Assembly: GCA_902790215.1 (NCBI GenBank) | Contig: CADAQX010000012.1 | Coordinates: 1-53,813 of the forward strand | DNA from: an uncultured Bacteroidota bacterium | GTDB taxonomy: Bacteria; Bacteroidota; Bacteroidia; Bacteroidales; P3 | Length of the DNA: 53,813 bases | Reading direction: 5' to 3' | Shown: positions 1 to 53,813 of the stretch, piece after piece | Numbering within the stretch: position 1 is the stretch's first letter | Layout of the letters: every line of letters starts with the position of its first letter | Made by a program: the position numbers and the translations under genes | The notes under the pieces: model-generated | Told to the model about the DNA's origin: nothing | The model's input: only the letters and a program-made list of their open reading frames with translations | Databases searched by the model: none

Positions 1-221
1 CAGGGCAACGCCCTGGGGAAAGTGGTTAGTATATTGCCTCGCCCTGAAAGGGCAAAACCATTAATCGGACAACACATATTGTTCATCATATTCAACTTTG
101 TATAATGATATGTAGGTTTATATTACCGAACGATTGCGACATGTTTATAATGCTTTTGCCCCTACGGGGCGTTTGTTATTTCTTATTTTCTTACCCAAGG
201 CGTTGCCATTGGGCTGACTGA
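1..221. repeat. Palindromic intergenic element, about 220 bp
   Basis: The left end (1-18) and the right end (194-214) are inverted copies of a GGCAACGCC-centred sequence. An inner pair, around 40-58 (GCCCTGAAAGGGC) and 154-173 (TGCCCCTACGGGGCG), is also inverted, so the whole stretch folds as one imperfect palindrome. It begins 12-19 bp after the hsdS stop codon and may extend past the left edge. It holds no gene. It resembles short non-autonomous palindromic repeats dispersed in Bacteroidales genomes; that family link is inference from memory of similar sequences. Confidence 0.6.
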
Positions 222-232
222 TTGTTGACCTT

Positions 233-1423
233 TCAGGCCGTCCCACCTACCTCTATTTCTCCGCTCATCAGCTTGGGAAGCAAGCGGTCGCGGGCTTCGG
301 TGAGGAGACGGATTTGGCTATCTGCTTTCATTATTTCATCATCAATATTTCCTGCAATTGTATTAAATCGGATTGTCAAATCATCTGTAGGAGTTGTAAA
401 AACCAATTTATGCAATTCATCTTTTGAAATCGAGGCAAAAATTGCGCCGTTCCCTATTATATTATCTTTGAAGAACCGTTCCTTCAACAGATAAAACAAG
501 AAACTCTGAAATCCTTTCTTATGTGTCATCGCTGCTAAGCCACGACCTATGACTACTCTGTTCTTTGTAATATTCAAACGTCCAACAGGTGCTCTCACAC
601 TAAATAACACACTATTAGGTTCAGCAATTCTTGTGAAAGAAATACTATATGTATTATCAACAACAAATCTGTTTCCAAAACTTCCTACACCTTGATGAAA
701 TGGCAAACCATTAAATTCATTGTTGTAGTATTCAGATTTTGGACTTTGCCCCATTATTATTTCTGTAAATTCTATTAACGTTTTCTTCTCCCAGCCTTCA
801 GGGAGGCCGTTGACAATTTTGGTGTTTTCGTGGCCGGGGAAGCGGAGGTCGACGAACCATTCCTTATAGAGTCGCTGCGCTGCTTCCTCCAACAACTTTA
901 TCTGCTTCTGATAGTTCTCTATCAATGAGTCGTAGCGAGAAAGAAATTTCCCAATCTTTATTTGAATCGTTTTATCTTGCTCTGCTACTAACTCTATCTT
1001 CTCGAAATTAGATTTTGAAACATACTCTCTACCTGATGCCGTTCCTAAATTATAGGATTTTAGTCCTGGCAAAAAATGCTTTATCAGATAATAGACATAC
1101 TCATTGTCATAGTTTTCGTTACAAATGATAGAATTGATAGATTGATTCGTATAACAATCACAAGGAGCCATCGTCATCTTTGTTCCTATTGTACCAATAC
1201 ATGGAACGCAGATAGCACCTTGGGGGATTTGACTACTTTTGTATTTCTCTGCAGCAACTTTAGAATACATTTCCTCTGTTTCATAAGTGTATTTGCTTTG
1301 CTCAGAAATATCTGTAGGCTTAATGAACACAGCATAATCACCATAATAGTTCTTATTGGTGGTAGGAGGCGTCTTTCCTGTAATGACAGTACCCAATTCA
1401 CCTATGGTAATTGTCTTCCTCAT
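233..1423 (-). CDS. hsdS: Type I restriction-modification specificity subunit HsdS
   Basis: This 396-residue protein is the DNA-recognition subunit of a type I restriction-modification complex; each half reads one part of a split target. Two target-recognition regions (about 1-150 and 210-345) are each followed by a helical spacer. The first spacer (about 155-200) carries LLEEAAQRLYKEWFVDLRF and the last (350-390) carries LLTEARDRLLPKLMSGEI, both typical of HsdS. Its ATG overlaps the stop of the DUF1016 gene by 4 bp (ATGA), so it is the last, translationally coupled gene of the operon. Length is normal and no break is seen. Target sequence cannot be predicted from the sequence. Confidence 0.93.
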   Translation of the reverse strand: MRKTITIGELGTVITGKTPPTTNKNYYGDYAVFIKPTDISEQSKYTYETEEMYSKVAAEKYKSSQIPQGAICVPCIGTIGTKMTMAPCDCYTNQSINSIICNENYDNEYVYYLIKHFLPGLKSYNLGTASGREYVSKSNFEKIELVAEQDKTIQIKIGKFLSRYDSLIENYQKQIKLLEEAAQRLYKEWFVDLRFPGHENTKIVNGLPEGWEKKTLIEFTEIIMGQSPKSEYYNNEFNGLPFHQGVGSFGNRFVVDNTYSISFTRIAEPNSVLFSVRAPVGRLNITKNRVVIGRGLAAMTHKKGFQSFLFYLLKERFFKDNIIGNGAIFASISKDELHKLVFTTPTDDLTIRFNTIAGNIDDEIMKADSQIRLLTEARDRLLPKLMSGEIEVGGTA

Positions 1424-2580
1424 CCCTCATCCTCCTTCTGTTTCTTCCTTTGTTCTAGTTCTGCCACAGTGCGGTCAACCACTTCTTGCAGTTGATAGGT
1501 GGCAACACCCAAAGGTTTCTGAATGTCCTGTAATGACCACTCAACAACAGTTTTGTCTGTTGACTTACATATAATCAAGCCGACAGATGGATTGTCACCC
1601 TCCCCACGAAGCAGCTTATCAGCTGCCGTGACATAGAAATTGAGTTTACCGGCAAACTCGGGTACGTACTTAACCGCCTTAAGTTCGATGATGACGTAAC
1701 GGTGCTGCGGTATGTGGTAAAACACCAAATCGGGGAAGAATGTTTGTCCACCGGGCATCTGCAGCTCCATTTGTCTGCCAACGTATGAAAAACCCTTGCC
1801 CAACTCCAGTAAGAACTGTGTAACATTGGCAACGAGCGCTTCTTCCAAATCATGCTCACTATACCTCTCCTCTAAAGACAGGAATTCAAAGTGATAGGGG
1901 TCTTTCAGTATCTCTTTTGCCAACTGACTCTGTGGAACAGGCAAGGTGGTATCGAAATTGGTAATGGCAGCTCCATGAACTTGGAAAAGTCCTGCTTTTA
2001 TCTGATTCTCCAGATATGGACGCGACCAGTTTTCACCAATGGCTTTATTGATATAGTATAGTGCTTCTTCCAACGAGTTACACCTTGTGAATATCTCTAT
2101 ATGCTGACCCCAAGGTAAATGACCAAACAACTCGGGCATGTTTATTTTTTCGTGAAGAATTTCGTCAACGACTCGTTGACGATTTGTGTCTCCAAATTGG
2201 TCACCAGCTTGGTGGCCAATTTCGTCAACAGACCATTGACGATCTTTGAATTTCTCATAATAAAAGTCATACCAGCGCTTCATATACTTTAGATTTGTAA
2301 CTGAAAAGCCGGTTGCATCAGGAAATTCTGACCTCAGGTCAAGACTCAGTTGATTAAAAAAACCACTGCCCCATTTGCTTTCTGCCTGTATCTGAGTGAT
2401 GTCGCGCCCTAGACTCCAATAGTATCCGAGCATGGCCGTATTTACACGTACAGCAGCTTTCGCCTGGCTGTACAGGAAACGTCGTTTTAAGTCTGCCAAC
2501 CATTCTACATATTCTTTGTCAGCCAACATCCCGTCACGCACAACAAATGCCGGTTCCATTATGTTATCTTTCTTTTTCAT
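1420..2580 (-). CDS. DUF1016 / YhcG-family PDDEXK nuclease-like protein
   Basis: A 386-residue protein with an N-terminal DUF1016 helical, winged-helix-like region (about 20-200) and a C-terminal PDDEXK nuclease fold. The likely active site is D284 (in FFPDLVFYH) with E299 and K301 (in VIIELKAVKY). I chose the ATG at 2580 because it gives a 4-bp ATGA overlap with hsdM; an in-frame start 15 bp upstream is possible. Members of this family are often embedded in type I restriction operons, but their biochemical role is not settled; nuclease activity is inferred from motifs. Residues about 112-146 form a low-complexity insertion encoded by a multi-stem palindrome at 2158-2245. Confidence 0.85.
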   Translation of the reverse strand: MKKKDNIMEPAFVVRDGMLADKEYVEWLADLKRRFLYSQAKAAVRVNTAMLGYYWSLGRDITQIQAESKWGSGFFNQLSLDLRSEFPDATGFSVTNLKYMKRWYDFYYEKFKDRQWSVDEIGHQAGDQFGDTNRQRVVDEILHEKINMPELFGHLPWGQHIEIFTRCNSLEEALYYINKAIGENWSRPYLENQIKAGLFQVHGAAITNFDTTLPVPQSQLAKEILKDPYHFEFLSLEERYSEHDLEEALVANVTQFLLELGKGFSYVGRQMELQMPGGQTFFPDLVFYHIPQHRYVIIELKAVKYVPEFAGKLNFYVTAADKLLRGEGDNPSVGLIICKSTDKTVVEWSLQDIQKPLGVATYQLQEVVDRTVAELEQRKKQKEDEG

Positions 2581-4460
2581 TTCAGCTCCTCCCATGCTTT
2601 TTGTATCTCAGCCATCAGGGTGTTGGCTTCCTTGTTCAGCTGCGCCAATTCGGCATGTATCTCGTTCATGCGCTCATGGAAATCCACACCGTCGTCTTCC
2701 TGTTCGGCCACACCCACGTAAGCACCGGGAGTCAGCGAGTAGTTCTTCTCCTCAATCTCCTGAATGGAGGCTATTTTGCAGAGGCCGGGGACATCTTGAT
2801 AAATACCATCTTCCCCAAATTTTGAGACAAGCCATACGGCTTCGGTCACCATCGTCTTGGTGGACAATGTTAATTCAAGTTCAGCCTCATCGGCTGCAAT
2901 GCCCGCTTTTATTCCATCTTTTTCTTTCTTCCCTTTTGTGGCCTTTAAGGTTTCCTGTTGTTTCTTTATGGTTTCTTTATACAAACTCTCTTCTGCATCC
3001 AATATTCCAAGCGCCTTTTCAAAAGTCATGTCAGTTTCATGCCATGCATAACTATCATGTTTTTCTGCATGTTCACTCAGCGCAGCCCAATATGCTTTGA
3101 TGAGTCTTTGATACTTCTCTTTCTCGCCACGATACAGGTGTACAATGGCTTGCAAGTTGCGCAGCTGCCACTCGGTCCATTCATTCAGGGTGCGGTCAAC
3201 TACGGTGTAGTAGTTGCGGGCATCGATAAAGAGCACTTTGTCGCGGATGTCGGCATGCTTGTTGCGGTCGAAGAACCACAGTGAGCAAGGCAGCGAGAGG
3301 GTATAGAAGAAGTTGTTGCCGACGCTGACCATCACATCCACATCTCCTGTCCGTACAAGTTTTTCTCGTATGTCGCGGTCTTTGTTGGCGCTATCGGTTG
3401 CCGAACTGGCCATCACAAATCCTGCACGGCCATGCTCGTTCAGGTAGGCATAGAAATAGCTTATCCAAAGGTAGTTGGCATTGCCTATCTCCTTGGTCTT
3501 GGTGTTCACGCCGGGCAAACCAAAGGGAAGCCGTCCTGCTGCCGAAGCCGACTCGGCCTTCACCTTGTCGACATTGAAAGGTGGATTGGCCATCACATAG
3601 TCACACCGGCCGGCGAGGTTGTGGGCATCGTGATAAAAGGTGTTGGCTTCGTCGCCTGAGACTATCTTACCATTCAAACCATGCACTGCCATATTCATCA
3701 GACAGAGTTGGGCGTTGTATTCCACCTTCTCTTGACCGTAGAAAGTCATGCTGGTGTTGGCATCCAATCCTGCCTGATTCACAAAATCACCCGTCTGAAC
3801 AAACATACCGCCACTGCCACAGGCGGGGTCGAGCATCACACCTTGGGTGGGCTCCAAAACGTTCACCAGCATTTTCACCAACGACTTGGGTGTGAAGAAC
3901 ACGCCGTCGTCGCTGGCCACAGCTTTGGCAAACTTGGAGAGGAAATACTCATAGATACGGCCTATGATGTCGCCTCCTACCTCGTCAATGGTCTTGTTGT
4001 TGAAGATACGCAAAAGTTCACGCAACAGGTCGTCGGCAAACATGGTGTAGGTCTTGGGCAGCACTCCCGTCAGTTGTTCGCTCTGTTCCTCCACCAACTG
4101 CATGGCATAATTAACGGCTTCGCCAAGGGAATTGATATCTTGCCCGTCTTTAGTCTTCAGGCTTTGGTCTATGATGTTCTCAGGTAGGTTTACCAAATAG
4201 TCGAATTGTGCTTCTCGAGGCAGATACAGGGCACTCTTGGCCACGAAGTCATTTGGCTCGACAGGCATCACCCTACCACCACGCATCGGTCGGCCTTGCA
4301 ATATTTCAGCCTCCACCATCTTGTATCGACTATATGCATAGCGCAAAAAGAGCAATGCAAGCACAGGCATACAATACTGGCTGCTAGTGAGCTTACTACC
4401 CTGCCGAAGGAGGTCAGCCGACTCCCACAGTTCTGCTTCGAGTTTTCGTATATTGATCAT
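2577..4460 (-). CDS. hsdM: Type I restriction-modification DNA methyltransferase HsdM
   Basis: A 627-residue N6-adenine DNA methyltransferase subunit. The N-terminal HsdM helical domain (about 5-140) is followed by the SAM-binding motif DPACGSGG at 211-218 and the catalytic NPPF motif at 292-295. The C-terminal part (about 440-627) is helical and partly charged. With HsdS it methylates the host copy of the target. It starts 6 bp after the DUF2971 gene and overlaps the DUF1016 gene by 4 bp, so all four genes are probably one transcript. No HsdR helicase/nuclease gene is present in the window; it may lie beyond the left edge. Confidence 0.95.
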   Translation of the reverse strand: MINIRKLEAELWESADLLRQGSKLTSSQYCMPVLALLFLRYAYSRYKMVEAEILQGRPMRGGRVMPVEPNDFVAKSALYLPREAQFDYLVNLPENIIDQSLKTKDGQDINSLGEAVNYAMQLVEEQSEQLTGVLPKTYTMFADDLLRELLRIFNNKTIDEVGGDIIGRIYEYFLSKFAKAVASDDGVFFTPKSLVKMLVNVLEPTQGVMLDPACGSGGMFVQTGDFVNQAGLDANTSMTFYGQEKVEYNAQLCLMNMAVHGLNGKIVSGDEANTFYHDAHNLAGRCDYVMANPPFNVDKVKAESASAAGRLPFGLPGVNTKTKEIGNANYLWISYFYAYLNEHGRAGFVMASSATDSANKDRDIREKLVRTGDVDVMVSVGNNFFYTLSLPCSLWFFDRNKHADIRDKVLFIDARNYYTVVDRTLNEWTEWQLRNLQAIVHLYRGEKEKYQRLIKAYWAALSEHAEKHDSYAWHETDMTFEKALGILDAEESLYKETIKKQQETLKATKGKKEKDGIKAGIAADEAELELTLSTKTMVTEAVWLVSKFGEDGIYQDVPGLCKIASIQEIEEKNYSLTPGAYVGVAEQEDDGVDFHERMNEIHAELAQLNKEANTLMAEIQKAWEELK

Positions 4461-4466
4461 GTGATA

Positions 4467-5213
4467 TTAGTTTACAAGTTCTTCTTTCAGCCGGAAGGCT
4501 TTAGGGTCAATTGTCATTTGGTAGATTTTGATGTCGGGATTGCATTTATGGGCAACCTTGATGACCTTTTCTTTGTCTTTCTTGCTTATGTTCACTCCCA
4601 AATAGACAGATTCGAAACATTCTCCGCCAATATCAAGAAATGCACGGATTGTTTTCCAAGGAATGGGGCCGTCTTTTTCGTCCTGTCCCGGTAATAGACG
4701 CATATATTCTGGACTTGGGTCGTAAGAAACAAGGCGAACCTCTTGCTCATGCTTCCATTCTATGGCTTTGGTGGCAAATAGATGGGAATCATTGGTGGTA
4801 TCATGCCTATCGATAATGTCTCGGTATTGAACCTCATATTCATGGCATCCAATGATGAGACCAATCATGCGGTTATAATATTTCCTTGTTTTTTCCATAT
4901 CTAAACCAATGCAGACACCTGTATGTTTGGAGTAATAACTCCACATCAAAATAGAATCGTGGACTTTAGAAAGGCTACAGATATAAGCTTTATCGCGTTG
5001 GTTTAGCCTCTTGTTATATTCCACTTCAGAAACTACCTTTGATGGCAAGCCTCTATAATGAGGTATCGCATCCTTTGGAATATCAATATACGCAGGATGG
5101 CAGTCGAATGGGTCGTTCAACTGTGTAGCGTTGGTAAACATCAGAGTGCCATAATACAGCATCATTAGCCCACCATCTGCATCAAGGTATTTATAAAGCC
5201 TTTCCACACTCAT
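4467..5213 (-). CDS. DUF2971 family protein
   Basis: A 248-residue soluble protein beginning MSVERLYKYLDADGGL, with conserved stretches typical of DUF2971 (LNDPFDCHP near residue 35, ICSLSKVHDSILMWSYYSKH near 78-97, and EWKHEQEVRLV near 152). The family has no established biochemical function, although members occur beside defence and restriction genes. It is the first gene of the operon that continues into hsdM 6 bp downstream, and a -7 promoter element lies at 5336-5343. A role in restriction or phage defence is inference from context only. Confidence 0.8.
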   Translation of the reverse strand: MSVERLYKYLDADGGLMMLYYGTLMFTNATQLNDPFDCHPAYIDIPKDAIPHYRGLPSKVVSEVEYNKRLNQRDKAYICSLSKVHDSILMWSYYSKHTGVCIGLDMEKTRKYYNRMIGLIIGCHEYEVQYRDIIDRHDTTNDSHLFATKAIEWKHEQEVRLVSYDPSPEYMRLLPGQDEKDGPIPWKTIRAFLDIGGECFESVYLGVNISKKDKEKVIKVAHKCNPDIKIYQMTIDPKAFRLKEELVN

Positions 5214-5335
5214 ATTCTTTTTCTACAAAGAAAAGTCAATGCTCTATATTTCAGTTAAATAAGACTATATCATCAAAGAGATGTCTTAATTACGATTACC
5301 CAGTTTTTCGTTACTACTACGTTGTTATTCGAGTG

Positions 5336-5343
5336 CAAAGATA
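5336..5343 (-). promoter_or_regulatory. Candidate -7 promoter element for the restriction operon
   Basis: Reads TATCTTTG on the minus strand inside the extended form GTATCTTTGC, preceded by an A/T-rich tract. It matches the Bacteroidetes TAnnTTTG element and lies about 120 bp upstream of the DUF2971 start. No clear TTTG -33 box is seen at the usual spacing. Confidence 0.45.
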
Positions 5344-5372
5344 CGATTTTTTCTTGACATCTTAATATTTTA

Positions 5373-5395
5373 AACCCAAATCGGTCGTTAGGGTT
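5373..5395 (-). repeat. Solo end of the 197-bp palindromic element
   Basis: A detached terminal segment, the inverse of the right end of the copy at 25325-25521, including its ACGACC variant. It abuts the full copy at 5397-5593 with one base between them. It suggests nested insertion, or deletion between two neighbouring copies. Confidence 0.75.
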
Positions 5396-5396
5396 A

Positions 5397-5593
5397 AACC
5401 CAAATCGGTCATTAGGTCGACATTTATATCCTTTCTCACTTTTTCAGGTCTGTTTATGCCATATCAGCATTTCTTTCGGCATCTTTACCACATCCCTGTC
5501 TCGCCGTAGCCCGCTACGCCTTCGACAGCGATGCGGCCAATCTGCTCGAAACAAATACTAATCTGGCATAAACCCTAATGACCGATTTGGGTT
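5397..5593 (+). mobile_element. 197-bp palindromic MITE-like element, copy 1
   Basis: The outer 19 bp, AACCCAAATCGGTCATTAG, recur exactly inverted at the right end. Inside, GTTTATGCCA pairs with TGGCATAAAC, and a central hairpin is built on GCCGTAGC and GCTACG. About 35 bp in the left arm have no partner. Copies 2 and 3 have the same length and orientation. There is no coding capacity, so any transposition would need an enzyme supplied from elsewhere. The remaining 210 bp to the next gene (5594-5803) hold nothing I recognise. Confidence 0.85.
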
Positions 5594-5803
5594 AAATGAA
5601 AACATCGTTAACAAATTCCTATTTGTGGACGATTGAGGAATGTTGAGGTAACGGTTACAACTATTATTTGTAGTTTTGCAACCGAGAACCTTGGTAATGG
5701 TAGACGGGAATTGTTGAATTACACCGTGATTATCAACCATTTCACCCTAGCCTCTGCCAGGTTGAGGTCTTTGAAATACTGTGTTTGGGTTAATCGTACC
5801 AAC

Positions 5804-7096
5804 TCAATAATTGGCGATGTAGTTTAGGGCGGCGTCAAGCTGTGGTGCAAAGCTTCCGTTGTGGTCTTTGCGCAACACTATCTTATCGGGAGTGTGGCCG
5901 ATGCCTTCGGTCACCCGGCCACCGATAAGGGCTTCGAATGTGGAGGTGTATATGTAGTGTCCTCGGAGGTTGGCTCCGTCGCCAAAGGGGCCTCCGTAGT
6001 TGAGGTTGATGTCGGTATAGGGTTGCAGGGGACAGTTGGCGCCATATGTGCGCTCGCCAATTGTATAGGCAGTGGGAAGGGCGGCCTTGGCACACATGGG
6101 TTCTATCTCGCCCATGCTGATAGAGTTTATGTCGCAGAGAATGACGTAGGGGATGCGCTCAGCGGTGATATCGCGGAAGTATTTCTTGTTGGGTCTGACA
6201 TGGTAGGGAACCCACTGGGAGTATTCGAGACGTCCGGGACCTTCTTTGTAGCGGGTCTGCATAACCTCGACAGGTTGCTTGATGAAGGAGCCGATGAGGT
6301 AGTCGAGGTCGTCCTGAAAACCGCCATTGTTGCAGCGGTTGTCGAGGATGATGCCAGCCAGTTGGTCGCGAGGGGTGTCGGTGATGGCACGAAGCCAGTG
6401 GTCGAGGAGTTGAGCACCGTCGCCAGCCATGGTGCCGTCGCCAAGGCTGCGGATTATTGGTGTGAAAGCGGCCATGGACTGCCAGAGATAGGGTACACGA
6501 CGGCCATCGGACAGTTGGAAGAGAATGTAGTGGTAGGTAACCATGGACGAGATGGCCTCCTCGCGGAAGACGAAGGAGCCGGATTCGTGGGCGAGGACAG
6601 TATAGCCATTGGACTCGATGTCGTTGAGAAAAGCAAGGAGGGCGGGTCGCTCGCTGGAGTTGTATTCGATGAAGTAGTCGCGCTGGCCGACCTCTTCCCT
6701 ACCCGGCCGGATGGTCACGATATTGTCGGAGTCGGCAGGATGAGGATGGATGTTCTGGATGTAAACAGACATGTGGTGGTCCTTCATGTTGCCGAAGATG
6801 CCATGGTAGAGGTTGTAGAGATCGTCGTTACGGACACTGTCGCCTTTGGCATAACGCTGGTCGAGGGCTTGGAATTGCGGTAGGTAACGGCTGTAGACAG
6901 CATCCCAGTCGGTGGTGTCGACATCCCAGAAGACATAGCCTGTGCTGATGCTTTTCCATAGGAAGGTGAACTGTTCTTCGTAGGTGTTGTAGGCCAGTTT
7001 ATGGCTCTCGCCAATATAAGGGACATAGTCGGACTCTTTGCGGCAGGAGCCGAAGAGCAGCGCGAGGACGGCAGTAAGTATGATTGTCTTTTTCAT
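5804..7096 (-). CDS. S41 peptidase-like lipoprotein
   Basis: A 430-residue protein with a lipoprotein signal (MKKTIILTAVLALLFGSC, lipobox cysteine C18), so probably anchored in the periplasm or on the surface. The C-terminal half resembles tail-specific S41 proteases: GIILDNRCNNGG (about 248-259) matches the strand before the active site, and S327 in SISMGE is the likely nucleophile. No PDZ domain is evident. I chose the ATG at 7096, 49 codons inside the longest frame, because it starts the signal peptide and overlaps the upstream beta-barrel gene by 4 bp. Substrate unknown; the catalytic assignment is by motif only. Confidence 0.8.
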   Translation of the reverse strand: MKKTIILTAVLALLFGSCRKESDYVPYIGESHKLAYNTYEEQFTFLWKSISTGYVFWDVDTTDWDAVYSRYLPQFQALDQRYAKGDSVRNDDLYNLYHGIFGNMKDHHMSVYIQNIHPHPADSDNIVTIRPGREEVGQRDYFIEYNSSERPALLAFLNDIESNGYTVLAHESGSFVFREEAISSMVTYHYILFQLSDGRRVPYLWQSMAAFTPIIRSLGDGTMAGDGAQLLDHWLRAITDTPRDQLAGIILDNRCNNGGFQDDLDYLIGSFIKQPVEVMQTRYKEGPGRLEYSQWVPYHVRPNKKYFRDITAERIPYVILCDINSISMGEIEPMCAKAALPTAYTIGERTYGANCPLQPYTDINLNYGGPFGDGANLRGHYIYTSTFEALIGGRVTEGIGHTPDKIVLRKDHNGSFAPQLDAALNYIANY

Positions 7097-7779
7097 TGCT
7101 GTTCTTTTTTGTTGAATTGATAGGAGATGCCAAGGGTGAAGGAGCCAGTGTTGAGGTAGCGATAGTCCTGCAAGTGGTTGTAGCCGACATGATGACTGAC
7201 AAGGTCGTAGAACAGGAGTGCATCGAGGTGGAGCGCAAGGCACGAGGTAAGGCCATAGCTGATGGCCATGCCGCAGGCAAGGCCTGCATCAAAGCGACGC
7301 TCCTCACGGGTGAAAGGACGCTGCTTGTCGAAATCGATGAAATAGACATCGTAGTCGGTCATGCCATAGGTGGTGCCTTTGACACGCTGTCCCAGCCAGT
7401 AGCCGCAGAAGCCCCCGAGCAAAAAGTGTCCGCGCAGACGCTGGCCGCCGAAGGAGAAGTCGGCCATGACAGGCAGGGCAAGGTAGGTGTTGCGGTGGTC
7501 GGTATAGACCGGCGAGATGTAGTTGAGATGGCGCTGCAGGCGATGGCTGCGCTGCATGATGTCGAGGTCGGCACGCACTGCCAGCCACGTGTTTACCGAA
7601 TAACGGCCTTCGATGCCGAAGTCGTAGCCGCAGAGACTGCTGTAGGTCTCGTCGATGCGGTCGGTGTGGGATCGGGTGATACTGGTGCTGTTTAACCCAC
7701 CGTGAATTCCCACATCCCACTGAGCAAAAGCGAGACCTTGCAGGGAACATAGTACAAGGATGATGAATATTCGTTTCAT
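7093..7779 (-). CDS. Outer-membrane beta-barrel protein
   Basis: A 228-residue protein with a signal peptide (MKRIFIILVLCSLQGLAFA, cleavage before QWDVG) and alternating amphipathic strands ending in a tail (FTLGISYQF) typical of small outer-membrane barrels. It belongs to the broad PorT-like/OMP_b-brl group, whose members usually have no defined function. It is translationally coupled (ATGA) to the S41-like lipoprotein, so the pair may act together at the cell surface. No specific ligand can be named. Confidence 0.75.
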   Translation of the reverse strand: MKRIFIILVLCSLQGLAFAQWDVGIHGGLNSTSITRSHTDRIDETYSSLCGYDFGIEGRYSVNTWLAVRADLDIMQRSHRLQRHLNYISPVYTDHRNTYLALPVMADFSFGGQRLRGHFLLGGFCGYWLGQRVKGTTYGMTDYDVYFIDFDKQRPFTREERRFDAGLACGMAISYGLTSCLALHLDALLFYDLVSHHVGYNHLQDYRYLNTGSFTLGISYQFNKKEQQ

Positions 7780-7799
7780 TTTGGACTTAGGTTTTTCTG

Positions 7800-7834
7800 T
7801 ATAAAAAAATGCAGCTGGTGGGGGCCAGCTGCAT
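7800..7834 (-). terminator. Intrinsic terminator of pgk
   Basis: A perfect 10-bp stem, ATGCAGCTGG (7809-7818) with CCAGCTGCAT (7825-7834) around a 6-nt loop, is followed on the minus strand by a run of T (7808-7800). It lies 18 bp beyond the pgk stop codon. Confidence 0.9.
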
Positions 7835-7851
7835 TAAAATGATTATGCGAT

Positions 7852-9048
7852 TCAGTCTTGGATGGCTTTGATGCCGGGAAGGACTTTGCCTTCGAGGTAT
7901 TCGAGCATGGCGCCACCGCCTGTGGAGACGTAGCTCATCTTGTCGGCAATGCCCATCTGCTTGACAGCTGCCACGCTGTCGCCACCGCCAACGGCAGCGA
8001 AAGCACCCTGCTTGCAAGCCTCAGCCACATAGTTGGCTATCTCGTGGGTACCCTTGGCAAAGGTGGAGAGTTCGAAGACACCGGCAGGACCGTTCCAAAG
8101 GATGGTCTTGCTGTTCATGACGATGTCACGGATGGCCTTGCAGCTCTCGGGACCGCAGTCCATGCTCTCCCAACCGTCGGGCACTTCGCCGCTGGGGACA
8201 ATCTGTGTGTTGGCATCGTTGCCGAATTTGTCGCCAATGACACTGTCGACGGGCAGATAGTACTTCACGCCCTTTTCGTCCATACGGCGCATGAGGTCGC
8301 GAGCCAAGTCAAGTTTGTCGTCCTCACAAATGGAGTTGCCAATCTTGCCACCGAGGGCCTTGGTGAAGGTGTAGCGCATACCGCCAATGATTATCATGTT
8401 GTCAACCTTGTCTATCAGGTTCTCCAAAATGCCAATCTTGCTACTCACCTTGCTACCACCGATGATGGCAGTGAAGGGGCGCGGAGGATTCTGCATCAGC
8501 TTTTCCAGGTTGCGCACCTCGTTCTCCATGAGGAAGCCGAAGTATTTGTCGTTGGGGAAGAACTTGGCAATAACAGCGGTGGAGCTGTGTTCGCGGTGTG
8601 CGGCACCAAAGGCATCATTGATGTAGCAGTTGCCCAGAGCGGCCAGCTGACGGGCAAGTTCTTCGCCACCCTTTGTCTCTTCGGGATAGAAACGGATGTT
8701 CTCGAGCAGCATGACGTCGCCGTCTTTGAGGTCGGCAGCCATCTTCTCAGGCACACCGCTGCCCAGCAGTTCCTGCGTGAACTTCACCGGACGGCCAATC
8801 AGCTCTTCCAAGTGCTTGGCAACAGGCTCAAGAGTAAACTCGGGCTCGAAACCGCCTTTCTTGGGACGGCCAAAGTGAGCCATGATGATAATGGCAGCCC
8901 CATCGTTCATCAGTTTCTTGATGGTGGGAAGGGATTCTACCATACGGGTATCGTCCGTGATATGCTTGTTGTCATCCACGGGGACGTTGAAGTCGACGCG
9001 CAGCAACACTTTGCGTCCTTTAAAGTTGATATCGTTTATTGATTTCAT
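7852..9048 (-). CDS. pgk: Phosphoglycerate kinase
   Basis: A 398-residue cytosolic glycolytic enzyme that interconverts 1,3-bisphosphoglycerate plus ADP and 3-phosphoglycerate plus ATP. The N-terminal signature KVLLRVDFNVPVD (about 13-25), the substrate-binding HFGRP near residue 60, and the C-terminal nucleotide-site stretch VGGGDSVAAV followed by STGGGAMLEYLEG are all intact, and length is normal. The gene lies 37 bp after atpB in the same direction and ends at a strong terminator, so cotranscription with atpB is possible; no separate promoter is clear in the short gap. Confidence 0.98.
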   Translation of the reverse strand: MKSINDINFKGRKVLLRVDFNVPVDDNKHITDDTRMVESLPTIKKLMNDGAAIIIMAHFGRPKKGGFEPEFTLEPVAKHLEELIGRPVKFTQELLGSGVPEKMAADLKDGDVMLLENIRFYPEETKGGEELARQLAALGNCYINDAFGAAHREHSSTAVIAKFFPNDKYFGFLMENEVRNLEKLMQNPPRPFTAIIGGSKVSSKIGILENLIDKVDNMIIIGGMRYTFTKALGGKIGNSICEDDKLDLARDLMRRMDEKGVKYYLPVDSVIGDKFGNDANTQIVPSGEVPDGWESMDCGPESCKAIRDIVMNSKTILWNGPAGVFELSTFAKGTHEIANYVAEACKQGAFAAVGGGDSVAAVKQMGIADKMSYVSTGGGAMLEYLEGKVLPGIKAIQD

Positions 9049-9085
9049 AGTAAGTAATTTATTTTAGATTGTTAATAAATACAGA

Positions 9086-10297
9086 TTAAGCCTCGACATG
9101 GTGGGGCTCGTGGACGGCCATGCCAATGTAGAGGGCGGAGAGCATGGTGAACACAAAGGCCTGGATGTAGGCGACCAAGCACTCCAGCACGCTGATGAAC
9201 ACGCTGAAGACCACCGAGATTACAGACACACCGGCACCCACTCCCATGGAGATGGTGTTGCTGATGATGAAGATGATGACCACAAAGCCAAGTATGACGA
9301 TATGTCCAGCCGTCATATTGGCAAATAGACGAATCATCAGAACAATGGGCTTGGTGAAGACACCCACAAGTTCGACAATCGGCATGAGCGGGAAAATCTT
9401 GAGCCATGCAGGCACGCCCGGCGTGTTGAAGATGTCCACCCAGTAGTGCTTGTTGCCGCTGAGGTTGGTGATGAGGAAAGTGATGACTGCCAGGGTGGCT
9501 GTCACGGCAAGGTTACCCGTCACATTGGCACCGGCAGGGAAGAACGGTATCAAGCCCATGCAGTTGGTGAAGAAGATGAAGAAGAAAAGCGTGAGCATGT
9601 AGGGCAGGTATTTCTCATAGTGCTTCTCCCCTATCATGGGCCGCACGATACTGTCGCGCACAAAGACGACCAGCATCTCCACAAGCGACTGCAGACCTTT
9701 GGGAGCCTGGTTCTCGCGTTTCTTGTAGCCTTTCTTGGCCACCATGACAATGACAATCAGCAGGACAACGATAATCATGATGGCAGCGGGCACCTTGGTG
9801 ATGGAGAAGTCCAACGGTTTCACCACCTTGCCGGCTTCGTCAAGCAACGGTTGGCCAGCCTCGTCCACACAGATAATCTCCTCTTTCTCGATGCCGCCGC
9901 CCACAAGACGATAGCCTTTATAATCGGCATGGCCATGATGGAACTTGGAGGACATGAAGACATCCAGGTGTCCATTATTGATAAGGATTACCGGCAGGGG
10001 AATGGCGACAGCATGCTCCTTGCCCGACTTGTCGAAATAGTCAAACATATGCCACGAATGGGCGTCGGTGACGTGTCCGATAATGGTTGAACCGGGATTG
10101 AATCCCTCTTCAGCCTCAGACGGCTCTTCGGCAGCCACTTCGTCCGCGGCAAAAATGTCTTCACTCTCGAAATCATCCATCGCCAACATTTCGGCAGAGA
10201 AGTCGTCGTCGGAAGCCAATTCAATAAACTCCGTTGCAGTGGCATGCACTGCGGTCAAGAGCATTAATGAAAACAGGAAAGCGATTGTCTTTTTCAT
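9086..10297 (-). CDS. atpB: F0F1 ATP synthase subunit a, with long N-terminal extension
   Basis: A 403-residue integral membrane subunit of the F0 proton channel. The essential arginine is R323 within MIRLFANMTAGH. Transmembrane helices run from about 170 to 395. It begins with a signal-like segment (1-20), then an acidic stretch (about 24-66) and a soluble region (about 70-165); an N-terminal extension is known in Bacteroidetes subunit a, but the acidic run looks enlarged. No atpE, atpF, atpH, atpA or atpG follows; the next gene is pgk. A ribbon-helix-helix gene ends 21 bp upstream. The isolated position is unusual, because atpB normally heads the F0 gene cluster. Confidence 0.96.
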   Translation of the reverse strand: MKKTIAFLFSLMLLTAVHATATEFIELASDDDFSAEMLAMDDFESEDIFAADEVAAEEPSEAEEGFNPGSTIIGHVTDAHSWHMFDYFDKSGKEHAVAIPLPVILINNGHLDVFMSSKFHHGHADYKGYRLVGGGIEKEEIICVDEAGQPLLDEAGKVVKPLDFSITKVPAAIMIIVVLLIVIVMVAKKGYKKRENQAPKGLQSLVEMLVVFVRDSIVRPMIGEKHYEKYLPYMLTLFFFIFFTNCMGLIPFFPAGANVTGNLAVTATLAVITFLITNLSGNKHYWVDIFNTPGVPAWLKIFPLMPIVELVGVFTKPIVLMIRLFANMTAGHIVILGFVVIIFIISNTISMGVGAGVSVISVVFSVFISVLECLVAYIQAFVFTMLSALYIGMAVHEPHHVEA

Positions 10298-10318
10298 CGT
10301 TATCGTATTTGAGTGTTT

Positions 10319-10585
10319 CTAATCACTGAGTTTAGAGGTGTTGTTGAAAATATCCACTTGCAGTGTGTCGAACAGTCCTAATTGATTTTGGGGCTCGGCC
10401 TTGGATGCCGCAACTTTATATTGCTTCAGGGCATCGATTACCATGCGCCGCACAGCAGCCGGGCGCGTGGTGCCGTTCTGCTGGGCAAAACGTTTCAGCA
10501 TCTCACCCTCCCTCTCGGGGAGGGTGATACTGATTTGCATGGCCTTGCGGGCTCCAACTTTCTTTTTTTTCGTATTCGCACACAT
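10319..10585 (-). CDS. Small ribbon-helix-helix-like protein
   Basis: An 88-residue protein. Residues about 16-56 (strand MQISITLP, then two helices around EGEMLKRFAQQ and TTRPAAVRRMVIDAL) fit the ribbon-helix-helix fold of CopG/Arc-type DNA-binding proteins. It has a lysine-rich N-terminus (KKKKVGARK) and a polar C-terminal tail. No toxin gene adjoins it; the next gene downstream is atpB, 21 bp away. It could be a local repressor of atpB-pgk or an orphan antitoxin-like regulator; both are inference. Confidence 0.65.
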   Translation of the reverse strand: MCANTKKKKVGARKAMQISITLPEREGEMLKRFAQQNGTTRPAAVRRMVIDALKQYKVAASKAEPQNQLGLFDTLQVDIFNNTSKLSD

Positions 10586-10600
10586 GGCGGGGAAAATTTG

Positions 10601-10690
10601 AGGGTTAAAAGGTTTAAAGGTTTAAGGGTTTAAGGGTTTGATACACTAAAACCTTAAAACCATAAAACTTTCCTCCCCTAAAACCTTAAA
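10601..10690. repeat. Inverted short-period repeat element E1 (octamer arms)
   Basis: The left arm has consecutive 8-mers GGTTAAAA, GGTTTAAA, GGTTTAAG, GGTTTAAG from 10603 to 10634. The right arm (about 10647-10690) has the inverse type (CCTTAAAACC, CTAAAACCTTAAA) with looser spacing. The core between them is only GATACACT. The element lies between the RHH start and the DUF2723 stop codon (10691-10693), which it touches. Confidence 0.8.
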
Positions 10691-13600
10691 TTAAATAGCA
10701 ATACCTTGTTGTGTCAACAATTGTTTGGCCTGCTCGGCACGCGTGCTGTCGTTCAACACACGCTCGGCAAGCTGGTTGAGGGTGTAGAGCAGTTGATAAG
10801 CCTCCTGCAGGGAACCCTTGACACCATCAGCCTTGGAGGTGCCATTATATTGCGAGAAGTAGGCAATGTCTTGGCTGTAGTACTTATAAATGCCATCCCA
10901 GATTTCAGTGGCACGTTCCACTCCGAACACATCGTAGTAGAGGTCGACCATGATAACGCTGAACTTGTCATAGGGGAAATTCTTCTGCGGGAAGAACTCA
11001 TCGCTTCTCTCAAGTATCTGACGGGCACGAACCGTATCGCCTTTCTGCACCAGTTCCCTTGCAGCGATGCAGAATGTCTGACGCTGGACGGTTCCCATGT
11101 TAACACTGACGGGGTCAACATAAATGTCGGCATTGAGATTGCCCCATTCCAGCGGATGCATCTCACCGTTTTTATCCTTATAGCCATTGATGAAATAGTT
11201 ATAGGATTCATCGGTGAACGACTGATAGGTGTACTTACCCTCGCGCTGGTCAAACAGTACGGGTTGGGAAACACTTGCCTGATAGGGTGTCAGCTTAAAG
11301 TTCATTCCATCCTGGACACAATAGTTACGAACGGGAGTAAAGACACGCTGGATGTAGTTCGGGTTCATGATATTGATATCACGCTGGAACTTATTGGTAC
11401 CGATAATGTCCAGAATCATGAGTTCATGGCGGAACAGGCTGCCTTTTTGAATCTGCCACTTGATGACAGGGTCAACCTTGTCGGCAATGGCAGCGGGAAT
11501 GACACCCTTGCTCACAAGCAACGGAATATCCAAGGTAATCTTGAAGTGATTGGTGGGCAGCACAATGGCTTCCTCGCCACGGCCGTCGCGCATTCTGAAT
11601 TTCTCAGGATGGTCACGCAGCAGAGCCAGCACATCCGACACCTCGAAGTATTCACTCGACCGGTCTTGGAGATAAATGACATCCTGCCCCAGTCCATAGA
11701 AATCTTTGGTCAGAGTGAAGGCCACGGGGTCGGAATCATACAACTTATTATACAACTGCTCCACATACCAGTACATACCCGACAGCGTATAGTTCAGGAT
11801 ACGCACATCCGTGCGGAAGCCCTCCACCTCCTGCACATACCACAGGGGGAAAGTGTCGTTGTCGCCGAAAGTGATCAGGATACCGTTTTCATCGACCGAG
11901 GCCAGATAGTTCTTGGCAAAGTCGCGGGCGGCATACTTCTCCGAGCGGTCGTGGTCGTCCCAGTTTTCAGAAGCCATCAGCACAGGAACACCGAGCATGC
12001 AAAGCACAAAGACTGCAGGCATAATCACCCTGTACAGCTTCTCCTTCTTCACCAAACGGGTAATCCAGTCGGCCAATGCCATTACGCCCAGACCAATCCA
12101 GATGGCAAAGAAACTGAACGAGCCCACAAAGGCATAGTCCCTCTCACGCGGCTGACGCGGAGGCATGTTCAGATAGATACCAATGGCAATACCCGTCATG
12201 AAGAACATGATGAAAACGATTAAAGCATCCTTCTTGTTGCGCATCACATGATAAACCAGTCCGCACAAGCCCAACAGCAGCGGCAACAGATAATAGACAT
12301 TGCGCGCCTTGTTCTCCTTCATGTGGTCGGGCAGGTTGTCCTGCGGACCGAGGCGGGCTTCGTCGATGGCCTTGATGCCGCATATCCAGTTGCCGTTCTG
12401 ATAGTCCCTGCTGCCGTTGTCATTAAAATAATGACCCTGAATGTCGTTCTGCCGACCGGCAAAGTTCCACATAAAGTAACGCCAGTACATAAAGCCCATC
12501 TGGTATTTGTGGAAAAACTTCAGGTTCTGTGAAGCGGTAGGCTTATGGTCGCCGCGGCACTTGCCAGCCCAGTACTCATAGAACTGAGGATGACGGCGGT
12601 CCTTGTCGTTGCTCCACATGCGGGGGAACACACCCGTATGGTTCTGGCGATAGATGAATTTCTGCTGATAAGAGGCAGCCACATAACGGTCGCGCCCCTT
12701 GTCATCCTTGCCACGCACATACTTGGTGTAACCCTTCTTAGCGTCTATCGGGTCGCCGGCAGTGTAGAACTGGCCCGTAAACAGCGGCGTGTCGCCATAT
12801 TGTTCACGACCCAGATAGGCACGCATGGCCACAGCATCCTTGGGCGCGTTCTCATTCAGCGGAGTGTTGGTGTTGGCACGGATTACCAACAGGAAGAAAG
12901 TGGAATAACCCAGCACCAGCATCAGAAAGCCCAGAATGGAAGCATTGACGACCGGCTTGTTCCTCTTCCTGTCCGACGTGTACCACAAACCCCACACAAT
13001 CAGAGCAGCCATAACCACAAAGAAGAAAATGGTGCCACTGTTGAACGGCAGATGGAGACTGTTGACAAAGAACACATCGAAAGCCGAATCGACATTGACA
13101 ATGCCGGGGATGATGCCCCACAGAATCAACGCCAGCAGCACCACCGAAATCACGCCGCTCCACACAAAACCCTTGAAAGTGGTTTTCGGCCACTTGCGGA
13201 AATACACCACATACACAATGGCCGGTACGGTAAGCAAGTTCAGCAAGTGCACACCAATGGCGATACCCACCAGCAGGCATATCAGCACAAGCCAGCGCAG
13301 CGAGCGGGGATCGTCGGCCTGCTCCTCCCATTTCAGGATGGCCCAGAACACCACAGAGGTGAAGAACGACGACATGGCATATACCTCGCCCTCAACAGCC
13401 GAAAACCAGAAAGTGTCGCTGAACGTGTAGGCCAAGGCACCCACAATGCCCGCTGCAAAGACTCCCCAGGTGCGGAAGTCCTTCACATCGGGATTCTTCG
13501 GGTCAGGCAACAGGTGTTTACCCAGCAGCGTGATGCTCCAGAAAAGGAACAGAATGGTGAAGCCGCTGCAGATGGCCGACATCACATTAACGGCATGGGC

Positions 13601-13819
13601 AATGTTCTCGGGCGATGAGAACATTGAGAACATACGCCCTATCAACTGGAACGAGGGGGCTCCCGGAGGGTGACCCACTTGAAGTTTCGATGCAGTGGCA
13701 ATATACTCGCCACAATCCCACCACGATGCGGTGGCCTCGGCAGTGAGGATGTAAACAACACAGGCCACCAGGCATACCACCCAGCCAATTATGTTGTTTA
13801 TCAAATGGTATTTTTTCAT
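10691..13819 (-). CDS. DUF2723 (GT117-like) membrane glycosyltransferase
   Basis: A 1042-residue protein with about 12 transmembrane helices in the first 650 residues and a large C-terminal domain outside the membrane. The N-terminal part (WWDCGEYIATASKLQVGHPP at about 33-52, then the FQLIGRMFSMF segment) is the DUF2723 signature, with the acidic residues DCGE in the position expected for lipid-linked-sugar transferases. The family is classed with glycosyltransferases related to protein O-mannosyltransferases and is common in Bacteroidetes; substrate is unknown. The gene follows arginine deiminase by 38 bp. The C-terminal region (about 900-1042) is helical and repeat-like. Confidence 0.88.
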   Translation of the reverse strand: MKKYHLINNIIGWVVCLVACVVYILTAEATASWWDCGEYIATASKLQVGHPPGAPSFQLIGRMFSMFSSPENIAHAVNVMSAICSGFTILFLFWSITLLGKHLLPDPKNPDVKDFRTWGVFAAGIVGALAYTFSDTFWFSAVEGEVYAMSSFFTSVVFWAILKWEEQADDPRSLRWLVLICLLVGIAIGVHLLNLLTVPAIVYVVYFRKWPKTTFKGFVWSGVISVVLLALILWGIIPGIVNVDSAFDVFFVNSLHLPFNSGTIFFFVVMAALIVWGLWYTSDRKRNKPVVNASILGFLMLVLGYSTFFLLVIRANTNTPLNENAPKDAVAMRAYLGREQYGDTPLFTGQFYTAGDPIDAKKGYTKYVRGKDDKGRDRYVAASYQQKFIYRQNHTGVFPRMWSNDKDRRHPQFYEYWAGKCRGDHKPTASQNLKFFHKYQMGFMYWRYFMWNFAGRQNDIQGHYFNDNGSRDYQNGNWICGIKAIDEARLGPQDNLPDHMKENKARNVYYLLPLLLGLCGLVYHVMRNKKDALIVFIMFFMTGIAIGIYLNMPPRQPRERDYAFVGSFSFFAIWIGLGVMALADWITRLVKKEKLYRVIMPAVFVLCMLGVPVLMASENWDDHDRSEKYAARDFAKNYLASVDENGILITFGDNDTFPLWYVQEVEGFRTDVRILNYTLSGMYWYVEQLYNKLYDSDPVAFTLTKDFYGLGQDVIYLQDRSSEYFEVSDVLALLRDHPEKFRMRDGRGEEAIVLPTNHFKITLDIPLLVSKGVIPAAIADKVDPVIKWQIQKGSLFRHELMILDIIGTNKFQRDINIMNPNYIQRVFTPVRNYCVQDGMNFKLTPYQASVSQPVLFDQREGKYTYQSFTDESYNYFINGYKDKNGEMHPLEWGNLNADIYVDPVSVNMGTVQRQTFCIAARELVQKGDTVRARQILERSDEFFPQKNFPYDKFSVIMVDLYYDVFGVERATEIWDGIYKYYSQDIAYFSQYNGTSKADGVKGSLQEAYQLLYTLNQLAERVLNDSTRAEQAKQLLTQQGIAI

Positions 13820-13857
13820 AAAGAATTATTAGATTGTTAGTTTTTAGACTTTCGTTA

Positions 13858-15123
13858 TTATTGTCCAACAGGCTCTCTGTTTATCGGCATTGTCATGCAC
13901 CTTGCACCTCCGCCGGCACGGGGCAGTTCGCTGGCCTTGAAGGTGACAACAAACTTGTCGTACGACTTCATGTCCACTTTGCCACAGCACACATCGTCGG
14001 CATCCAAAACCGAGAATCCAGCTTTTGAAAGGCTTTCAATTGTATTAACATTGCGCTCATACCCGATTACCTTTCCGTCGCCTAGGGCGAAGAAGTTAGC
14101 CCCGCTGTGCCACTGCTCACGGTCTTGATACCATCTATCTGTGCCGCCACAATAGACCGGCTCCATGTCCATGCCACAGGCCTTCAATCCCTCAAGAATG
14201 TTGGGGTACTCGTGGCTTTTTATCTTCCCATTGTCGCACTCAAGCAGTGTGGTTGCCATGCTCGAGAAGATACCTGTTTTCTCTATCATGGGCTGGTACA
14301 CCATGTTTTGGTGACTGCCAAGAAATGTATGGACCATGTCGAGGTGGATGAATGAATCGGGCTTATGCGGCAACTCCTGAACCAAGATGCGGAACGAGGG
14401 GCGCTCGCTAGCAAACTTCTCTGCCAGGTACATTATACCCTTGTGATTGGTTCGGATACCCATGCCGATGCACAACAGGTTGGGAGAAGCCACCTGCACA
14501 TCGCCGCCCTCGGTGCGTGCATTGGAGTTGGCATCCTTGGCGCAGAATGTGTCTGCACGGAAATAATCCTCAAAGATTGTCTTATAAATCAACGTTTCAC
14601 GCTCACGGACATGGAATGACATCGAATTGATAAGCACACTCTCATACACCGAAGACGACGCATCGCGGGTAAAAAAGAGGTTATAAAGCGGCTTCAATGT
14701 GTAGCGCTCATCGCGGAAACGGTCGGGGTCGGTGTCGTCATGGTACGGGACACCCTCAATCAGTTCCTCGGCCAGCCGACGGCTTTCGTGGGTCATCAAC
14801 TCGTCAACCAGGTGCTGGCAGCCATCAATCTGGCAGCTTTGTGTCACCAAACGCTGGCGGACATCGTCATTGTCCATCAAGTCGGCAAGTATATCCTCAA
14901 CATAGTAAACCTTCGTCCACTTCTCAAACACCCCGCGGAAAGCATCATACTCTTTGTCTACAATATGCTTGCTGAGAATATCGCTATACAGGGCATCCGC
15001 AGCGTTATAAGGGGTCATCCGCTCTATCTCTATACCTGGACGGTGAAGCAGTACAGCATTCAAACGGCCATACTCGCTCGAAACATTCACAGTGGTTTTA
15101 TTCGTATCAGTACTATCTGTCAT
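13858..15123 (-). CDS. arcA: Arginine deiminase
   Basis: A 421-residue cytosolic enzyme that hydrolyses L-arginine to citrulline and ammonia. The catalytic set is complete: D154 in FTRD, E205 in EGGD, H260 and D262 in HLDMVHT, and the nucleophile C409 in GGGARCMTMP. Length is normal. No ornithine carbamoyltransferase, carbamate kinase or arginine antiporter adjoins, so this is not a full arc operon here; ammonia release for acid resistance, or nitrogen supply, is possible. A -7 element lies at 15195-15202 and an 11-bp inverted repeat at 15222-15264 sits just upstream of it. The symbol is by family. Confidence 0.92.
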   Translation of the reverse strand: MTDSTDTNKTTVNVSSEYGRLNAVLLHRPGIEIERMTPYNAADALYSDILSKHIVDKEYDAFRGVFEKWTKVYYVEDILADLMDNDDVRQRLVTQSCQIDGCQHLVDELMTHESRRLAEELIEGVPYHDDTDPDRFRDERYTLKPLYNLFFTRDASSSVYESVLINSMSFHVRERETLIYKTIFEDYFRADTFCAKDANSNARTEGGDVQVASPNLLCIGMGIRTNHKGIMYLAEKFASERPSFRILVQELPHKPDSFIHLDMVHTFLGSHQNMVYQPMIEKTGIFSSMATTLLECDNGKIKSHEYPNILEGLKACGMDMEPVYCGGTDRWYQDREQWHSGANFFALGDGKVIGYERNVNTIESLSKAGFSVLDADDVCCGKVDMKSYDKFVVTFKASELPRAGGGARCMTMPINREPVGQ

Positions 15124-15194
15124 ATATACAATTTAAATGTTACATATTGTATTGCAGGGCATTCACCCAACAATACCACACTTTGCACATTCTG

Positions 15195-15202
15195 CAAATA
15201 TA
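15195..15202 (-). promoter_or_regulatory. Candidate -7 element for arginine deiminase
   Basis: TATATTTG on the minus strand, extended GTATATTTGC, about 72 bp upstream of the start. A TTTG lies only 14 bp upstream (15217-15220), shorter than the usual 18-21 bp spacing. Confidence 0.5.
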
Positions 15203-15221
15203 CGAAATTTTTTCGACAAAT

Positions 15222-15264
15222 CGCATTAATCGATATTTTTTTTCTCATGTATACGATTAATGCG
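15222..15264. promoter_or_regulatory. Inverted repeat upstream of the arginine deiminase promoter
   Basis: CGCATTAATCG (15222-15232) is exactly inverted as CGATTAATGCG (15254-15264) around a 21-nt T-rich loop. It lies just upstream of the -33 region, so it is a candidate binding site for a dimeric regulator. The stretch from 15265 to 15338 holds nothing else I recognise. Confidence 0.5.
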
Positions 15265-15338
15265 TCAACGGCACGCTACAAATCAGTATGATTACCAATC
15301 CTGCCGTTAGCAAATGTGAACCGATGTACGACAGAATA

Positions 15339-15535
15339 AACCCAAATCGGTCATTAGGCCGACATTTATATCCTTTCTCGCTTTTTCAGGTCTCTTTATG
15401 CCATATCAGCATTTCTTTCGGCATCTTGTCCACATCCCTGTCTCGCCGTAGCCCGCTACGCCTTCGCCAGCGATATGGTCAATCTGCTCGAAACAAATAC
15501 TAATCTGGCATAAATCCTAATGACCGATTTGGGAT
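15339..15535 (+). mobile_element. 197-bp palindromic MITE-like element, copy 2
   Basis: Same length, order and orientation as copy 1. The final bases differ (GGGAT in place of GGGTT), and the element runs straight into the A-tract that forms the T-run of the terminator at 15536-15568. The central hairpin carries AGCGATATGG where copies 1 and 3 have AGCGATGYGG. Confidence 0.85.
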
Positions 15536-15568
15536 AAAAAAACCGGCACCCGTGGACGGTATGCCGGT
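15536..15568 (-). terminator. Intrinsic terminator of the beta-barrel gene
   Basis: Stem ACCGGCA (15542-15548) with TGCCGGT (15562-15568), plus an inner CCG/CGG pair, followed on the minus strand by a run of seven T (15542-15536). It ends exactly where the palindromic element begins. Confidence 0.88.
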
Positions 15569-15594
15569 AATTCTTTTATATCAAACACTAACTA

Positions 15595-16308
15595 TCAGCG
15601 GATGGGGAACTGGTAGCCGACAGTGAGCAACAAGGCAAAGTTGTTGCCCATGGGCACTGTGGCATTCTCATCAACACCGTTGATACGCTTGAGTGCATCG
15701 GGAGTCTCGGCAACGGCAAGGAAGCCATAGTCGAGCTGCAGCATGACGGAGAGATCCTGGTGCTCATAGCCTACACCGAGCAGGAAATCGACGTCGAGCC
15801 TGTTGGCGAAGTTGAAGACCGGCTCATTTATCTCATAGTTCCATGCCTCTTGAGGAAGACCACGCGAGAATTTCTTGTCATAGAAATTACCCAACAAACC
15901 CACATTGACTGCAGGACCGATAGAAAGCAGAGCAAAATGGCCGGGTTCACGAATGGGCATTTCATAGTGGAAGGTGGCTAAAATGGGTATCTGAGCATAC
16001 CATGCATCGTAATAGCCTTCGCGGATGGACATGGCCATCTCAAGCACTTCCCTGAAATTGGAACCACGACGGACGAGATTGAGCCCCGTCTGCAGATAAA
16101 AATTCTCGGCCAAAAGGGATTGCGACTGAGTAAAACCAAAGGAGACAAAACCACCGATATTGGCGGCCAAAATGGGTGAATTGATTGCCAAATCATCAAC
16201 ATGTGTTGCGATGCCGACACCAGCGCGCACACCATAGTTGATGAACTGTGCACGCGAGGTAGCCGAGAAGGCGACTACGAGGGTCAGGAGTATCAGAATC
16301 TTCTTCAT
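15595..16308 (-). CDS. Outer-membrane beta-barrel protein
   Basis: A 237-residue protein with a signal peptide (MKKILILLTLVVAFSATSRA, cleavage before QFINYG) followed by amphipathic beta strands (GVRAGVGIATHV, LLGVGYEHQDLSVMLQLDYG) and an ending strand, LLLTVGYQFPIR, typical of PorT-like barrels. The ATG at 16308 was preferred to one 8 codons upstream because it begins the signal peptide. A -7 element lies at 16330-16337 and a strong terminator follows. It is a single-gene unit with unknown function. Confidence 0.78.
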   Translation of the reverse strand: MKKILILLTLVVAFSATSRAQFINYGVRAGVGIATHVDDLAINSPILAANIGGFVSFGFTQSQSLLAENFYLQTGLNLVRRGSNFREVLEMAMSIREGYYDAWYAQIPILATFHYEMPIREPGHFALLSIGPAVNVGLLGNFYDKKFSRGLPQEAWNYEINEPVFNFANRLDVDFLLGVGYEHQDLSVMLQLDYGFLAVAETPDALKRINGVDENATVPMGNNFALLLTVGYQFPIR

Positions 16309-16329
16309 ATTGCTCGGAATAAAATCGTG

Positions 16330-16337
16330 CAAAAATA
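16330..16337 (-). promoter_or_regulatory. Candidate -7 element for the beta-barrel gene
   Basis: TATTTTTG on the minus strand within GTATTTTTGC, 22 bp upstream of the ATG, with an A-tract just upstream. No -33 TTTG at the usual distance. Confidence 0.5.
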
Positions 16338-16366
16338 CGACTTTTTTTTGATTTATCGTGTTTTTT

Positions 16367-16542
16367 GAATGTTTGAATGTGTAAATGCTTGAATGCTTGA
16401 ATGCTTAAATGTGTGAATGTGTAAATGTAAGATGTTGATATGTTGATACGTTGATATGATACGAGTCGTATAAACTTATCAACTTATCAACGGACAACGA
16501 ATTAAAATAATCAAGCAATCAGACAATCAGGCAATCAACAGG
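16367..16542. repeat. Inverted short-period repeat element E2 (nested octamer arms)
   Basis: The left arm is eight consecutive 8-mers from 16367 to 16430 (GAATGTTT, GAATGTGT, AAATGCTT, GAATGCTT twice, AAATGTGT, GAATGTGT, AAATGTAA). The middle (16431-16490) holds a second inverted pair, GTTGATA repeats against TTATCAAC repeats, around the palindrome ATACGAGTCGTAT. The right arm (16511-16542) is TCAAGCAA, TCAGACAA, TCAGGCAA, TCAACAGG. The right end lies next to the stop codon of the DPP IV gene (16544). Confidence 0.8.
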
Positions 16543-16543
16543 G

Positions 16544-18718
16544 TTACAGCTTACGATGGATGAAGTCGGTCATGAGTTGATAGAGGTTGAGGCGTGTGTT
16601 TCCGCCATAGATGCTGTGGTTTTTGTTGGGATAGATGCGGAACTCAAACTGTTTGCCTGCGTTCTCGAGAGCCGTGACCATATCGACTGCATTTTGGAAA
16701 TGGACGTTGTCGTCACCAGTGCCGTGGATGAGCAGATAATTGCCCTCAAGCAGATTGGCGAAGTTGAGGGGGGAGTTGTCGTCGTAGCCGCGGGCGTTGT
16801 CCTGCGGGCGCTGGAGGAATCGCTCGGTGTAGATGTTGTCGTAGTAACGCCACGTGATGACGGGTGCGACGGCGATGGCAGATTTGAACACGTCGTGACC
16901 TTTGAGGATGGAAAGTGTGGACAGGTAGCCGCCGAAGCTCCAGCCAAAGATTCCGATTCGGGTTTCGTCAATCCACTGTTTCTTGCCGAACCAGCGGGCT
17001 GCAGCCACAGCATCCTCGCATTCCATGCGACCCAGGTTTTTATAGGTCATTTTCTTGAAATGGGCACCACGGCCACCGGTGCCGCGTCCGTCGAAACAGG
17101 CCACGACGTAGCCTTGCTGTGCCAGCATGTGAAACCAGTAGTAGTCGCTGTAGCCATAGCTGTTGGTCACTTGCTGATTGCCGGGACCGCCATAGACATA
17201 GAAGAAAAGCGGGTATTTCTTGGTGCTGTCGAAGTCGGGCGGCAGGATGATGTAGTAGTTCAGGTCGGTGCCAAGCTCGGTGGTGAGGGTGCCGAAGGTT
17301 TTGTGTCCCACGCCGTATTCGGCCATGCGCTGGCAGAGGTCGGCATTGTCCTGCAAGGTCTTAAGGAGTTTGCCGTTGGCGGTGTGGAGGGTGTAGATGG
17401 GCGGGGTGTTGGCATCAGTAAAGGTGCTGATGTAGTACTTACTGGTGGCACTGAAGCTGGCGCTGTACCAGCCGGGGCGCTCGCTGAGTTTCTTTTTCTT
17501 CTTGCCCTTAAAGTCGATGGAGTATAGTTCTTTGTTGATGGGCGATGACTCGTGGGAAAGATAGTAGATGACGCCGGCCTTTTCGTCAACGGAGCAGACT
17601 GAGACCACATCATAATAGCCTTGGGTTATCTGGTTGACCAGACGTCCATTGAGGTCGTACATATAGATGTGGTTATAGCCGTCTTTCTCACTGGTGAGGA
17701 GCATGTGCTTGCCGTCTTTGAGGAACATCCAAGTTTCCGGCACCTCTACATAAGCTTCGTCTTCCTCGGTGTAGAGGTTGCGTATAGCACCCGTGGTGGC
17801 ATCAGCCAGCAGAAGTTCCATTTTGTCCTGCAGGCGGTTCATGCGCATGAGGGCAAGGGTGTTGGGGTCTTGCGTCCACTGGATGCGGGGCATGTATTGA
17901 TCGTTCTGGCTGCCGATGTTGAGCTTGAGGGTTTTCTCCGATTCGATGTCGTAGATTAGGACATCAACCACAGAGTTGTCCTCGCCAGCCTTGGGGTATT
18001 TGTAGGTGTAGTTTTCGGGATAGAGTTCACCCCACATCTGCATGGTGTATTGCTTTACACGGCTTTCGTCGAAGCGGTAAAAAGCAATCTTCTTGCTGTC
18101 AGGCGACCAGTAGAAGCCTTGCGTAATGCCGAACTCTTCCTCATAGACCCAATCGGTGGTGCCGTTGATAATCTCGTTGAACTTGCCATCAGTAGTGACA
18201 GCTGTTTCTTTGAGAGAGTTGAGCGCCATAACGTAGAGGTTGTTGTCGCGCACAAAAGCCACCATTTTTCCGTCGGGTGAGAAGGTGGTGAGGCGTTGTT
18301 TGCCCTCATTGGTGAGGCACACCATGCTGCCGTCGGCAATGGTATAGAGAAAATAAGTGCTCACGCCGCTGTGGCGGTAGATGGGTTCAAATTGGGCGCT
18401 GAGAAGGATTTTCTGCTCGTCGGGCGAGAACTCATATGACTCAATGGGGGGCAGAGGTTTCACCTTTTTGCGCATGGGGTCGCTGAAAGCGCACACCACA
18501 TCAACTTTTTCGCCCGTCTTGTAGCTGTATTTCTCAATGCCTGTGCGGGTGAGAACACAGTAGTGCTCACCGTCCTGCATGGAGCGGATGCTGGAGATGC
18601 CGCTGGGGCGGAAGGTAGCACGCGACCAGATGTCTTCGAGCGTGATTTTCTTTGTTTGGGCAGAAGCAGCACCACAGAGGGTTGCTATGGTCATTGCGAC
18701 AACAAATAATTTTCTCAT
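16544..18718 (-). CDS. Dipeptidyl peptidase IV-like S9 serine peptidase
   Basis: A 724-residue exported peptidase: signal peptide MRKLFVVAMTIATLCGAASA, an eight-bladed propeller-type DPPIV N-terminal region (about 40-480), and a C-terminal alpha/beta-hydrolase domain. The catalytic triad is S594 in GWSFGG, D669 in GTGDDNVH and H701 in NKNHSIYG. Such enzymes remove X-Pro or similar dipeptides from peptides in the periplasm, which suits a protein-fermenting anaerobe. The ATG at 18718 was chosen because it begins the signal peptide; the longer frame starts inside element E3. Precise specificity (DPP4 or another S9B type) is not resolved. Confidence 0.92.
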   Translation of the reverse strand: MRKLFVVAMTIATLCGAASAQTKKITLEDIWSRATFRPSGISSIRSMQDGEHYCVLTRTGIEKYSYKTGEKVDVVCAFSDPMRKKVKPLPPIESYEFSPDEQKILLSAQFEPIYRHSGVSTYFLYTIADGSMVCLTNEGKQRLTTFSPDGKMVAFVRDNNLYVMALNSLKETAVTTDGKFNEIINGTTDWVYEEEFGITQGFYWSPDSKKIAFYRFDESRVKQYTMQMWGELYPENYTYKYPKAGEDNSVVDVLIYDIESEKTLKLNIGSQNDQYMPRIQWTQDPNTLALMRMNRLQDKMELLLADATTGAIRNLYTEEDEAYVEVPETWMFLKDGKHMLLTSEKDGYNHIYMYDLNGRLVNQITQGYYDVVSVCSVDEKAGVIYYLSHESSPINKELYSIDFKGKKKKKLSERPGWYSASFSATSKYYISTFTDANTPPIYTLHTANGKLLKTLQDNADLCQRMAEYGVGHKTFGTLTTELGTDLNYYIILPPDFDSTKKYPLFFYVYGGPGNQQVTNSYGYSDYYWFHMLAQQGYVVACFDGRGTGGRGAHFKKMTYKNLGRMECEDAVAAARWFGKKQWIDETRIGIFGWSFGGYLSTLSILKGHDVFKSAIAVAPVITWRYYDNIYTERFLQRPQDNARGYDDNSPLNFANLLEGNYLLIHGTGDDNVHFQNAVDMVTALENAGKQFEFRIYPNKNHSIYGGNTRLNLYQLMTDFIHRKL

Positions 18719-18746
18719 GAGAATGGGTCTAATGTTTTTAAGAATT

Positions 18747-18834
18747 GAAAAGTGAAAAGTGAAAAGTGAAAATGGCTGGCGCACCACTTGTCAACAAATT
18801 ATTCATTTTTCACTTTTCACCTTTCACTTTATAA
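18747..18834. repeat. Inverted short-period repeat element E3 (heptamer arms)
   Basis: Left arm: GAAAAGT three times then GAAAATG (18747-18774). Right arm: TTTTCAC twice then CTTTCAC (18807-18827), the inverse of the left. The core of about 32 bp starts with GCTGGCGCA (18775-18783), a motif shared with E5, E7 and the four-helix-bundle cassette. The right arm ends within about 10 bp of the pckA stop codon (18836-18838). Confidence 0.88.
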
Positions 18835-18835
18835 T

Positions 18836-20449
18836 TTACAGTTTGGGGCCGGCGGCGACAAGAGCCTTGCCGGCATCGTTCTGCGTGAACTTGTCGAAGT
18901 TCTTGATGAAACGCGAAGCCAAGTCTTTTGCCTTAGTCTCCCACTCGCAGGCACAGCCATAGGTGTCGCGTGGGTCAAGAATCTTGGGATCGACACCAGG
19001 CAGCTCAGTGGGCACTTCGAAGTCGAAGTAAGGTATCTTTTTGGTAGGAGCCTTTTCGATGGAGCCGTCGAGGATAGCGTCGATAATGCCACGGGTGTCC
19101 TTGATGGAGATGCGTTTGCCCGTGCCGTTCCAGCCAGTATTGACAAGGTAGGCCTTGGCACCGCTCTTTTCCATGCGTTTCACCAATTCCTCAGCATACT
19201 TGGTGGGGTGCAGTTCGAGGAATGCCTGGCCGAAGCAGGCGCTGAAGGTGGGCGTAGGCTCGGTGATGCCGCGCTCGGTGCCTGCCAGCTTGGCAGTGAA
19301 ACCACTGAGGAAATAGTATTTGCACTGGTCGGGAGTAAGGATGCTGACGGGAGGAAGCACTCCGAATGCATCGGCACTAAGGAAGATGACGTTCTTGGCG
19401 GCAGGAGCTGCAGAGACGGGACGCACAATCTTCTCGATATGGTCAATGGGGTAGCTGACGCGTGTATTCTCGGTGACACTCTTGTCTGCAAAATCGAGCT
19501 TGCCATTGGCATCGACAGTGACGTTCTCCAGCAGAGCGTTGCGACGGATGGCGTTGTAGATGTCGGGTTCGCTGTCTTTGTCGAGGTTGATGACTTTGGC
19601 GTAGCAGCCGCCTTCGAAGTTGAAGACGCCGTCGTCGTCCCAGCCGTGCTCGTCGTCGCCGATGAGAAGGCGTTTCGGGTCGGTGGAGAGGGTGGTTTTG
19701 CCTGTGCCGCTGAGGCCGAAGAAGATGGCGGTGTTCTTGCCTTCCATATCGGTGTTTGCGGAGCAGTGCATGGAGGCGATGCCCTGGAGCGGGAGGTAGT
19801 AGTTCATCATGCTGAACATGCCTTTCTTCATCTCACCGCCGTACCAGGTGTTGAGGATTACCTGCTCGCGGCTGGTGACGTTGAATGCCACGCAGGTTTC
19901 GCTGTTGAGGCCAAGTTCCTTGTAGTTTTCCACTTTGGCTTTGCTGGCCGTATAGACTGTGAAGCTGGGGGTGAAGGTTTTTAGATCGTCGGAAGAGGGA
20001 CGGATGAACATGTTGGTTACAAAGTGTGCCTGCCAGGCAACTTCCATGATGAAACGCACGGCGATGCGGGTGTCTTTGTTGGCGCCGCAGAAGGCATCGA
20101 CAACATAGAGCTCTTTGTTGGAGAGTTCCTTTACGGCAAGGTCTTTCATCTGTCCCCACACCTCTTCGCTCATGGGGTGGTTGTCGTTCTTATACTCCTC
20201 GGAGGTCCACCAAACGGTATTCTTCGAGTTGGCATCCATGACAATGTATTTGTCTTTGGGGGAACGGCCGGTGTAGATGCCGGTCATGACGTTGATGGCA
20301 TTGAGCTCGGTGAGCTGGCCTTTGTCGTAGCCGGTGAGGCTGGGGTCCATCTCCATCTTAAACAATTCCTCGAAGGAGGGATTGTAGTGTATGTCCTTTA
20401 CGCCGGTGATTCCAAGTGCTTCGAGGTCTTTTCTAATTTTTTCTTTCAT
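18836..20449 (-). CDS. pckA: Phosphoenolpyruvate carboxykinase (ATP)
   Basis: A 537-residue cytosolic enzyme interconverting oxaloacetate plus ATP with PEP, CO2 and ADP. The kinase-1a P-loop GLSGTGKTT is at 245-253, the metal-binding motif IGDDEHGW at 263-270, and the substrate-binding GRSPKDKY at 61-68. Length matches the ATP-dependent family. In Bacteroidales it usually runs toward oxaloacetate, feeding succinate or propionate formation while making ATP. With ppdK 5 kb away it covers the PEP-pyruvate-oxaloacetate node. Short-period repeat elements lie on both sides (E3, E4). Confidence 0.98.
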
Positions 20450-20470
20450 AATGTATAATGTTTTTAAACT

Positions 20471-20600
20471 CGTTAATTCGTTAATTCGTTAATTCGTTAG
20501 TCAAGGACTCACACATTCTGAACTCGTTAATTCGTAAATGTGTTAATTCGTAAATCGACTAACACATTAACACATTCACACGTTTACACATTCATTCATT
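20471..20600. repeat. Inverted short-period repeat element E4 (octamer arms)
   Basis: Left arm: CGTTAATT three times then CGTTAGTC (20471-20502). After about 22 bp a second tract runs CGTTAATT, CGTAAATG, TGTTAATT, CGTAAATC (20525-20556), then turns into the inverse series GACTAACA, CATTAACA, CATTCACA, CGTTTACA, CATTCATT (20557-20596). The core around 20489-20520, read in reverse complement, matches the core of E8. The right arm runs across the stop codon of the hydrogenase gene (20592-20594). Confidence 0.82.
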
Positions 20601-22043
20601 CATGGTCATTTTGTATAATCTGACGGAGCCGTCGATATTCTTTTCTTTGGCCGAGTTGCCGTATTTGTCGACATCGAACACATTGCGAGGTGAACGGGTG
20701 ATGCTGAGAGGACCACCGACACAGCCCCCATCGCAGGCCATGCCTTCGAAGAAGTTGGCAGTCTCTTTCTTTGCGCGTAGCAGTGTCAGATGCTGGCGGC
20801 ACTGGTCGATGCCGTTCATAACACAAGGTTTCACTCCTTCCACGCCAAGAGATTTGGCCACATCGGCCACACCCAACGCCAGACCGCCGCTCTTGGCGAA
20901 GATTCGGCCGTAGAAGGAGGCATTGTCAAGAATGGTGTCCTCACACTGGGTGGTGTCGATACCCCGTGCATCGACAAAGGCCTGCAGCTCTTCGAAACTC
21001 ATCACGCTGTCAATCATGCCACCTGTTTTCTCAAGGGTGTATTCCATTTTCTTTGCCGCACAGGGGCCGATGAAGACCACTTTGGCCGTGGGGTCACTGT
21101 GTTTGATGAGTTTGGCAGTCATCACCATGGGCGACACCGATGAGGAGATGGCATCTTTCAGCTCGGGGAAGTTTGTCTCGACAAAACGCACAAAGGCCGG
21201 GCAGCAAGAGGTGGTCATCACGGGGTTCTCGCAGTTTTCGGCTTTCTCTTTGAACTCGTGCGCCTCGTTGTAGAGGGTGATGTCGGCACCCAGGGCTGCT
21301 TCTACAACCTGGTGGAATCCCAGCTTCTTGATGGCTGTAACTACCTGCTCGATGCGGCCGAAACGGCATTGGCTGACGATGGCGGGAGCGATGACAGCAT
21401 AGCAGCGATAGCGGGTGTTGTTCTCTGACTCCTTCAACATCTTGATGATGTCGAGTACCAGACTCTTGTCGCTGATAGCACCAAAGGGGCAGCTGACGAT
21501 GCAGGCTCCGCAGGCAATGCACTTGTTGTTGTCGATTACGGCTTTGTCTTCATCATTGATGCTGATAGCTTTCACTTTGCAGCTCTTGATGCAGGGGCGT
21601 TTCTGTGCAATGATGGCACTGTAGGGGCACACTGAGGCACACTTGCCGCATTCTATACATTTCGTTTTGTCGATAAAGCAGCGATGGTCAACAATGGTGA
21701 TGGCATCTTTGGGGCACACCTCCTTGCATGAGTGCATGAGACAACCACGGCACACGTCGGTGACTATCATGCCGCCGGCGGGACATTCGTCACAAGCCTC
21801 GTAAAGCACTTCCACAACATTGGGGTTCTCCTTGTCGCCGCCCATGGCCATCTGTACACGGTCCATAAGCACGGCACGTTCTTTGTGGATACAGCAGCGA
21901 GTGTCGGCCTTTGGCCCCGGAGCAATGGTGCGAGGGATGGTGTAGGCATTCTCCAGCCCGCCTTCATAAGCCCGGCGGATGACCTCCATCAGGACTTGGT
22001 ATTTAATCCATTGTACGTTAGTATCGAATAGTTTCTGTTCCAT
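20592..22043 (-). CDS. [FeFe] hydrogenase catalytic-domain protein (group B-like)
   Basis: A 483-residue protein with several 4Fe-4S ligand motifs (cysteine clusters near 98-111, 129-139, 151-155 and 175-185) followed by the H-cluster domain. The H-cluster motifs are TSCCPAF (about 278-284), IGPCAAKK (about 325-332) and MACDGGCVGGP (about 436-446), so all four H-cluster cysteines are present. This arrangement fits the little-studied group B/monomeric hydrogenases; H2 production or sensing is inferred. The ATG at 22043 lies 2 bp after the SpoIIE stop. The last codons (MNE, stop) are written in the octamer repeats of element E4. Confidence 0.85.
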   Translation of the reverse strand: MEQKLFDTNVQWIKYQVLMEVIRRAYEGGLENAYTIPRTIAPGPKADTRCCIHKERAVLMDRVQMAMGGDKENPNVVEVLYEACDECPAGGMIVTDVCRGCLMHSCKEVCPKDAITIVDHRCFIDKTKCIECGKCASVCPYSAIIAQKRPCIKSCKVKAISINDEDKAVIDNNKCIACGACIVSCPFGAISDKSLVLDIIKMLKESENNTRYRCYAVIAPAIVSQCRFGRIEQVVTAIKKLGFHQVVEAALGADITLYNEAHEFKEKAENCENPVMTTSCCPAFVRFVETNFPELKDAISSSVSPMVMTAKLIKHSDPTAKVVFIGPCAAKKMEYTLEKTGGMIDSVMSFEELQAFVDARGIDTTQCEDTILDNASFYGRIFAKSGGLALGVADVAKSLGVEGVKPCVMNGIDQCRQHLTLLRAKKETANFFEGMACDGGCVGGPLSITRSPRNVFDVDKYGNSAKEKNIDGSVRLYKMTMNE

Positions 22044-22045
22044 TT

Positions 22046-23209
22046 TCAATCATAGTTTACCGTTACAACTTTACCCATCTTGCGCAGATTTTCGGCCAGA
22101 CGTTCTACGAGTTTAAGCTTCATCGTAATGTCTATCTCCAATCCGGCATGGGCGGCATTGACATTTTGTCCTACGAAGAATACAATATGAGTGGCTTCTT
22201 CAAAGATGATGTTGGCCAGCAGGGAGCCTCCGTCCTTCTTTACGTAGGTTTTGGGGGTGAGATCTTTGGCAGAGACGTACTTCTCCGACAGCGCCAACAG
22301 ACGGCGGAGTGTGATTACACCTTCGGTTGTGAGGTCTATGCCGTCAATAAAACCAATAGGCGGCACTTCCTTGTCGGGGAAGTCGAAACTCGTCTTGAGT
22401 TCACGACCCAGACAGCGAGCCACTACCTGCGATGTGGTTCCTCCACACACGATGCGTTTGTCAGCACCCATCATAAAGCGCTGCACATATTCGGCATCTT
22501 TCTCTTTGTCCACTGGCGGGCCAACCATGATGTGGGTCTCGCAGCGTGGACGGATACGGACGGCGGCAACCGTGGTATCGTCGCCGGGGCGGTCGAGGTA
22601 GAGATCGTTGCAGGCCGATGCCAGCAGGCAGGCGGCAGCACGGGCTGACATGTGGGCATCGATAAAATGGTCAAGGTGCTCCATTATTTCCTTGCGCTGC
22701 CAGCCGAAATTGAGCATTTGTCCGATGCCGGCATGTATGGTACCGTCGCTCATGACAAAAACCAGGTCACCTGACTCCAGATGCAGCTCGGTGTGATATA
22801 CTTTCTTGCCACAGATGTCCAACTCGACTCGCGGAAAGTCGGTAGTATGGCCCTTGTGGTACCAGATAGCTTCAGGGTTGTCAAATTCAAAGAGATGGCC
22901 TTCTCCCTCGTTGTTCACATGGATTAGGGAGAAAGTGCTGTAGGCAACCTGCCGCTCTTTACACACGGGCAGGGTCTGGATTATGGTCTCAACGCAGTCC
23001 TGCATGTCGGCTCCACCAGCAGTCATCGTGCAAAGAATCTTGCTGGTCAGCGTGGAGAGGATATTGGCTTTCACGCCGCTGCCCAATCCATCGGCCAGGA
23101 CAAGCGTCGTCCACTCGTCGTTCACGCTAATCTCAACGTTGTCGCCGCAGAGTTCCTCGCCATAATGGTTCAGCGAGGTGTAGCCGTAGTCAATCCAGAG
23201 TCGTTTCAT
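22046..23209 (-). CDS. SpoIIE-family PP2C serine phosphatase
   Basis: A 387-residue cytosolic protein. The PP2C/SpoIIE metal-binding acidic residues are visible in CGDNVEI (D23), LVLADGLGSG (D40), VFVMSDGTIHAG (about 164-175) and PGDDTTVAAV (about 222-231). The C-terminal 150 residues form an additional domain without a name I can give. SpoIIE-type phosphatases beside PAS-containing [FeFe] hydrogenases are a known pairing thought to relay a redox or H2 signal by dephosphorylation. It overlaps the sensory hydrogenase by 4 bp (ATGA) and is followed 2 bp later by the catalytic one. The partner kinase or anti-anti-sigma factor is not in the window. Confidence 0.88.
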   Translation of the reverse strand: MKRLWIDYGYTSLNHYGEELCGDNVEISVNDEWTTLVLADGLGSGVKANILSTLTSKILCTMTAGGADMQDCVETIIQTLPVCKERQVAYSTFSLIHVNNEGEGHLFEFDNPEAIWYHKGHTTDFPRVELDICGKKVYHTELHLESGDLVFVMSDGTIHAGIGQMLNFGWQRKEIMEHLDHFIDAHMSARAAACLLASACNDLYLDRPGDDTTVAAVRIRPRCETHIMVGPPVDKEKDAEYVQRFMMGADKRIVCGGTTSQVVARCLGRELKTSFDFPDKEVPPIGFIDGIDLTTEGVITLRRLLALSEKYVSAKDLTPKTYVKKDGGSLLANIIFEEATHIVFFVGQNVNAAHAGLEIDITMKLKLVERLAENLRKMGKVVTVNYD

Positions 23210-24957
23210 AGTTTAGCTGTTTTCCAGTCTGTAGGGCGTCCATCTACGCCAAGATCACCTTGGCCGTCGGAGAGGGTTTTCTTCAATTTGAGCAGAGCCA
23301 CCTTGGTTTCGGCAGTGGTCTCGCCCAGCAGTGAGGCAATCTCCTGTGCCACGCGCATCTGCTTCATGATAAGGTCGTCTGTGGTAGTAATCGTGTCCAT
23401 ACGTACCTTTTCCAGCTTCTTGTCGTAGTTCACCATTTCGGAGATGTCCTTCATCAAGCCGAAAAGCAGATTCTGTTCGCTCAGCAGACTGACTGTCAGA
23501 CTCAGGTATCTGTCGGTAGAATTGATGTGCAGACGAGGATTCTCCACACGCTGCTTCTTCGAGTAAGCGTTGTAGAAGTCAATCGGCTGGAAGCTGTCCG
23601 AAACAGGGCGGCCTACCACACTGTCCGGAGTACCGGTGAGGCCGAGCATCTTCATGGCCGAAGCATTGATATCCACGATATTCATGTCGGGGTCAACAAT
23701 CATCACGCCTTCAGGCGAATTGCGGACGATATCCACAGCCAGGCTCTCGGCGCGTTTGCGCATATAGGGCAGACAGATGTCGATGTCGGCATAACCGTTC
23801 ACCACAGCCCAGGCCTTCTCGCGGCAGGTGCGATAGCCGCAGGCACCGCAGTCCAGCTCGTCGGCTTTGGTCATTTTGCCAGTACGACGCAGCACGTCCT
23901 CGATTTCTTTCTCGGTGGCGGGACGGCTCTTGGCACGCAGGCGAGGATGGGCGTAGGCAAGTTCAACGCCGGCATCTGGCGCGGGCAGGTTCTTGCGCGT
24001 AGCCATCTCATGCTCCACATAGCGGTCGATATCAGCCTCGGCTTTTATCATGCCGCCCTCGTGTGCTATGGCACAGGGGCCGTTGATGCAGCCACCGGGG
24101 CATACGTTCATCTCGATGAACACATGGTCCATCGATTCTATATTCTCCAAAACGTCGGCAATACGGTCTACTCCGTCCACCGACATGTAGCGGTAACCAT
24201 CAGGCAATACATCAAACGAACGGATAATGCCTTGAGTGGCTGGGTAGGCTTTGGCACGGTTGGCAACCGTGGCCTCGTCACCCACCGTCAGTCTGTTGAT
24301 GGTGCTGAGGTCGATGCCGTTCTCCTCGAAAAGCAGTAGCAACTCCTCAAAAGTAATAACGGCATCAATGGCGTGTTCATCGGCCTCACGCTTCTTGGCG
24401 ATACAGGGACCAATAAAAACAAGTTTAAGGTCAGGGTCATTGCGGCGCAGCATTTTAGAATGTGCCACCATGGGTGAGTCGACAGGAGCCAGATAAGGCA
24501 GTGCCTTGGGGTAGTACATCTGTATCAGGCGACAGGCAGCCGGGCAGGCCGAGGTAATGAAGTTGCGCATCTCACCCTGGGAAAGTATCCGTTTGTATTC
24601 TTCCGTGACAGCCTGTGCTCCCACAGCAGTTTCTTCGGCAACGGAAAAACCGAGTTTGGCCAGTGCAATACGCAGTATCGAGAAATCTTCCTGACCCAGA
24701 CTGCTGATGAACGACGGGGCTACTGTGGCACCCACTCGAGCATTGCTCTTCAGCAACTCGCGCACTACGGGCAGTTCGCTGTGCTCTATCTTGGCATGCT
24801 GCGGACACACCTGGGTGCAATGTCCACACAGAATGCAATGCTCCTCGATAATCTGCGCGTGGTGGTCTTTGATGTTAATTGCCTTTACAGGGCATTCACG
24901 TAGGCATCGGTAGCAGTCTTTGCATTGAACAGTCTTGAATTCCAAATACTCAGACAT
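23206..24957 (-). CDS. PAS-containing sensory [FeFe] hydrogenase homologue (group C-like, HydS)
   Basis: A 583-residue protein. In order: two 4Fe-4S motifs (12-22 and 41-51), the H-cluster domain with TSACPAAC (135-142), GPCIAKK (183-189) and MNVCPGGCINGP (283-294), a small Fe-S domain with CGACGYRTC (370-378), a PAS domain (about 405-505, SPEGVMIVDPDMNIVDINAS) and a C-terminal coiled coil (about 510-575). In place of TSCCP it has TSACP, so one residue at the active site differs from catalytic enzymes. This architecture is the group C hydrogenase, regarded as an H2 or redox sensor. It is coupled to a SpoIIE phosphatase, its probable output. Confidence 0.88.
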   Translation of the reverse strand: MSEYLEFKTVQCKDCYRCLRECPVKAINIKDHHAQIIEEHCILCGHCTQVCPQHAKIEHSELPVVRELLKSNARVGATVAPSFISSLGQEDFSILRIALAKLGFSVAEETAVGAQAVTEEYKRILSQGEMRNFITSACPAACRLIQMYYPKALPYLAPVDSPMVAHSKMLRRNDPDLKLVFIGPCIAKKREADEHAIDAVITFEELLLLFEENGIDLSTINRLTVGDEATVANRAKAYPATQGIIRSFDVLPDGYRYMSVDGVDRIADVLENIESMDHVFIEMNVCPGGCINGPCAIAHEGGMIKAEADIDRYVEHEMATRKNLPAPDAGVELAYAHPRLRAKSRPATEKEIEDVLRRTGKMTKADELDCGACGYRTCREKAWAVVNGYADIDICLPYMRKRAESLAVDIVRNSPEGVMIVDPDMNIVDINASAMKMLGLTGTPDSVVGRPVSDSFQPIDFYNAYSKKQRVENPRLHINSTDRYLSLTVSLLSEQNLLFGLMKDISEMVNYDKKLEKVRMDTITTTDDLIMKQMRVAQEIASLLGETTAETKVALLKLKKTLSDGQGDLGVDGRPTDWKTAKL

Positions 24958-24981
24958 AATTCTTTATTAGTTGTAGTAGTA

Positions 24982-25281
24982 TTAGTTTAGAAATAGTTTG
25001 GGGTAAATCTCTTTGGCAAACAGTTCCTCCACATTGCCGGCGTTGACGCTGTGCAAAATGAATCCGTCCGCGGTCTCCTCTACCTGTGGGCCGCGTTCCG
25101 AGGGCTCCAAGCCTTCACATCCTACGGTTACGCCCAGGGCACAGTGGCCGAGACAGAAGCTTGCCTGCAAATCGATGATATCTTCCACATCGTATTTTTT
25201 CAGCACCTCCTTGAAGGCTTCGATAACTTCGTATGACCCTTTCAGGTGGCAGGAACTGCCAACACATACTTTGATTGTCAT
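24982..25281 (-). CDS. Thioredoxin-like 2Fe-2S ferredoxin
   Basis: A 99-residue protein of the NuoE/thioredoxin-like 2Fe-2S fold. The four likely cluster ligands are C6, C11, C43 and C47 (CVGSSC and CLGHC), close to the C-x4-C ... C-x3-C pattern of the family. It starts the hydrogenase operon, 24 bp before the sensory hydrogenase, and probably passes electrons to or from it. The upstream region contains the third 197-bp palindrome within 45 bp of the start codon, and no promoter is recognisable there. Confidence 0.85.
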   Translation of the reverse strand: MTIKVCVGSSCHLKGSYEVIEAFKEVLKKYDVEDIIDLQASFCLGHCALGVTVGCEGLEPSERGPQVEETADGFILHSVNAGNVEELFAKEIYPKLFLN

Positions 25282-25324
25282 GTTAGTGAATATTTTTTCT
25301 TTCTGTTTTTAAGCCGTGAGCTTG

Positions 25325-25521
25325 AACCCAAATCGGTCATTAGGCCGACTTTTATATCCTTTCTCGTTTTTTCAGGTCTGTTTATGCCATATCAGCATTT
25401 CTTTCGGCATCTTGGCCACATCCCTGTCTCGCCGTAGCCCGCTACGCCTTCGCCAGCGATGTGGCCAATCTGCTCGAAACAAATACTAATCTGGCATAAA
25501 CCCTAACGACCGATTTGGGTT
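25325..25521 (+). mobile_element. 197-bp palindromic MITE-like element, copy 3
   Basis: Same length and orientation as copies 1 and 2. In this copy the central hairpin has a perfect 11-bp arm, TTGGCCACATC with GATGTGGCCAA, and the outer 10-bp arm GTTTATGCCA/TGGCATAAAC is intact. The right end reads ACGACC rather than ATGACC. It lies between ppdK and the hydrogenase operon; the remaining bases to the ppdK stop (25522-25589) are A/T-rich with no feature I recognise. Confidence 0.85.
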
Positions 25522-25589
25522 TAAGTATTAAGTGTAGGCCGGAGCCATTAACAGCTTAAAACTTAAAGCTCACAGTTTATTATTTTCTA

Positions 25590-28361
25590 TTACTTTTCTC
25601 TGGCTTCCTTGATGGCTGCCTGGGCTGCGGCCAGACGTGCCACAGGAACGCGGAACGGCGAGCAGCTGACATAAGTCATGCCGTTCTTGTAGAAGAACTC
25701 GGCTGCTGTCGGGTCGCCACCGTGCTCACCGCAGACACCGCACTTCAGCTCGGGACGGGTGGAACGGCCACGCTCGATACCAATCTTCACCAGCTCACCG
25801 ACACACTCGCGGTCGAAGTTGTTGAAGGGGTCGGCCGGGATAATCTTCTCGTCGACATAGGTCTTCACAATGGCGTTGACATCGTCGCGGCTGAAGCCGA
25901 AGGTCATCTGAGTCAGGTCGTTGGTACCAAAGCTGAAGAACTCGGCCACCTCGGCAATCTGGTTGGCAACCAGTGCGGCACGCGGAATCTCAATCATGGT
26001 GCCGAACTTGTAGTTGAACTTCGTGCCATACTTGGCTTCCACCTCAGCCTTCACACGGTCGGCCAAAGCCTTCTGGTGTTTCAGCTCGGCGGCATTGATG
26101 GTCAGCGGAACCATAATCTCCAGGTGCGGGTCGTGGCCTTCATTCATCAGCTCAACAGTGGCGCTGAAGAGGGCACGGAACTGCATCTCGGTGATTTCGG
26201 GGTAGATGATACCCAGACGGACACCGCGCAGACCCATCATCGGGTTCACCTCATGCATACCCTCGATGCGGGCGTGCAGTTTCTCGAAGTCAAGGCCGCG
26301 AGCCTTGGCCACCTCACGCTGTTTCTCTTCGGTCTGGGGGACGAACTCGTGCAGCGGGGGATCCATCAGGCGGAAGGTAAGGGGCTTGCCGTCCATCACC
26401 TTCAGTGTACCCTTGGCGCTCTCACGCACATAGGGCTCCAGCTCGGCCAAAGCAGCCTTGCGGGCATCCAGTGTGTCGGCCAGAATCATATTGCGCAGCT
26501 TCTCTAAAGGTACCTCGCTGTTCTCGCCATAGAACATGTGCTCAATACGGAACAGACCGATACCCTCGGCACCGAAGTCGATGGCTATCTGGGCATCAGC
26601 AGGGTTGTCGGCGTTGGTGCGGACACCCATCTTGCGGAACTTGTCCACCAGTTTCATGAACTGCTGGAACAGGGGGTTCTCGGTGGCGTTGATCATCTTC
26701 ACCTCTTCGTCATAGACCCAGCCCTTCGAACCGTTGAGCGAAAGCAGGTCGCCTTCGTGGAACACCTTGCCGCCAATGGTCACGGTGCCGTGCTCCTCGA
26801 CATTGACTTTCTTCTTGCCATACTGGTCGGTGCTGACGGAGGTCTTCTCCATCTCAATCTTCACGGCGTCGCAACCCACGATGCAGCATTTGCCCCAGCC
26901 ACGGGCCACAAGGGCGGCGTGAGAGGTCATACCGCCACGGGCGGTGAGGATACCGTCGGCGGCACGCATGCCCTCGACATCCTCGGGGTTGGTCTCCTCG
27001 CGGACGAGGATATTCTTAATACCGGCAGCCTGGTATTCCTTGGCTTTCTCGCTGGTGAGGGCAATCACACCCACAGCACCGCCGGGACCTGCGGGCAGAC
27101 CCTTGGCCAACACCTCGTGTTTCTTCTCGTCAGTGGAATCCAGAATGGGGTGCAGCAGCTCGTCGAGCTGGGCGGGAGAAATGCGCATCACCACCTCGCT
27201 CTCGTCAATCAGGCCTTCCTTCAGCATGTCCATAGCCATGGTGAGGGCAGCCACGCCGGTGCGTTTGCCCACGCGGCACTGCAGCATATAGAGCTTGCCG
27301 TCCTGGATGGTAAACTCGATGTCGAGCATGTCGTGGAAGTTCTTCTCCAGAGTCTCGCGAATGTCGCAGAGTTCTTTATAGGTCTCGGGCATCAGCTCCT
27401 GCATGGAGTGCATGTGCTTGTTCTGCTCGTTCTTGGTTTCGTCGTTCAGGGGGTTGGGTGTACGGATACCGGCCACGACATCCTCGCCCTGGGCGTTGAT
27501 AAGCCATTCGCCGTAGAACTGGTTGTCGCCAGTAGCCGGGTTGCGGGTGAAAGCCACGCCGGTGGCGCTGTTGTCGCCCATGTTGCCGAACACCATGGCC
27601 TGCACATTGACAGCGGTGCCCCAATCGTCGGGAATACCCTCAATCTTGCGGTAGCTGACAGCCTTCTTTCCGTTCCAGCTCTTGAACACAGCTTTGATAC
27701 CGCCTTCCATCTGAGCTTTGGCATCATCGGGGAACTCGGTGCCGAGCACCTCTTTCACCTTAATCTTGAAAGCGTCGGACAGCTTCATCAGATCCTCGGC
27801 GGTCAGCTCGGTGTCGCTCTTATAGTTGTGCTGGGCCTTGTAATCGTCCAGCATATCGTCCAACTGCTTGCGGATGCCCTTGCCGTCGGCGGGCTCAATG
27901 CCCTCGCTCTTCTCCATCACCACATCGGCGTACATCATAATCAGACGACGATAGGAGTCGTAAACAAAGCGGGGGTTGTTGGTTCTCTTCAACATGCCGG
28001 GGATTGTCTTGGACGAAAGGCCGATATTCAGCACGGTGTCCATCATGCCGGGCATCGAGCTACGGGCACCCGAGCGGCAGCTCACCAGCAGCGGGTTCTC
28101 GGCATCGTCATATTTCATACCCATCAGTTTCTCCACGTTGGCCATGGCTTTCCACACATCGTCCATCAGGCCTGCAGGCAACTGGCAGTTGTTCTCATAA
28201 TAAGCAGTGCAGCATTCTGTTGTAATAGTCAAACCAGCGGGGACGGGAAGACCCAGCAAACACATTTCAGCCAGATTGGCACCTTTACCGCCGAGCAGGT
28301 TTTTCATGTCGGCTTTACCCTCGGCAGTCTTGCCGCCAAACGTGTAAACAAATTTCGTCAT
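25590..28361 (-). CDS. ppdK: Pyruvate, phosphate dikinase
   Basis: A 923-residue cytosolic enzyme that interconverts pyruvate, ATP and phosphate with PEP, AMP and pyrophosphate. The N-terminal nucleotide domain begins GGKTAEGKADMKNLLGGKGA. The swivelling phosphohistidine domain has GGMTSHAALVARGWGK near 455-475. The C-terminal PEP-binding barrel ends with CGVCGEHGGDP and VSCSPFRVPVARLAAAQ. Length is normal. It lets the cell run glycolysis with pyrophosphate or make PEP from pyruvate. A complete promoter lies at 28420-28450. Confidence 0.98.
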   Translation of the reverse strand: MTKFVYTFGGKTAEGKADMKNLLGGKGANLAEMCLLGLPVPAGLTITTECCTAYYENNCQLPAGLMDDVWKAMANVEKLMGMKYDDAENPLLVSCRSGARSSMPGMMDTVLNIGLSSKTIPGMLKRTNNPRFVYDSYRRLIMMYADVVMEKSEGIEPADGKGIRKQLDDMLDDYKAQHNYKSDTELTAEDLMKLSDAFKIKVKEVLGTEFPDDAKAQMEGGIKAVFKSWNGKKAVSYRKIEGIPDDWGTAVNVQAMVFGNMGDNSATGVAFTRNPATGDNQFYGEWLINAQGEDVVAGIRTPNPLNDETKNEQNKHMHSMQELMPETYKELCDIRETLEKNFHDMLDIEFTIQDGKLYMLQCRVGKRTGVAALTMAMDMLKEGLIDESEVVMRISPAQLDELLHPILDSTDEKKHEVLAKGLPAGPGGAVGVIALTSEKAKEYQAAGIKNILVREETNPEDVEGMRAADGILTARGGMTSHAALVARGWGKCCIVGCDAVKIEMEKTSVSTDQYGKKKVNVEEHGTVTIGGKVFHEGDLLSLNGSKGWVYDEEVKMINATENPLFQQFMKLVDKFRKMGVRTNADNPADAQIAIDFGAEGIGLFRIEHMFYGENSEVPLEKLRNMILADTLDARKAALAELEPYVRESAKGTLKVMDGKPLTFRLMDPPLHEFVPQTEEKQREVAKARGLDFEKLHARIEGMHEVNPMMGLRGVRLGIIYPEITEMQFRALFSATVELMNEGHDPHLEIMVPLTINAAELKHQKALADRVKAEVEAKYGTKFNYKFGTMIEIPRAALVANQIAEVAEFFSFGTNDLTQMTFGFSRDDVNAIVKTYVDEKIIPADPFNNFDRECVGELVKIGIERGRSTRPELKCGVCGEHGGDPTAAEFFYKNGMTYVSCSPFRVPVARLAAAQAAIKEAREK

Positions 28362-28419
28362 CTTTTAAATGTTTGTATATTAGTAAAAATATTTAATTGT
28401 CCACTATTTTATGAAAATG

Positions 28420-28450
28420 CAAATATACATATTTTTTTTTTATTATCAAA
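28420..28450 (-). promoter_or_regulatory. Promoter of ppdK
   Basis: On the minus strand a -33 TTTG (28450-28447), a 19-bp A/T-rich spacer and a -7 TATATTTG (28427-28420) match the Bacteroidetes primary sigma factor consensus. The -7 lies about 59 bp upstream of the start codon. Confidence 0.8.
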
Positions 28451-28542
28451 TTAATCTGACGAATAGTCATCTTTTTAACATATTGCATTTTGCCAATCCT
28501 CTCTCCCTATAGACTCCTGTCCAATATCGAAGAAACCATGTA

Positions 28543-28617
28543 ATTGCCTGATTGCATGAATGTGTAAATGCTTGAGTGCTGGCGCGGTCAACTCACTCAA
28601 ACAATCAAGCAATCAAG
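28543..28617. repeat. Inverted short-period repeat element E5 (octamer arms)
   Basis: Left arm: ATTGCCTG, ATTGCATG, AATGTGTA, AATGCTTG (28543-28574). Core: GCTGGCGCG (28578-28586) then GTCAACT. Right arm: CACTCAAA, CAATCAAG, CAATCAAG (28594-28617). The GCTGNCGC motif is shared with E3, E7 and the four-helix-bundle cassette. It lies between the terminator of the OmpA-like gene and the ppdK promoter. Confidence 0.82.
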
Positions 28618-28629
28618 GTGAAAACAGCG

Positions 28630-28655
28630 AAGGCTCCCGCACATAGGGGAGCCTT
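28630..28655 (-). terminator. Hairpin after the OmpA-like gene
   Basis: Perfect stem AAGGCTCCC (28630-28638) with GGGAGCCTT (28647-28655) around an 8-nt loop, 30 bp after the stop codon. The following T-run on the minus strand is short, so it may be a weak terminator or a 3-prime stabilising hairpin. Confidence 0.6.
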
Positions 28656-28685
28656 CCTGCATATCAAGCTTTATTGAAGATGCTA

Positions 28686-30137
28686 TCAGGGATTTTCCTT
28701 GGGTGTCACGCCGGTGATGATGAGCTGGATTTTCACAAACTCATTGTCGTCCTTCTTCTTGTTGTCGAAGGCGGCGGTGGCGGCGCGCTTGATGTCTGTG
28801 GGGGTCATACCGGAGGTCTTGATATTGCCCTCGGGGATGCCGTTTTTGACGAAGAACTCCTTGACGGACTTGGCGCGCTCGAGCGACACAAGCTGGTCGT
28901 GCTCGGGGTCGACGCCATAGGTCTGCACCCAGCCCTTGATGGTGAAGGCTACATCAGGATGGTTCTTGAACATCTGCACGTAGTTCATCAGGTTGGAGTC
29001 AGACTCGGGGAGCAGCTCGTACTCGTTGCCGAAGAAGATATCGGAGATGGGATAGACAGTGCCACGCTCGGCGCGGTAGAGCTTCATGCGCATCATGGTG
29101 TCCTCTTTGAAGCGGTCGGCATTGAAGTCGTAGAAGATTGAGAAGTAGCCGTCGCGCTTGGCGTACATGGTGTAGTTGAATCCGGGGACGAATTTCACGC
29201 GTCCACCGCGGAACTTCTCGTTGTGAACGATGACACGGTTGTTGGTGTTTTTCTCAAGTATCGTCAGGTTGACGTCGACATTCTTGCGGATCTTGGGGTC
29301 GTAGAACGACACGGGCACCTCGAAGGCCTCCACGAAGATGGACACCTTGATGCTGTGGCCGCTGCCATTGGGGTTGACATTATCGAGCATGATGTAGTAC
29401 ACCTCGCCTTTGCGCACGTCGATGGAGCGGATGTGGCGTTTGGTGGACGCTTTGGTGAGCATAATGTCCTCGGCCTCGTGATACATGCCGATAGTGCCCA
29501 TTGCGGCAGCCTTTTCCGACTCTTGTCGTGCCACTTTGGCAGCCTCGGCCTTGGCCTTGAGGTCGGCCTTGGCGTCGCCGGTGGATTCTGGTGCCTTGGG
29601 ACGCTTGGGTTTGGCCAGCAGGGAGCTGTCCACAGCCGAAAGGTTGACAGCCACAGGCAGCACCTTGTTGCACTGGATGTGGTTGCTGAAATAGACATCG
29701 GTGTATTTGTACACCACCATGTCGTAGTCGTCTGCCACGTTTTGCTGTGTGACGGCTATGTCGAGTTTGCCGTTATAGGGCACGGTGAACTTGTACCACA
29801 CCGAGTTGTGCTCAAACTCGGGCAGGTTGGGATGGCGTTTGTCGGCCATCACCTCCATCACGCGGCCGGCACCCTGCGGGGCAGTAGTGGGGCCGAAAGT
29901 CTGGTCCACATTCAGGGGAATGGCAAAAAGGCAGTCATTGCTGTTGTAGGGCAGTTCCACCAGCGGTATGGCCGGGGTGTCTTTGGCGCCTTTTTTCCCT
30001 TTTTTATCCTTCTTTGACTTCTTGTCTTTGGCAGATTTTGAAGTTTTGGTGCCACTTTTCGTTTTGCTCTGTGCTTGGACATCGCAATACCCAAATATCA
30101 GAGTACAAGCGAGTAGAGCCATCAGGAAACGTTTCAT
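28686..30137 (-). CDS. OmpA-like outer-membrane/peptidoglycan-binding protein
   Basis: A 483-residue exported protein: signal peptide (1 to about 22, ending VQAQ), then a lysine-rich low-complexity stretch (about 24-52, repeated SKKDKKGKK-type), a beta-rich domain with Tyr/Trp motifs (about 55-330), and a C-terminal OmpA-like domain (about 370-480) with SLERAKSVKEFFVKNGIPEG, the usual region for meso-diaminopimelate contact. It probably links the outer membrane to peptidoglycan. The basic stretch after the signal peptide is odd for this family. A -7 element lies at 30181-30188; it appears to be a single-gene unit. Confidence 0.8.
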   Translation of the reverse strand: MKRFLMALLACTLIFGYCDVQAQSKTKSGTKTSKSAKDKKSKKDKKGKKGAKDTPAIPLVELPYNSNDCLFAIPLNVDQTFGPTTAPQGAGRVMEVMADKRHPNLPEFEHNSVWYKFTVPYNGKLDIAVTQQNVADDYDMVVYKYTDVYFSNHIQCNKVLPVAVNLSAVDSSLLAKPKRPKAPESTGDAKADLKAKAEAAKVARQESEKAAAMGTIGMYHEAEDIMLTKASTKRHIRSIDVRKGEVYYIMLDNVNPNGSGHSIKVSIFVEAFEVPVSFYDPKIRKNVDVNLTILEKNTNNRVIVHNEKFRGGRVKFVPGFNYTMYAKRDGYFSIFYDFNADRFKEDTMMRMKLYRAERGTVYPISDIFFGNEYELLPESDSNLMNYVQMFKNHPDVAFTIKGWVQTYGVDPEHDQLVSLERAKSVKEFFVKNGIPEGNIKTSGMTPTDIKRAATAAFDNKKKDDNEFVKIQLIITGVTPKENP

Positions 30138-30180
30138 AGGTATCTATTTGCTTTATAAAAATCAGTTATATTTCAAAAGG

Positions 30181-30188
30181 CAAAAATA
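30181..30188 (-). promoter_or_regulatory. Candidate -7 element for the OmpA-like gene
   Basis: TATTTTTG on the minus strand within GTATTTTTGC, 43 bp upstream of the ATG, preceded by A/T-rich sequence. No TTTG at the usual -33 distance. The stretch 30230-30335 just beyond is G/C-rich with short hairpins and no gene I can support. Confidence 0.45.
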
Positions 30189-30335
30189 CGAATATTTTTT
30201 TAATTGGTATGTTTTTTTTCACAAAAAGAAAAAAAAGAGTGTTGCCCGCTGACGGAAGATGGGTACGCTGACGGCAGCGTTGCCGACGGGGTACGGCTGT
30301 CCTGTGTCCGTGCCGCAGTATGCCCGGTATCGCTC

Positions 30336-30580
30336 AAGCGTCGTCATTTATTCGATCGTTATTCGATCGTTTTCCACTCGTTTTCCGTTTCAGAAAGGGA
30401 AAAATGAGGGAAACATAACGAAAAACGATAGGATAAAGAACGACGCAACACTGGGCCCAATGGGTTCACAGAGGAACATTGGGGACAAATATGCGTCACT
30501 TTCCGAACGGTGGAGTAAGTTGGCGAAAGGTGGAGTAAAACATCACGGTTTAAAAAGTAACTTTCGCGCGAGGCGGCAAG
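30336..30580 (-). repeat. About 245-bp dispersed repeat, copy A
   Basis: Read on the minus strand, this stretch aligns along its length with 44884-45205 on the plus strand. The best-conserved part (30342-30446) includes two GATCG-containing near-repeats and a segment matching TTATGTTTCCCTCATTTTTC. Outer parts with TTTCGCC repeats and GCCGCCTCGCGC are less conserved. No open reading frame. The stretch to the next terminator (30581-30709) holds nothing I recognise. Confidence 0.78.
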
Positions 30581-30709
30581 CGTCTCACCGAAAAGTAACA
30601 TTGCTTCCTCTCGGTCTTTTGCAAAGGTATCAAAGTTTCATCAATGGTCTCGGCAAAGCCTTTGAACGGCAAGTGTTCACTTCTCTGCTACGCTATCGGA
30701 TATTATACT

Positions 30710-30747
30710 AAAACGGAGCCGTGACCGTTGGGTCGCGGCTCCGTTTT
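30710..30747 (-). terminator. Strong hairpin terminator after the S9 peptidase
   Basis: A perfect 12-bp stem, AAAACGGAGCCG (30710-30721) with CGGCTCCGTTTT (30736-30747), plus an inner GACC/GGTC pair, lies 17 bp beyond the stop codon. It ends in T on both strands and could stop transcription from either side. Confidence 0.88.
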
Positions 30748-30764
30748 CGATAATCGATAGGCGG

Positions 30765-32879
30765 TTATTTAGCCTCTGACGTATCGGCAGGGGCTTTCAG
30801 GTATTTGTCGAACCAGTCGATGAAGTTGCGGTGCCAGAGGAGGCTGTTCTGCGGGCGGAGCACCCAGTGGGTCTCGTCGGGGAAGTAGAGATAGCGGGCA
30901 TCGAGGCCACGGAGTTTGGCGGCATTGTAGGCAGCCATGCCCTGGGAGGCCACGATACGGAAGTCGAACTCGCTGTGGACAACACAGATGGGAGTGTTCC
31001 ATTTGTCCACGAACAGGTGAGGCGAGTTGGCATAGGAGTGGGCTGTCTTGGCGTTCTTTTCCCAGTAGGGGCCACCGAGGTCCCAGTTGGTGAACCAGTA
31101 CTCCTCGGTTTCGAGGCACTGCTGCTCGAAGTTGAACATGCCGTTGTGGGCAAGGAAGGCTTTGAAGCGGTGGTTCTCGTTGTGGCCGGCAAGCCAGTAG
31201 ATGCTGTAGGCACCGAAGGAGGCTCCGCAGGCGCCTATGCGCTCGGGGTCGATTTGAGGTTTGTTCTGTGCGAAGTAGTCGGTGGCGGTCATGTAGTCTT
31301 TCATGCAGAGTCCGCCGTAGTCGCCGCTGATTTCCTCACACCAGGCGGTGCCGAAGCCGGGGCATCCGCGACGGTTGGGGGCGATGACGAAGTAGCCTGC
31401 ACCGCTCATGACTTCGAAGTTCCAGCGGGTGCTCCAGAACTGGGACACCATGCTCTGGGGACCTCCTTCGCAGAAGAGGAGAGCAGGATAGGTCTTGGTG
31501 CTGTCGTAGTCGTAGGGATAGATGAGCCATACGAGCATCTCTTTGCCGTCGGAGGTGGGTATCCAGCACTCTTCGGTGCGGCCCATGCGCACCTGGCTGA
31601 GCACGTCGTTGTTGATGGCGGTGACTTGACTGCCCTGCTGCTCGGTTTTGTCGAGCTGGTAGTGGAAGATTTCGGAGGGGTGCTGCATGCTCACTTCGTT
31701 GGCATAGATGTCGTTGCCATGGAGGGTGAAACCATTGATGTCATGGCAGCCCTTGGTGACTTTACGGACAGTCTTGGCGGCGACATCGAAGGCGAAGATT
31801 TCGTTCATGCCGCGGTACATGACAACGGCTGCCAGCTGGCTGTCGTCGTCGCTCCAGCTGATGCCGCTGACCCCGTAGTCAAAGTCGGCGGTGTAGTCGG
31901 TGCGCTGGTTGGTGGCGAAGTCGAGCACCATGAGGCGGAGTTTGTCGCTCTCGTAGCCGTCGTGTTCCATGCTTTCCCAAGCAATCTTGGTGCCGTCGTG
32001 GCTGAAGACGGGGTTCTGGTCGTAACCCATAATGCCCTCGCTGATATTTACAGTCTTGCCATCGGCGATGGTATAAACATAGATGTCGCTGTTGGTGCTA
32101 AGCGCATAGTCCTTGCCGGTTTTGGCACGGCAGGTGTAGGCAATGCGTGTGCCGTCGGGCGAGAAGTTGAACTGCTCTACCCCACCCCACGGGCGCATGG
32201 GGCATTCGTAGGGTTTGTCGCCAATGACATCGACGGCGGCATCGAGGTCGACAGCCTTGGCTGAGAGGGGGGCGAGGAAGATGTGGGGGTATTCGTCCAC
32301 CCAGCTGTCCCAGTGGCGGTACATGAGGTCCTCGTTGATGCGGCCGGTGGTCTGGTCAAGGCCGGAATAGAGCTTGTCGATATCGGCGGGACGCTGGACG
32401 GGGAGGTCGCTGATGTAGAGGATTCGGTCGCCTTTGGGCGAGACTTTGAAGCCTTCGAGGCCACTTTCCACCGTTGCCAGGACTTTCTCGGACTGCTTGT
32501 CGATTTTCATGGAGACTATGCTGCTGCCACGGGCAAAGAGGATTGTGTTGTCGTCGAGCCATACGGGATTGAACTCGCTTTCGGGGGTGTTGGTGAGGCG
32601 GACGGTCTTTCCTTCGTCCTTAAGGTTTACGAGATAGAGTTCAGCGTTGCCCTTGTTCTGGGATATGCTGTAATAGGTGTTGGTGTAGACCAGCTGGGAG
32701 CCGTCGGGACTGACTGCGAACTCGCCCATCTTGCCAAGTTTCCACATGATTTCGGGTGTGAAACGCCCATCTTCAACTTTCACATCGGGTTTGCCGATGA
32801 CGTTGTCGAACTCTTGTTTCTTCTTGCAGCCTGTTGTCAGCATCAAGGCTGCCGCGAATAGGATAAGTACTTTTTTCAT
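30765..32879 (-). CDS. S9 prolyl oligopeptidase-family lipoprotein
   Basis: A 704-residue lipoprotein (signal MKKVLILFAAALMLTTGC, lipobox cysteine C18) with an N-terminal beta-propeller (about 40-440) and a C-terminal alpha/beta-hydrolase domain. The catalytic triad is S554 in GASFGAY, D639 in HSEFDFRI and H671 in DETHWV. It belongs to the acyl-peptide hydrolase/oligopeptidase branch (S9C-like) and probably trims oligopeptides in the periplasm. The ATG at 32879 was chosen because it starts the lipoprotein signal; the longer frame adds 63 codons that include promoter sequence. A -7 element lies at 32904-32911. Confidence 0.92.
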   Translation of the reverse strand: MKKVLILFAAALMLTTGCKKKQEFDNVIGKPDVKVEDGRFTPEIMWKLGKMGEFAVSPDGSQLVYTNTYYSISQNKGNAELYLVNLKDEGKTVRLTNTPESEFNPVWLDDNTILFARGSSIVSMKIDKQSEKVLATVESGLEGFKVSPKGDRILYISDLPVQRPADIDKLYSGLDQTTGRINEDLMYRHWDSWVDEYPHIFLAPLSAKAVDLDAAVDVIGDKPYECPMRPWGGVEQFNFSPDGTRIAYTCRAKTGKDYALSTNSDIYVYTIADGKTVNISEGIMGYDQNPVFSHDGTKIAWESMEHDGYESDKLRLMVLDFATNQRTDYTADFDYGVSGISWSDDDSQLAAVVMYRGMNEIFAFDVAAKTVRKVTKGCHDINGFTLHGNDIYANEVSMQHPSEIFHYQLDKTEQQGSQVTAINNDVLSQVRMGRTEECWIPTSDGKEMLVWLIYPYDYDSTKTYPALLFCEGGPQSMVSQFWSTRWNFEVMSGAGYFVIAPNRRGCPGFGTAWCEEISGDYGGLCMKDYMTATDYFAQNKPQIDPERIGACGASFGAYSIYWLAGHNENHRFKAFLAHNGMFNFEQQCLETEEYWFTNWDLGGPYWEKNAKTAHSYANSPHLFVDKWNTPICVVHSEFDFRIVASQGMAAYNAAKLRGLDARYLYFPDETHWVLRPQNSLLWHRNFIDWFDKYLKAPADTSEAK

Positions 32880-32903
32880 ATACTCAAGGATTATTATTTT
32901 TTG

Positions 32904-32911
32904 CAAAATTA
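32904..32911 (-). promoter_or_regulatory. Candidate -7 element for the S9 peptidase
   Basis: TAATTTTG on the minus strand within AGTAGTAATTTTGCAAAA, 25 bp upstream of the ATG. It nearly mirrors the plus-strand promoter of nrnA, so the two genes are transcribed divergently from matching elements. Confidence 0.6.
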
Positions 32912-32940
32912 CTACTTTTTTCAAGAACAGAGAAAAAAAC

Positions 32941-32972
32941 TTGCATGAATTCATGGAAAAGTAGTATTTTTG
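32941..32972 (+). promoter_or_regulatory. Promoter of the nrnA operon
   Basis: TTG at -33 (32941-32943), a 21-bp spacer and TATTTTTG at -7 (32965-32972) match the Bacteroidetes consensus, 33 bp upstream of the ATG. The spacer contains the perfect 12-bp palindrome CATGAATTCATG (32944-32955), a possible operator. Confidence 0.7.
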
Positions 32973-33004
32973 CAAACTGAAAAAACACGTGTAACAAGGC
33001 ATAA

Positions 33005-34054
33005 ATGTACGCAGAAGCATTTGACAACCAAAATGTAGCGACATTCCGAAGATGGAGTGCCGAAGCACGCAATATTGTGTTGCTTTCGCATATGAACGCC
33101 GACGGCGACGCCTGCGGGAGCCTCCTCGGACTTGCCCTGATGATGGAACATGCTTCGGAAAAAGGGTGCCGTGTGACGCCGATATTGCCCAATGGATGCC
33201 CCAAGAATTTCACTTGGCTGCCGGGTGCGGAGCGCATTGTGAGCGGCGAGAGCCAGCAGGATTTCTGCCACACGGCCATCAGCGAGGCCGGGCTTATCGT
33301 CTGTGTCGACCTCAGCTCCGCCTCACGTACTGATATGCTGCAGGACGAGTTGCTGCAAGCCAAAGGAAAGAAGGTGCTGATTGACCATCACCACAATCCC
33401 TCGGCCGACCAGTTTGACATTATCTTCTCCGACCCCCATATTTCAAGCACCTGCGAACTGGTGCTGTGGCTTTCGCAAGCCATGTGGGGCAGCCGACACA
33501 TGGATTCCGATGTGGCGCGATGCCTTTATACCGGCCTGTCGACCGACACGGGCGGTTTTGCATTCAGCTGTGACCAGCCCAGCTGCTTTGAGGCCGCTGC
33601 AGTCCTGGTGAAGTATAACATCGAGCCTGCCGAGATTCACAACAGGATTATCAACACCTTTAGCCTGGACCGGATGAAATTCTATGGCTTTGCCTTGAGC
33701 CAGCGGATGCGCGTATATCCCGGCAAACGGGTGGCGCTGATGGCGTTCAGCCTTGACGACCAGCGACGGTTCGGCGTAGGCGGCGAAGACATGGAGGGGC
33801 TGGTGAACTACACCCTGATGATGAAGGAGATTGAGGTGGGGGCACTGCTGCGTGAGGAACCCGGACGCACAAAGGTGTCGCTGCGTGCCAAATATGGCGT
33901 TGATGTGAACCGGTTAGCCGCACAACTGGGCGGCGGCGGACACACCAAGGCGGCCGGAGCCACATGCCTATTGCCTTTTGATGAAACCCTGAAAGCTGTG
34001 GAAAAGCTTTTGGGTATCGAGAATGAAGAACCCATAAACCTTTTGCCGGCATGA
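33005..34054 (+). CDS. nrnA: DHH-family phosphoesterase, oligoribonuclease NrnA-type
   Basis: A 349-residue cytosolic enzyme of the DHH-DHHA1 superfamily. The metal-binding motifs are SHMNADGDACGS (H29, D33, D35), the acidic motif VCVDLSS (about 100-106), IDHHHNP (about 125-131) and STDTGGF (about 181-187); the C-terminal DHHA1 substrate-binding motif GGGGHTKAAGAT is at about 308-319. NrnA enzymes degrade short oligoribonucleotides and 3-prime-phosphoadenosine 5-prime-phosphate. It overlaps the downstream FKBP-like gene by 4 bp and begins the plus-strand block. Confidence 0.92.
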   Translation: MYAEAFDNQNVATFRRWSAEARNIVLLSHMNADGDACGSLLGLALMMEHASEKGCRVTPILPNGCPKNFTWLPGAERIVSGESQQDFCHTAISEAGLIVCVDLSSASRTDMLQDELLQAKGKKVLIDHHHNPSADQFDIIFSDPHISSTCELVLWLSQAMWGSRHMDSDVARCLYTGLSTDTGGFAFSCDQPSCFEAAAVLVKYNIEPAEIHNRIINTFSLDRMKFYGFALSQRMRVYPGKRVALMAFSLDDQRRFGVGGEDMEGLVNYTLMMKEIEVGALLREEPGRTKVSLRAKYGVDVNRLAAQLGGGGHTKAAGATCLLPFDETLKAVEKLLGIENEEPINLLPA

Positions 34055-34581
34055 AAAGACTTGCTTACACTTTGATTACGATGCTGGCAGCGACCATGAT
34101 GCTGGCGGCCTGCAAAGACCGCACGCCGGTGATTGAAATATCTCCCGACAAAAGCACATTGGTGAAGGAGAACATGATAAACGCCAACCGCGTGGTCATC
34201 CAGTCGGAGAGCACACAGATTGACGCCTATTTGGAACGCCGCGGATGGCAGATGAAAAGCCTGCCCTGCGGTGCCTTATACAGGATGAAGAGTGAAGGGA
34301 AAGGCGACTTGGTCCAGCCCGACGACACTGTCATCGTTACTTACCGTCTGGAAGCCCTTGACGGGACACCGTTCTACACCCGCCAGACCGACACCCTGGT
34401 GGTGGGTCGGCGGCAGGTGACCGTGGCGCTGGACGACCTGCTGCAGCAATTGCGCTATGGAAGCCAGGCGCAGATGATTGCCCCGTCCAACAGCGCTTAT
34501 GGAGTGGTGGGCGACGGCGACCGCGTGGCGTCACGGACAGTAATAGTGTACGACATCAACGAAATAAAAAAGAACAAATAA
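34051..34581 (+). CDS. FKBP-like lipoprotein
   Basis: A 176-residue lipoprotein (signal MKRLAYTLITMLAATMMLAAC, lipid cysteine about C21). Residues about 85-172 resemble an FKBP-type prolyl isomerase fold (DDTVIVTYRLEALDGTPFY, then IAPSNSAYGVVGDGDRV), but several active-site aromatic residues are not evident, so it may be a non-catalytic chaperone. Its ATG overlaps the nrnA stop (ATGA), and a second FKBP gene follows 28 bp later. It probably assists folding of exported proteins. Confidence 0.8.
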   Translation: MKRLAYTLITMLAATMMLAACKDRTPVIEISPDKSTLVKENMINANRVVIQSESTQIDAYLERRGWQMKSLPCGALYRMKSEGKGDLVQPDDTVIVTYRLEALDGTPFYTRQTDTLVVGRRQVTVALDDLLQQLRYGSQAQMIAPSNSAYGVVGDGDRVASRTVIVYDINEIKKNK

Positions 34582-34609
34582 AATTAAATAACAGTAATCA
34601 CACAAAAAA

Positions 34610-35533
34610 ATGAAAAAAACATTATTGATTGCCTCTTTGGCATTGACATTCGCTGTTTTCATGGCAGCATGCAATTCTTGCAACTCAAACAAGTTCAAGC
34701 AAGCCGAGAACGGACTGCTATACCGCTTTGAGACCACCAACCCCGAAGGCGCTCAGCCCCAGGCTGGAGACGTGCTGGTTGGCGAACTCCTTCTCCGTCT
34801 GGAGAACGACACCCTGTTCACCAATGTCGGCAATGCCGACCGCATCTTCCAAGTGGCTGAGAGCCCCATGTTCAAAGGCGACATTCTGGAAGGTCTGCTC
34901 ATGATGCATGTTGGCGAGAAGGCCATCTTCAAGATTCCCGCCGACTCTATCGGCAACTTCATGCAGGAGAGCCAGATGCCCCCGATGTACAAGAAGGGTG
35001 CCGGTCAGTTCTTCTACTATGAGATTGCCCTGATGGACATCGTCACCAAGGACGAGCTGGCTCAGGAACAGGCCAACTTCATCGAAGAGATGAACCAGCG
35101 CAAAGAAGAGGAGCCCGCCACGCTGGCCAAGTATATTGCCGACAACAATATCACCGTCAAGCCCACCAAGAGCGGCCTCTACGTCATTGTGAACAAGAAA
35201 GGCACCGGTGCCAAGGTGGCTGCCGGCAAGAAGGTCTCCGTGAACTACACCGGCCGTCTGCTCGACGGTACCCTCTTCGACACCAGCCGCGAGGCCGATG
35301 CCAAAGCTGCCGACAAGGTACAGCCCGGCCGTACCTACGAGCCCCTTACCTACACTGTTGGTGCTCAGTCTATGATTAAGGGTTGGGACGAAGGCATCAT
35401 GGGTCAGCCCGCCGGTAGCGAAATCACCCTTGTTATGCCCTCCGAACTGGCTTACGGTGCACGCGGTGCCGGAAAAGACATCCTGCCCTACAGCCCCCTG
35501 GTGTTCAACCTGACTATCGAATCTGTTGAATAA
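34610..35533 (+). CDS. FKBP-type peptidyl-prolyl isomerase lipoprotein
   Basis: A 307-residue lipoprotein (signal ends FMAACNSC). It has two FKBP units: a degenerate one (about 35-145) and a canonical C-terminal one (about 185-305) with VSVNYTGRLLDGTLFDTS, the GWDEGI segment and PSELAYGARGAG. A helical linker (about 145-180) separates them. It should catalyse cis-trans isomerisation of proline bonds in exported proteins. A good terminator follows, so the unit nrnA-FKBP-FKBP is probably one transcript. Confidence 0.92.
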   Translation: MKKTLLIASLALTFAVFMAACNSCNSNKFKQAENGLLYRFETTNPEGAQPQAGDVLVGELLLRLENDTLFTNVGNADRIFQVAESPMFKGDILEGLLMMHVGEKAIFKIPADSIGNFMQESQMPPMYKKGAGQFFYYEIALMDIVTKDELAQEQANFIEEMNQRKEEEPATLAKYIADNNITVKPTKSGLYVIVNKKGTGAKVAAGKKVSVNYTGRLLDGTLFDTSREADAKAADKVQPGRTYEPLTYTVGAQSMIKGWDEGIMGQPAGSEITLVMPSELAYGARGAGKDILPYSPLVFNLTIESVE

Positions 35534-35547
35534 AGAAACTATGACTA

Positions 35548-35580
35548 TAGATGGCGGATAGTCTCTCTGTCCGCCATCTA
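35548..35580 (+). terminator. Hairpin between the FKBP gene and adk
   Basis: Perfect 11-bp stem TAGATGGCGGA (35548-35558) with TCCGCCATCTA (35570-35580) around an 11-nt loop, followed by TTCATATTTA. The T-run is imperfect, so some read-through into adk is possible. Confidence 0.78.
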
Positions 35581-35603
35581 TTCATATTTAGCACTGCATA
35601 ATC

Positions 35604-36167
35604 ATGAAGAATATTGTCATCTTTGGCGCACCGGGAGCCGGGAAAGGCACCCAAAGCGATTATATTGTTGAACGTTTCGGCCTCCAGCATATCTCCACAG
35701 GCGAGCTGCTGCGAAAAGAAATTGCCGACAAGACCCCTCTGGGTTTACGTATCAAGGACATCATGGATGCCGGACAGCTGGTCAGCGACGACATCGTGGT
35801 GGAGATGATTGACAATGCCATAGCCCACAACGACTGCGGCATTCTCTTCGACGGGTTCCCCCGCAATGTGGCCCAGGCCGAGATTCTTGACAAGCTGCTT
35901 GCAAAGCATGGCCGTACCATCACCTGCATGATACGCCTCGACGTCCCCCGCGAGGAGCTGATACACCGCATGCTGGAGCGCGCCAAGACCAGCGGACGTA
36001 GCGACGACAACGAAGAGACAATCAACCACCGGCTTGTCGAATACGAGAGCAAAACCTTTCCCGTGGCCTCCTACTACAACAAGCAGGGGAAAGAGGTGCT
36101 AATCAACGGACTTGGCGGCATCAAGCGCATTTCGCAGGACATAGCCGCTGCCATCGAAAAGCAATAG
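35604..36167 (+). CDS. adk: Adenylate kinase
   Basis: A 187-residue cytosolic enzyme that converts ATP and AMP to two ADP. The P-loop GAPGAGKGTQ is at about 8-17, the AMP-binding STGELLR at about 32-38, and FDGFPRN at about 83-89. The LID is the short form without zinc cysteines (RAKTSGRSDDNEETINHR, about 129-146). It precedes obg by 59 bp, an order common in Bacteroidetes. Confidence 0.98.
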   Translation: MKNIVIFGAPGAGKGTQSDYIVERFGLQHISTGELLRKEIADKTPLGLRIKDIMDAGQLVSDDIVVEMIDNAIAHNDCGILFDGFPRNVAQAEILDKLLAKHGRTITCMIRLDVPREELIHRMLERAKTSGRSDDNEETINHRLVEYESKTFPVASYYNKQGKEVLINGLGGIKRISQDIAAAIEKQ

Positions 36168-36226
36168 AGCCCTTTATTTCAAGAAACACTTCCTTGTCGA
36201 AAACGTTCCACAAACAGCACTGAATC

Positions 36227-37231
36227 ATGACCTCAAACTTTGTAGACTATGTCAAGATACTTGTCCGCTCCGGCAAAGGCGGCGCCGGCTCGGCTCATCT
36301 GCTGCGTGTAAAATACAACGCCAAAGCAGGGCCTGACGGCGGCGACGGAGGCCGTGGCGGGCATGTAATCCTGCGTGGCAACAGCCAGCGGTGGACCCTC
36401 CTGCATCTGAAATACACCAAGCATGTCTTTGCAGAAAACGGCCAGAACGGAGGCGACAACCTCCGAACCGGGCGCATGGGTGCCGACCAGATACTTGATG
36501 TCCCCTTAGGCTGCATTTGCCGAGATGCCGAGACCGGCGAGTTCTTAGGCGAGGTGACCGAGGACGGACAAGAGGTCATCATTGCCAAAGGCGGTCGCGG
36601 CGGATACGGAAACGACCACTTCAAGTCGCCCACCAATCAGACCCCCCGCTATGCACAGCCCGGCGAACCAGCCATTGAGCGATGGATAATCATCGAACTC
36701 AAGGTGCTGGCAGACGTGGGGCTTGTAGGATTCCCGAATGCAGGCAAATCGACGTTCCTGAGTGTTGTCTCCGCCGCCAAACCGGAGATTGCCGACTACC
36801 CCTTCACCACCCTGGTGCCCAACCTCGGAATTGTCAAGTACCACGAAGACCAATCGTTCTGCATAGCCGACATCCCCGGTATCATAGAGGGCGCCAGCGA
36901 AGGAAAAGGACTTGGGCTCCGCTTTCTGCGACACATAGAACGGAACTCGCTCCTGCTCTTTATGGTCAGTTGTGAACAGCTCGACATTGAGCGGGAATAC
37001 AACATATTGCTTGAAGAGCTGCGCCGATACAACCCGGAGCTGCTTGACAAGCAACGTGTTCTTGCCGTCACGAAAAGCGACATTATCGACGACACCATGA
37101 TGCAGCAGCTGCAGGAGCACATGCCCAAGGACATTGAGACCATATTCATATCCGCCGTTACCGGATACAACATACAGCAGCTGAAAGACATCCTATTCAA
37201 GAGACTGAATGCCGATGACCGACTTGATTGA
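36227..37231 (+). CDS. obg: Ribosome-assembly GTPase Obg/CgtA
   Basis: A 334-residue GTPase for 50S ribosome assembly and stress response. The glycine-rich Obg fold covers about 1-158. The G motifs are G1 GFPNAGKST (168-176), G2 threonines at 194-195, G3 DIPG (215-218) and G4 TKSD (about 287-290). There is no long C-terminal extension. The 3-prime end overlaps the PAP2 gene by 17-23 bp, so the two are cotranscribed. Confidence 0.98.
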
Positions 37232-37814
37232 ACTTGACACTTCGGTTTTCTACTGGATTAACCACCACTACAACCCCGTCGCCGACTGGGTGCTGTGGAT
37301 TGCCAGCCAACACTGGGCGTGGGCGTGTGTGCTCATCGTGGCATTCTGCCTCACCACCCTGCGGCGCGAGCCCGGCAAATGGTGGATTGTCCTATTAGGC
37401 ATCCTCTTCTGCTTTTTATTGTCCGACAGAATCTCTGTGCTCTGCTTTAAGGATGTTTTCCAACGGCTGCGCCCATGCCAGACACTGGAAGATGTGCGCA
37501 TGTTCCGTACCTCGTGCGGAGGGCTGTATGGATTCGTGTCTTCCCATGCCGCCAATGTCTTCGCCCTTGCCCTGTTTCTCAGCCTGCGTTTCCGCAAGAA
37601 AGCCGTTCACCGCTGGCTATTCCCGACACTGATTTTCCTTTGGGCGGCCATTGTGTGCTATTCGCGCCCCTATTTAGGAAAGCACTACCCCGGTGATGTC
37701 ATCTGCGGCGCCTTGCTTGGCCTTGTCATTGGAGCCATTGTTTACTTCATCATCCAAGCCATTGACAACATGGCAACTAATGTAATGGACAGAAAAAAAA
37801 GTGCACGACAATGA
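37209..37814 (+). CDS. PAP2-family membrane phosphatase
   Basis: A 201-residue membrane protein with about five helices. The three PAP2 acid-phosphatase motifs are present: KDVFQRLRP (about 79-87), SSHAAN (about 112-117, central His) and [13 protein letters not shown] (about 157-169, second His and Asp). It probably dephosphorylates lipid pyrophosphates such as undecaprenyl pyrophosphate or phosphatidic acid derivatives at the membrane. The start at 37209 overlaps obg by 23 bp; an ATG at 37215 is equally plausible. The stop overlaps a 42-codon frame (ATGA). Confidence 0.9.
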
Positions 37815-37939
37815 AACAAAAATGCAACTTTTACGTTTATAACAGCGTGCTTACTTATTTCAAAGATGTATTTGACGGGACGTCTCCTTTCAAGGGGGCG
37901 TTCTCGTTTTATCAGACCTCATCTCCTTCAAAACAATAA
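37811..37939 (+). CDS. Possible 42-residue small protein
   Basis: An ATG frame overlaps the PAP2 stop by 4 bp (ATGA) and encodes 42 residues rich in aromatic amino acids (YVYNSVLTYFKDVF), ending 12 bp before cvpA. The coupling is the only positive evidence. The same stretch contains an ACGTCTCCTT/AAGGGGGCGT hairpin (about 37880-37902) followed by T-rich sequence, so it could be a terminator or leader region instead. I do not recognise a family. Confidence 0.3.
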   Translation: MKQKCNFYVYNSVLTYFKDVFDGTSPFKGAFSFYQTSSPSKQ

Positions 37940-37951
37940 AACACAGACACA

Positions 37952-38476
37952 ATGAACTTTTTGGACATCATCATCGCCATTCCGCTCATCTTCTTCATCT
38001 ATAAAGGATGGCGTCGTGGCATCATTTTTGAAATTGCCGCCCTGGCGGGAATTCTTGTAGGATGCTGGGCGGCAATCCATCTCTCCACATGGATTGCAGA
38101 GCTCCTCAACCTGCAAGGCGAAGGCTCCATACTCTTTGCTTTCTTCATTGCTTTTATGGGAGCCGTTGTGGGGGCCTATTTTCTGGGCAAAATGGTCGAA
38201 GGGCTTGTTAAAATGGTCAAAGCACAATTCCTCAACAAGCTGCTGGGGTCGCTGGCCGGAATGCTCAAATGCCTGCTTGTCATCAGCATTCTGCTCAACT
38301 TCATCCTGCTCATCGACCATAATCATGTAATCATCACCCCAAAGGCTCAGGAAGAGAGCGTCCTCTATAAACCCACCTATAAAATCGGCAACAAACTCTC
38401 CGCCTCGCTGAAGACCTATCTTGTCAAGAAACGCGAAGAACTGGCCAGCAAGAACAACCCCGAAAACCCATGCTGA
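37952..38476 (+). CDS. cvpA: CvpA-family inner-membrane protein
   Basis: A 174-residue protein with four transmembrane segments (about 1-15, 25-50, 62-88, 100-125), with LDIIIAIPLIFFIYKGWRRG at the start and the RRG-type turn of CvpA proteins. The C-terminal about 45 residues are polar and basic, likely cytosolic. The family is linked to colicin V production and envelope stress; the molecular role is unclear. It overlaps the dus gene by 7 bp. Confidence 0.85.
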   Translation: MNFLDIIIAIPLIFFIYKGWRRGIIFEIAALAGILVGCWAAIHLSTWIAELLNLQGEGSILFAFFIAFMGAVVGAYFLGKMVEGLVKMVKAQFLNKLLGSLAGMLKCLLVISILLNFILLIDHNHVIITPKAQEESVLYKPTYKIGNKLSASLKTYLVKKREELASKNNPENPC

Positions 38477-39411
38477 TTCTCGCACCAATGCAGGGACTCA
38501 CCGAGCTTTTGTTCAGGAAAGTGTACCACAAATGCTTTCCGGGAGCACTCGACTATGCCATATCCCCTTTCCTATCCCTTACCCATGGCAATCTGGCCGA
38601 AGCATGGGATAAGATCGACGACGTGCTGCCCGAGCCCAACTGCGATTCCATACCCGTGGTTCCTCAGATTCTGGGCAAAGAGCCTGTGGAATTTATCGAA
38701 CTCGCCAACCGGCTCCACGAGATTGGCTACAACGAGATTAACTGGAACATCGGCTGCCCCATGCGGCGCGTCACCGCCAAACACCGTGGCAGCGGCATAC
38801 TCCCCTACCCCGACGAAGTAAACAGCATTCTCAGCCAAATAATCCCTCATCTGAAGCCCCGGCTAAGTGTCAAGATGCGCCTCGGTCTGAAATCCCCTGA
38901 TGAAATCTTCGACCTCATTCCCATCCTCAACGACTACCCCCTACTCAATGTCACCATTCATCCCCGCACAGGCCGCCAACAATACACCGGCCAGGTAGAC
39001 CTCGACACCTTCAGCCGGGCACTGCCACTCATTCGCCACAAAGTCATATACAACGGCGACATCTGCACTCCCGCCGACTTCCGCCGTATCAGCCAGCGGT
39101 TTCCCATTGTTCACGACTTCATGATTGGGCGTGGCATACTCTACGACCCTCTGCTCCCCCTCAAAATTAAAAACGACCAACCCGATGACCTCGATGCAAC
39201 CCTCCACTTTGCCCAGGAGCTGCTCCATTCCGTCAACGCACTCCCCATCCGAGAGGAAAGCCGGATGCGCAAAGTCAAAGAATATTGGTGCCTTATACGC
39301 CGTAGCCTCCCAATCACCGAGCAACAGGCCATGACTGTCCTCCATGCCCAAACCCCGCGAGATACAACCGCACGCATACACGACCTGCTCCAATCTCTAA
39401 AAAAATATTAA
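38470..39411 (+). CDS. dus: tRNA-dihydrouridine synthase
   Basis: A 313-residue flavoenzyme that reduces uridine to dihydrouridine in tRNA. The FMN-barrel start APMQGLTE (5-12), the catalytic cysteine C96 in NIGCPMRRVTAKHRGSG, the phosphate-binding IHPRTGRQQYTGQ (about 162-174) and YNGDI (about 196-200) are all visible. It fits the DusA/DusC-like branch; which uridine it modifies is not clear. Its ATG overlaps the cvpA stop. Confidence 0.93.
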   Translation: MLILAPMQGLTELLFRKVYHKCFPGALDYAISPFLSLTHGNLAEAWDKIDDVLPEPNCDSIPVVPQILGKEPVEFIELANRLHEIGYNEINWNIGCPMRRVTAKHRGSGILPYPDEVNSILSQIIPHLKPRLSVKMRLGLKSPDEIFDLIPILNDYPLLNVTIHPRTGRQQYTGQVDLDTFSRALPLIRHKVIYNGDICTPADFRRISQRFPIVHDFMIGRGILYDPLLPLKIKNDQPDDLDATLHFAQELLHSVNALPIREESRMRKVKEYWCLIRRSLPITEQQAMTVLHAQTPRDTTARIHDLLQSLKKY

Positions 39412-39452
39412 CAACACAAAATAAAAGCATCAAAAACACGTTACCAACTTTA

Positions 39453-40451
39453 ATGAAACGACGAATCCTTTATATCATCCTCTTTCTGCCGCTGCTTATG
39501 GCAACAGTAGGCTGTCATAACGACAGACCTGCAGACGACATGACCGACGAGGAAATCCTCAATGTGCTTGACATCAAAATCCACAAACACCCCAAAGACG
39601 ACAACCTCTACTACGACCGTGCCAAAATCTATCTGAAACTCGACCGCGTCAATGATGCCATCGCCGACCTGAGCCGCGCCGTATCCATCAACGACAAGGA
39701 AATCAAATACCATATGCTTCTCGGCGATGCCTACTTCGCCAACGGTGACGTAGAGCACAGCTACAAAAGCCTCCAGCGTGCACTCGAACTGGAGCCCGAA
39801 AGCCAGGAGGCCTACCTCAAACTCGGCGAGATAGCCTATTACAGCCGTGACTACGACCGTGCCATGGACAATCTCGGCAAAGTCACCGCCAAAGACCCGC
39901 AGAACCGCACTGCCCTCTTCATGAAAGGCTTTATATACAAAGAAACCGGCGACACCGCCAATGCCATCCAGCTACTGCGCAAAGTCTGCGACCTCTACCC
40001 CGACTATGAACCCGCCTTCGAGGAACTGGGCATGCTCTTTGCCTCACGCCACGACCCGATGGCTCTCGAATATCTCGGCACAGCCCTCCGGATTGAGCCC
40101 CAGAACACCAACGCCCTCTATGGTATGGCCATGTACTACCAAGAGCTCAACAAACCCGAAAAGGCCGAGGAAATCTACAAACAAATCCTCGACATCAACG
40201 ACAACCACAAGGAGGCCTGGCACAACCGCGGATACATCGAAATGTTCACCTACGGAGACTACCCCGAAGCCATCAACTATCTCACCCGAGCCATCCAGTG
40301 CGACAGCTCTTTCATCGAGGCTTGGACCAACCGGGGCTGTGCCTACGAACTCATGGGTGACAAACAGCATGCACGCGAAGACTTCCAGTCGGCCCTGCAA
40401 CTCGACCACACCTTCCAGCCCGCCATCGACGGTCTGAGCCGTGTCAAATAA
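39453..40451 (+). CDS. Tetratricopeptide-repeat lipoprotein
   Basis: A 332-residue lipoprotein (signal MKRRILYIILFLPLLMATVGC, C21) with about eight tandem TPR units filling residues 40-330 (for example YYDRAKIYLKLDRVNDAIAD and AWTNRGCAYELMGDKQHARE). TPR proteins act as docking scaffolds in periplasmic complexes; no enzyme domain is present. It lies between dus and pyrB on the same strand, with about 40 bp gaps, so it may belong to a long transcript. Specific partner unknown. Confidence 0.88.
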   Translation: MKRRILYIILFLPLLMATVGCHNDRPADDMTDEEILNVLDIKIHKHPKDDNLYYDRAKIYLKLDRVNDAIADLSRAVSINDKEIKYHMLLGDAYFANGDVEHSYKSLQRALELEPESQEAYLKLGEIAYYSRDYDRAMDNLGKVTAKDPQNRTALFMKGFIYKETGDTANAIQLLRKVCDLYPDYEPAFEELGMLFASRHDPMALEYLGTALRIEPQNTNALYGMAMYYQELNKPEKAEEIYKQILDINDNHKEAWHNRGYIEMFTYGDYPEAINYLTRAIQCDSSFIEAWTNRGCAYELMGDKQHAREDFQSALQLDHTFQPAIDGLSRVK

Positions 40452-40491
40452 CCCACAGCAAAACAATAACAAATCAATATATCAAAATATC

Positions 40492-41409
40492 ATGAGCACA
40501 CTAAAAGGACGCAACCTCATTTCCATCACCGACTTCTCCAAAGAAGAATACATCGAGGTGCTGGACATTGCCGAAGGTTTTGAGAAGAACCCCAAGCAGC
40601 GCATTCTTAGCGACAAAGTTGTCGCCACCCTCTTCTTCGAGCCCTCCACCCGCACACGCCTGAGCTTCGAGAGCGCAGCCAACCAGCTCGGCGCACGCAT
40701 CATCGGTTTCAGCGACCCCGGCGGAACCAGTGTACAAAAGGGCGAATCGCTCCACGACACCATCGTTATGGTATCGAGCTATGCCGACCTCATCGTCATG
40801 CGCAACCCCAAGGAAGGGTCCTCGCGCTACGCTTCCGAAGTGTCCACCGTACCCGTCATCAACGCCGGCGACGGTGCCAACCAGCATCCCACCCAGTGCA
40901 TGCTCGACCTCTACTCCATCCGCAAAACACAGGGCACTCTTGAAAATCTCAACATCGCCTGTGTCGGCGACCTCAAGTATGGCCGCACCGTACACTCCCT
41001 CGTTCAGGCCATGTGCAACTTCAACGCCACCTTCCACCTCGTATCCCCCACTGAGCTCAAGCTCCCGTCCTCTGTCAAGATGAGCATCAAGGATGCCGGA
41101 CTCAATTATTACCAGTACACCGACCTGCAGAGTGTTATACCGATGGCCGACATCATCTACATGACCCGCGTCCAACGCGAGCGTTTCCCGGACCCGTTAG
41201 AATACGAGCGTGTCAAAGACAGCTGCATCCTCTCCGCCTCCATGCTCAAAGGCTGCAAGCCCAACATGCGTGTCCTGCACCCGCTGCCGCGCGTCAACGA
41301 GATTACCACCGATGTGGACACCACACCCTATGCCTACTACTTCCGCCAGGCTCAAAACGGGGTCTATGTCCGCCAGGCTCTCATGGCCGCCATTCTCGGT
41401 GCCAAATAA
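40492..41409 (+). CDS. pyrB: Aspartate carbamoyltransferase catalytic subunit
   Basis: A 305-residue enzyme of pyrimidine synthesis, joining carbamoyl phosphate and aspartate. The carbamoyl-phosphate site FEPSTRTRLSFESA (about 47-60), the HPTQ loop (about 130-133) and the LHPLPRVNEI loop (about 260-269) are intact. I chose the ATG at 40492 rather than a GTG at 40441 that overlaps the TPR gene, because it gives the normal family length and start. pyrI follows 42 bp later, forming the regulated two-subunit enzyme. Confidence 0.97.
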   Translation: MSTLKGRNLISITDFSKEEYIEVLDIAEGFEKNPKQRILSDKVVATLFFEPSTRTRLSFESAANQLGARIIGFSDPGGTSVQKGESLHDTIVMVSSYADLIVMRNPKEGSSRYASEVSTVPVINAGDGANQHPTQCMLDLYSIRKTQGTLENLNIACVGDLKYGRTVHSLVQAMCNFNATFHLVSPTELKLPSSVKMSIKDAGLNYYQYTDLQSVIPMADIIYMTRVQRERFPDPLEYERVKDSCILSASMLKGCKPNMRVLHPLPRVNEITTDVDTTPYAYYFRQAQNGVYVRQALMAAILGAK

Positions 41410-41451
41410 CAACCAAACAATTCACTATTCACCAGACACAAATCACATACC

Positions 41452-41913
41452 ATGGATACAAAAAAAGAACTCGTCGTCTCCGCTATCGAGAACGGCACAG
41501 TAATTGACCATATCCCCACCGAGGCCGTCTATCGCGTCATCCGCATCCTAGGCCTGGAAGACTACAAAGACGAAGTGCTCATAGGCAACTACCTTCAAAG
41601 CCCCAAACTGGGCCGCAAAGGCATTATCAAAATCAAAAACAAGCACTTCACCAAGGACGAAGTGAGCAAAGTAGCCCTTGTGGCGCCCTTTGTCACCATC
41701 ATCACCATCAAGGACTACAAGGTCATTGAGAAATTTGCCACCGAAATCCCCGACCACGTGGAAAACTTTGTCAAATGCGCCAACCCCAAGTGCATCACCA
41801 ACGCCGAGGCTGTACCCACCAAGTTTGACATCGTCGACAAGGAGAACCTCAAACTCCGCTGCCACTATTGCGAGAAATTCACCACCAAGGAAACCATCCA
41901 CTTCATCCAGTAG
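41452..41913 (+). CDS. pyrI: Aspartate carbamoyltransferase regulatory subunit
   Basis: A 153-residue regulatory subunit that binds nucleotides and modulates PyrB. The N-terminal allosteric domain (about 1-97) is followed by a zinc domain (about 100-153) with the four cysteines in CANPKC and LRCHYC. It follows pyrB on the same strand, the usual pairing. Confidence 0.97.
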   Translation: MDTKKELVVSAIENGTVIDHIPTEAVYRVIRILGLEDYKDEVLIGNYLQSPKLGRKGIIKIKNKHFTKDEVSKVALVAPFVTIITIKDYKVIEKFATEIPDHVENFVKCANPKCITNAEAVPTKFDIVDKENLKLRCHYCEKFTTKETIHFIQ

Positions 41914-41963
41914 ACAACTCCGGCACAATGGCCGTCCCGCCATGCGCCAAAAACAGGACTATC

Positions 41964-42347
41964 ATGAAAAAGTACTACGTATCCCTCATTCTGCTGACCA
42001 TTGTCTTGATTGTGGCTGCTTTCTGCACATTGTGGTTCGCACAGGGCGTGTTCCAGACCATTATGCCGTTCATCCCGCTCTACTTTGCCGTCATCACCGG
42101 ACTGCAGCACTATGCCGTGGTCAAAAGTTTCTATAAAGACCCGCGCACCTTTGTCAAGAACTTCCTCGGACTCACTGTCGGCACCCTCTTCCTTCACCTT
42201 GTTGTCATCTGCACTTGGTCCCTCACCCACATCCCCGAAGCCCGCACCTTCATCCTGGCTTTCTGCATCTGCTACATCGCCTACCTGACCTTCGAGACCA
42301 TCGCCTTGATTCTCCTTATCAAGCAACAACGCAAACAACAAAAATAG
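41964..42347 (+). CDS. Small four-helix membrane protein
   Basis: A 127-residue protein with four transmembrane segments (about 4-24, 31-50, 65-90, 95-118) and a basic C-terminal tail (KQQRKQQK). The pattern recalls the AtpI-like small membrane protein encoded next to atpB in many Bacteroidetes, but the similarity is by eye only and atpB is 30 kb away. The ATG at 41964 was preferred over a start inside pyrI. It is followed by a strong terminator, so it probably ends the pyr transcript. Confidence 0.65.
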   Translation: MKKYYVSLILLTIVLIVAAFCTLWFAQGVFQTIMPFIPLYFAVITGLQHYAVVKSFYKDPRTFVKNFLGLTVGTLFLHLVVICTWSLTHIPEARTFILAFCICYIAYLTFETIALILLIKQQRKQQK

Positions 42348-42383
42348 CCAACTCTCCGCCGTTCACCGCGAGCGGCACACAAC

Positions 42384-42420
42384 AAAAAGGGCAGCCACCA
42401 CCAAGTGACTGCCTTTTTTT
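42384..42420. terminator. Bidirectional terminator between convergent genes
   Basis: Stem AAAAAGGGCAGCCAC with GTGACTGCCTTTTTTT (one mismatch, 6-nt loop) ends in T-rich runs on both strands. It serves the pyr transcript on plus and the T9SS gene on minus. Confidence 0.88.
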
Positions 42421-42434
42421 TCGTCCCTACAGGT

Positions 42435-43907
42435 TTACCGGTTTACTAATTTCTTATACACCACACCCTGCGGAGTCTGGAGTGCAACAACATAAACTCC
42501 TGCACGGGGCAAAGCCAGAGTAATGCTGTCGCCCGACACCTTGCGGGACTCCTCCACCTGACCTGTTACACTGTAAAGTGTCATCCAGCTTACAGGCACA
42601 CCGCCAAACTCCACTGTGCAGTGTCCCTTGGCAGGGTTGGGGCTAAGTTTCACCTGCCGGGCATACACCTCGTCTATCGACTGGTCGTGGGGTGTGACCG
42701 TATCAGTGGTGAACTGCAAGAAACCCCAGAAACTGGTAGCCGTGTCACCACACTCCGAGCGCACATAGAAGTCATACGTTGTGCCAGGGGTCAAATTGGT
42801 CAAGTAAACCACACTGTCCATGACAGCTGCCCGTATGCCTCGACCACGTACAAAACCTGCCTCGCCATACTCAATCATCCACTTGTCGGGAACCACTGTG
42901 TTGTGCCATTTCACCATTGCCATAACCTGGTTTTTGTGATCCACCTCCACATCATACACCCTGCCGCACGAACCGTCATACTGCACCAATATCAAGCTGT
43001 CGATATACAGCCTCGACCCCCTAGCGCGGTTCTTTCCGTTAGTCGACGACAAAGCAATAATCACCATCGAATCAGCCTCGACAAAAGCATACTCGGCCGG
43101 GAAATACTCGTTCAAAGTATAATATTCCATGTAGAAGGGCTCGTAATTCACAGTGTCGAACAACTGAAACAGATTCTTCGACCCTGCGCCCACCAGCATG
43201 CGCTTGCCCAATTCCTGGTTATAATAAGTACCCAGAGCCAGCACCGTGGCATTGTCGTCGATATCGCCGCTGCCATTGCCGTCTACATACTTGAACATAC
43301 CCCTCAGCTGCTTGGGCTCAAATCCGTTCAACGGGAATCCGCCAGTGATATAATCATTCAAGTCGGACGTGTCAATCATATCCAACAGCCACGAGAGATC
43401 ACTGCCCCCCTCCGAAGCACGTTCCATCAACGGAAGAATCCGCATCAAATCCACCTCTGCATTCACAATCACCGACGGGATAACCTCGCCCAGCAGCGAT
43501 GAATCAATAAACGAAGTGGCCAGCGAATAGGCTATAGGCGAAAGTACATCTTCCAACAGGAACGACTCGGCCACCAAACCCGAATGTCCTTGCGGGGCAG
43601 TCAACGTGTCGCGCGAAATCTTGGCCACCGGCACAGAGAAGTTCAACGGCAGCGTGAAACCGGAATAACTCACCGTGTCATTCACCGAATAGGTAGGCAC
43701 GTGCCATCCCTCGGGCAGCGTATACGAGCCATACAGCGGGACTGGCAGGAAACCCATCAAAATGGTGGTATCACCGGGATAATCATTCCAAATCTCAAAA
43801 TCGCCCATTGGCACTGGAACAATCGAATCTGTGGTCTGTGCCTGCATCCTGCCCATCTGGCCGGCAACCAGCGCACACACTGCAATAATTAAAAAGAACT
43901 TCTTCAT
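42435..43907 (-). CDS. Secreted T9SS cargo protein with PCMD-like and fibronectin-like regions
   Basis: A 490-residue exported protein. After the signal peptide (1 to about 24, ending MQAQ) comes a region (about 30-300) with GDFEIWNDYPG and the PCMD-like, jelly-roll type features of Bacteroidetes surface proteins, then a fibronectin type III-like segment (about 305-400, LTPGTTYDFYVRSECGD) and a C-terminal type A sorting domain (about 415-490, KLSPNPAKG ... YKKLVNR). The sorting domain sends it through the type IX system to the outer surface. The ATG at 43907 was chosen; a TTG lies 2 codons upstream. Substrate unknown. Confidence 0.85.
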   Translation of the reverse strand: MKKFFLIIAVCALVAGQMGRMQAQTTDSIVPVPMGDFEIWNDYPGDTTILMGFLPVPLYGSYTLPEGWHVPTYSVNDTVSYSGFTLPLNFSVPVAKISRDTLTAPQGHSGLVAESFLLEDVLSPIAYSLATSFIDSSLLGEVIPSVIVNAEVDLMRILPLMERASEGGSDLSWLLDMIDTSDLNDYITGGFPLNGFEPKQLRGMFKYVDGNGSGDIDDNATVLALGTYYNQELGKRMLVGAGSKNLFQLFDTVNYEPFYMEYYTLNEYFPAEYAFVEADSMVIIALSSTNGKNRARGSRLYIDSLILVQYDGSCGRVYDVEVDHKNQVMAMVKWHNTVVPDKWMIEYGEAGFVRGRGIRAAVMDSVVYLTNLTPGTTYDFYVRSECGDTATSFWGFLQFTTDTVTPHDQSIDEVYARQVKLSPNPAKGHCTVEFGGVPVSWMTLYSVTGQVEESRKVSGDSITLALPRAGVYVVALQTPQGVVYKKLVNR

Positions 43908-43948
43908 ATACAATAAAATATAAGTTTAATAACCATTTATTCAAACTG

Positions 43949-43978
43949 CAAATATACAACTTTTTTTGCTAATTCAAA
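43949..43978 (-). promoter_or_regulatory. Promoter of the T9SS gene
   Basis: On the minus strand a -33 TTTG (43978-43975), an 18-bp spacer and -7 TATATTTG (43956-43949), 42 bp upstream of the ATG. It overlaps the divergent promoter of tRNA-Ser. Confidence 0.75.
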
Positions 43979-43995
43979 AAAAAGTAGTACCTTTG
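43965..43995 (+). promoter_or_regulatory. Promoter of tRNA-Ser
   Basis: TTTG at -33 (43965-43968), exactly 19 bp, then TACCTTTG at -7 (43988-43995). It shares bases with the divergent promoter of the T9SS gene, so polymerases at the two would compete. Confidence 0.85.
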
Positions 43996-44043
43996 CATCA
44001 CCAATCGAGAGAGCAAACCACTCATTACTCATTGAAAATCAAA

Positions 44044-44130
44044 GGAGAGGTGCCGGAGTGGTCGAACGGGGCGGTCTCGAAAACCGTTGACCAGCTTGCT
44101 GGTCCCAGGGTTCGAATCCCTGCCTCTCCG
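44044..44130 (+). tRNA. tRNA-Ser (CGA)
   Basis: Acceptor arm GGAGAGG pairs with CCTCTCC; the anticodon loop CTCGAAA gives anticodon CGA (reads UCG). A long variable arm (GACCAGCTTGCTGGTC) and the T-loop GGTTCGAATCCC are typical of serine tRNA. Discriminator G; no CCA is encoded. Confidence 0.97.
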
Positions 44131-44139
44131 CTGAAAAAG

Positions 44140-44175
44140 GACGCGCGATGCAAATGCACCGCGCGTCTTGTTTTT
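44140..44175 (+). terminator. Terminator of tRNA-Ser
   Basis: Perfect stem GACGCGCG (44140-44147) with CGCGCGTC (44160-44167), followed by TTGTTTTT, 10 bp after the tRNA. Confidence 0.9.
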
Positions 44176-44338
44176 GCAATCTTCCCTGCACGACAATCCG
44201 TGAAGACGAACATCCAGTGAATGTCCGTCGATAGCGAAGCTGAGAAATGAACGCTTGCCGTTCATAGGCTTTGCCTTCTCCAAAAGTCCCTCACTTTTGG
44301 AGTGTGCATAAAAAACTATTGATGTAACTTTGTAAAAA

Positions 44339-44371
44339 AAAAACGACAAATCTCTTGAATTTGTCGTTTTT
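44339..44371 (-). terminator. Terminator of tRNA-Glu
   Basis: A 13-bp stem, AAAAACGACAAAT with ATTTGTCGTTTTT, 7-nt loop, followed on the minus strand by a T-run (44338-44332), 3 bp after the tRNA. Confidence 0.92.
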
Positions 44372-44373
44372 CG

Positions 44374-44447
44374 TACCGCATACCAGAGTCGAACTGGTGA
44401 TCTACTGCGTGAGAGGCAGTTGTCCTGGACCACTAGACGAATGCGGC
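44374..44447 (-). tRNA. tRNA-Glu (CTC)
   Basis: On the minus strand, acceptor GCCGCAT pairs with ATGCGGT (one G-U), the D-arm region reads TCGTCTAGTGG, and the anticodon loop CTCTCAC gives anticodon CTC (reads GAG). T-arm CCAGTTCGACTCTGG. Seventy-four nucleotides; no encoded CCA. Confidence 0.97.
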
Positions 44448-44481
44448 TCATATTGGACGATTTCTCTTTCGAAATCGGATG

Positions 44482-44512
44482 CAAAGGTACAACTTTTTTT
44501 TGAATTGGCAAA
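44482..44512 (-). promoter_or_regulatory. Promoter of tRNA-Glu
   Basis: On the minus strand TTTG (44512-44509), 19-bp spacer, TACCTTTG (44489-44482). It is almost the same sequence as the tRNA-Ser promoter. The stretch beyond it, 44513-44810, holds no gene or repeat I can support. Confidence 0.85.
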
Positions 44513-44810
44513 CTTTTGCATCAAAAAAAATATCACTATTCACCATAACACTTTTGCAACAAGACGGTTACAATCAAAAATATTTATACCTACACACCAT
44601 GACAACGGTGCAAAACAGGTAAAACAAACGCCCTTGGAAACAAAAATCAACCTCCTTCTGATGTAATCCGACAATACCGAACAAAACACACTGATTGCAA
44701 GCCATCTATAGCAAATAAAGTTGTTGTCATTCCAGTAATAGCCTTGTTTTTTGATATTGTCAGTTTGCATGTTTGTCCAAGCGACAAGTTGATTGACCCG
44801 CACGAGTTTA

Positions 44811-44878
44811 GAGATAAGAACTAAGAGCCAGGAACTGTGGCATACAATCCTGGTTCTTATCTCTTACTTCTTACTTTG
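44811..44878. repeat. Inverted short-period repeat element E6 (heptamer arms)
   Basis: Left arm GAGATAAGAACTAAGAGCC with 7-bp periodicity (AAGAACT, AAGAGCC, AGGAACT); right arm GGTTCTTATCTC then TTACTTC, TTACTTT (44851-44878), the inverse. The short core is GTGGCATACAA. It lies against the end of dispersed repeat copy B. Confidence 0.75.
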
Positions 44879-44883
44879 CTTTT

Positions 44884-45205
44884 TGCCGCTTCGCGCATAA
44901 TTTACTTTATTTTCTGTGAGGGATTACGCCATCTTTCGCCACCTTTCGCCAGTGTTCCGATAATGTCGTATATCTGTCCCCAACATAAAAATTGAAAATT
45001 GAAAGTTGAAAGTTGCTGTCGCACCCGGATAATTCTCAACTCTCAACTTTCAACTCACAACTTTCAACTCTCAACTTTCTATGTTTGATGTTACGTCGTT
45101 CTTTATCCTATCTTTTTTCGTTATGTTTCCCTCATTTTTCCCTTTGTGAAACGGAGAAAGAGTGGAAAACGATCGAATAACGAGCGAATAAATGACGGCG
45201 CCTGA
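44884..45205 (+). repeat. About 245-bp dispersed repeat, copy B (interrupted)
   Basis: Aligns with copy A (30336-30580, opposite strand). The best part is 45093-45197, including a segment ending GTTTCCCTCATTTTTCCC and the near-repeat GATCGAATAACGAGCGAAT. Between 44991 and 45079 it is interrupted by element E7, where copy A has an unrelated stretch of about 25 bp. Confidence 0.78.
44991..45079. repeat. Inverted short-period repeat element E7 (heptamer arms)
   Basis: Left arm ATTGAAA, ATTGAAA, GTTGAAA (44991-45011). Core GCTGTCGCA (45015-45023) then CCCGGATAAT. Right arm of six 7-mers (TCTCAAC, TCTCAAC, TTTCAAC, TCACAAC, TTTCAAC, TCTCAAC; 45034-45075). The two core segments match those next to the arms in the four-helix-bundle cassette, as if the gene had been deleted. 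It is inserted in dispersed repeat copy B. Confidence 0.88.
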
Positions 45206-45225
45206 GGGATTGATTGAAGGCGTAA

Positions 45226-45339
45226 AAGTGAAAAGTGAAAATGTGTGAATGTGTAAACGTGTTAACGTGTTAATGTGTAAGTCATTGACTAACGAATTAA
45301 CACATTTACGAATTAACGAATTCAACTCTCAACTTTCAA
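45226..45339. repeat. Inverted short-period repeat element E8 (octamer arms with heptamer flanks)
   Basis: Heptamer flanks AAAAGTG (left) and CAACTCT, CAACTTT (right) enclose octamers GTGTGAAT, GTGTAAAC, GTGTTAAC, GTGTTAAT (45243-45274) and the inverse AACGAATT, AACACATT, TACGAATT, AACGAATT (45291-45322). The core GTCATTGACTAACGAATT matches the reverse complement of the E4 core. It abuts the detached palindrome end at 45340. Confidence 0.8.
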
Positions 45340-45354
45340 CGACCGATTTGGGAT
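45340..45354 (+). repeat. Detached right end of the 197-bp palindromic element
   Basis: CGACCGATTTGGGAT, the last 15 bases of the 197-bp element with the same GGGAT ending as copy 2, again running into the A-tract of a terminator. Confidence 0.7.
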
Positions 45355-45410
45355 AAAAACAGCCGAACCAAGAGCCATGTTTGCTTTTGCAGGCATGACT
45401 TTTGGTTCGG
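45355..45410 (-). terminator. Intrinsic terminator of yebC
   Basis: Stem CCGAACCAA (45363-45371) with TTGGTTCGG (45402-45410) and an inner CATG/CATG pair, followed on the minus strand by TTTTT (45359-45355). It lies 29 bp after the stop. Confidence 0.85.
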
Positions 45411-45439
45411 TCTCGAAAATAGAACTTCTATTTCTCGCT

Positions 45440-46150
45440 TTACGCCATATTGTGGAAGACGTTGACCACGTCGTCGTCGTTTTCGAGACGCTCGATGAGT
45501 CCATTGACATCTTCCTGCTCTTCGGGCGAGAGTTCGCGCATGGTGAGGGGGATACGCTCGAATTTGAAAGACTTGATTTCAAACCCTTTATCCTCAAGAA
45601 ACTTGGAGATGGGTCCGTAGTTCTTGAAGTCGGCGTAGATCATGATTTCGTCTTCATCGCGGAACACTTCGTCGATGTCGTAGTCGATAAGCTCAAGCTC
45701 CAGTTCGTCCATATCGGTGCCTTCTTTGTAGGCGACGACGAAGGAGCATTTGCGCTCGAAGAGGAAGTCGTTCATGCCCATGGTGCCCAGCTCTCCCTTG
45801 CCGCGTACAAAGGCGGCACGGATGTTGGCAACGGTGCGGGTGGGATTGTCGGTGGCCGTTTCGACGACGAAGGCGGTGCCGTGGGGGCCTTTGCCGTCGT
45901 ATACGACTTCTTTGTAGGCCGACTTGTCTTTCTCGGTGGCACGCTTGATGGCGCGCTCGACATTCTCCTTGGGCATGCTCTCGCTCTTGGCGGTGGCCAT
46001 GAGCAGACGAAGACGGAGGTTGCTGGAGGGGTCGGGACCGCCGGCAATGACGGCCAACTCAATTTCTTTTCCAATCTTGGTGAACGTGCGGGCCATGTGA
46101 CCCCAACGTTTCAGTTTACGTGCTTTACGGTATTCAAACGCTCTACCCAT
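45440..46150 (-). CDS. yebC: YebC/PmpR-family translation or transcription factor
   Basis: A 236-residue protein of the YebC family in the Bacteroidetes form (start MGRAFEYRKARKLKRWGHMA). The helical N-terminal domain (about 1-75) is followed by two alpha/beta domains, with YDGKGPHGTAFVVETATDN (about 82-100). YebC proteins have been reported as DNA-binding regulators and, more recently, as factors that help ribosomes at difficult sequences; which applies here is unknown. Its 5-prime untranslated region contains the heptamer arm at 46158-46185, only 8 bp from the ATG. Confidence 0.95.
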   Translation of the reverse strand: MGRAFEYRKARKLKRWGHMARTFTKIGKEIELAVIAGGPDPSSNLRLRLLMATAKSESMPKENVERAIKRATEKDKSAYKEVVYDGKGPHGTAFVVETATDNPTRTVANIRAAFVRGKGELGTMGMNDFLFERKCSFVVAYKEGTDMDELELELIDYDIDEVFRDEDEIMIYADFKNYGPISKFLEDKGFEIKSFKFERIPLTMRELSPEEQEDVNGLIERLENDDDVVNVFHNMA

Positions 46151-46157
46151 AATGTGT

Positions 46158-46630
46158 GAATTGAGAATTGAGAATTGAGAATTGAGACCTATCAGGTTGG
46201 AATCCTCAACTCAATTCGAGGTTAATATTCGTTTTTATTCTATTCTTGCTGGTTTTTATAACTGATGTGAGCATGGATATCAGTTCATCCACATCGGTGT
46301 TTATTGAAATGTATTCTTCCTCGGTAAAATAATCAGTATGAAATAAAAGTTCAAACCAGTATTGTGTCTCGTCAGCTTCTTTCAAAGCGATGGACATTTT
46401 ACTGATAAAATCTGCCGGACTCTGCGCATTTCTGCTTTCACGGATATTAGCACCAATGCTGGTGCCACTCCTTAGCAATTGTTTACTCAGTACAAACTCT
46501 TTTTTTTCGGTGGTCAAGTATTTATATAGATTGACACAGCGAATAGCAAATGCCATGCTTTTTGAATATAAGATATTGTCTTTCATAAACGCGTCAGCTC
46601 TCTCAATTCTCAATTCTCAATTCTCAATTT
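46158..46630 (-). mobile_element. Four-helix-bundle cassette bounded by inverted heptamer arms (E9)
   Basis: The left arm is GAATTGA four times (46158-46185); the right arm is TCAATTC three times plus TCAATTT (46603-46630), the exact inverse. Between them is one gene for a four-helix-bundle protein. The motif GCTGACGCG (minus strand, 46598-46590) lies between the right arm and the start codon. The right arm spans the sulP stop codon, so the last SulP residues (LRIEN) are written in heptamers. No transposase, integrase or target duplication is seen; movement is inferred from the relatives without a gene. Confidence 0.8.
46206..46586 (-). CDS. Four-helix-bundle protein (S23/IVP family, Avd-like)
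   Basis: A 126-residue helical protein starting MKDNILYSKSMAFAIR. The conserved segments EFVLSKQLLRSGTSIGANIRE (about 29-49, quoted in two parts in the family as KQLLRSG and SIGANIRE), ALKEADETQYWFELL (about 67-81) and SVIKTSKNR (near the end) identify the four-helix-bundle family first known from intervening sequences in 23S rRNA and related in fold to the Avd accessory protein of diversity-generating retroelements. Known members bind nucleic acid. The ATG at 46586 was chosen; a longer frame would start in the heptamer arm. No reverse transcriptase is nearby. Confidence 0.88.
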   Translation of the reverse strand: MKDNILYSKSMAFAIRCVNLYKYLTTEKKEFVLSKQLLRSGTSIGANIRESRNAQSPADFISKMSIALKEADETQYWFELLFHTDYFTEEEYISINTDVDELISMLTSVIKTSKNRIKTNINLELS

Positions 46631-48358
46631 AGAGAGAAATTCGGTGCATTCCTCGAAGGTTTTGAAGGTGTGCTCTTCGGGGACGACGGCGGGGATGACG
46701 TTGAGGGTGCGGAGCATGTACATGGGCTGGGGCTGGATGATGGTCATGAGCACCATGATGCCGCGCGCCTGGAGGTCTTTGATGGCGGTCTCCATGGCAT
46801 AGAGGCCGGACTGGTCCATGAAGCTGACGAGTTTCATGCGGATGATGACTACCTTGGCATCGTTGGGCACGTCTTCCATCACCTCTTTGAATTTGTTGAT
46901 GGTGCCAAAGAAGATGGGGCCATTGAGGCGCTGGATGAAGATGTGCTGGCGCATCTCGTCGGTGATGCCGCCCTCGTCGTGCCAGGGCACGGATTTGTCG
47001 AAGTTGGGCAGGCCGGGGTCTGGCAGGCCTTTGCGGATGTCGGCCGAGGTCATGGCCGAGGAGCTGTAGCCACCCTCGACCAGGTCGCTGGCGCGCTTCA
47101 TGAAGAGCACACAGGCGATAACCATGCCAATGCCCACTGCAGTGAGCAGGTCCACAAAGACGGTGATAAGGAAGACAACCACAAGCACGACGGCATCGGC
47201 CTTGGGGATTCGCAGCAGGTCTTTGAAACCCTTGAAGTCGATGATGCCCCAGCCTACTGTGATGAGGATGCCGGCAAGAACCGAAAGGGGCACGTATTTG
47301 ACCAGGCTGCCCAGGCCGAGGAGCACGGCCAGAAGGAGCAGTGCATGGACCATACCGCTTATCTGGGTGCGGCCACCGCTCTTGACATTGACAACGGTGC
47401 GCATTGTGGCGCCGGCACCGGGAAGGCCGCAGAAGAGTCCGGCGATGGCATTGCCGATACCCTGTCCGATGAGTTCCTTATTGCTGTTGTGCTTGGTTTT
47501 GGTAATGTTGTCGGCCACCACAGAGGTGAGCAGTGTGTCGATGGAGCCCAGACCGGCCAGGGTGAGACCGGGGATGACGGAGGCTTTGAGGACGGCTATC
47601 CAGTTGATGGCGGCAAAGTCAATACCTGACTTGGCAAAGACCGGCAGGGGCATGCCCGAAGGTATCTCACCGATGATGAGACGGCTGTCGAGGTTGCAGA
47701 ACAGCGATACGACAGTCATGACAATAAGTGCCACAAGGGTGGCAGGGACTTTCTTGGTGACCAGCGGGAAGAGCTCGATGATGAGAATGGTGCCGAGACC
47801 GAGCAGGAGGGCTTTGACCGAGATGCCCTGTGCCACGGCATCGGGGATGCCGAAGAGCAGGTCAATCATGGTGCCGCTGCCCTTGAGTCCCACCAACGGG
47901 TACAGCTGCTGTAGAATAATGATGACACCGATACCGCTCATGAAGCCTGACAGGACAGGATAAGGTATATAACGGATGTATTTACCCAGTTTGACGATAC
48001 CAAAGAGAATCTGGAAGAGGCCGCAGAAGATACCGGCCAGCGACATGCTGATGAGCACATCTGAAATGCTTCCGCCGCTGGAAGCCCAGATACCGCCGAT
48101 GAGTGTGGCGGTGACAACGGTCATGGGACCCGTAGGGCCGCTTATCTGGCTGTGGGTGCCGCCAAAGAGGGCGGCAAAGAAGCCCAGCATGGTGGCACCG
48201 ACGATGCCTGCCAGTGCACCCATAGAAGCTGCGGAGGGGTCGCTGACGCCTCCAAAGGCCTGAATGCCGAATGCAAGAGCCAAAGGCAGGGCCACGATGC
48301 CGGCAGTGATGCCGCCAAAGAGGTCGCCTTTGATGTTGTTGGTTTCAATGAATTTCAT
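46610..48358 (-). CDS. SulP-family anion transporter with STAS domain
   Basis: A 582-residue inner-membrane transporter with about 12 helices (about 12-430; early signature GIVALPLALAFGIQAFGG) and a C-terminal STAS domain (about 470-575, with VVIIRMKLVSFMDQSGLYAM). SulP proteins carry sulfate, bicarbonate or dicarboxylates, often with protons or sodium; substrate not resolved. The ATG at 48358 was chosen over one 15 codons upstream. The last five residues and stop lie in the heptamer arm of E9, so the original C-terminus may have been altered. Confidence 0.93.
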   Translation of the reverse strand: MKFIETNNIKGDLFGGITAGIVALPLALAFGIQAFGGVSDPSAASMGALAGIVGATMLGFFAALFGGTHSQISGPTGPMTVVTATLIGGIWASSGGSISDVLISMSLAGIFCGLFQILFGIVKLGKYIRYIPYPVLSGFMSGIGVIIILQQLYPLVGLKGSGTMIDLLFGIPDAVAQGISVKALLLGLGTILIIELFPLVTKKVPATLVALIVMTVVSLFCNLDSRLIIGEIPSGMPLPVFAKSGIDFAAINWIAVLKASVIPGLTLAGLGSIDTLLTSVVADNITKTKHNSNKELIGQGIGNAIAGLFCGLPGAGATMRTVVNVKSGGRTQISGMVHALLLLAVLLGLGSLVKYVPLSVLAGILITVGWGIIDFKGFKDLLRIPKADAVVLVVVFLITVFVDLLTAVGIGMVIACVLFMKRASDLVEGGYSSSAMTSADIRKGLPDPGLPNFDKSVPWHDEGGITDEMRQHIFIQRLNGPIFFGTINKFKEVMEDVPNDAKVVIIRMKLVSFMDQSGLYAMETAIKDLQARGIMVLMTIIQPQPMYMLRTLNVIPAVVPEEHTFKTFEECTEFLSKLRIEN

Positions 48359-48413
48359 ATAAATAATTGTTTGTCTGTTTTTATCACATGAGTATCGGGT
48401 CAAAAACGAGGTG

Positions 48414-48421
48414 CAAAGTTA
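48414..48421 (-). promoter_or_regulatory. Candidate -7 element for sulP
   Basis: TAACTTTG on the minus strand within GTAACTTTGC, 56 bp upstream of the ATG. No clear -33 TTTG. Confidence 0.55.
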
Positions 48422-48454
48422 CACTATTTTTTCCGAATGGAGAGTTCTGCAGGA

Positions 48455-51400
48455 CTATTTTTTAATTACCCTGCGGATTGTGGAGCCCTGCGGCAGGGAG
48501 ATTCGCAGGGTGTAGCTGCCCGAGGGCAGCGAGGAGAGGTCGATTCGGTTGGTTGCCGTATGGACGGCGGCGGTACGGCCCAGGAAGTCGTATATCTCCA
48601 CTTTCAGCACTTCATCGGAGGAGATGGTGATGTAGCCTGCCGTAGGGTTGGGATAGACTGTGATGTCGTCTAGACCTGCCACGGGGTCAACCCCCTGTTC
48701 GGGTATGATGGTGAGCACAAGCAGCACGATGCTGTCGCACCCTTCGGAGGTTGTACCTTGGAAGGTGTATTCGCCGCTCTCGGTATATGTCGTGCCGTTC
48801 CAGTTGTAGCTGTCGCGGGCTGTCTCGACAAGGGTGTCGCGCACGCTATAGTGTACGACCAAGTGGAGGCTCACGCTGCTGTCGCATCCGTGAACGCTCT
48901 GCATTGTATAGTAAGGCGTCACCGTTGATTCAGTATAGGTGTTTCCGTTCCAGCGATAGCTGTCGCAGGCGGTGTCGAAGGCCTCGAGACGGTAGGTGTC
49001 GTGGATGACAAGGTGGAGCGTGTCGACACTTGAGCACCCTTCGGCGTTGGTGTAGCTGTGGAGGTAGCTGCCTGTGGCATTGTAGCTCTGGCCATGCCAT
49101 TGGACACTGTCGCAGCTCTCCTGACTGACACTGGTATAGGTGCCGTGATTGATAGTGAGATGCAAGGTCACGGTGCTGTCGCAGCCGTAGGAGTTGGTGG
49201 TTGAAAGTTGATAGTTGGAAGTTGAAGCTGTAAAGGTGGAGTCGTGCCACGTGAGGCTGTCGCAGGCAGTGAGTGTCGCGGTGGAGGAGGAGCTGTTGTT
49301 GATGGTCAAGTGCAGAGCCACGGTGCTGTCGCAGCCGTAGGAGTTGGTGGTTGAAAGTTGATAGTTGGAAGTTGAAGCTGTGAAAGTGGAGTCGTGCCAT
49401 GTGAGGCTGTCGCAGACAGCGAGTGTCTCAACGGTGGAGGAACTGTGGTTCACGGTCAGGTGCAGGTTCACAATGCTGTCGCAGCCCTGAGAGTTGAAGG
49501 TGGAGTACTGCGGTGTGGCTGTTGTTTCCGTATAGGTGGTGCCATGCCAGGTGAGGCTGTCGCACACGACATGGGACTCCATTCCTGTGCTACCATGACG
49601 GACAGACAGGTGCAGGGACACCACGCTGTCGCATCCGGCGGCATTGGCCAGGAGGCAGGTCGGCGTGGTGGTGCTGGCCGTGTAGGTCTGTCCATGCCAG
49701 GTGAGGCTGTCGCAAACATTCTGGACATCCACATAGGAGGAGCTGCTGTTGATGGTCAGGTAGAGCGTGTCGACATTGGTGCAATTGGAATACACACCGT
49801 GATTATAGGTATAGACTCCCGTAGCGGTATAGACCTGTCCATTCCAGCTGTAGCCGTCGCATGCCAACACATAATAGGAGGTGTCGTGCTGCGTGCTGAC
49901 GGTGAGATGCAGGGTGTCGGTGCTGGCGCAGCCCCATGTATTATTATAGTCGTAGGTGTAAGTGCCGTCGGCTGTATAGGTCTGCCCATGCCATGTGAGG
50001 CTGTCGCACGCCACCTGGTGGTAGCTGTTGTATGTGCTCGGGTTGATGGTGAGATTCAGATTGACCGTGCTGTCGCACCCATGGCTTGTCTGGGATACAA
50101 AGACCGGCATGGATGTGCTGGCGGTATAGACAATGCCAAACCACGTGTATTCATTACATGCTGTCACCGACTGGGTGACATATTGCGAATAGTTGATGGT
50201 AAGGTGGAGCGTCACCACACTGTCGCAGCCTGTCGCATTCTGTGTAGTATAGGTCGGTGTGTTGGTGGATGAAGTGTAGGTTGCGCCATGCCAGGAATAC
50301 TGGTCGCAAGCCGTCTGAGTCTCGACCCCCGTGCTGCTTTGATTGATTGTCAGGTGGAGGGTGACCACACTGTCGCAGCCCACGGCGTTATGCTCCACAT
50401 AGGTGGGGGTTGAAGTTGTGGCGGTGTAGGTGATGCCATGCCAGGTGTAGTAGTCGCATGCCGACTGGGTCTCCACACCGGTGTTGCTGTGGTTGATTGT
50501 GAGGTGCAGTGTCACCACGCTATCGCAGCCCAGGGCATTCTGCTCAGCATAGGTGGGGGTGGTAGTTGAAACCGTGTAGGTCGTGCCGTGCCAGGTGAAC
50601 TGGTCACAGGCTGTGCGGGTATCAACCCCCGTATTGCTATGGTTGACCGTGAGGTGCAGGGTCACCACACTGTCGCAGCCCAGGCTGTTCTGCTCGGTAT
50701 AGGTCGGGGTGGTCGTGCTGGAGGTGTAAGTGGTGCCATGCCACGTGAAGTGGTCGCATGCCGTTTGGTTGTCCACCCCAGTGTTGCTGCGGTTTACGGT
50801 CAGGTGCAGGGTCACCACGCTGTCACAGCCGTGCACGTTCTGCTCGGTAAATGTAGGAGTATTTGTAGATGCCGTGTAGGTTACGCCGTGCCATGTGTAT
50901 TGGTCGCAGGCGGTCTGGCTGTACACACCGGTGTTGCTGTTGTTGATGGTGAGGTGCAGGGTCACCACACTGTCGCAGCCCAAGGCATTCTGTTCAGTGT
51001 AGGTGGGGGTGTTGGTGGTGGCGGTGTAGGTGGTGCCGTGCCAGGTGTATTGGTCGCAGGCGGTCTGGGATTCAATGCCCGTGTTGCTGCTGTTAATGGT
51101 CAGGTGCAGGGTCACCACACTGTCGCAGCCCGCCGCGTTGTGCTCAGTGAAGGTGGGCGTGGCAGTGGAGGAATAATAGGTGATGCCGTGCCAGGTGTAC
51201 TGGTCGCACGAGACTCGATTTTCTATACCCGTATTGCTGTGGTTGACGTTCAGGTACAGCGTGTCGACATTGGTGCATATTGAGCCCGGCTGGCTGTGGT
51301 CGTAGGTGTAGACTCCCGTGGCGGTGTAGGTCTGACCGTTCCAGTGGTATTCATCGCACACGGTGACAGTGTATGCCGTGTCGTCATGCATGCTGATGTC

Positions 51401-53813
51401 AAGATGAAGGGTGTCGGTGCTCGGGCATCCGGCCGCATTGGTGTAGTTATAGGTGTACACACCTGTGGCCGAATAATTATGCCCATGCCAGGTGTAACTT
51501 TCGCACGCATTCTGTGTGTAGCTGCCGTGAGAGCCATAGTTAACCGTCAGATGCAGTGTCACCACACTGTCGCATCCGGCGGCGTTCTGTTCGGTGAAAA
51601 TCGGTGCCTCGGTGCTGGCAGTGTAGGATACGCCGTGCCACGTGAACTGGTCACAAGCCGTCTGGGTTTCGATACCTGTATTGCTGTAGTTGACGGTCAA
51701 GTGCAGCGTCACCACGCTGTCGCACCCTGCGGCATTGGTCTCCGTAAAGGTCGGCGTGGTGGTCGAGGCGGTGTAGGTCGTTCCGTGCCATGTGTATTGG
51801 TCGCAAGAAGTCCGGGTTTCAACACCCGTGTTGCTGTAGTTGACGGTCAAGTGCAGCGTCACCACACTGTCGCACCCTGCGGCGTTGGTTTCCGTAAAGG
51901 TCGGCGTGGTGGTCGAGGCGGTGTAGGTCGTGCCATGCCATGTGTAGCTGTCGCATACGGTCTGGTTTTCCGTTCCCGTATTGCTGTAGTTGACTGTCAG
52001 GTGCAATGTCACCACGCTGTCGCAGCCAGCGGCGTTCTGCTCTGTAAAGGTCGGCGTGGCAGTGGTGGCGGTATAGGTCGTGCCATGCCATGTGTAGCTG
52101 TCGCATGCCGTCTGGTTCTCCGTCCCCGAATTGCTGTGGTTTACAGTCAGGTGCAGTGTCACCACGCTGTCGCAGCCGACGGCATTGGTTTCCGTAAAGG
52201 TAGGCGTAGTGGTCGAGGCGGTGTAGGTCGTGCCATGCCATGTGTATTGGTCGCATACCGTCTGGCTCTCCGTTCCCGTATTGCTGTAGTTGACTGTCAG
52301 GTGCAGCGTCACCACGCTGTCGCACCCCGCGGCGTTCTGCTCGGTAAAGGTCGGTGTATGCGTCGAGGAGGTAAAGGTCTGCCCATGCCAGGTGTAGCGG
52401 TCACAGGCCGTCTGGCTGTCCACTCCCGTGTTGCTGCGGTTGATTGTCAGGTGCAACGACACCACACTGTCGCAGCCGTCAACATTCTGCTCCGTGTAGG
52501 TGGGTGTTGTTGTGGAAGCCGTGTAGGTAATGCCGTGCCAGGCGAAGAAATCACAAGCCGTGTGGCTTTCCACACCCGTATTGCTATACTTGACAGTCAA
52601 ATGCAATGTCACCACACTGTCGCATCCGGCGGCATTTGTCTCGGTGTATTGGGGTTCTGTGGTGCTGGAGGTGTAGATGATGCCATGCCATGCAAAGTTG
52701 TCGCAAGCCGTCTGGATCTCAACCCCGGTGTTGCTGTGGTTGATAGTCAAATAAAGCGTGTCCACATCCGTGCAGGAAGAGCCCGGCTGGCTGTGGTCGT
52801 AGGTGTATACGCCCGAGGCAGTGTAGGTCACTCCGTTCCAGTGGTACTGGTCACAGGCGGTGATATGATATGCAGCGGCATCATGGGCACTGACATTCAG
52901 ATGTAGGGTGTCCGCACTGGCACAGCCGTCGGCATTGGTGTAGCCATAGGTGTACACGCCGCTCTCGGTATAGTCTACGCCGTGCCATGTATAAACATCA
53001 CAGGCACTTTGGCTATAACTATTATGTGTACCATAATTAACTGTCAGATTCAGGGTTACCACACTGTCGCACCCTGCGGCATTTGTCTCGGTATAGGTGG
53101 GGGTGTTGGTGCTGGCTGTATAGGTGGTGCCGTGCCAAGTATAGGCTTCGCATGCGGTCTGATTTTCCGTACCAGTGTTGCTGTAGTTGATGGTCAAGTT
53201 CAGGGTTGCCACACTGTCACACCCTGCGGCATTCGTCTCTGTGTACTGGGGTTCTGTGGTGCTGGCGGTATAGGTTATGCCATGCCAGGTGTAGGAGTCA
53301 CAGGCTGTCTGGGTCTCTGTGCCGGTGTTGCTGTAGTTGATAGTGAGGTTCAGGGTTACCACGCTGTCACAACCTGCGGCATTCGTCTCGGTGTATTGGG
53401 GTGCAGTGGTGCTGGTGGTATAGGTGGTGCCATGCCAGGTGTAGGTGTCGCATGCTGTCTGGGTCTCTGCACCGGTGTTGCTGTAGTTGATGGTCAGGTT
53501 CAGGGTTACCACACTGTCACACCCTGCGGCATTCGTCTCAATGTAGGTGGGGGTGTTGGCACTGGCGGTATACGTCGTGCCATGCCATGTGTAGGTGTCG
53601 CATGCGGTCTGGGTTTCTGTGCCGGTGTTGCTATAGTTGATGGTCAGGTTCAGGGTTACCACGCTGTCACACCCTGCGGCATTCGTCTCGGTGTAGGTGG
53701 GGGTGTTGGTGCTGGCGGTATACGTCGTGCCATGCCATGTGTAGGAGTCACAGGCTGTCTGGGTCTCTGTGCCAGTGTTGCTGTTGTTAATTGTCAGGTA
53801 CAGGGTATCAACA
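48455..53813 (-). CDS. Giant repetitive T9SS-secreted surface protein (5-prime end beyond the window)
   Basis: At least 1786 residues are visible and the frame stays open at the right edge. It consists of about 34 tandem units of 49-50 residues, each with two cysteines (ACD.YTWHG.TYTAST and GCDSVVTLHLT), then a type A T9SS sorting domain in the last about 75 residues (ITVYPNPTAGYITI to the end). The units alternate: blocks of 5, 8, 8 and 4 ordinary units are each closed by a pair of variant units (GVYTY type, with CTDVDTLYL). Many units are nearly identical in DNA, implying recent expansion. An adhesin or stalk-like surface fibre is inferred. Confidence 0.88.
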   Translation of the reverse strand, partial: VDTLYLTINNSNTGTETQTACDSYTWHGTTYTASTNTPTYTETNAAGCDSVVTLNLTINYSNTGTETQTACDTYTWHGTTYTASANTPTYIETNAAGCDSVVTLNLTINYSNTGAETQTACDTYTWHGTTYTTSTTAPQYTETNAAGCDSVVTLNLTINYSNTGTETQTACDSYTWHGITYTASTTEPQYTETNAAGCDSVATLNLTINYSNTGTENQTACEAYTWHGTTYTASTNTPTYTETNAAGCDSVVTLNLTVNYGTHNSYSQSACDVYTWHGVDYTESGVYTYGYTNADGCASADTLHLNVSAHDAAAYHITACDQYHWNGVTYTASGVYTYDHSQPGSSCTDVDTLYLTINHSNTGVEIQTACDNFAWHGIIYTSSTTEPQYTETNAAGCDSVVTLHLTVKYSNTGVESHTACDFFAWHGITYTASTTTPTYTEQNVDGCDSVVSLHLTINRSNTGVDSQTACDRYTWHGQTFTSSTHTPTFTEQNAAGCDSVVTLHLTVNYSNTGTESQTVCDQYTWHGTTYTASTTTPTFTETNAVGCDSVVTLHLTVNHSNSGTENQTACDSYTWHGTTYTATTATPTFTEQNAAGCDSVVTLHLTVNYSNTGTENQTVCDSYTWHGTTYTASTTTPTFTETNAAGCDSVVTLHLTVNYSNTGVETRTSCDQYTWHGTTYTASTTTPTFTETNAAGCDSVVTLHLTVNYSNTGIETQTACDQFTWHGVSYTASTEAPIFTEQNAAGCDSVVTLHLTVNYGSHGSYTQNACESYTWHGHNYSATGVYTYNYTNAAGCPSTDTLHLDISMHDDTAYTVTVCDEYHWNGQTYTATGVYTYDHSQPGSICTNVDTLYLNVNHSNTGIENRVSCDQYTWHGITYYSSTATPTFTEHNAAGCDSVVTLHLTINSSNTGIESQTACDQYTWHGTTYTATTNTPTYTEQNALGCDSVVTLHLTINNSNTGVYSQTACDQYTWHGVTYTASTNTPTFTEQNVHGCDSVVTLHLTVNRSNTGVDNQTACDHFTWHGTTYTSSTTTPTYTEQNSLGCDSVVTLHLTVNHSNTGVDTRTACDQFTWHGTTYTVSTTTPTYAEQNALGCDSVVTLHLTINHSNTGVETQSACDYYTWHGITYTATTSTPTYVEHNAVGCDSVVTLHLTINQSSTGVETQTACDQYSWHGATYTSSTNTPTYTTQNATGCDSVVTLHLTINYSQYVTQSVTACNEYTWFGIVYTASTSMPVFVSQTSHGCDSTVNLNLTINPSTYNSYHQVACDSLTWHGQTYTADGTYTYDYNNTWGCASTDTLHLTVSTQHDTSYYVLACDGYSWNGQVYTATGVYTYNHGVYSNCTNVDTLYLTINSSSSYVDVQNVCDSLTWHGQTYTASTTTPTCLLANAAGCDSVVSLHLSVRHGSTGMESHVVCDSLTWHGTTYTETTATPQYSTFNSQGCDSIVNLHLTVNHSSSTVETLAVCDSLTWHDSTFTASTSNYQLSTTNSYGCDSTVALHLTINNSSSSTATLTACDSLTWHDSTFTASTSNYQLSTTNSYGCDSTVTLHLTINHGTYTSVSQESCDSVQWHGQSYNATGSYLHSYTNAEGCSSVDTLHLVIHDTYRLEAFDTACDSYRWNGNTYTESTVTPYYTMQSVHGCDSSVSLHLVVHYSVRDTLVETARDSYNWNGTTYTESGEYTFQGTTSEGCDSIVLLVLTIIPEQGVDPVAGLDDITVYPNPTAGYITISSDEVLKVEIYDFLGRTAAVHTATNRIDLSSLPSGSYTLRISLPQGSTIRRVIKK

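Follow-up and report, generated by a model that had tools for sequence, protein, structure and literature searches.

A small S23 gene appears to move as a unit of ~420 bp that is capped by mirror-image stacks of a word of about seven letters, an arrangement found again in bacteria of distant phyla. Because these genes are enclosed by inverted arrays, carry arms specific to each copy, insert together with the arms as one unit, have relatives without a reading frame and are held under purifying selection, we infer that freestanding S23 genes are transposable units and share the design of the S23-coding intervening sequences (IVSs) of 23S rRNA. We assign a probability of roughly 60% to the reading that a freestanding S23 gene and its inverted arrays form a small transposable unit, with an S23 protein that would bind the arms and be needed for mobility, and with release by RNase III.

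The window, a stretch of 53,813 nucleotides from an uncultured Bacteroidota bacterium, carries such a unit between sulP and yebC (Table 1), with sulP, S23 and yebC all on the minus strand. A first-pass annotation made from the letters had described inverted heptamer arms around a single four-helix-bundle gene at this junction, and the arms indeed form one perfect 29-nt inverted repeat (46159-46187 and 46601-46629, spacing 413 nt), far exceeding chance. Some details needed adjustment. The right arm is an array, as described, with four full units instead of three plus a near copy; it supplies the final codons of SulP together with the stop (46610), as had been claimed; and the left arm lies close to the yebC start, at a measured distance from the ATG (46150) of 7 nt and not 8 bp. 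The S23 reading frame as listed (46206-46613, minus strand, 135 aa) starts at a TTG, and because this TTG (46613) sits inside the arm, the ATG at 46586 is the likelier start. In the predicted RNA fold of the minus strand of 46150-46640, the stem that closes the structure is made by the arms (-127.6 kcal/mol, z -5.0; none of 100 shuffles folds as well).

Table 1. Positions of the S23 unit, its neighbours and two arrays without a reading frame in the window.
Feature	Position	Strand	Detail
3' arm (S23 sense)	46158..46187	-	GAATTGA x4.3 on the plus strand; 7 nt before the YebC ATG
5' arm (S23 sense)	46601..46629	-	AATTGAGA repeated; TCTCAAT x4.1 on the plus strand; encodes the final SulP codons and stop
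S23 / 23S-IVP four-helix-bundle gene	46206..46586	-	126 aa from ATG 46586
Single extra inverse copy	46210..46217		CTCAATTC; adjoins the S23 stop codon; can pair with the 3' arm
yebC, downstream neighbour	45440..46150	-	
sulP-type transporter gene, upstream neighbour	46610..48403	-	
ORF-less inverted array hairpin	18746..18830		TGAAAAG units; loop word TGGCTGGCGCA at 18773-18783; similar form, putative S23 link
ORF-less inverted array pair	44988..45079		GTTGAAA / TCTCAACTTTCAAC units

As the first-pass annotation had anticipated, S23 genes are flanked by inverted arrays more often than other genes. Arms were scored as the best ungapped inverted match between both flanks (+1/-2), with a threshold of at least 14. 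In the genus, inverted arms were present at all 28 scorable S23 loci (35 given; loci were dropped for a short flank, N or a match that was too long), against 0/56 shifted windows, 5.9% of 544 permuted arm pairs and 2/28 matches in the same orientation. A larger genus set gave arms at 43/61 loci with flanks based on ORFs (permuted, 2.9% of 591; same orientation, 7/61) and at 55/62 with flanks based on the domain, the ORF-based flanks having concealed arms where a reading frame crossed an array. Inverted arms were found at 2/68 other ORFs of the genus S23 loci (1/23 among those of 80-220 aa), and in the ParE control at 1/90 ORFs of the ParE loci and 0/21 ParE genes. The excess at S23 genes (43/61 vs 3/179, Fisher 2e-29) refers to a control total that counts ParE genes beside the ORFs of those loci, with some overlap possible. 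An array in at least one flank is present at 21 of the 68 other genus ORFs; S23 genes are distinguished by the inverted, matched pair. The association extends to a sample of the phylum, where arms were found at 11 of 29 scored loci (30 given, with drops for the same reasons; shifted, 0/58; permuted, 5.6%) and, in a second scoring, at 10/30 (permuted, 3.9%). In a set drawn from many phyla, 48 of 75 scored S23 loci (80 given) had arms, compared with 1.6% of 739 permuted pairs, 0/145 shifted windows, 6/75 matches in the same orientation and 0/24 other ORFs; the titles in this set include Planctomycetes, Acidobacteria, Clostridia, Selenomonadales, Proteobacteria, SAR324, Patescibacteria, Treponema, Kiritimatiellaeota and Bacteroidota. 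Overall, other genes and shifted windows gave 0-4%, and arms permuted between loci 2-6%. S23 copy number showed no correlation with array or hairpin density in 20 genus samples of 20 kb (Spearman 0.26, p 0.27; -0.20, p 0.40).

Units and periods vary by copy, yet both arms of one copy match and one polarity is kept. The window's genome has nine PF05635 matches, and the five S23 loci scored there (L001-L005) are all enclosed by inverted arrays whose word differs from locus to locus (GTGAATT, the 8-mer GTTGATAT, GAATTGA, TTGAAAA and the 8-mer GTTAATTC; scores 16-29); the other four (L006-L009) are divergent S23-like matches in longer frames and were left out. In 40 cross-phylum loci (score at least 14, locus over 3.3 kb), the 5' arm read in the S23 sense contains TTAG in 22 cases vs CTAA in 0 and TAG in 27 vs CTA in 5, with more G than C in 37. 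About 33-35 of these 40 arms have period 7, and circular alignment of 33 period-7 units yielded TTAGTGA (G frequency 1.0, A 0.81), with an information content of 4.64 bits; the highest null values were 3.55 in 60 column shuffles and 3.79 in 40 random-strand sets. The cross-phylum consensus of the 5' arm is YYRGKNR, and the median length of paired arms is 30 nt, or about four units. In the genus, periods spread further (7 in 19 cases, 8 in 13, 9 in six, 11 in five, 10 and 6 in four each, 12 in two), and the polarity is kept, with AGT in 40 of 55 5' arms vs ACT in 6 and more G than C in 48. The window's GAATTGA falls outside YYRGKNR, as do TGAAAAG and TTCAACT of its ORF-less arrays.

The window's protein is a member of the S23 family. 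In profile searches it passed the curated scores of both PF05635 (4e-30; 104.6 bits vs 33.8) and TIGR02436 (2.8e-33; 114.4 bits vs 24), in agreement with its earlier identification as a four-helix-bundle, 23S intervening-sequence protein, and its solved relatives are 2rld (3.7e-45) and 2gsc (1e-3), the latter being XCC0516 of Xanthomonas campestris. No nuclease or transposase family was matched, the only other matches being two weaker PRK12275 hypothetical-protein models. We know of no catalytic motif for S23; across 141 S23 domains, the frequencies of Q36, N47 and E50 round to 1.0. S23 matches are present in 77/79 genomes of the genus, with up to 18 per genome, and in 157/198 genomes of the phylum sample. 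One locus of the genus (L102, G070:C7 4000-19000) holds seven S23 genes in ~11 kb. In G073, a pair of S23 genes with the same HMM score was considered as possible recent copies and rejected, as their DNA has no similarity. The gene persists under purifying selection, with pN/pS below 1 in 6/6 pairs at the sulP-yebC site (median 0.18) and in 45/45 pairs at a second genus site, next to an aminopeptidase-like gene (median 0.24).

Forms without a reading frame share sequence with the coding unit. In a large S23 clade, most of the 24 loci inspected by eye have fixed cores next to their arrays: GACAATA follows the 5' array, and CATTTGTC precedes the 3' array. The close core pair GACAATAC N0-30 CATTTGTC occurs 93 times in 29/79 genomes, and the reversed pattern 0 times. 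Arms score at least 12 in 17 of 30 core-pair loci, vs 13% permuted; at least three of the loci (L291, L294, L309) are without arrays and may be chance. Seven ORF-less copies in G070 have a similar loop, occupy different sites and differ in their arm words. None of the ORF-less cores was found in the window's genome, and G000 lacks the GACAATAC core. Several further array forms were noted. The loop word TGGCTGGCGCA was tried as an S23 core and set aside with its S23 link unproven, as it occurs 16 times vs 2 reversed in G000, but once vs 5 in G021; inspection by eye, which covered 15 of the 16, places at least ten in array hairpins, and four look coding. The TGGCTGGCGCA hairpins (L270-L285, and L269 at the G021 sulP-yebC junction) are of two arm types. 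Small GC-rich palindromes (such as CGCGCTTCGCGC and CGAGCGAAGCGAGC) are nested in the arrays of L289, L296, L304, L305, L307, L329 and L333, and ORF-less forms of G043 (L316-L327) lie within mosaics of other short repeats such as GCCGAAGGCTGCG and TTAATCTTCGATGGAAG. The window has more groups of arrays of 7-8-nt words, partly inverted and without an ORF, at 10603-10690, 16364-16537, 20470-20603 and 45224-45340. At 49192-49226 and 49342-49376, GTTGAAA arrays stand within coding repeats of a 1735-aa repeat protein (48455-53662, minus strand), as if array sequence had turned coding.

The main rival to the reading proposed here is a transposase acting in trans: the unit would be a nonautonomous transposon moved by an ordinary transposase, and S23 a passenger that, for example, binds or protects its own transcript. 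Such a role would suit a protein that matches only its own families, and ORF-less forms are abundant where S23 is scarce, G043 having 15 of them and one weak S23 match. Moreover, an ORF-less family of G006 and G037 resembles elements moved by DDE transposases, with its own fixed outer ends and a 4-bp duplication in 8/8 complete copies (13 loci given, 8 with both outer ends); these ends and duplications suggest that another enzyme may move this family. A borrowed transposase should, however, require fixed ends, whereas S23 recurs in copy-specific arms across many phyla, and the purifying selection on S23 also argues against a passenger. On this balance we regard a transposase in trans as unlikely, although it is a serious contender.

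Insertion of the arms and the gene as one unit was observed on cyanobacterial plasmids. A plasmid search with an S23 protein matched 29 records, from which 13 S23 regions were fetched. With strict flanks of 130-150 nt, 7/13 loci scored at least 14 and 6/13 scored less; with 200-nt flanks and the last 12 nt of the gene, which were included because some arms extend into the stop codon, 11/11 scored at least 15 (two near-duplicates left out), a result that has no control of its own. In plasmid C of Trichormus variabilis ATCC 29413 (L359; NC_007412, about 60338-60760), the unit lies upstream of a TrbI/VirB10 gene, and the matching stretches of Nostoc linckia NIES-25 and Nostoc carneum NIES-2107, ~96-98% identical, are without it. 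The empty site reads AAAAAGTAATTAAC and the filled site AAAAAGTAAT, 423 bp and GTAATTAAC, with a 5-bp target-site duplication, GTAAT. Both arms are within the 423-bp insertion, because it begins with AAATCAGAATTCAGAAG and ends with CTTCTTT. At the second site, in Nostoc ATCC 53789 pNsp_a (L371, compared with L379 and L380, 90-92% identical), a 413-bp unit has TTCTA on both sides, and TTCTA is present once in the empty sites (aligned sequence, by eye). At these two plasmid sites, arms and gene insert together as a 413-423-bp unit with a 5-bp duplication. The mobile unit envisaged by the first-pass annotation is thereby upheld for homologous plasmid loci; at the window's own site, the evidence is presence at 4/20 junctions, with no readable target-site duplication. 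Plasmid sites A, B and D display presence and absence of the unit and no readable duplication. Similarity between the Aulosira unit (L372) and that of T. variabilis is confined to 416 bp, the flanks being unrelated, and S23 is the only gene in the fetched plasmid units. A shortened S23 remnant was seen in Nostoc sp. C052 pC052_E (L366, near 2370-2500) at the site of the Trichormus unit. In Anabaena sp. 90 (L358) and Pseudanabaena galeata (L367), S23 is found in type I-D CRISPR operons, with cas6 on one side and cas4 on the other; the array words of the two differ, and related plasmids are without these S23 genes.

The plasmid pairs also bear on a different history, in which array hairpins existed beforehand and served as targets into which S23 genes insert. 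The genus does contain ORF-less array hairpins, and fused-core forms are readable as empty targets. This history is contradicted at two plasmid sites, whose empty versions are free of arrays and whose inserts of 423 and 413 bp contain both arms, and the phylum sample is array-poor (2 paired arrays in 380 kb, 19 samples), yet S23 copies there are armed. We consider it very improbable.

Thirty YebC loci of the genus were fetched, and sulP adjoins yebC in 20 of them. The first-pass annotation had proposed a search for empty junctions, and S23 is absent from 16/20, with gaps of 22-246 nt, and present at four (the window's own, L013, L027 and L028). The four S23 genes form one clade in a tree of 63 genus domains, branch support left aside. 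Among the filled genomes, G027 is the sister of G021, which carries an ORF-less array hairpin at the junction (L269), and G030 is the sister of G048, which has a 30-nt gap. Between L013 and L027, S23 identity (83.2%) equals that of the neighbours yebC and sulP (83.3%), which fits descent; in L028, S23 is 66-68% identical vs 85-88% for the neighbours, and the arms are different. Judged from these sequences, the history of the junction combines inheritance with loss and possibly re-insertion. Uniform vertical descent of the same gene and arms in all relatives, which the annotation had named as the contrary case, was not found, although the carriers' history looks partly vertical.

At the second genus site, S23 is present at ten loci in ten species, between an upstream gene that we take to be aminopeptidase-like and a downstream gene starting MTDVEIVLANTGE. 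The arms differ among these loci (AGTAGTTA, GAAGTTAAA, GTAGTTAAAG, AGGAGTTA), and arm pairing has a median of 19 within a locus vs 9.5 between loci, the observed sum being reached in 0 of 20000 permutations; one of the ten (L110) has no pairing in its 120-nt flanks (score 5). The arms at this orthologous site evolve in concert. Long residence with matched arms at one site in ten species would also suit an ordinary vertical gene with a stem that regulates its mRNA and with arms that co-evolve for regulation only, as would the equal identities of L013 and L027. The sporadic presence (4/20), the number of matches per genome and the insertions with duplications argue otherwise, and duplications and empty sites in particular speak against vertical inheritance as the whole story, so that it is hardly credible as such. 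That S23 genes stand by chance among slippage-made arrays filling the genus is a negligible prospect, for although 18 arrays occur in the 54 kb of the window, where 8 have an inverted partner, and single arrays also flank other ORFs, it is contradicted by the rarity of inverted pairs around other genes and shifted windows and by arms that match within, not between, loci.

The design of the unit can be compared with known systems. The S23-coding IVS of Coxiella 23S rRNA is, in the accessible part of its description, 428 nt long, with an S23p ORF, a 28-bp stem and excision by RNase III; the same excerpt reports Xanthomonas S23p to be a homopentamer and quotes transposition remnants and mobile elements as hypotheses of IVS origin (PMC4990558). 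The window's unit resembles this IVS in its S23p ORF inside terminal inverted repeats that form a stem (predicted), its length and its sporadic distribution (PMC4990558, in part). Unlike the IVS, it lies between protein genes and has copy-specific arrays of short words, and S23 unit insertions on plasmids have a 5-bp duplication. It is not inside an rRNA gene, an Rfam gathering search having returned two tRNAs only; at other S23 loci, there were 0 matches to 23S motifs in a check run without a positive control. The two tRNA genes, the only Rfam matches of the window, are at 44044-44130 (plus strand) and 44374-44447 (minus strand).

With insertion sequences the S23 units share the target-site duplications of the two plasmid sites (GTAAT, TTCTA). 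Neither the window's unit nor the fetched plasmid units encode a transposase, and the ends are inverted but copy-specific, as opposed to terminal inverted repeats of fixed sequence. REP/REPIN sequences, with their RAYT transposase, and MITEs are dispersed small hairpins with a protein-coding relative, and the ORF-less derivatives of the S23 unit likewise share cores with a coding form. These core forms are short and noncoding, as MITEs are, and the window's unit codes for S23. It also departs from REPIN/RAYT in lacking a Y1 transposase and fixed ends: the gene between the repeats is of PF05635, and the partner is a four-helix bundle. Heptamer arrays have been published as TAACTGA in Beggiatoaceae (PMC4679880, in part) and as GGGAATC in Xanthomonas and GGGGA(T/C)T in Nostoc, the Xanthomonas arrays often being inverted pairs (70 cases in Xcc) and MITE and REP being named alongside (PMC4692102, in part). 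Like the S23 arms, the arrays in these excerpts have 7-nt units, are intergenic and often contain about four units (PMC4679880, PMC4692102); the same excerpts do not mention S23 or four helix and tie the arrays to no transposable unit. Each of the literature words TAACTGA, GGGAATC, GGGGATT, GGGGACT and GTGATTA can be rotated, on one strand or the other, to match YYRGKNR, as can 10.3% of all heptamers. Avd of diversity-generating retroelements resembles PF05635 (CDD cd16375; 4DWL vs 2GSC; PMC10053308, in part), and the annotated neighbours of those plasmid S23 genes that were viewed include no reverse transcriptase and no template/variable repeats. An S23 domain is named in a figure legend of the accessible part of PMC10910872. 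No link between S23 and heptamer arrays was found in the literature searched, a set without bioRxiv and most subscription journals.

For the transposable S23 unit, we propose the following course of events. The arms belong to the unit and arrive with the S23 gene, as the cyanobacterial plasmids show. The predicted fold of the transcript joins them in a stem of ~30 bp whose loop holds the S23 coding sequence, which is the design of the IVS. By analogy with the IVS, a double-strand RNase such as RNase III may excise the unit from host transcripts, and such excision would make insertion between co-transcribed genes tolerable. The S23 pentamer probably binds the repeated polar word in the arms; we infer this from the word itself and from the near-constant companionship of S23 and arrays. 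The protein would further be needed to copy or mobilise the unit, and, as it matches no nuclease or transposase family, it perhaps presents the unit to another enzyme. Array units would turn over fast by slippage, the two arms being kept alike by foldback templating or by selection on the stem. Several results weaken this account: array density does not track S23 number, G043 is rich in ORF-less forms with a single weak S23 match, the window's word is off the consensus, the GACAATAC core is missing from G000, no more than roughly a third of the phylum loci reach the threshold, 6/13 plasmid loci stay below it with strict flanks, plasmid sites A, B and D give no readable duplication, and the G006/G037 forms, with their other ends and 4-bp duplications, may have a different mover.

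A bolder version, which we advance tentatively and at less than even odds, is that an S23 pentamer without a nuclease of known type reads the polar arrays as RNA or single-stranded DNA, drives its own insertion and remakes the ends. IVSs, ORF-less hairpins and the arrays of Beggiatoaceae, Xanthomonas, Nostoc and Helicobacter would then be its products, and arms of ~30 nt would perhaps offer one heptamer per subunit. If true, this version would add a new class to the transposable elements of bacteria.

S23 genes are common, their role is unknown, and the link to arrays together with clean insertions describes how the family behaves in genomes. It also brings an older idea, that IVSs are mobile elements (PMC4990558, in part), within reach of a direct test at named plasmid loci. 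The link between S23 and arrays further offers an origin for the heptamer arrays reported in several phyla, and may account for repeats that were long a puzzle.
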